A DNA stretch of 19,696 bases, from NCBI GenBank assembly GCA_903844585.1, contig CAIMUD010000167.1:1-19696 (forward strand), read 5' to 3'. Position numbers and translations under genes: made by a program. The notes beneath the pieces were generated by a model. The model was not told the DNA's origin, searched no databases, and was given only the letters and a program-made list of their open reading frames with translations. Origin of the DNA: an uncultured Actinomycetes bacterium (GTDB lineage Bacteria > Actinomycetota > Actinomycetes > Nanopelagicales > Nanopelagicaceae). Of the stretch, positions 1 through 19,696 are shown in pieces (positions within the stretch are counted from its first letter, which is position 1; each line of letters opens with the position of its first letter).

Positions 1-880
1 GATAACTCGAACGTACAAGAGGTCCGCTCATAACTCCAAGGAAGCCAATCTCCTTCGCCTCTGCAGCCATCTCAACAAACTCTTCTGGCTTTACCCAACG
101 CTCTACTGGATGGTGTTTATTTGTTGGTCGAAGATATTGGGTAATAGTGATGAGATCGCACCCGGCACTTCGCAAATCTTTTAGGGCTTGAGTAATCTCT
201 TCTCGCGTTTCTCCCAAACCTAAAATGAGATTTGATTTTGTAATGAGCCCATAATCGCGCGCCTGTGTGATGACATTTAGTGATAGATCGTAGGTAAAAG
301 CTGGGCGGATTCGTTTAAAGATTCGTGGCACTGTTTCCAGATTATGAGCAAAGACTTCCGGGCGAGTTTCAAATACTTCGTTCAAATATTTTGGGTTCCC
401 ACTGAAATCAGGTGCAAGCATTTCGACGCCACAACCTGGGTTGATCGCATGTACTTGGCGAATAGTTTCGGCGTAGAGCCATGCGCCTTCATCATCTAGA
501 TCATCTCGAGTAACTCCGGTAATGGTTGCGTAGCGCAGCCCCATTGATTGAACTGACTCAGCTACGCGACGCGGTTCGTCACGATCGAGTGGATCAGGTT
601 TGCCGGTATCAATATTGCAAAAATCGCAACGACGTGTGCATCGTTCGCCGCCGATAAGAAATGTTGCCTCTTTATCTTCCCAACATTCGAAAATATTTGG
701 GCATGCAGCTTCTTGGCAGACAGTGTGTAAGCCTTCTGTTTTAACTAACGAGCGCAGGCGTGTGTACTCAGGACCCATGTTGGCTCGAGTTTTGATCCAT
801 TCAGGCTTACGTTCAATTGGAGTTTCGGCGTTTCTAGCCTCAATGCGCAAAAGTTTGCGGCCATCTGGAGCGATACTCAT
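1..880 (-). CDS. lipA: Lipoyl synthase LipA, C-terminus beyond window edge
   Basis: Radical-SAM lipoyl synthase, which inserts two sulfurs into octanoyl groups on lipoyl domains to finish the lipoyl cofactor. I translated the minus strand from the ATG at 880: it encodes 293 residues before the window ends, so the C-terminus is missing. The auxiliary [4Fe-4S] ligands are C55, C60 and C66 (CX4CX5C, the LipA hallmark). The radical-SAM cluster ligands are C81, C85 and C88 (CX3CX2C, in the CTRRCDFC motif). Both cysteine sets are intact, so the enzyme should be active. Its ATG overlaps the lipB stop in an ATGA, so the pair is translationally coupled. Substrates made in this region include the two-lipoyl E2 at 5787-7403; the lpdA and gcvT products belong to complexes that use lipoate. 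Confidence 0.97.
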
Positions 881-1518
881 ATGGCCACCCTTTCTAAAGA
901 TTGGTTGATAAATTGTTCAACGATTGGAAGAACTTCTGCGACAGCAATCTTACGTCCAAGTTCGACTTCAAGTGAAGTAACGGCCGCATCGTCAATGCCA
1001 CAGGGGATAATTTGTGCGAAGGGGGCTAAATCTGGCGAGACATTGAGTGCAAAGCCATGCATTGTTACTCCGGTCGCAACTCGAATTCCAATGGCGGCAA
1101 TTTTGCGTTCGCCTTTTTCGTCGCATACCCAAACGCCAGTTCGACCACTTAATCTTTGGGCCGCTATCCCAAAGTGCTCACACACTTTGATTAACCCTGC
1201 TTCTAGTTCGCGGACAAAGCCAACTAGTTCGTGAGGTTTTTCCAGTTTAACAATTGGATATCCGATTAATTGACCAGGACCATGCCACGTTATTTTTCCA
1301 CCGCGATCGACATCAATGACTGGTGTGCCGTCTTGAGGTCTTTCATTATCTGCAGTTCTTTTACCTGCAGTAAATACCGAAGGATGTTCGAGAAGTATCA
1401 GAGTATTAAATTCGCTACCTTGGCTCACCCCTGCATGAACCTCTCGCTGCATGGCTAGCCCTATTTCGTAGGGGACAAGACCTGCACGGTTTATTTTGAT
1501 GGGGGAATGGAGAGGCAC
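877..1518 (-). CDS. lipB: Octanoyl-[acyl-carrier-protein]:protein octanoyltransferase LipB
   Basis: Transfers octanoate from acyl carrier protein to the lipoyl-domain lysine, the step before LipA. The 213 residues match the usual family length. Visible motifs are [17 protein letters not shown] (residues 72-88), the conserved active-site lysine in the ERKIAAIG segment (K139) and the active-site cysteine in IPCGI (C173). The start is GTG at 1518, with no Shine-Dalgarno in front. A TAGGCT hexamer lies 6 bases upstream (1530 to 1525 on the minus strand), which fits a leaderless transcript. It is first in a lipB-lipA operon: its TGA overlaps the lipA ATG. It is divergent from the MMPL transporter gene. 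Confidence 0.96.
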
Positions 1519-1524
1519 GAGTAC

Positions 1525-1530
1525 AGCCTA
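1525..1530 (-). promoter_or_regulatory. Putative -10 element of lipB (leaderless)
   Basis: On the minus strand this reads TAGGCT and ends 6 bases before the lipB GTG, the spacing expected if transcription starts at the start codon. It forms one arm of a perfect inverted repeat (AGCCTA, 4-base loop, TAGGCT) whose other arm, at 1535-1540, reads TAGGCT on the plus strand. No convincing -35 box is visible. Confidence 0.55.
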
Positions 1531-1534
1531 AAGG

Positions 1535-1540
1535 TAGGCT
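1535..1540 (+). promoter_or_regulatory. Possible -10 element of the MMPL transporter gene
   Basis: The plus-strand arm of the inverted repeat 1525-1540 also reads TAGGCT. If used, transcription would begin around 1547 and leave a leader of about 45 bases containing the GAAAGG ribosome-binding site (1579-1584) in front of the GTG at 1593. The symmetry makes this attractive, but the element could equally be the loop of a small hairpin or an operator. Confidence 0.3.
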
Positions 1541-1592
1541 TAGCCATCTTGGAAACACCGCTCATTTGACCTAGCTTTGAAAGGCCTCATTC

Positions 1593-3752
1593 GTGTCAAC
1601 TCCCTCGAAAAATAAGAATCTATTGCGCCGTCCATTTGTTATAGCTCTCCTTGTGATCTTCGCTTGGTTTGGTGTAGGTGGTGGACTCGGTCCGCTTTTT
1701 GGGAAACTTTCCACAGTTCAGGAAAATGACAACGCAAACTTTCTTCCTAGCAACGCAGAGGCGACTAAGGCTGCAAAAAATATTGAAAAGTTTTCAACTG
1801 CAGAATCTCGCGCCTTGCCAACTCTCATCCTTTATTTGGGTCAGATTGATCAGAGCAAAATTGGCGCGCTCAACGCAGATCTCGCCAAAATTGGTGCGAA
1901 GAATATTGAAGGTACAAGCGTTCCCATCTCGAAGTATTTGCTTCCAGATCAACCAGTCTTTGCTTATCCATCAGAAGATGGAAAAGCGATGCTTGCATCA
2001 ATTCCCGTGATGGCAGATGCTGCCGCAGAACTTTTACCTAATAACAAGCCTGTCCTACCTGAAATTATTGCCACTCTTCGTGCTGAAGCAGCGGGCTTTG
2101 CCAAGGCCAATGGCCTAGTAGCCAAAGTGACAGGAATTGGAGCAATCCTTGGAGATCTTTTTGGAGCCTTTGGCGCAATTGATACAGCCCTTCTTGGCAC
2201 AACTCTCTTAGTTGTTTCCATTATTTTGATTATTGTTTATCGATCTCCAGTTCTATGGATTCTTCCTTTGCTATCTGCTCTCTTTGCTCTCTCATCTGCT
2301 GGTGGCGTTATTTATTTACTAGCAAAGAATGATGTGATTGCCCTCAATGGTCAATCACAAGGAATTCTTTCTGTACTTGTATTAGGTGCAGCAACTGATT
2401 ATGCGCTGCTTCTTATATCCAGATACAGAGAAGAGCTCCATCACTTTGAATCTCGATTTGATGCGATGAAAAGCGCTTACAAAGGAATTTTCGAACCAAT
2501 TTTGGCTTCCGGCACAACAGTGATGCTTAGCTTGCTCGTCTTATTAGCAAGTGAGCTTTCAAGTAACCGTGGGCTTGGACCAGTTGGTGCCATTGGTATT
2601 GCTGCTTCGACGTTGACAATTCTGACTCTGCTCCCGGCACTGCTGGTTGCATTTGGTCGTTGGATCTTCTGGCCTCGTATCCCGTGCTTTGATGATGTTG
2701 ATGCACAGCTCACTGGCACATGGGCAAAGGTTGGCAATTTAGTTGATCGACGCCCACGTCGAGTTTGGATTTCTACGGCGATACTTCTAGTAGTTCTTGC
2801 AGGTTTTTCAACTTCTCTGAATACCAAAGGCGTAGCAACGTCTGAGTCTTTTACAACTGAACAAGATTCAGTTGTTGGCCTAGATCTACTTACGCAACAT
2901 TTCCCCGGTGGAAGTGGGCAACCAACTCAAATTGTTACAACGGAGGCAAAGGCTGAAGCTGTAATTGCCGCAGTTAAGAAAGCACCAAATGTTTCAACTG
3001 TGGATTACACAAGAGTTTCGCCAACTATGCCAGGTGCGCCACTTTCAGCGGTCAAAGTTGTTGAAGGTAAAGTAATAGTAAATGCGACGCTTTCTGTGAG
3101 TCCAGATTCACGCGAAGCTATAAGTTCGATTCCAGAAATACGTAGCGTTGTTCATGCCGCTGATCCAGAGGCCCTCGTCGGTGGCTCGACTGCTGTTTCA
3201 TATGACATTGCTCAAGCCTCTTCTCGAGATAACAGAGTAATCATTCCTATTGTTTTGCTTCTCATTACAATCATCCTTGGAGTCTTGCTTCGCAGTATTG
3301 TTTCGGCGCTATTGCTCTTAATTACAGTTGTACTTTCTTATCTTGCAACTTTAGGTGCTAGCAAAATCGTATTTGACAATATTTTCCACTTTGCAGCTGC
3401 TGATCAGTCATTTCCATTATTTGCATTCATATTCTTAGTAGCACTTGGCATCGACTACAACATTTTCCTCATGACTCGCGTGCGAGAAGAATCGATAAAA
3501 ATAGGCACCAATGCAGGTGTAATCAAGGGCCTCACCGTTACAGGATCAGTTATTACATCTGCTGGAATTGTGCTCGCTGCAACGTTCGCTGTTCTTGGTG
3601 TAATTCCGCTCGTATTTTTGGCTGAATTAGGTTTTGCTGTCGCATTTGGAGTATTGCTCGACACAATTGTGGTGCGCTCACTTCTTGTACCAGCCCTAGT
3701 GCGTGAAATTGGTGGCAAAGTTTGGTGGCCGTCCAAGCTTCAGGATAGGTAA
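1593..3752 (+). CDS. MMPL/RND-superfamily membrane transporter (YdfJ-like)
   Basis: A 719-residue integral membrane protein with the internally duplicated MMPL layout: one N-terminal membrane segment (about residues 14-36), a soluble extracytoplasmic loop (about 40-195), a block of hydrophobic segments (about 195-355), then the same pattern repeated (membrane segment about 390-410, loop, helices about 550-710). Each half has a membrane Asp in a GxxxD-like context: D269 (AATDYALLLISRYREE) and D621 (LGIDYNIFLMTRVREE). In RND proteins such residues take part in proton coupling. The start is GTG, with GAAAGG 8 bases upstream. Members export lipids, siderophores or drugs; nothing here identifies the substrate. 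The FAD enzyme gene follows after 5 bases, so the two are probably cotranscribed. Confidence 0.9.
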   Translation: MSTPSKNKNLLRRPFVIALLVIFAWFGVGGGLGPLFGKLSTVQENDNANFLPSNAEATKAAKNIEKFSTAESRALPTLILYLGQIDQSKIGALNADLAKIGAKNIEGTSVPISKYLLPDQPVFAYPSEDGKAMLASIPVMADAAAELLPNNKPVLPEIIATLRAEAAGFAKANGLVAKVTGIGAILGDLFGAFGAIDTALLGTTLLVVSIILIIVYRSPVLWILPLLSALFALSSAGGVIYLLAKNDVIALNGQSQGILSVLVLGAATDYALLLISRYREELHHFESRFDAMKSAYKGIFEPILASGTTVMLSLLVLLASELSSNRGLGPVGAIGIAASTLTILTLLPALLVAFGRWIFWPRIPCFDDVDAQLTGTWAKVGNLVDRRPRRVWISTAILLVVLAGFSTSLNTKGVATSESFTTEQDSVVGLDLLTQHFPGGSGQPTQIVTTEAKAEAVIAAVKKAPNVSTVDYTRVSPTMPGAPLSAVKVVEGKVIVNATLSVSPDSREAISSIPEIRSVVHAADPEALVGGSTAVSYDIAQASSRDNRVIIPIVLLLITIILGVLLRSIVSALLLLITVVLSYLATLGASKIVFDNIFHFAAADQSFPLFAFIFLVALGIDYNIFLMTRVREESIKIGTNAGVIKGLTVTGSVITSAGIVLAATFAVLGVIPLVFLAELGFAVAFGVLLDTIVVRSLLVPALVREIGGKVWWPSKLQDR

Positions 3753-3757
3753 AAATA

Positions 3758-4882
3758 TTGGTCGTAGTAATTGGCGCTGGGCTTGCGGGCCTTAACGCAG
3801 CGCTAACTTTGCAGGAAGCTGGCAGAGATGTTCGCGTTGTAGAAGCTAGCAATCGTCCAGGTGGGCGCCTTACAACAGATTACGTTGATGGCTACCGCCT
3901 TGATCGTGGTTTCCAATTAATTAATTTGAATTATCCAGAGTTCAAGCGGTTGTCGATTGCGGGAGAGATAGATTTCATCCAAGCTCCGCGAGTAATAGAT
4001 ATTGTCATCGGTAAAGATGTCATTGGTCTTGGTGATCCTCGTGAAAGTTTTCATTCAATATTTGATGACCGTACAGGCTCGCTTCTTTCAAAGGCAGCGT
4101 TGCTAAAATATTTGGCTTCAACAGCTAGAAGTGGCGAAAGTGTAGAAGGCAATTTCATTCGCGCTGGTGCAGGATCGATATACCGTAGGGTGTTAAAGCC
4201 ATTTTTACAGGGGGTTTTCTTAACAGACCCAAGTCGAGTTGGCGCAATTACTGGCAAAGAAATTATCAAAAGTTTTATTGCTGGCAAGTCTGGAATACCT
4301 GCTGCTGGTGTGGCTAAAGTTTCCGAGGTACTGGCCTCGCGAGTGCGTAACATTGAATATAACTATCACGTTGAATCACTTGCAGAATTTGCCGGGCAGG
4401 AAGTTATCGTTGCAACGGATGCGACACACGCTGCTCAGCTTCTAGATTTACCTGCAACACCAGAACAACTGGCTTGCACAACGTGGTATCACGCAACAGA
4501 TCAAGCTCCCACAGAAAGTGCCAGACTCCGCATTGATAGTGAACAAAGAGGATCAATCATAAATTCGATAGTTATTTCTAATTTAGCGTCAAGCTATGCA
4601 CCCGTAGGTTCACATTTAATCGCCAGCACATCAATCACGCCTGTTTCAGAATCTGAGGTCAGACGCCACCTTTCAATTATCTGGGGCAGACCCACAACCC
4701 AATGGCAGTTAGTTGCAAAATTCGATATCCCTGCAGCTCTTGCGCTCTTCCCTGTTAACCCTTCTCTTGCTACTTCTTCGAGAATTACAAAGGGAATATA
4801 TATTGCAGGGGATTACAGAACATCACCATCGCAAAATGGGGCCTTACTTTCAGGTCGATTGGCAGCTGAAGAACTTATTTAA
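3758..4882 (+). CDS. FAD-dependent amine-oxidase/protoporphyrinogen-oxidase-like oxidoreductase
   Basis: A 374-residue flavoprotein. The N-terminus carries the Rossmann GxGxxG (GAGLAG, residues 6-11), an acidic residue for the ADP ribose (E29) and the RPGGRL motif (about 33-38) typical of amine oxidases, phytoene desaturases and protoporphyrinogen oxidases. The C-terminus has the usual second FAD-contact stretch (GIYIAGDYRTSPSQNGALLSG). The start must be the TTG at 3758: there is an in-frame stop just upstream and the dinucleotide motif begins at residue 6. It is somewhat short for the family. It follows the transporter gene by 5 bases. There are no carotenoid or haem genes in the window, so the substrate is unknown. 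Its stop is one base from the stop of the convergent epimerase gene. Confidence 0.85.
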   Translation: MVVVIGAGLAGLNAALTLQEAGRDVRVVEASNRPGGRLTTDYVDGYRLDRGFQLINLNYPEFKRLSIAGEIDFIQAPRVIDIVIGKDVIGLGDPRESFHSIFDDRTGSLLSKAALLKYLASTARSGESVEGNFIRAGAGSIYRRVLKPFLQGVFLTDPSRVGAITGKEIIKSFIAGKSGIPAAGVAKVSEVLASRVRNIEYNYHVESLAEFAGQEVIVATDATHAAQLLDLPATPEQLACTTWYHATDQAPTESARLRIDSEQRGSIINSIVISNLASSYAPVGSHLIASTSITPVSESEVRRHLSIIWGRPTTQWQLVAKFDIPAALALFPVNPSLATSSRITKGIYIAGDYRTSPSQNGALLSGRLAAEELI

Positions 4883-4883
4883 T

Positions 4884-5780
4884 TTAGCGTTCTACAAGTG
4901 CATCGAGTGCTGATGAGACGTGTGGATAGTCCCAAGAGAAACCGGCATCACTTAGTTTTTGGGGAATTACTTTTTTAGAACCCAAAATTTCAGAAGAGAA
5001 GCCACCCAAAGCCAATTTCAAAGCGATTGCTGGTGCTGGAAATAGTGCAGGACGTTTCATTGCACGAGCAAGTGCTGAAGTGAATTCCTGATTGGTTACT
5101 GGATTTGGTGAAGTTACATTCACGGGACCTTCAATATTTTTGTGGGAGAGTATGAAATCGATGGCGCGAATGTGATCGTGAAGAGTTATCCAAGACCACC
5201 ATTGTTTGCCAGATCCTAGTTTTCCACCTAAACCAATTCTAAAAAGTGGAAGCATTTTGCCTAACGCTCCACCCGTTGGATCTAGGACCAAACCAGTACG
5301 AATCTTCACGACGCGAACGTTTGTCCCAGCTAAATCTGCCGCAGCCTCCCATTCGCGGCAAACAGCGGCGAGAAAGTCATCACCTGAACTATCACTTTCA
5401 ACAACTCCACGGTTTCCGGATTCTCCGTACCAGCCAATTGCAGATGCGCAAATAAATAACGAAGGTTGCACTTGCAAAATGGCGTTTGCTATCGCAGTTG
5501 TTCCAAGTAATCGTGAGTTAAGGATCTCGGCCTTGTATTTCTTACTCCACCTTTTATCACCGACACCAACGCCTGCGAGGTGAATAACTGCATCCACACC
5601 CCGAAGAGCTTCGATATCTACATAGCCAGTTTTTGGATCCCATTTAATCTCATCGGATGAATTTGCCTCACGGCGCACAAGTCGCTGCACCGTATGCCCT
5701 TGTGATTTTAAGTGGCCAACGAGTGCGCTACCAATAAGACCAGAAGCTCCGGTAATTGCTATGCGTTGTTGAACTGGCAT
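4884..5780 (-). CDS. TIGR01777-family NAD(P)-binding epimerase-like protein (YfcH type)
   Basis: A 298-residue extended short-chain dehydrogenase. It has the N-terminal nucleotide-binding motif GASGLIG (11-17), the IHLAG segment (about 66-70), the family-typical SAIGWYG (113-119, Y118 the likely catalytic tyrosine) and a C-terminal DUF1731-like region (from about 245, with GSKKVIPQKLSDAGF). The family is annotated as epimerase/cell-division-inhibitor SulA-like, but its substrate is not established. It lies 6 bases downstream of the E2 gene and is probably the last gene of the lpdA-E2-epimerase operon. From general knowledge, this gene is often near lipB/sucB in actinobacteria. No strong ribosome-binding site is visible, so coupling to the upstream stop is likely. 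Confidence 0.9.
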   Translation of the reverse strand: MPVQQRIAITGASGLIGSALVGHLKSQGHTVQRLVRREANSSDEIKWDPKTGYVDIEALRGVDAVIHLAGVGVGDKRWSKKYKAEILNSRLLGTTAIANAILQVQPSLFICASAIGWYGESGNRGVVESDSSGDDFLAAVCREWEAAADLAGTNVRVVKIRTGLVLDPTGGALGKMLPLFRIGLGGKLGSGKQWWSWITLHDHIRAIDFILSHKNIEGPVNVTSPNPVTNQEFTSALARAMKRPALFPAPAIALKLALGGFSSEILGSKKVIPQKLSDAGFSWDYPHVSSALDALVER

Positions 5781-5786
5781 AACTAT

Positions 5787-7403
5787 TTAGAGACCTAAAT
5801 CAGATTCAAATGCTCCGCCTTCAAGACGCTCTTTGAGCGTGACGAGGAAGCGAGCGGCATCGGCGCCATCAACAATTCTGTGGTCATATGAAAGACCGAG
5901 GTAAACCATTGATCGAATTGCAATTGTTTCTCCGCCATCTTCGCCCTTAACAACCATTGGACGCTTAACGATTGCGCCAAGGCCAAGGATTGCAACCTGT
6001 GGTTGATTGATGATGGGAGTATCAAAGAGTGCACCGCGGCTACCTGTGTTTGTCAGTGTAAAAGTACCGCCACCTAATTCATCAGGGGTCACCTTGTTAT
6101 CGCGAGTACGCGCAGCCAAATCTGCGATCTTGCGTGCAATGCCACCCATATTTAAATCACCTGCGTTGTGAATAACTGGCACTAAGAGTCCACGTTCAGT
6201 ATCTACTGCGATACCTAGATGTTCTGCTCCATGATAAATAATTTGCTCACCTTCAACAGATGAATTCAGTACAGGGTGCTGCTTTAGCGCTTCGCACACA
6301 GCAACAGAGAAGAATGGAAGGAATGTAAGTTTTACACCTTCGCGAGCTTCAAATGTTGCCTTTGAACGTTCGCGAAGACGTGCAATTTTTGTTACGTCAA
6401 CCTCAATTACCGTTGTGAGCTGGGCACTGACTTGCAGTGATTCGACCATGCGTGCAGCGATAACTTTGCGAAGTCGTGACATCGTCACAGTTGTTCCACG
6501 AAGTGGAGATGCAGCAACTGGTGACGCTGGCGCTGATGAACGAGCAGGTGCGGCTTGCGAAGCAACTGATGTGGCAGCCTTTGGAGCTGCAGCTTCGACA
6601 TCTTCTTTACGGATACGTCCCCCGATGCCAGTTCCCTTGACTGAAGCAAGGTTTACACCGAGTTCGGAGGCAAGCTTACGAACAATTGGCGTGACATATG
6701 CATCGCTAGGTTGAGAAATAATTGATGCGACTGGCGCAGCAACGACTGGCGCAGCAACGACTGGCGCAGCAACGACTGGCGCAGCAACGACTGGCGCAGC
6801 AGGAGCGGGAGTAGAAACTGCTCCACCGCTTGCGCCAATAAGACCAAGTCGCGCGCCAACTGGCACTGTTGTATCTACTGCTACGTCGATTGAAAGAAGT
6901 GTTCCGGCAACAGGAGAAGGAATTTCTGTATCAACTTTATCTGTGGAAACTTCAAGGAGCCCTTCGTCAACTGCAACGGTATCCCCAACGTTTTTTAGCC
7001 AGCGCGTAACAGTTCCTTCACTTACGCTCTCACCGAGTGCAGGCATTGTAATAATTGTTCCGGCGCCGCTATTTGCTTGAGCAACTGGTGTAACTGGCGC
7101 TACCGGTGGTGGAGTTGGAGCTGCAACAACTGGCGCAGCAGGAGCAGGAGTTGAAGCAGGTGCTCCACCATCTGCAATCACTGCAAGTTCTGCGCCGACA
7201 GGAACTGTTTGATCTATTCCGACAACAATTTTCTGAAGTATTCCGGCAACCGGAGAAGGAATTTCTGTATCAACTTTATCTGTGGAAACTTCAAGGAGTG
7301 GTTCGTCAACGTTTACATGATCACCTTCGGCCTTAAGCCATCGAGTAACTGTTCCTTCACTCACGCTCTCACCAAGAGCGGGCATCGTCACTGAAAATGT
7401 CAT
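5787..7403 (-). CDS. sucB: Dihydrolipoamide acyltransferase E2 with two lipoyl domains (SucB/DlaT type)
   Basis: The E2 core of a 2-oxoacid dehydrogenase complex; it carries acyl groups on lipoyl-lysine and hands them to CoA. 538 residues in order: lipoyl domain 1 (about 1-78, STDKVDTEI with lipoyl K43), an Ala/Pro linker, lipoyl domain 2 (about 115-190, K156), a low-complexity linker with APVVA repeats (about 200-226), the peripheral subunit-binding domain (about 233-270) and the catalytic domain (about 303-535) with DHRIVDG (H508, D512). In actinobacteria a single such E2 usually serves pyruvate dehydrogenase, despite being named SucB, so the symbol is the common annotation rather than proof of substrate. 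An AGAGGA ribosome-binding site (7416 to 7411) overlaps the lpdA stop. The gap to lpdA is 12 bases. Confidence 0.95.
6729..6801 (-). repeat. 15-bp tandem repeat inside the E2 linker
   Basis: Four perfect direct copies of a 15-base unit (plus-strand GACTGGCGCAGCAAC) begin at 6729, 6744, 6759 and 6774; a fifth, incomplete copy (13 bases) runs from 6789. Each unit encodes APVVA, and the length is a multiple of three, so gain or loss of a unit keeps the reading frame. The repeats form the flexible Ala/Pro linker between lipoyl domain 2 and the subunit-binding domain. Confidence 0.95.
6902..7310 (-). repeat. Near-identical lipoyl-domain direct repeat (6902-6971 and 7241-7310)
   Basis: The DNA encoding the lipoyl-lysine region of the two lipoyl domains is almost the same. 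Aligning 6902-6971 with 7241-7310 gives 66 identical bases out of 70, with no gap. The flanks of the two domains differ much more, so the central part looks recently homogenised or recently duplicated. Confidence 0.85.
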
Positions 7404-7415
7404 ATCAATTTCCTC

Positions 7416-8783
7416 TTATCCGTGCGCGTGAAGCGGTTTGCCTGCAAGAGCCATATGAGCTTCGCCCATAGTCTCCGACAGTGTTGGGTGTGCGTGAATG
7501 AGTGGAGCAACATCTTCAGCTGATGCTTCCCAGTTAAAAATCAATTGCGCTTCAGCAAGTAGCTCACCGACGCGCGCGCCAACCATATGTATGCCAAGTA
7601 CTGGACCATTTTTTTGTGAAACTAGTTTTATCGAACCTGCAGTTCGAAGGATTTGCGCCTTACCGTTTCCTGCGAGATCGTAATTAAGTTCAACAACATC
7701 ATGCCCACGTTCTTTAGCTTGCGCAGTTGTTAGCCCAACAGAAGCCACTTCTGGCTCTGAATATGTAACACGAGGAACACCGTCATAATTAATCGGACGA
7801 GGATTTAATCCAGCGATTTCTTCTGCAACCAGAATTCCCTCACCAAATCCAACATGTGCTAATTGCAGCGTTGGGATCAAGTCACCAACGGCCCAAATTC
7901 CGGGAATATTTGTTCGACATTTGTTATCGACCAAAATGTAGCCACGATCCATTGTGATGCCTTGTTCTTGATATCCAAGGCCTTCAGATACTGGTCCGCG
8001 CCCCACAGCAACAAGGAGAACTTCAGCGGTAAATTCTTTGCCATCCTCAAGAGTTACAGTCACGCTATCGGCGTTGACCTTATGTGATTTAAAGCGAACG
8101 CCAAGTTCAAAATTAATTCCGCGCTTGCGATATGCGCGCTCGAGTTGCTTGCTTGAAGATTCATCTTCAAGTGCAACTAAGTGAGGTAGCCCCTCAATAA
8201 TCGTTACTTCAGCGCCAAATGATTTCCAGACTGAAGCGAATTCGCATCCGATAACACCGCCACCCAAAACGATTGCGCTCTTTGGTACGTAATCCATTTT
8301 CATTGCGTGGTCCGATGTCATCACACGCTTTCCATCGATATCTAGGCCAGGAAGCGTCTTTGCATAAGAGCCTGTAGCGAGCAAAATATTCTTTCCTGTG
8401 TACTTAGTTCCGTTTACATCGATAGTGTCTTTAGAAACAAGTTTTCCGTGACCTTCTATGTAAGTGATGCCTCGGGATTTGACTAAGCCCTGAAGACCTT
8501 TATGTAGTTTTGAGACAACGCCATCTTTGTAAGAATTTACGCCAGTCATATCTATTGAATTAAAAGAGGCATTAACTCCGTAAGCACTAGCTTCGCGTGC
8601 GCCATCTGCAATCTCGCCAGCATGTAAAAGCGCTTTAGTTGGGATGCATCCACGGTGCAGGCAAGTACCACCGAGCTTGTCTGCTTCGATGAGTGCAACG
8701 GAAAGACCTAACTGCGATCCACGAAGAGCTGCTGCGTAACCACCGCTGCCGCCACCTAGAACGACAAGATCGAAATTCGACAC
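7416..8783 (-). CDS. lpdA: Dihydrolipoyl dehydrogenase (E3)
   Basis: A flavoprotein disulfide reductase that reoxidises dihydrolipoyl groups of 2-oxoacid dehydrogenases and the glycine cleavage H-protein, giving NADH. 455 residues, normal length: FAD-binding GGGSGG near residues 10-15, the redox-active disulfide in GGTCLHRGCIPTK (C41 and C46), an NAD-binding GGGVIG around 174-179, the FAD motif AVGDL (about 311-315) and the C-terminal HPTLSE dyad (H432, E437) of the partner subunit. The start is GTG at 8783, with AGGGAG 8 bases upstream (8797 to 8792). The E2 follows 12 bases downstream. It can serve both the E2 complex here and the glycine cleavage system represented by gcvT. Confidence 0.96.
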   Translation of the reverse strand: MSNFDLVVLGGGSGGYAAALRGSQLGLSVALIEADKLGGTCLHRGCIPTKALLHAGEIADGAREASAYGVNASFNSIDMTGVNSYKDGVVSKLHKGLQGLVKSRGITYIEGHGKLVSKDTIDVNGTKYTGKNILLATGSYAKTLPGLDIDGKRVMTSDHAMKMDYVPKSAIVLGGGVIGCEFASVWKSFGAEVTIIEGLPHLVALEDESSSKQLERAYRKRGINFELGVRFKSHKVNADSVTVTLEDGKEFTAEVLLVAVGRGPVSEGLGYQEQGITMDRGYILVDNKCRTNIPGIWAVGDLIPTLQLAHVGFGEGILVAEEIAGLNPRPINYDGVPRVTYSEPEVASVGLTTAQAKERGHDVVELNYDLAGNGKAQILRTAGSIKLVSQKNGPVLGIHMVGARVGELLAEAQLIFNWEASAEDVAPLIHAHPTLSETMGEAHMALAGKPLHAHG

Positions 8784-8875
8784 CTGGAGAACTCCCTCTT
8801 AAGCATGAGTAACTACTGGCCCTATCTTGCCAGCCTGTCGGGGAAATTGACGAACTGGGGGTGTGCCCTTAGTTA

Positions 8876-8901
8876 CGCCCGATTTTCAAAGCGAGCGGGC
8901 G
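8876..8901 (-). repeat. Inverted repeat between pepA and lpdA
   Basis: CGCCCG (8876-8881) and CGGGCG (8896-8901) can form a 6-bp GC stem with a 14-base loop, about 20 bases past the pepA stop. It could end pepA transcription or protect its 3' end, but there is no T-run after it, so it is not a classical intrinsic terminator. The rest of the 138-base gap (8784-8921) holds the lpdA ribosome-binding site; I could not pick a convincing lpdA promoter. Confidence 0.3.
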
Positions 8902-8921
8902 GACGAGCATTGTCGTCTCAC

Positions 8922-10436
8922 TTACTGGGAAGCGGACTCAGCTAAAGCAATCAAAGAGCGAAGTGCGATGCCGGTACCGCCGACGGGGGTGTATCCGTGA
9001 GAGTTGCTTTCGTTAAATGCAGGGCCTGCAATATCAAGATGGAGCCAAGGTAAATCTGCTGCGATGAATTCTTTTAGGAAGAGACCGGCAACAAGCATTC
9101 CACCCATCCGCTCTCCGATATTTGCTAAATCTGCAACGGGTGAATCGAGAGATGCGCGCAGTTCTGGAGGAAGTGGCATTGGCCAGAAGGCTTCCCCCGA
9201 TGCTTCTGCAACTCGTAGAAAAGTCTTTGAGAGTTCATCATTGTTTGTCATTACGGCGCTGGTGCGAGTTCCGAGAGCCACAACTTGAGCACCGGTTAGC
9301 GTTGCAACATCAACTATTGCATCGAGTCCGTTCTCCTCTTGAGCCTTAACCATCGCATCGGCCAATACCAAGCGACCTTCTGCATCTGGATTGAGAACTT
9401 CAACCGTTTTGCCACCATACATAGTGATGATGTCACTCGGTCTTGTTGCACTTTCACTGACCATGTTTTCGGCAAGTGGTGCATATGTATGGATTTCAAT
9501 AGGAAGTTTTAGTAGCGCAATTGCAATAGTGGCTGCACAAACGGCGGCAGCGCCGCTCATATCCGCCTTCATCGCCTCCATGCCTAGCGCCGGCTTTAGA
9601 GCTAAGCCCCCGGTATCGAAAGTTATCCCTTTGCCAATGTAGGCATACTTTTTCAATTTCTTTTTTGCAGAAGCAGATTTTGAGGGGATGTAAGAAATAC
9701 TGAGAAGACGTGGAGGATTCTTTGATCCTTGTCCAACTGCGGTAATTCCGCCGTATCCCTTTGCTTTTAACTCTGACTCGGTGAGTACGGAAATCTTTAG
9801 ACCCGATGCACCTGATTTCTTAACTGCGCTTTGAATCGCTTTTACAAAAGTTTCTGGCGTTAAATGACTTGGGGGAGTATTGATTAGATCGCGCACAAGA
9901 AAGGTGTAATCAACAATAATTTGAGCACGCGCCACTAAGAAAGCGGCCATTGACTTCTCTATTTTCTTACTCTGAACTGTCACGGTTTTAAGCGGGGGTT
10001 TGCGATCACTTTTGGACTTACCTCGAAATTCATCGAATGCATAAGCACCAAGCCCAGCGCCCTCAGCAATTGCTGATAAATCATTCTCATTTACTGCAGG
10101 AAGTGAGAATGTTGCGCCAGCACTTCCTGCCAAGGCGCGAGCAGCGCTTCCGGAGGCGCGGCGAAGAAGTTCGCAACTATAGGAACTCTTATGTTCGCCT
10201 AGGCCGGTGAATACCACGAGTCCAGAATTTGAACCGGGAACCTTGATGACCTCTTCAACTTTTCCAGTTGCACCTAAGTCGGCAAGAATTCTTTGGAATT
10301 TCTTAACGTCTACAGCTACGCCACCAGTCTCGATAACAAGGGATCCGCTTGTATTTGTCTTGCCGCTCTTATGTGCCAAACCAACAACAAGAATCTCATC
10401 TTTGACGATTCCATCTGAAATTCTGAGTTTGGGCAT
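8922..10436 (-). CDS. pepA: Leucyl (cytosol) aminopeptidase, M17 family
   Basis: A zinc/manganese exopeptidase removing N-terminal residues from peptides. With the start at ATG 10436 it has 504 residues, close to the family norm. The predicted metal and catalytic residues are all present: K269 and D274 (GKGITFDTGG), D292 (KADMSGAAA), D351, E353 and R355 (NPDAEGRL). The family signature is usually NTDAEGRL; here Pro replaces Thr. The frame stays open far upstream, antisense to gcvT, but that stretch has no aminopeptidase homology. An ATG at 10460 is also possible (8 extra residues). I prefer 10436 because a TACACT hexamer lies 6 bases before it, matching the leaderless pattern of neighbouring genes. 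It is divergent from gcvT and 138 bases upstream of lpdA. Confidence 0.94.
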   Translation of the reverse strand: MPKLRISDGIVKDEILVVGLAHKSGKTNTSGSLVIETGGVAVDVKKFQRILADLGATGKVEEVIKVPGSNSGLVVFTGLGEHKSSYSCELLRRASGSAARALAGSAGATFSLPAVNENDLSAIAEGAGLGAYAFDEFRGKSKSDRKPPLKTVTVQSKKIEKSMAAFLVARAQIIVDYTFLVRDLINTPPSHLTPETFVKAIQSAVKKSGASGLKISVLTESELKAKGYGGITAVGQGSKNPPRLLSISYIPSKSASAKKKLKKYAYIGKGITFDTGGLALKPALGMEAMKADMSGAAAVCAATIAIALLKLPIEIHTYAPLAENMVSESATRPSDIITMYGGKTVEVLNPDAEGRLVLADAMVKAQEENGLDAIVDVATLTGAQVVALGTRTSAVMTNNDELSKTFLRVAEASGEAFWPMPLPPELRASLDSPVADLANIGERMGGMLVAGLFLKEFIAADLPWLHLDIAGPAFNESNSHGYTPVGGTGIALRSLIALAESASQ

Positions 10437-10442
10437 TCGGCA

Positions 10443-10452
10443 AGTGTAGGTT
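10443..10452. promoter_or_regulatory. Overlapping divergent -10 elements of pepA and gcvT
   Basis: This 10-base stretch contains TAGGTT on the plus strand (10447-10452), 6 bases before the gcvT ATG, and TACACT on the minus strand (10448 to 10443), 6 bases before the pepA ATG at 10436. The two hexamers share two bases. Both genes would be leaderless, and the two promoters could not be occupied at once. No clear -35 boxes are seen; they would lie inside the opposite gene. Confidence 0.55.
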
Positions 10453-10458
10453 GTTGAC

Positions 10459-11547
10459 ATGAAAAATTCACCACTGGCCGAAAAACACCTAGCGCTCGGA
10501 GCCAAGATGGCTGATTTTGGTGGGTGGTTAATGCCTATTGAATATCCAGGAGCGGGAGTTATTGCTGAACACACTGCGGTGCGCACGCGAGTGGGGGCCT
10601 TTGATGTTTCGCATTTAGGTAAAGCATCCGTCAAAGGTGTAGGTGCTGTTGAATTTCTGAATTCAATGGTTACAAATGATCTTAGTCGCATTGGCTCAGG
10701 GAAAGCGCAGTACACCCTTCTTTGCAACGAGGACGGTGGCGTAGTAGATGACCTCATCGTCTATAGGAATTCAGATACTGATTTATTTCTTGTACCAAAT
10801 GCGGCAAATACCGCCAGTGTTGTGGATGTGCTTAAAGCGGCGGCGCCTGCAGGCATTGAAGTAAAAAATTTGCATAACGAGTATGCAGTCATCGCAGTGC
10901 AGGGCCCAAAATCGCACGAGGTTATGACTACCTTAGGAATCAATCCTGAAATGGATTACATGTCATTTGGCCACGTATCGATTGCCGGGTGTGATGTCAT
11001 TCTTTGTCGTACTGGATACACCGGAGAGCTCGGATTTGAATTGCTACCTATGTGGAACGATGCAAGCAAAGTTTGGGATGTCTTAGTCGACGCAATGAAA
11101 CCTTTCGATGGCCTTGTCTGCGGACTAGGTGCCAGAGACACACTTCGAACCGAAATGGGATATCCACTGCACGGCCACGAACTCACACTAGGAATCTCAC
11201 CAGTAGAAGCGGGTGCGACATGGGCTATTGGCTGGAAGAAGGAGTCCTTTAGAGGTTCAAAAATACTGGTCGATCAAAAAACACATGGGACTTCTCGGAC
11301 CTTGAAGGCAATTGCATCGACAGATAGAGGAATCCCACGCGCTGGAATGCAGGTAAAGGACTCGAGTGGAAATGTTATTGGTGAAGTAACGAGCGGAACT
11401 TTTTCGCCAACGCTAAAAAAGGGCATAGGTTTGGCGCTGCTAAATCCTGCAATTTCAATTAACGAAAAAGTTGTGCTGGATGTTCGCGGTCGAGATTCAA
11501 TTTGTGAAGTCGTGTCATTGCCTTTTGTACAATCGCACGTACGTTAA
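10459..11547 (+). CDS. gcvT: Glycine cleavage system T protein (aminomethyltransferase)
   Basis: Takes the aminomethyl group from lipoylated GcvH and passes the one-carbon unit to tetrahydrofolate, releasing ammonia. 362 residues, the normal length. Recognisable stretches are the N-terminal FGGW(L)MPIEYP, GAFDVSHLGK (about 47-56), VVDDLIVYR (about 95-103, containing the catalytic Asp, probably D97), GYTGELGFE and CGLGARDTLRTEMGYPL. The ATG sits 6 bases after TAGGTT and has no ribosome-binding site. gcvH and gcvP are not in the window, so the system is split; the lipoyl synthesis genes and E3 are nearby. Its TAA overlaps the cobT stop on the other strand in a shared TTAA. Confidence 0.96.
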   Translation: MKNSPLAEKHLALGAKMADFGGWLMPIEYPGAGVIAEHTAVRTRVGAFDVSHLGKASVKGVGAVEFLNSMVTNDLSRIGSGKAQYTLLCNEDGGVVDDLIVYRNSDTDLFLVPNAANTASVVDVLKAAAPAGIEVKNLHNEYAVIAVQGPKSHEVMTTLGINPEMDYMSFGHVSIAGCDVILCRTGYTGELGFELLPMWNDASKVWDVLVDAMKPFDGLVCGLGARDTLRTEMGYPLHGHELTLGISPVEAGATWAIGWKKESFRGSKILVDQKTHGTSRTLKAIASTDRGIPRAGMQVKDSSGNVIGEVTSGTFSPTLKKGIGLALLNPAISINEKVVLDVRGRDSICEVVSLPFVQSHVR

Positions 11548-13028
11548 ATATAGTTCTCCAGTTTGCCCATTCGCTCATAAGTTAAACAAGCCGCACGCAA
11601 AATTGGAATACTCAAGACAGCGCCAGTTCCTTCGCCTAGTCGTAAATTTAAATCCAATATGGGGTTCAATCCGAGTTTTGAGATAGCGATTCGTGAGGCA
11701 GGTTCTGTCGAACAATGCCCGGCGATCAAAGACTCAACAATTTCTGGTTTCAATCGGTGTGCCATACAAGCTGCAGCCAGAGTAATAACTCCATCTAAAA
11801 TTATTGGAACGCCAAGGGTTGCACCTCTCATGATGAACCCAGTAAGTGCAGCAATCTCAAGGCCTCCAAATGCAGCCAGCGCTTTCATGGGGTCGCTCTG
11901 AGTTGATAGCTTCTGTAGAGCTGCATCAACAATTTTAACTTTGTTTTCAAATATATCTTGAGGTATAGCTGACCCATAACCCGTGACTTCGTTGGCACTT
12001 GCCTTGCATAAGTAACCAATAAGAATCGCAGATGAAGTTGTGTTACCGATACCGACCTCTCCTGTGCATAGCGTGCGCGAACCTCCGGCTACCAATCTCT
12101 CAGCCGATTGCGCGCCTTCCTCCAAGGCTTGTAGCAGCTCTTGTTCAGTCATTGCATCTTCAAATCTGAAATCCTTGGTTCCGTCAGTGATTTTTACATT
12201 TCTAATGAGCGAAGAGTCAGGATTTGAAACTGTGCCTACATTTACAACTTCTACATAGACATCTGAGATTTGCGCTATTACGGAGATGCCGGCTTCACCT
12301 GCGACAATTAAATCTGCCATGAGCGAAGTTATTTGCTGAGGCCAAGGTGTTACTGAGTTGTCCTTTGCGATTCCGTGATCGGCTACGAATACAGCCACTG
12401 CGCATGGATCAACCGAAGGACTCGCGTGGGTAATTCGAGCAATTTGAGCAGCGAGTTGTTCTAGAGATCCCAATGATTTAGGTGGTTTTACCAAACCATC
12501 AAAATTATTCAATACCTGTGTTCCAAAATCATGACTGATGTGAACGTCTATATCCAAAGCACGTTGCCATGCACTTTTGGGTGAAGATAGGAAATCCTGA
12601 AAACTCTTATAGATGTTTTGGGAGGTATAAATAAACTCCATACCGGCAAGGTGGGCGCTTACCTTGTCAGAATCCAAATCGCCAATGTATATAGCGCGCG
12701 ATGGAGGCACCCGAAGCTTTTCGGCGGCGGCAATGAGGGGGAGGGGCGATGGTTTCTCAACTCCGAAATCAAATGAAGAAATACAAAAATCAAAATACTT
12801 AGCTAATCCAATAGCCTCAAGTTTCGTCATGATCTCATCGGATGTGAGGTTTTTGGAGTTCGACATTAGAGCCAATTTCTTATGAACCACAAGTGAATCT
12901 AAGAGTTCGCGAACTCCTGGGAGCACTTGAACTACAAGATTAGAGATTGGCACTCCGGGATTATTTTGCAAAACAAGGGTATTACCAATATCGAAAATTA
13001 CTGCGTCGAAGTTATCTAGATAAGCCAT
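11544..13028 (-). CDS. cobT: HAD-family phosphatase-like domain fused to CobT
   Basis: One 494-residue open frame with two parts. Residues about 1-155 are a HAD-like hydrolase: nucleophile D13 in FDIGNTL, motif II S56 (LMSNS), K92 (EKPSP) and motif IV D117/D121 (IGDLDSD). The usual second Asp of motif I is Gly (DIG for DxD). Residues about 165-494 are a complete nicotinate-nucleotide:5,6-dimethylbenzimidazole phosphoribosyltransferase: GLVKPPKSLGSLE, VADHGIAKD, GEVGIGNTTS, GGLEIAALTG, and LRLGEGTGA with catalytic Glu (E466). CobT makes alpha-ribazole phosphate for the B12 lower loop. The start overlaps the end of cobS by 13 bases; this is the last operon gene. I infer that the HAD part may dephosphorylate alpha-ribazole phosphate or cobalamin phosphate, since no cobC is seen here. 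Confidence 0.93.
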   Translation of the reverse strand: MAYLDNFDAVIFDIGNTLVLQNNPGVPISNLVVQVLPGVRELLDSLVVHKKLALMSNSKNLTSDEIMTKLEAIGLAKYFDFCISSFDFGVEKPSPLPLIAAAEKLRVPPSRAIYIGDLDSDKVSAHLAGMEFIYTSQNIYKSFQDFLSSPKSAWQRALDIDVHISHDFGTQVLNNFDGLVKPPKSLGSLEQLAAQIARITHASPSVDPCAVAVFVADHGIAKDNSVTPWPQQITSLMADLIVAGEAGISVIAQISDVYVEVVNVGTVSNPDSSLIRNVKITDGTKDFRFEDAMTEQELLQALEEGAQSAERLVAGGSRTLCTGEVGIGNTTSSAILIGYLCKASANEVTGYGSAIPQDIFENKVKIVDAALQKLSTQSDPMKALAAFGGLEIAALTGFIMRGATLGVPIILDGVITLAAACMAHRLKPEIVESLIAGHCSTEPASRIAISKLGLNPILDLNLRLGEGTGAVLSIPILRAACLTYERMGKLENYI

Positions 13029-13780
13029 GGAACTGATCCATTTATGGAGAGAATGAATAAGAAGAGAGTGAGAATTGTCGATTCACTTATCTGTTCAGCA
13101 GCGCCGAAAGCATCACCCAAAACGCCGCCTATCTTTTTAATAACCCAGCGCGTAAACATAAATATTGGTGGGACTAGAGATGCTAGTACTAACAGATACA
13201 TCCAGCCTGTATATGGAATAGTTAAAAGCGCAGAAAGTGAGAGCGTTCCAATTAGATGCTTTATTTTGATTTCTCGCGATGCGGTCGCGCCCATACCTGC
13301 TTGATTTGGCGCTGAAGGAATGAGCATCAAGAAAACCGGAACTATCTTGGAAACGGTATGAGATGCAAGAAGAACCAGGGCTCCATCCTTGTAATCGAAG
13401 GAACTTATGAGAGTTATCTGCAGGATTAATTGAAAACAAATAGCAACGACGCCATACGTGCCATGTCTAGAGTCTTTCAAAATTCGCAAACGTTCTTCTG
13501 GGTTCCAACCTCCTACGAGGCCATCAAAAATATCCCCAAGACCATCAAAATGAAATGCGCCAGTAATTGCAATTGAAACGAGAAGAGCAAAGGCTGCTGC
13601 GGGAAGGTTTGGAATGGCTTGAACCAGAAGAAAATAGGTAACTCCTGAGGCAGACCCTATGAAAAAACCAACGAGAGGAAACCATACTGCGCTGCGGTGG
13701 AGGCGAACTTGGTCAGAATGTTTGATTGGAATCCGGGTAAGGAATGCGAACGAGACCTTTATATCGTTGTAGACACTCAT
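13016..13780 (-). CDS. cobS: Adenosylcobinamide-GDP ribazoletransferase (cobalamin synthase) CobS
   Basis: Integral membrane enzyme joining adenosylcobinamide-GDP with alpha-ribazole (or its phosphate) to give adenosylcobalamin (phosphate). 254 residues, the typical length. It has FLTRIP near the N-terminus (13-18), the conserved acidic stretch HFDGLGDIFDGLVGG (77-91), LKDSRHGTYG (101-110) and the C-terminal GGVLGDAFGAAEQISE (about 218-233), between several hydrophobic segments. The ATG overlaps the cobU stop in an ATGA, and the gene's own TAG lies inside the first codons of the HAD-cobT gene, so the three loop-assembly genes are tightly coupled. Confidence 0.95.
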   Translation of the reverse strand: MSVYNDIKVSFAFLTRIPIKHSDQVRLHRSAVWFPLVGFFIGSASGVTYFLLVQAIPNLPAAAFALLVSIAITGAFHFDGLGDIFDGLVGGWNPEERLRILKDSRHGTYGVVAICFQLILQITLISSFDYKDGALVLLASHTVSKIVPVFLMLIPSAPNQAGMGATASREIKIKHLIGTLSLSALLTIPYTGWMYLLVLASLVPPIFMFTRWVIKKIGGVLGDAFGAAEQISESTILTLFLFILSINGSVPWLI

Positions 13781-14280
13781 TTCAACTTGGTCTCGATTCC
13801 AAATCGCATATAAATAACTTGATCACACAGTTTTGCGAATTCTTGGTTCATCGAACCAGAGAGATCTCTAAATTTTCTAGATACGGGATGCATTGGAACA
13901 ATCCCCTCGCCCGTCTCATTTGTTACAAAAATAGTTGATCCTTTTCTATTTTGTGCAGCTTCAATAACTTTTGCTACATCCAAGTTCATTTCTCGCGCCA
14001 TCGCGTTGGAGAGCCAGAGAGTTAAGCAATCCACAATCACAAGGTCGTTATCTGGAAAGGTAGAGAGCGCTCCCGCAAGATCCAAGGGTTCTTCAACTAA
14101 ATCAAACCCTTCGCCTCTTTCGCGTTGGTGATTTGAGATTCGAATTTCCATCTCCGCATCTGATCGCTCCGCGGTTGCAATAAATAGGACGCGACCTCCA
14201 ATTTCGATGCTATTTCGAGCGCGGATGAGTGCGGCTGTGCTTTTTCCACTCCGTGCCCCGCCACCGATGAGCGTAAGCAT
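13777..14280 (-). CDS. cobU: Adenosylcobinamide kinase / adenosylcobinamide-phosphate guanylyltransferase CobU
   Basis: Bifunctional enzyme that phosphorylates adenosylcobinamide and then activates it with GMP, supplying the CobS substrate. 167 residues. It shows the P-loop GGARSGKS (7-14), the conserved His of HQRER (H51, the likely guanylylated residue), DCLTLWLSN (84-92) and TNETGEGIVP (120-129). Its ATG shares one base with the btuD stop (TAATG), and its own TGA overlaps the cobS ATG. Being directly after an importer, its role is most simply salvage of imported incomplete corrinoids. Confidence 0.95.
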   Translation of the reverse strand: MLTLIGGGARSGKSTAALIRARNSIEIGGRVLFIATAERSDAEMEIRISNHQRERGEGFDLVEEPLDLAGALSTFPDNDLVIVDCLTLWLSNAMAREMNLDVAKVIEAAQNRKGSTIFVTNETGEGIVPMHPVSRKFRDLSGSMNQEFAKLCDQVIYMRFGIETKLK

Positions 14281-15044
14281 TAAATTATTTCGCTTCTTAT
14301 TTTATTGGCAACGATTACAGTGTGACCATCAACGAGTGTGTGCACGCTAATTCCGTGGTCAAAAGCCATTTTTAATTCATTTGAATGGATCACCGTAGAG
14401 GCTGGACCATCGAGCAGGACTTTTCCCTCCCGCATGACAATAATTCTCTCCGCGTACATCGCGCTAAGAGTGATGTCGTGCATGGTCGAAACTATGGTGA
14501 CTCCACTGTTTTTCAATGATTCGACCTGGTTGAGTGTCGTTATTTGGTGATGCAAATCCAATGCGCTGGTTGGTTCGTCTAGCAACATCACGTCTGGTTC
14601 TTGCACAATTGCTCTAGCAATCAAAACGCGCTGCAATTCACCACCGGAAAGCTGGGTTAGTAATTGTTTATGTAGGCCAACTAGTTGGGTTTCTTCTAGA
14701 GTCTTTTGAATGAGCAAACGCCCTGCTCGCTTTTCGCGTCCCCAGCCATCTAGCTTTGCTCTTCCTAGCGCTAAATATTCAATCACTGTCATACCCATAG
14801 GTATTTCAGGCCGCTGTGGCACAAATGCTACGTTGCGCGACATATCTTTGAAGACTTCAACCCCTGAAACTTTTATCGACCCGGAGTAAGGATGCATGCC
14901 CAAAAGAGTCTTAAGGAGAGTGGTTTTACCAGCGCCATTAGGTCCGACGATGCAAGTCCAACTTCCCGCTGGAATTTCCAAACTGATCGAAGACAGAACT
15001 GATTTCTCACCGTAATTTACAGATAAATTTTCAACGCTAATCAC
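14280..15044 (-). CDS. btuD: ABC transporter ATP-binding protein, corrinoid/iron-chelate type (BtuD-like)
   Basis: ATPase subunit of the importer encoded with the two upstream genes. 254 residues with Walker A GPNGAGKT (34-41), Q-loop Q77, signature LSGGELQR (132-139), Walker B VMLLDEP (152-158) and switch His H189. It belongs to the FepC/BtuD group, whose members move cobalamin, haem or siderophores. Corrinoid specificity is inferred from the cobalamin riboswitch upstream and cobUST downstream. The start is GTG, sharing one base with the btuC TAG; the stop shares one base with the cobU ATG. Confidence 0.92.
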   Translation of the reverse strand: MISVENLSVNYGEKSVLSSISLEIPAGSWTCIVGPNGAGKTTLLKTLLGMHPYSGSIKVSGVEVFKDMSRNVAFVPQRPEIPMGMTVIEYLALGRAKLDGWGREKRAGRLLIQKTLEETQLVGLHKQLLTQLSGGELQRVLIARAIVQEPDVMLLDEPTSALDLHHQITTLNQVESLKNSGVTIVSTMHDITLSAMYAERIIVMREGKVLLDGPASTVIHSNELKMAFDHGISVHTLVDGHTVIVANKIRSEII

Positions 15045-16066
15045 TATTGAATTCCTCCTCTTTTCGCACGAAGGACAAAAAGAAAAAACGGCGCTCCAAT
15101 AAATGCCGTGATTACACCAATAGGTAATTCAGCGGGGGAGATGAGCGTTCTTGCACCAAGGTCTGCAAGAACCAAGAATGCTGCTCCCGATAATGAAATT
15201 GCCAAGAGTGCACGGTTTGTGGCTTTCTTAGTTATTCCGCGAATGATGTGTGGCACGACGATTCCTACAAAACCGATGAGCCCACTTACCGAAACAGCTG
15301 TAGCGGTGGCCAGCGTTGCTGCGCCAACTGCAACCATTCGAATCTTGTTAGGAGAGATTCCGAGTGAAAAAGCTTCTTCATCGCTTAGCATTAATCCATC
15401 AAGGAGTTTTGATATGCGGATAAGGATTGCAAGGGCTAAGAAGATATAAATTGCAGCCCATTTCACGCTCTGCCAATCTGCAACTGTAAGTTCACCTAGA
15501 ATCCAGGAATATACGGGGCGCAATACTTGGCTGTTTCTCTGTTGTAAGAAAGTCTGAATTGCAGTTGCAAACGAACCTACGGCTATGCCGGACAGTAATA
15601 GGGAACTGGGATCTGAGAAAAATTTTCCTGCCACAAGAAAAGTGGCGAGCACAGCTAGAACCCCACCCAGGAAAGCAAAAATAGGAAGTGCTGCTGTAAA
15701 TGTTCGGCCAGTTCCTGTAATGGCAAGAGTCGCCCCAAGACCGGCCCCTGCTGCGGCACCTAACAAATATGGATCAGCAAGAGGATTTCGAAATACCGTT
15801 TGGTAAACAGCACCGCTAGTTGCAAGAGCTGCCCCCACTAGCGCCGCTAGTGCAACTCTCGGCAATCTAATTTGAAGAAGTAGAGTTCGATCTTGTTCTG
15901 ATAAACCAGAACTTCTTCCCAAAAGCGTCCGCACCACATTGGCAAATTCAAGGTGGACTGGACCGATACTCACTGCGAGAACGCAAGAAATAAGTAACAC
16001 CAACCCAAAGATGGCAGTCATCTGCCACCTCCAGATTGGAGCTAACTCATTTTTTACAGAAATCAT
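15044..16066 (-). CDS. btuC: ABC transporter permease, FecCD family (BtuC-like)
   Basis: Membrane subunit of the corrinoid importer. With the ATG at 16066 it has 340 residues, typical of FecCD permeases with about ten membrane segments. Family landmarks are QIRLPRVALAALVGAALATSG and the following VFRNPLADPYLLG (about 65-103), GLIGFVGIVVPHIIR (252-266, the loop that contacts the ATPase) and the C-terminal ELPIGVITAFIGAPFF. An upstream in-frame start at 16120 would overlap btuF by 55 bases and add residues with no family resemblance. The ATG at 16066 shares one base with the btuF stop (TAATG), as at other joints in this operon. Confidence 0.93.
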   Translation of the reverse strand: MISVKNELAPIWRWQMTAIFGLVLLISCVLAVSIGPVHLEFANVVRTLLGRSSGLSEQDRTLLLQIRLPRVALAALVGAALATSGAVYQTVFRNPLADPYLLGAAAGAGLGATLAITGTGRTFTAALPIFAFLGGVLAVLATFLVAGKFFSDPSSLLLSGIAVGSFATAIQTFLQQRNSQVLRPVYSWILGELTVADWQSVKWAAIYIFLALAILIRISKLLDGLMLSDEEAFSLGISPNKIRMVAVGAATLATATAVSVSGLIGFVGIVVPHIIRGITKKATNRALLAISLSGAAFLVLADLGARTLISPAELPIGVITAFIGAPFFLFVLRAKRGGIQ

Positions 16067-16983
16067 TAGTTGATGGCTTCTGCAACAACTCTGTAGAAGT
16101 CCACTATTCGTGGCCCCCATCTGGATGGAATATCGGCAGGCAGTACAACGATTTTGCCTTTCTTAACCGCTTCTATTTGAGACCAACCTGCGCGAGCTCT
16201 CACGGTATCGGCGTTCTGTGATGCGTAAGAATCGGCAAGAAAAATAATCTGCGGATTGCATTTAATGAGAAATTCAGCTGTGATTTGTGGATATCCGGAT
16301 TTATCTGCGCCTTTTGCCGCGTCAGCAATGTTCTTGAGACCAAAGTCTTTATAGACAGAACCTATAAAAGTTTTAGAAGTGGCTGAATATAGGGTCTCAT
16401 CTAATTCATGGAAGAACCGTAATTTCGGTTTTTTCGCCGATGTTCGCAGAATCAGGGCGATATCCGACTTCATTCTCTTTACCAAACCCATAGAAGCTGA
16501 TGAGTTGTCAGTTGCTAGTCCGAGTAATTCAATCTCCGAATAGGCGTTGCTCAATTTTGTTGCTGCCTTTTCAATAAAAACCGAAATTCCGAGTTTAGTT
16601 AGTGCATCCTTGACAACTTTAGATTTAGCCGAATCAACAGATAGAATTACTAAATCTGGGTTTTGCGCAACAATCGCTTCGATATTTGGATCAAAACCAC
16701 TTAGTGAACTTTTGGGAACATTTGTTGGATAATTTGATTGATCATCCACCGCCAAAACTTGCGGTCCTGCTCCAATGCTGAAAAGAATTTCAGTCGCCGT
16801 GGGAGAGAGCGAAATAATCTTGAGCGGCTTATTTTTAATTGTTGTTGTGTATCCACCAGATTTAACTGTTATTGGATATGCAGTTGCAGCAATTGCTGAT
16901 TGAGTTGGTAGAAAAGCGAAAATTGCCAAGAAAAGTGAAGCAATAGTTGGTTTGGCAAAGAGCGTGAAACGTCCTTTAAACAT
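16066..16983 (-). CDS. btuF: Corrinoid-binding ABC substrate-binding protein (BtuF-like)
   Basis: Extracytoplasmic receptor of the importer, a class III binding protein (305 residues from ATG 16983). An N-terminal Sec signal peptide is clear: KGR then a hydrophobic run (about 14-26), with likely cleavage after the SAIAA region near residue 33. There is no lipobox cysteine. The mature part begins with the family-typical stretch IISLSPTATEILFSIGAG (56-73). The start at 16983 is preceded by AGGGAG (16994 to 16989) 5 bases upstream; the longer frame to 17037 would put the riboswitch platform into protein. First gene of the btuFCD-cobUST operon, under the cobalamin riboswitch. Cobalamin specificity is inferred from context. 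Confidence 0.92.
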   Translation of the reverse strand: MFKGRFTLFAKPTIASLFLAIFAFLPTQSAIAATAYPITVKSGGYTTTIKNKPLKIISLSPTATEILFSIGAGPQVLAVDDQSNYPTNVPKSSLSGFDPNIEAIVAQNPDLVILSVDSAKSKVVKDALTKLGISVFIEKAATKLSNAYSEIELLGLATDNSSASMGLVKRMKSDIALILRTSAKKPKLRFFHELDETLYSATSKTFIGSVYKDFGLKNIADAAKGADKSGYPQITAEFLIKCNPQIIFLADSYASQNADTVRARAGWSQIEAVKKGKIVVLPADIPSRWGPRIVDFYRVVAEAIN

Positions 16984-16988
16984 AAAAA

Positions 16989-17010
16989 CTCCCTCAAGGA
17001 TTTGAGGGAG
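16989..17010 (-). promoter_or_regulatory. Sequestering hairpin over the btuF ribosome-binding site
   Basis: A perfect 9-bp inverted repeat (CTCCCTCAA, 4-base loop, TTGAGGGAG, minus strand) whose 3' arm contains the btuF AGGGAG Shine-Dalgarno sequence. Five T residues follow, then the ATG. Folding hides the ribosome-binding site; with the T-run it could also act as a weak terminator. It is most likely the OFF element of the cobalamin riboswitch. Confidence 0.8.
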
Positions 17011-17042
17011 GAAAGAGGGCAATCTGCAGTTTCGCAAAAGGC

Positions 17043-17063
17043 CCGACCTTCCTCCGAGGTCGG
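17043..17063 (-). promoter_or_regulatory. Upstream platform hairpin of the cobalamin riboswitch
   Basis: CCGACCT and AGGTCGG form a 7-bp stem with a 7-base loop containing GGAGG; a short GGGCCTTTT follows on the minus strand, so it might also be a weak terminator. Its GGAGGAA (17055 to 17049) is perfectly complementary to TTCCTCC (17013 to 17007), which overlaps the 5' arm of the sequestering hairpin. The two pairings therefore exclude each other. Confidence 0.65.
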
Positions 17064-17069
17064 AAATCT

Positions 17070-17232
17070 TCGGCGTAGCGCCAGGCGACCTGGCTTAGAC
17101 CAATGCAAATCGTTGAATTGCAAGTCTTTACAGTTGCGGGAACAGCACCGGAATTTAACCGGATTTCGCTAAACGCAACGCCCCTGAAATTTAGATGACA
17201 GCGTCCTAAGACACCAGCGTCCTTTTCAGTGG
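17070..17232 (-). ncRNA. Cobalamin riboswitch (AdoCbl-type aptamer)
   Basis: The minus strand holds the conserved cobalamin aptamer core. GGTTAAATTCCGGTGCTGTT followed by CCCGCAACTGTAA (17160 to 17128) matches the central core GGTGxxAxTCC...CCCGCxACTGT. The B12 box AAGCCAGGTCGCCTGGC (17096 to 17080) lies 31 bases further on. A 5' hairpin can form between GACGCCA and TGGTGTC (17237 to 17211). The element sits between the DUF3043 gene and btuF and should repress the operon when intracellular cobalamin is sufficient. Outer boundaries are approximate. Confidence 0.93.
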
Positions 17233-17236
17233 CGTC

Positions 17237-17242
17237 AACATA
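17237..17242 (-). promoter_or_regulatory. Possible -10 element for the riboswitch-btuFCD-cobUST transcript
   Basis: TATGTT on the minus strand (TANNNT) lies about 7 bases before the first stem of the riboswitch, so transcription would start near 17230. No good -35 box is visible. Just upstream, AAAAG...CTTTT around the DUF3043 stop codon (about 17255-17271) forms an AT-rich palindrome that may act as a weak terminator for that gene. Confidence 0.35.
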
Positions 17243-17261
17243 GCATGCCGCTTTTAAAAAG

Positions 17262-17789
17262 CTAGAGCTTTTCTCCTGGCTTTACCTGCGGGCGCGGCAC
17301 ACGAATGCGGCGCATCGAGATTGCGCGCGTGAATATATAGAATCCGATTCCCTTGTACGAGGCGCTTGGAAAACGCTTCACGAATTCAACTTTAACTCGA
17401 CGATTTACTAAAAGACCTTCAACTATCGAGTAAATCAAAAGGGTGTACATCAGAATTGTTCCGAAAGCTGTAAGTGCAGGTATCTGAAAAATAGAAAGCA
17501 CGAGAACGAGAAAAGTAGCCGGCATCAAGTACTCGGCCATTCCTCGTTTTGAATCTACAAAGTTACGGACAAAGCGCTTCTCTGGTCCTCGATCGCGAGG
17601 TAAAAGTGCGCTCTCATCTCCACGAAGCTGTGCTTCTCTTTGTGCAACTCGCGCTGCACGAGAGGCTTTTTTTTGACGCGCTTTTTCCGCCTTAGATGAT
17701 GCCGGAGCAAGGGATGAAAATTTGCGAGTTGCCTCTGAATCTTTTCGCTTTGGCGTTGGTCGACCTTTTTTTGTTGGCTCAGTACTCAT
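17262..17789 (-). CDS. DUF3043-family membrane protein
   Basis: A 175-residue protein of unknown function that is typical of actinobacteria. The N-terminal third is very basic: GRPTPKRK (9-16), then an Ala/Lys/Arg-rich helix (about 30-55). The conserved family stretch RDRGPEKRFVRNFVDSK covers 65-81. Two hydrophobic segments follow (about 88-105 and 108-127), then a basic C-terminus rich in Arg and Pro. The likely topology is a two-helix membrane hairpin with both ends in the cytoplasm. It lies 33 bases downstream of nadA but has its own promoter-like sequence. It ends where the cobalamin operon leader begins. I assign no function. Confidence 0.9.
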   Translation of the reverse strand: MSTEPTKKGRPTPKRKDSEATRKFSSLAPASSKAEKARQKKASRAARVAQREAQLRGDESALLPRDRGPEKRFVRNFVDSKRGMAEYLMPATFLVLVLSIFQIPALTAFGTILMYTLLIYSIVEGLLVNRRVKVEFVKRFPSASYKGIGFYIFTRAISMRRIRVPRPQVKPGEKL

Positions 17790-17795
17790 GCGTGC

Positions 17796-17826
17796 ACTAT
17801 ATACAAAGTTTTTGGAGTATTTTCAA
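17796..17826 (-). promoter_or_regulatory. Promoter of the DUF3043 gene (leaderless)
   Basis: On the minus strand, TATAGT (17801 to 17796) lies 6 bases before the ATG at 17789, the leaderless spacing seen elsewhere here. A TTGAAA -35-like box (17826 to 17821) overlaps the nadA stop codon; the spacer is 17 bases to the overlapping TATATA, or 19 to TATAGT. This is the only promoter in the window with a recognisable -35. Confidence 0.6.
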
Positions 17827-18977
17827 AGTGAGAGCATGCGCTCTAGAGCAAGCTTGGAATTCACCGCTACCTTCTGATCCACCTGAATCTGGTTGACCAG
17901 ATGACCGGCCACGAGGGATTCCATCGCCCACACAAGATGCGGTAAATCAATGCGATTCATAGTTGAGCAATAGCAAACCGTTTTATCAAGGAAGACAATT
18001 TGTTTATCAGGGTTATTGGCAGCAAGCCTTGATACTAAATTGAGTTCTGTACCGATTGCCCATTTGCTGCCTGCCGGAGAGTTTTCGACCGTTTTGATGA
18101 TGAATTCAGTACTACCAACAACATCTGCACTCTTTACGACTTCATGCTGACATTCAGGATGCACCAATACCTGCACTCCTTTTAGACGGTTACGTACTTC
18201 GTCTACAGATTCCTTTGTAAAACGTCCGTGAACAGAACAATGGCCACGCCACAGGATTATTTTCGCAGCTTTGATTTCACTTTCAGTAAGCCCGCCCATT
18301 GGCTTCCATGGATTCCACAAAACACAATCATCGAGAGTTAGACCAAGTGAGAGCACTGCAGTGTTTCGACCTAGGTGCTGGTCGGGCATAAAAAGAATCT
18401 TTTCGCCCTTAGTAAGGGCCCATTCCATTGTCTTCTTGGCATTAGAAGATGTACAGATTGTGCCACCGTGTTCACCAGTGAAACTCTTAATCGCAGCAGA
18501 AGAATTCATGTAAGTAACTGGAATAGTTTTATTTGCAACACCGACTAACTCAAGATCTTGCCAACATTTCTCCACTTGATTAGCAGTTGCCATATCTGCC
18601 ATAGAACAACCCGCAGCAAGATCGGGCAAAATAACTTTCTGGTCTTTTGTTGTGAGAATGTCGGCGCTCTCGGCCATGAAATGGACGCCGCAGAAAATGA
18701 TGTATTCGGCCGCGGATTTTGAAGCAGCAGCTTGAGCCAATTTAAATGAGTCACCAGTGATGTCAGCGAAATCGATAACTTCATCTCGTTGGTAGTGATG
18801 TCCAAGTACGAGTGCACGTTCTCCGAGTGCAGCACGAGCAATCTGAGCCCTTTCAATGAGTTTGGGATCACTCAATTCGGGTAGCTCACCAGTGCACGAG
18901 ACGCCGCGTTCGGATGCGAGATCTCGGCCGCTGCCAAGGAGTAGCAAATCTGTAAGCGAACGTGCGCCTGTCGTCAT
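17823..18977 (-). CDS. nadA: Quinolinate synthase NadA
   Basis: [4Fe-4S] enzyme condensing iminoaspartate and dihydroxyacetone phosphate to quinolinate, the first committed intermediate of NAD. 384 residues, matching the longer NadA form. Motifs are LGHHYQRDEVIDFADITGDS (about 58-77), PDLAAGCSMADM (C124), WRGHCSVHGRF (C247) and DKTVCYCSTMNRIDLPHL (C335 and C337). The cluster ligands are probably C124, C247 and one of C335/C337. The start is ATG 18977. No good ribosome-binding site is seen; TAAGAAT ends 6 bases upstream and may be a degenerate leaderless -10. nadB and nadC are not in the window. It is divergent from the Fe-S carrier gene, which could help mature its cluster. Confidence 0.96.
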   Translation of the reverse strand: MTTGARSLTDLLLLGSGRDLASERGVSCTGELPELSDPKLIERAQIARAALGERALVLGHHYQRDEVIDFADITGDSFKLAQAAASKSAAEYIIFCGVHFMAESADILTTKDQKVILPDLAAGCSMADMATANQVEKCWQDLELVGVANKTIPVTYMNSSAAIKSFTGEHGGTICTSSNAKKTMEWALTKGEKILFMPDQHLGRNTAVLSLGLTLDDCVLWNPWKPMGGLTESEIKAAKIILWRGHCSVHGRFTKESVDEVRNRLKGVQVLVHPECQHEVVKSADVVGSTEFIIKTVENSPAGSKWAIGTELNLVSRLAANNPDKQIVFLDKTVCYCSTMNRIDLPHLVWAMESLVAGHLVNQIQVDQKVAVNSKLALERMLSL

Positions 18978-19032
18978 CTACATATTCTTACCTATTCGCG
19001 CCCTTCGTGTCGCCTTTAGGCTAAATGGCTAG

Positions 19033-19038
19033 TAATCT
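19033..19038 (+). promoter_or_regulatory. Putative -10 element of the erpA-like gene (leaderless)
   Basis: TAATCT ends 6 bases before the ATG at 19045, matching the leaderless spacing of lipB, gcvT and others. A second candidate, TAGGCT, is at 19017-19022; it would give a short leader of roughly 15 bases without a Shine-Dalgarno. Confidence 0.5.
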
Positions 19039-19044
19039 TTGGCC

Positions 19045-19398
19045 ATGACTACAGAGACAACAGCTGCAACCACGACCGGAATTCTTCTTACAGACGTCGC
19101 GGCATCAAAGGTTCAAGCGCTGCTTTCTCAAGAAGGTCGCGATGATCTATACCTTCGCGTAGCGGTTCAGCCAGGTGGATGTTCAGGTCTTCGTTACCAG
19201 CTCTATTTTGATGATCGCAACCAAGACGGAGATGTCGCGCGCCAATTCGGAAACGTCAAAGTCGTTACAGACAAAATGAGCGATCCGTACCTGGCTGGAG
19301 CAACAATCGATTTCGTAGACACAATCGAAAAGCAAGGTTTCACAATTGATAATCCAAATGCACAAGGTTCATGTGCATGCGGCGATTCTTTTAACTAA
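19045..19398 (+). CDS. erpA: HesB/IscA/ErpA-family iron-sulfur cluster carrier
   Basis: A-type carrier protein that delivers Fe-S clusters to apo-enzymes. 117 residues from ATG 19045. The three conserved cysteines are present: C46 in GGCSGLRY, and C110 and C112 in the C-terminal GSCACGDSF. The N-terminal ten residues are Thr/Ala rich and probably unstructured. A TTG two codons upstream also opens the frame, but TAATCT placed 6 bases before the ATG supports the later start. Nearby Fe-S clients are NadA (divergent neighbour) and LipA at the start of the window. The assignment to ErpA rather than another A-type carrier is by convention for actinobacteria. Confidence 0.92.
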   Translation: MTTETTAATTTGILLTDVAASKVQALLSQEGRDDLYLRVAVQPGGCSGLRYQLYFDDRNQDGDVARQFGNVKVVTDKMSDPYLAGATIDFVDTIEKQGFTIDNPNAQGSCACGDSFN

Positions 19399-19424
19399 TA
19401 CTCCTCACTTAGCGAACACTCGCG

Positions 19425-19430
19425 TAGGTT
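19425..19430 (+). promoter_or_regulatory. Putative -10 element of the PfkB-family gene (leaderless)
   Basis: TAGGTT ends 7 bases before the ATG at 19438, and no Shine-Dalgarno lies between. It is the same hexamer as before gcvT. No -35 box is visible in the 40-base gap after erpA. Confidence 0.5.
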
Positions 19431-19437
19431 TCTCGCT

Positions 19438-19696
19438 ATGAAAATCGGTGTCGCGGGTTCTATTGGTTTAGACCACCTCATGACTTTCTCTGGAAAGTTC
19501 ACTGATTCATTTGTCACTGGTTCACTCGAAAAGATTTCACTCTCGTTTCTAGTTGATGATCTAGATGTACGACGCGGTGGCACAGGTGCCAACATTGCAT
19601 TCGGTCTTGGAGTTCTTGGATTAAACCCAGTACTCATTGCTGCCGCGGGAAAAGATTGGGCAGATTACGATGCTTGGCTTACTCGTCATGGAGTTA
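19438..19696 (+). CDS. PfkB-family carbohydrate/adenosine kinase, 5' part only
   Basis: The first 86 codons of a ribokinase-superfamily kinase; the window ends inside the gene. The visible part begins MKIGVAGSIGLDHLMTF, continues with SLSFLVDDLDVRRGGTGANIA (substrate-binding region with the family's GG motif) and FGLGVLGLNPVLIAAAGKDW. This closely resembles actinobacterial adenosine-kinase-like PfkB proteins (Rv2202c type), which commonly lie near nadA/erpA-like genes. The catalytic GAGD-type Asp and ATP site lie beyond the edge, so substrate and activity cannot be judged here. Confidence 0.88.
   Translation, partial: MKIGVAGSIGLDHLMTFSGKFTDSFVTGSLEKISLSFLVDDLDVRRGGTGANIAFGLGVLGLNPVLIAAAGKDWADYDAWLTRHGV

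Follow-up and report, generated by a model that had tools for sequence, protein, structure and literature searches.

A HAD domain fused to CobT in actinobacterial cobalamin operons is a candidate nucleotide-loop phosphatase

In the 19,696-nucleotide stretch of actinobacterial DNA analysed here (hereafter the window), the last gene of a riboswitch-headed cobalamin operon joins an N-terminal HAD domain to a full CobT. Removal of the loop phosphate in cobamide assembly is normally carried out by CobC. Judging from motifs, gene order and conservation, the HAD domain most likely dephosphorylates alpha-ribazole phosphate or a cobamide phosphate, a reading to which we give a probability of about 0.6.

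The fusion gene and its operon

The features of the operon were as follows.

11544..13028, minus strand: HAD-CobT fusion gene, 494 aa (open frame, profile matches and conserved architecture)
12579..13028, minus strand: HAD domain, residues 1-150 (about), capless core with D13, G15, N16, T17, S56, K92, D117 and D121
11556..12533, minus strand: CobT domain, residues 166-491, with E466 in LRLGEGTGA
13016..13780, minus strand: cobS, adenosylcobinamide-GDP ribazoletransferase (Pfam CobS, E 2e-47; TIGR00317, 132.5 bits, cut-off 110)
13777..14280, minus strand: cobU, adenosylcobinamide kinase/guanylyltransferase (Pfam CobU, E 7.4e-48; NF004469, 158.2 bits, just under the cut-off of 161)
14280..15044, minus strand: btuD-like ABC ATPase (Pfam ABC_tran, E 1.1e-30), with a substrate suggested by the context
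15044..16120, minus strand: btuC-like permease (Pfam FecCD, E 1.1e-86)
16066..17037, minus strand: btuF-like substrate-binding protein (Pfam Peripla_BP_2, E 9.4e-26)
17038..17195, minus strand: AdoCbl riboswitch at the operon head (RF01482, 52.5 bits, gathering threshold 50)

The plus strand of 11544..13028 is riddled with stops, and the coding frame lies on the minus strand. As the earlier note had stated, this single open frame encodes a HAD-like domain followed by a full CobT: Pfam HAD_2 matched residues 33-133 (E 2.1e-16), DBI_PRT/CobT matched residues 166-491 (E 9.8e-103), and the TIGR03160 cobT match of 332.4 bits exceeded the cut-off of 319.3. The N-terminal domain has the Rossmann-like core of the HAD superfamily, and the CobT part has the CobT fold. 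Both domains were present in all 120 of the best homologues listed for the window protein, so the frame that joins them is not due to chance. The residues that the note had named (D13, S56, K92, D117, D121 and E466) were all found in the fusion, as was the replacement of the second Asp of motif I by Gly (DIGN). By the offset of 149 between the ends of the aligned ranges, E466 corresponds to E317 of Salmonella CobT, which we take to be the catalytic Glu; it is kept in 178 of 179 aligned fusion rows, and the remaining row has a gap at this position. No histidine-phosphatase domain was found in the fusion, either in the Pfam table or among the 25 of 29 NCBIfam matches listed.

The gene order on the minus strand is riboswitch-btuF-btuC-btuD-cobU-cobS-HAD-cobT, with overlapping frames and the fusion in last place; the true start of the btuC-like frame is probably downstream of the listed one. 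The operon has cobU, cobS and cobT but no cobC-like gene, as had been noted, and Pfam detected no corrin-ring, bluB-type or histidine-phosphatase domain in the 16 window frames of at least 160 aa. Without these domains, the operon reads as one for corrinoid import and nucleotide-loop assembly. On the plus strand, gcvT converges on the fusion gene and overlaps it by 4 bases. The listed leucyl aminopeptidase frame (8922-10757 of the window) overruns gcvT on the other strand, and its real start is probably near 10460. The GC content ranged from 0.41 to 0.50 in 1-kb steps across the window.

Distribution of the fusion

The nearest named contig, L001, belongs to an Actinomycetota MAG (genome G001) and encodes a fusion with 70% identity to that of the window. 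A second CobT end, 83% identical to the window, is located at a contig start of the same MAG (L002:2-319), perhaps from another strain in the bin. Among the 296 genomes of the order of G001 and G022, CobT was found in six, and CobS in the same six. Four of these carry HAD-CobT (G001, G022, G507 and G509), one carries a bare CobT (G530) and one a BluB-CobT (G537). The fusion P0147, whose source is Candidatus Nanopelagicaceae, is 49% identical to the window protein and 52% to that of G022; based on this relationship, we took the order to be Nanopelagicales.

At class level, CobT was detected in 280 of 394 genomes (E 1e-20), and only G001 and G022 had fusions among the matches listed, at the top of which a close fusion would rank. 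In the phylum sample of 396 genomes, eight passed E 1e-68, two of them with fusions (G022 and G773). The G773 protein is identical over 99% to one of Rhabdothermincola sediminis, class Acidimicrobiia. In the 61 genomes around G773, CobT was present in 12 (E 1e-30), with HAD sequence in frame in four: G773, G1015, G1013 (start cut off) and G1012 (divergent, assigned by eye). A search with the G773 protein listed 120 homologues, of which 57 had HAD plus CobT (Pfam domains, counted by eye), 12 had a nitroreductase domain, as BluB-type fusions do, and 51 had neither. The HAD-CobT fusion is thus conserved in two lineages of different classes, the order Nanopelagicales and Acidimicrobiia.

A tree of CobT domains was built with 149 tips (79 fused and 70 non-fused), for which the 120 best homologues were thinned to about every sixth and G1012 and G1013 were left out. 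It contained no single clean fused clade: the best split grouped 76 of the 79 fused tips with 11 non-fused ones at a support of 0.155, and G1015, P0167 and P0171 were the fused tips outside it.

Gene order in relatives and the position of cobC

The gene order of the window recurs in G507 and G509 (by Pfam) and in G022 and G001 (by eye), and nadA- and DUF3043-like frames lie upstream in G001, again by eye, as in the window. A cobalamin-class riboswitch was found upstream in all four of these genomes as in the window, the match in G001 being marginal (31.9 bits vs 31.5). In the fusion genomes of the order, the HAD domain sits between cobS and the CobT part. In Rhabdothermincola sediminis (G773) the fusion likewise comes immediately after cobS, in a cluster that also contains CbiC, tetrapyrrole methylase, CobU, CobK, CbiM, CobQ-type and CobN genes, and none of the eight CobC-profile matches of this genome is on the fusion contig.

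The order in G537 (L073:829-3067) is cobS, a histidine phosphatase of 165 residues, bluB-cobT and btuC. The best family of this phosphatase is ribazole_cobC, although its 94.8 bits are below the cut-off of 162.9; the BluB part reached 227.1 bits (cut-off 150). The CobC-like gene of G537 occupies the slot that the HAD domain has in the window. With BluB-CobT and a stand-alone CobC-like gene, the B12 operon of G537 presents a solution unlike that of its relatives. The G537 gene was neither the best nor the second-best match of any of 18 histidine phosphatases compared from the four fusion genomes, a set that leaves out a 301-aa frame of G509 (C11) and a 21.6-bit match of G507 (C4).

G530 has cobU-cobS-cobT (L072:7594-9967) with neither HAD nor an operon cobC, and among the frames of at least 140 aa in the stretch examined we saw no btuFCD, HAD or cobC. 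Its bare cobT set lies beside frames resembling cysteine synthesis genes.

Other candidate phosphatases

The CobC cut-off (TIGR03162) was passed in none of 23 CobT genomes, fused or not. Genomes with bare CobT also fell below it, and no anti-correlation between the fusion and cobC is shown. Histidine-phosphatase matches at E 1e-8 were present in all 23; this test does not discriminate, and we draw no support from it. An RNase HI-phosphatase of the Rv2228c type was found in two of the four fusion genomes of the order, namely G507 and G022 (RNase HI-histidine phosphatase, NF005567, 377.4 bits, cut-off 326). It was not found in G001 and G509, which are small assemblies (0.9 and 1.1 Mb) and maybe incomplete. 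CobC activity has been reported for the histidine-phosphatase domain of Rv2228c, and cells deleted for MSMEG_4305 still contain B12, though less of it (PMC7466739, in excerpt).

Across the order, 239 of the 296 genomes gave a match to the RNase HI-phosphatase (E 1e-45), though some low-scoring matches may cover only one domain, and 235 of these 239 were without CobT and CobS at the thresholds applied. The phosphatase domain of this protein should thus have some task outside cobalamin assembly, and given that it also occurs beside the CobC-like gene in G537, its presence does not settle the question. The earlier note had counted an equivalent phosphatase in a fusion genome against its own reading. 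Taken to the letter, G022 and G507 supply one, but it is the same protein that 235 genomes have without CobT.

These findings bear on the most serious alternative, in which the HAD domain does work as a phosphatase but on a different metabolite, perhaps one that would otherwise compete or inhibit in the vicinity of CobT, while the loop phosphate falls to the RNase HI-phosphatase or another histidine phosphatase. This would agree with the Rv2228c-type protein in G022 and G507, with the several other histidine phosphatases in each CobT genome and with the HAD-free CobT of G530; the Gly at the acid/base position also suggests a substrate whose leaving group is better than that of a 5'-alkyl phosphate. 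However, the RNase HI-phosphatase is widespread in genomes that lack CobT and CobS, and G537 retains a CobC-like gene beside it. Furthermore, no stand-alone relative of the HAD domain was found at E 1e-3 among 37 candidates, in a search that relied on shared 5-residue words and that distant relatives could escape, so the domain is known here only joined to CobT. We consider another substrate unlikely.

Catalytic motifs of the HAD domain

D13, T17, S/T56, K92, D117 and D121 were invariant in all 179 aligned fusions, each a distinct sequence, which extend down to about 28% HAD-domain identity to the window, with the divergent G1012 and the truncated G1013 outside this count. The HAD signature is therefore present in every row: the nucleophile Asp and the Thr of motif I, the S/T of motif II, the Lys of motif III and the D...D of motif IV. 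Loss of the nucleophile in relatives, which had been named as evidence against the phosphatase reading, was seen in none of them. D13 and S56 are separated by only 41-44 residues in all rows (43 in the window), which leaves no room for a C1 cap. The one departure is the usual second Asp of motif I, the general acid/base, which is Gly in 179 of 179.

In the divergent G1012 fusion (L116), the motif III Lys is gone and D121 is replaced by Glu; this fusion is possibly a degenerate paralogue. Its CobT part is without the usual KP before the SLG-type motif. In G1013 there is Asn at D117, and the nucleophile position lies outside the sequence. In the comparison of G507 with G509, the only close pair (other, distant pairs were saturated), dN/dS was 0.064 for HAD vs 0.146 for CobT, indicating purifying selection on the HAD domain.

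That the Gly never varies suggests a defined HAD subfamily rather than decay. YihX also has Gly at this position (FDLGNV), which means that the second Asp is not definitive of the whole HAD superfamily. The enzyme is reported to hydrolyse alpha-D-glucose-1-phosphate specifically (PMC4251788, in excerpt). DxGN thus does not equal a dead enzyme. The substrate of YihX, an anomeric phosphate, has a leaving group superior to that of a 5'-alkyl phosphate, and the missing second Asp could slow hydrolysis of the latter.

The HAD domain might instead have little or no catalytic activity and serve to stabilise or regulate CobT, perhaps as a sensor of phosphate or Mg2+, as the invariant Gly and the Lys loss in G1012 would allow. 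A structural role alone needs no invariance of the other catalytic residues, however, and we rate this reading as less probable than that of another substrate. Least credible is the idea that these cells rely on the RNase HI-phosphatase alone to dephosphorylate alpha-ribazole phosphate and that HAD was joined to CobT by a neutral accident, which the Rv2228c and MSMEG_4305 reports (PMC7466739, in excerpt) would favour but which sits badly with a fusion kept across two classes and with the apparent absence of that protein from the small, maybe incomplete, assemblies G001 and G509.

Proposed function and implications

We therefore return to the phosphatase of the nucleotide loop. The earlier note had proposed that the HAD domain dephosphorylates the product of its partner. 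The motifs, the riboswitch, the otherwise complete loop set and the slot in G537 speak for this, and the RNase HI-phosphatase of G022 and G507 speaks against it. The Gly at the acid/base position, G530 with neither HAD nor cobC, the Lys loss in G1012, the Asn in G1013, the CobT tree in which no single origin is resolved and the lack of any genome, fused or not, above the CobC cut-off also count against it, and a capless HAD might act on other phosphates.

If the reading holds, the HAD-CobT gene would encode a bifunctional enzyme of cobalamin nucleotide-loop assembly. From its family membership, the CobT part is predicted to convert nicotinate mononucleotide and dimethylbenzimidazole into alpha-ribazole 5'-phosphate. 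The HAD core would then take off the 5'-phosphate, with alpha-ribazole phosphate as its substrate if it acts before CobS and cobalamin 5'-phosphate if it acts after. By analogy with the superfamily, it would form an aspartyl-phosphate on D13, bind Mg2+ by D13, D117 and D121 and hold the phosphate by S56 and K92, with an acid/base group other than the usual second Asp. The cell would take up corrinoids via BtuFCD and rebuild cobalamin by CobU, CobS and HAD-CobT under the control of the AdoCbl riboswitch, the HAD domain filling the CobC slot as a non-orthologous replacement. It is slightly short of an even bet that these fusions form one more structural class of loop phosphatase in addition to CobC and CobZ, that is, a capless DxG HAD on CobT in Nanopelagicales and Acidimicrobiia that dephosphorylates the product of its own protein without the usual general acid and hands alpha-ribazole, in place of its phosphate, to CobS.

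Assigning the phosphatase step of cobamide assembly can be difficult, as the 23 CobT-bearing actinobacterial genomes below the CobC cut-off illustrate, and a HAD domain joined to CobT would, if confirmed, offer a clear candidate. It would also identify cobinamide salvage in some relatives of the acI actinobacteria, which are abundant in fresh water. B12 auxotrophy is reported for acI-B (PMC5574706, in excerpt) and no cobalamin synthesis was reported in four complete acI genomes (PMC5301498, in excerpt), in keeping with which CobS occurred in just 6 of the 296 genomes of the order. A DxG enzyme that is active on a 5'-phosphate, if such it is, would be of interest to enzymologists. Among the open-access titles and abstract openings listed, none described a HAD-CobT fusion or a HAD alpha-ribazole phosphatase, which is weak evidence of absence from the literature.

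Comparison with known systems

CobC (TIGR03162), the histidine-phosphatase alpha-ribazole/adenosylcobalamin phosphatase, has the same proposed reaction and pathway slot as the HAD domain, but its fold is unrelated, its catalytic residue is another one, and the fusion is without a histidine-phosphatase domain. HAD-CobT would thus work like CobC without being a member of the CobC family. YihX shares the DxGN motif I in an active HAD phosphatase, although 101 residues separate its motif I Asp from the Ser of LSNT, compared with 43 in the window, and it is a stand-alone enzyme with an anomeric phosphate substrate. CobZ of Methanosarcina is not known to be a HAD protein. As is proposed for the HAD domain, it is a non-orthologous replacement of CobC (named in the parts of PMC8123684 and PMC3541065 available).

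Other fusions offer parallels in architecture. MtlD (PDB 7ocn) and the drimenol synthase AsDMS (PMC9128629) each have, matched by fold and as far as the partial sources go, an N-terminal HAD phosphatase on an enzyme whose product it is held to dephosphorylate, and differ from HAD-CobT in their partner enzymes and pathways. The N-domain of AsDMS groups with HAD phosphatases, and YihX was the template for its model (PMC9128629, in excerpt). The RNase HI-CobC proteins Rv2228c and MSMEG_4305 (PMC7466739, in excerpt) resemble the window gene as actinobacterial fusions with an alpha-ribazole phosphatase domain, putative in our case, but they carry a histidine phosphatase on RNase HI, whereas the window has a HAD domain on CobT. 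In BluB-CobT2 of Propionibacterium freudenreichii (PMC4657239, in excerpt), as in the window, a two-domain CobT has an N-terminal partner for a neighbouring step, and that protein is reported to channel its intermediate. Its partner is the DMB synthase, which acts in the step before CobT, whereas the partner proposed here is a phosphatase that would act in the step after.
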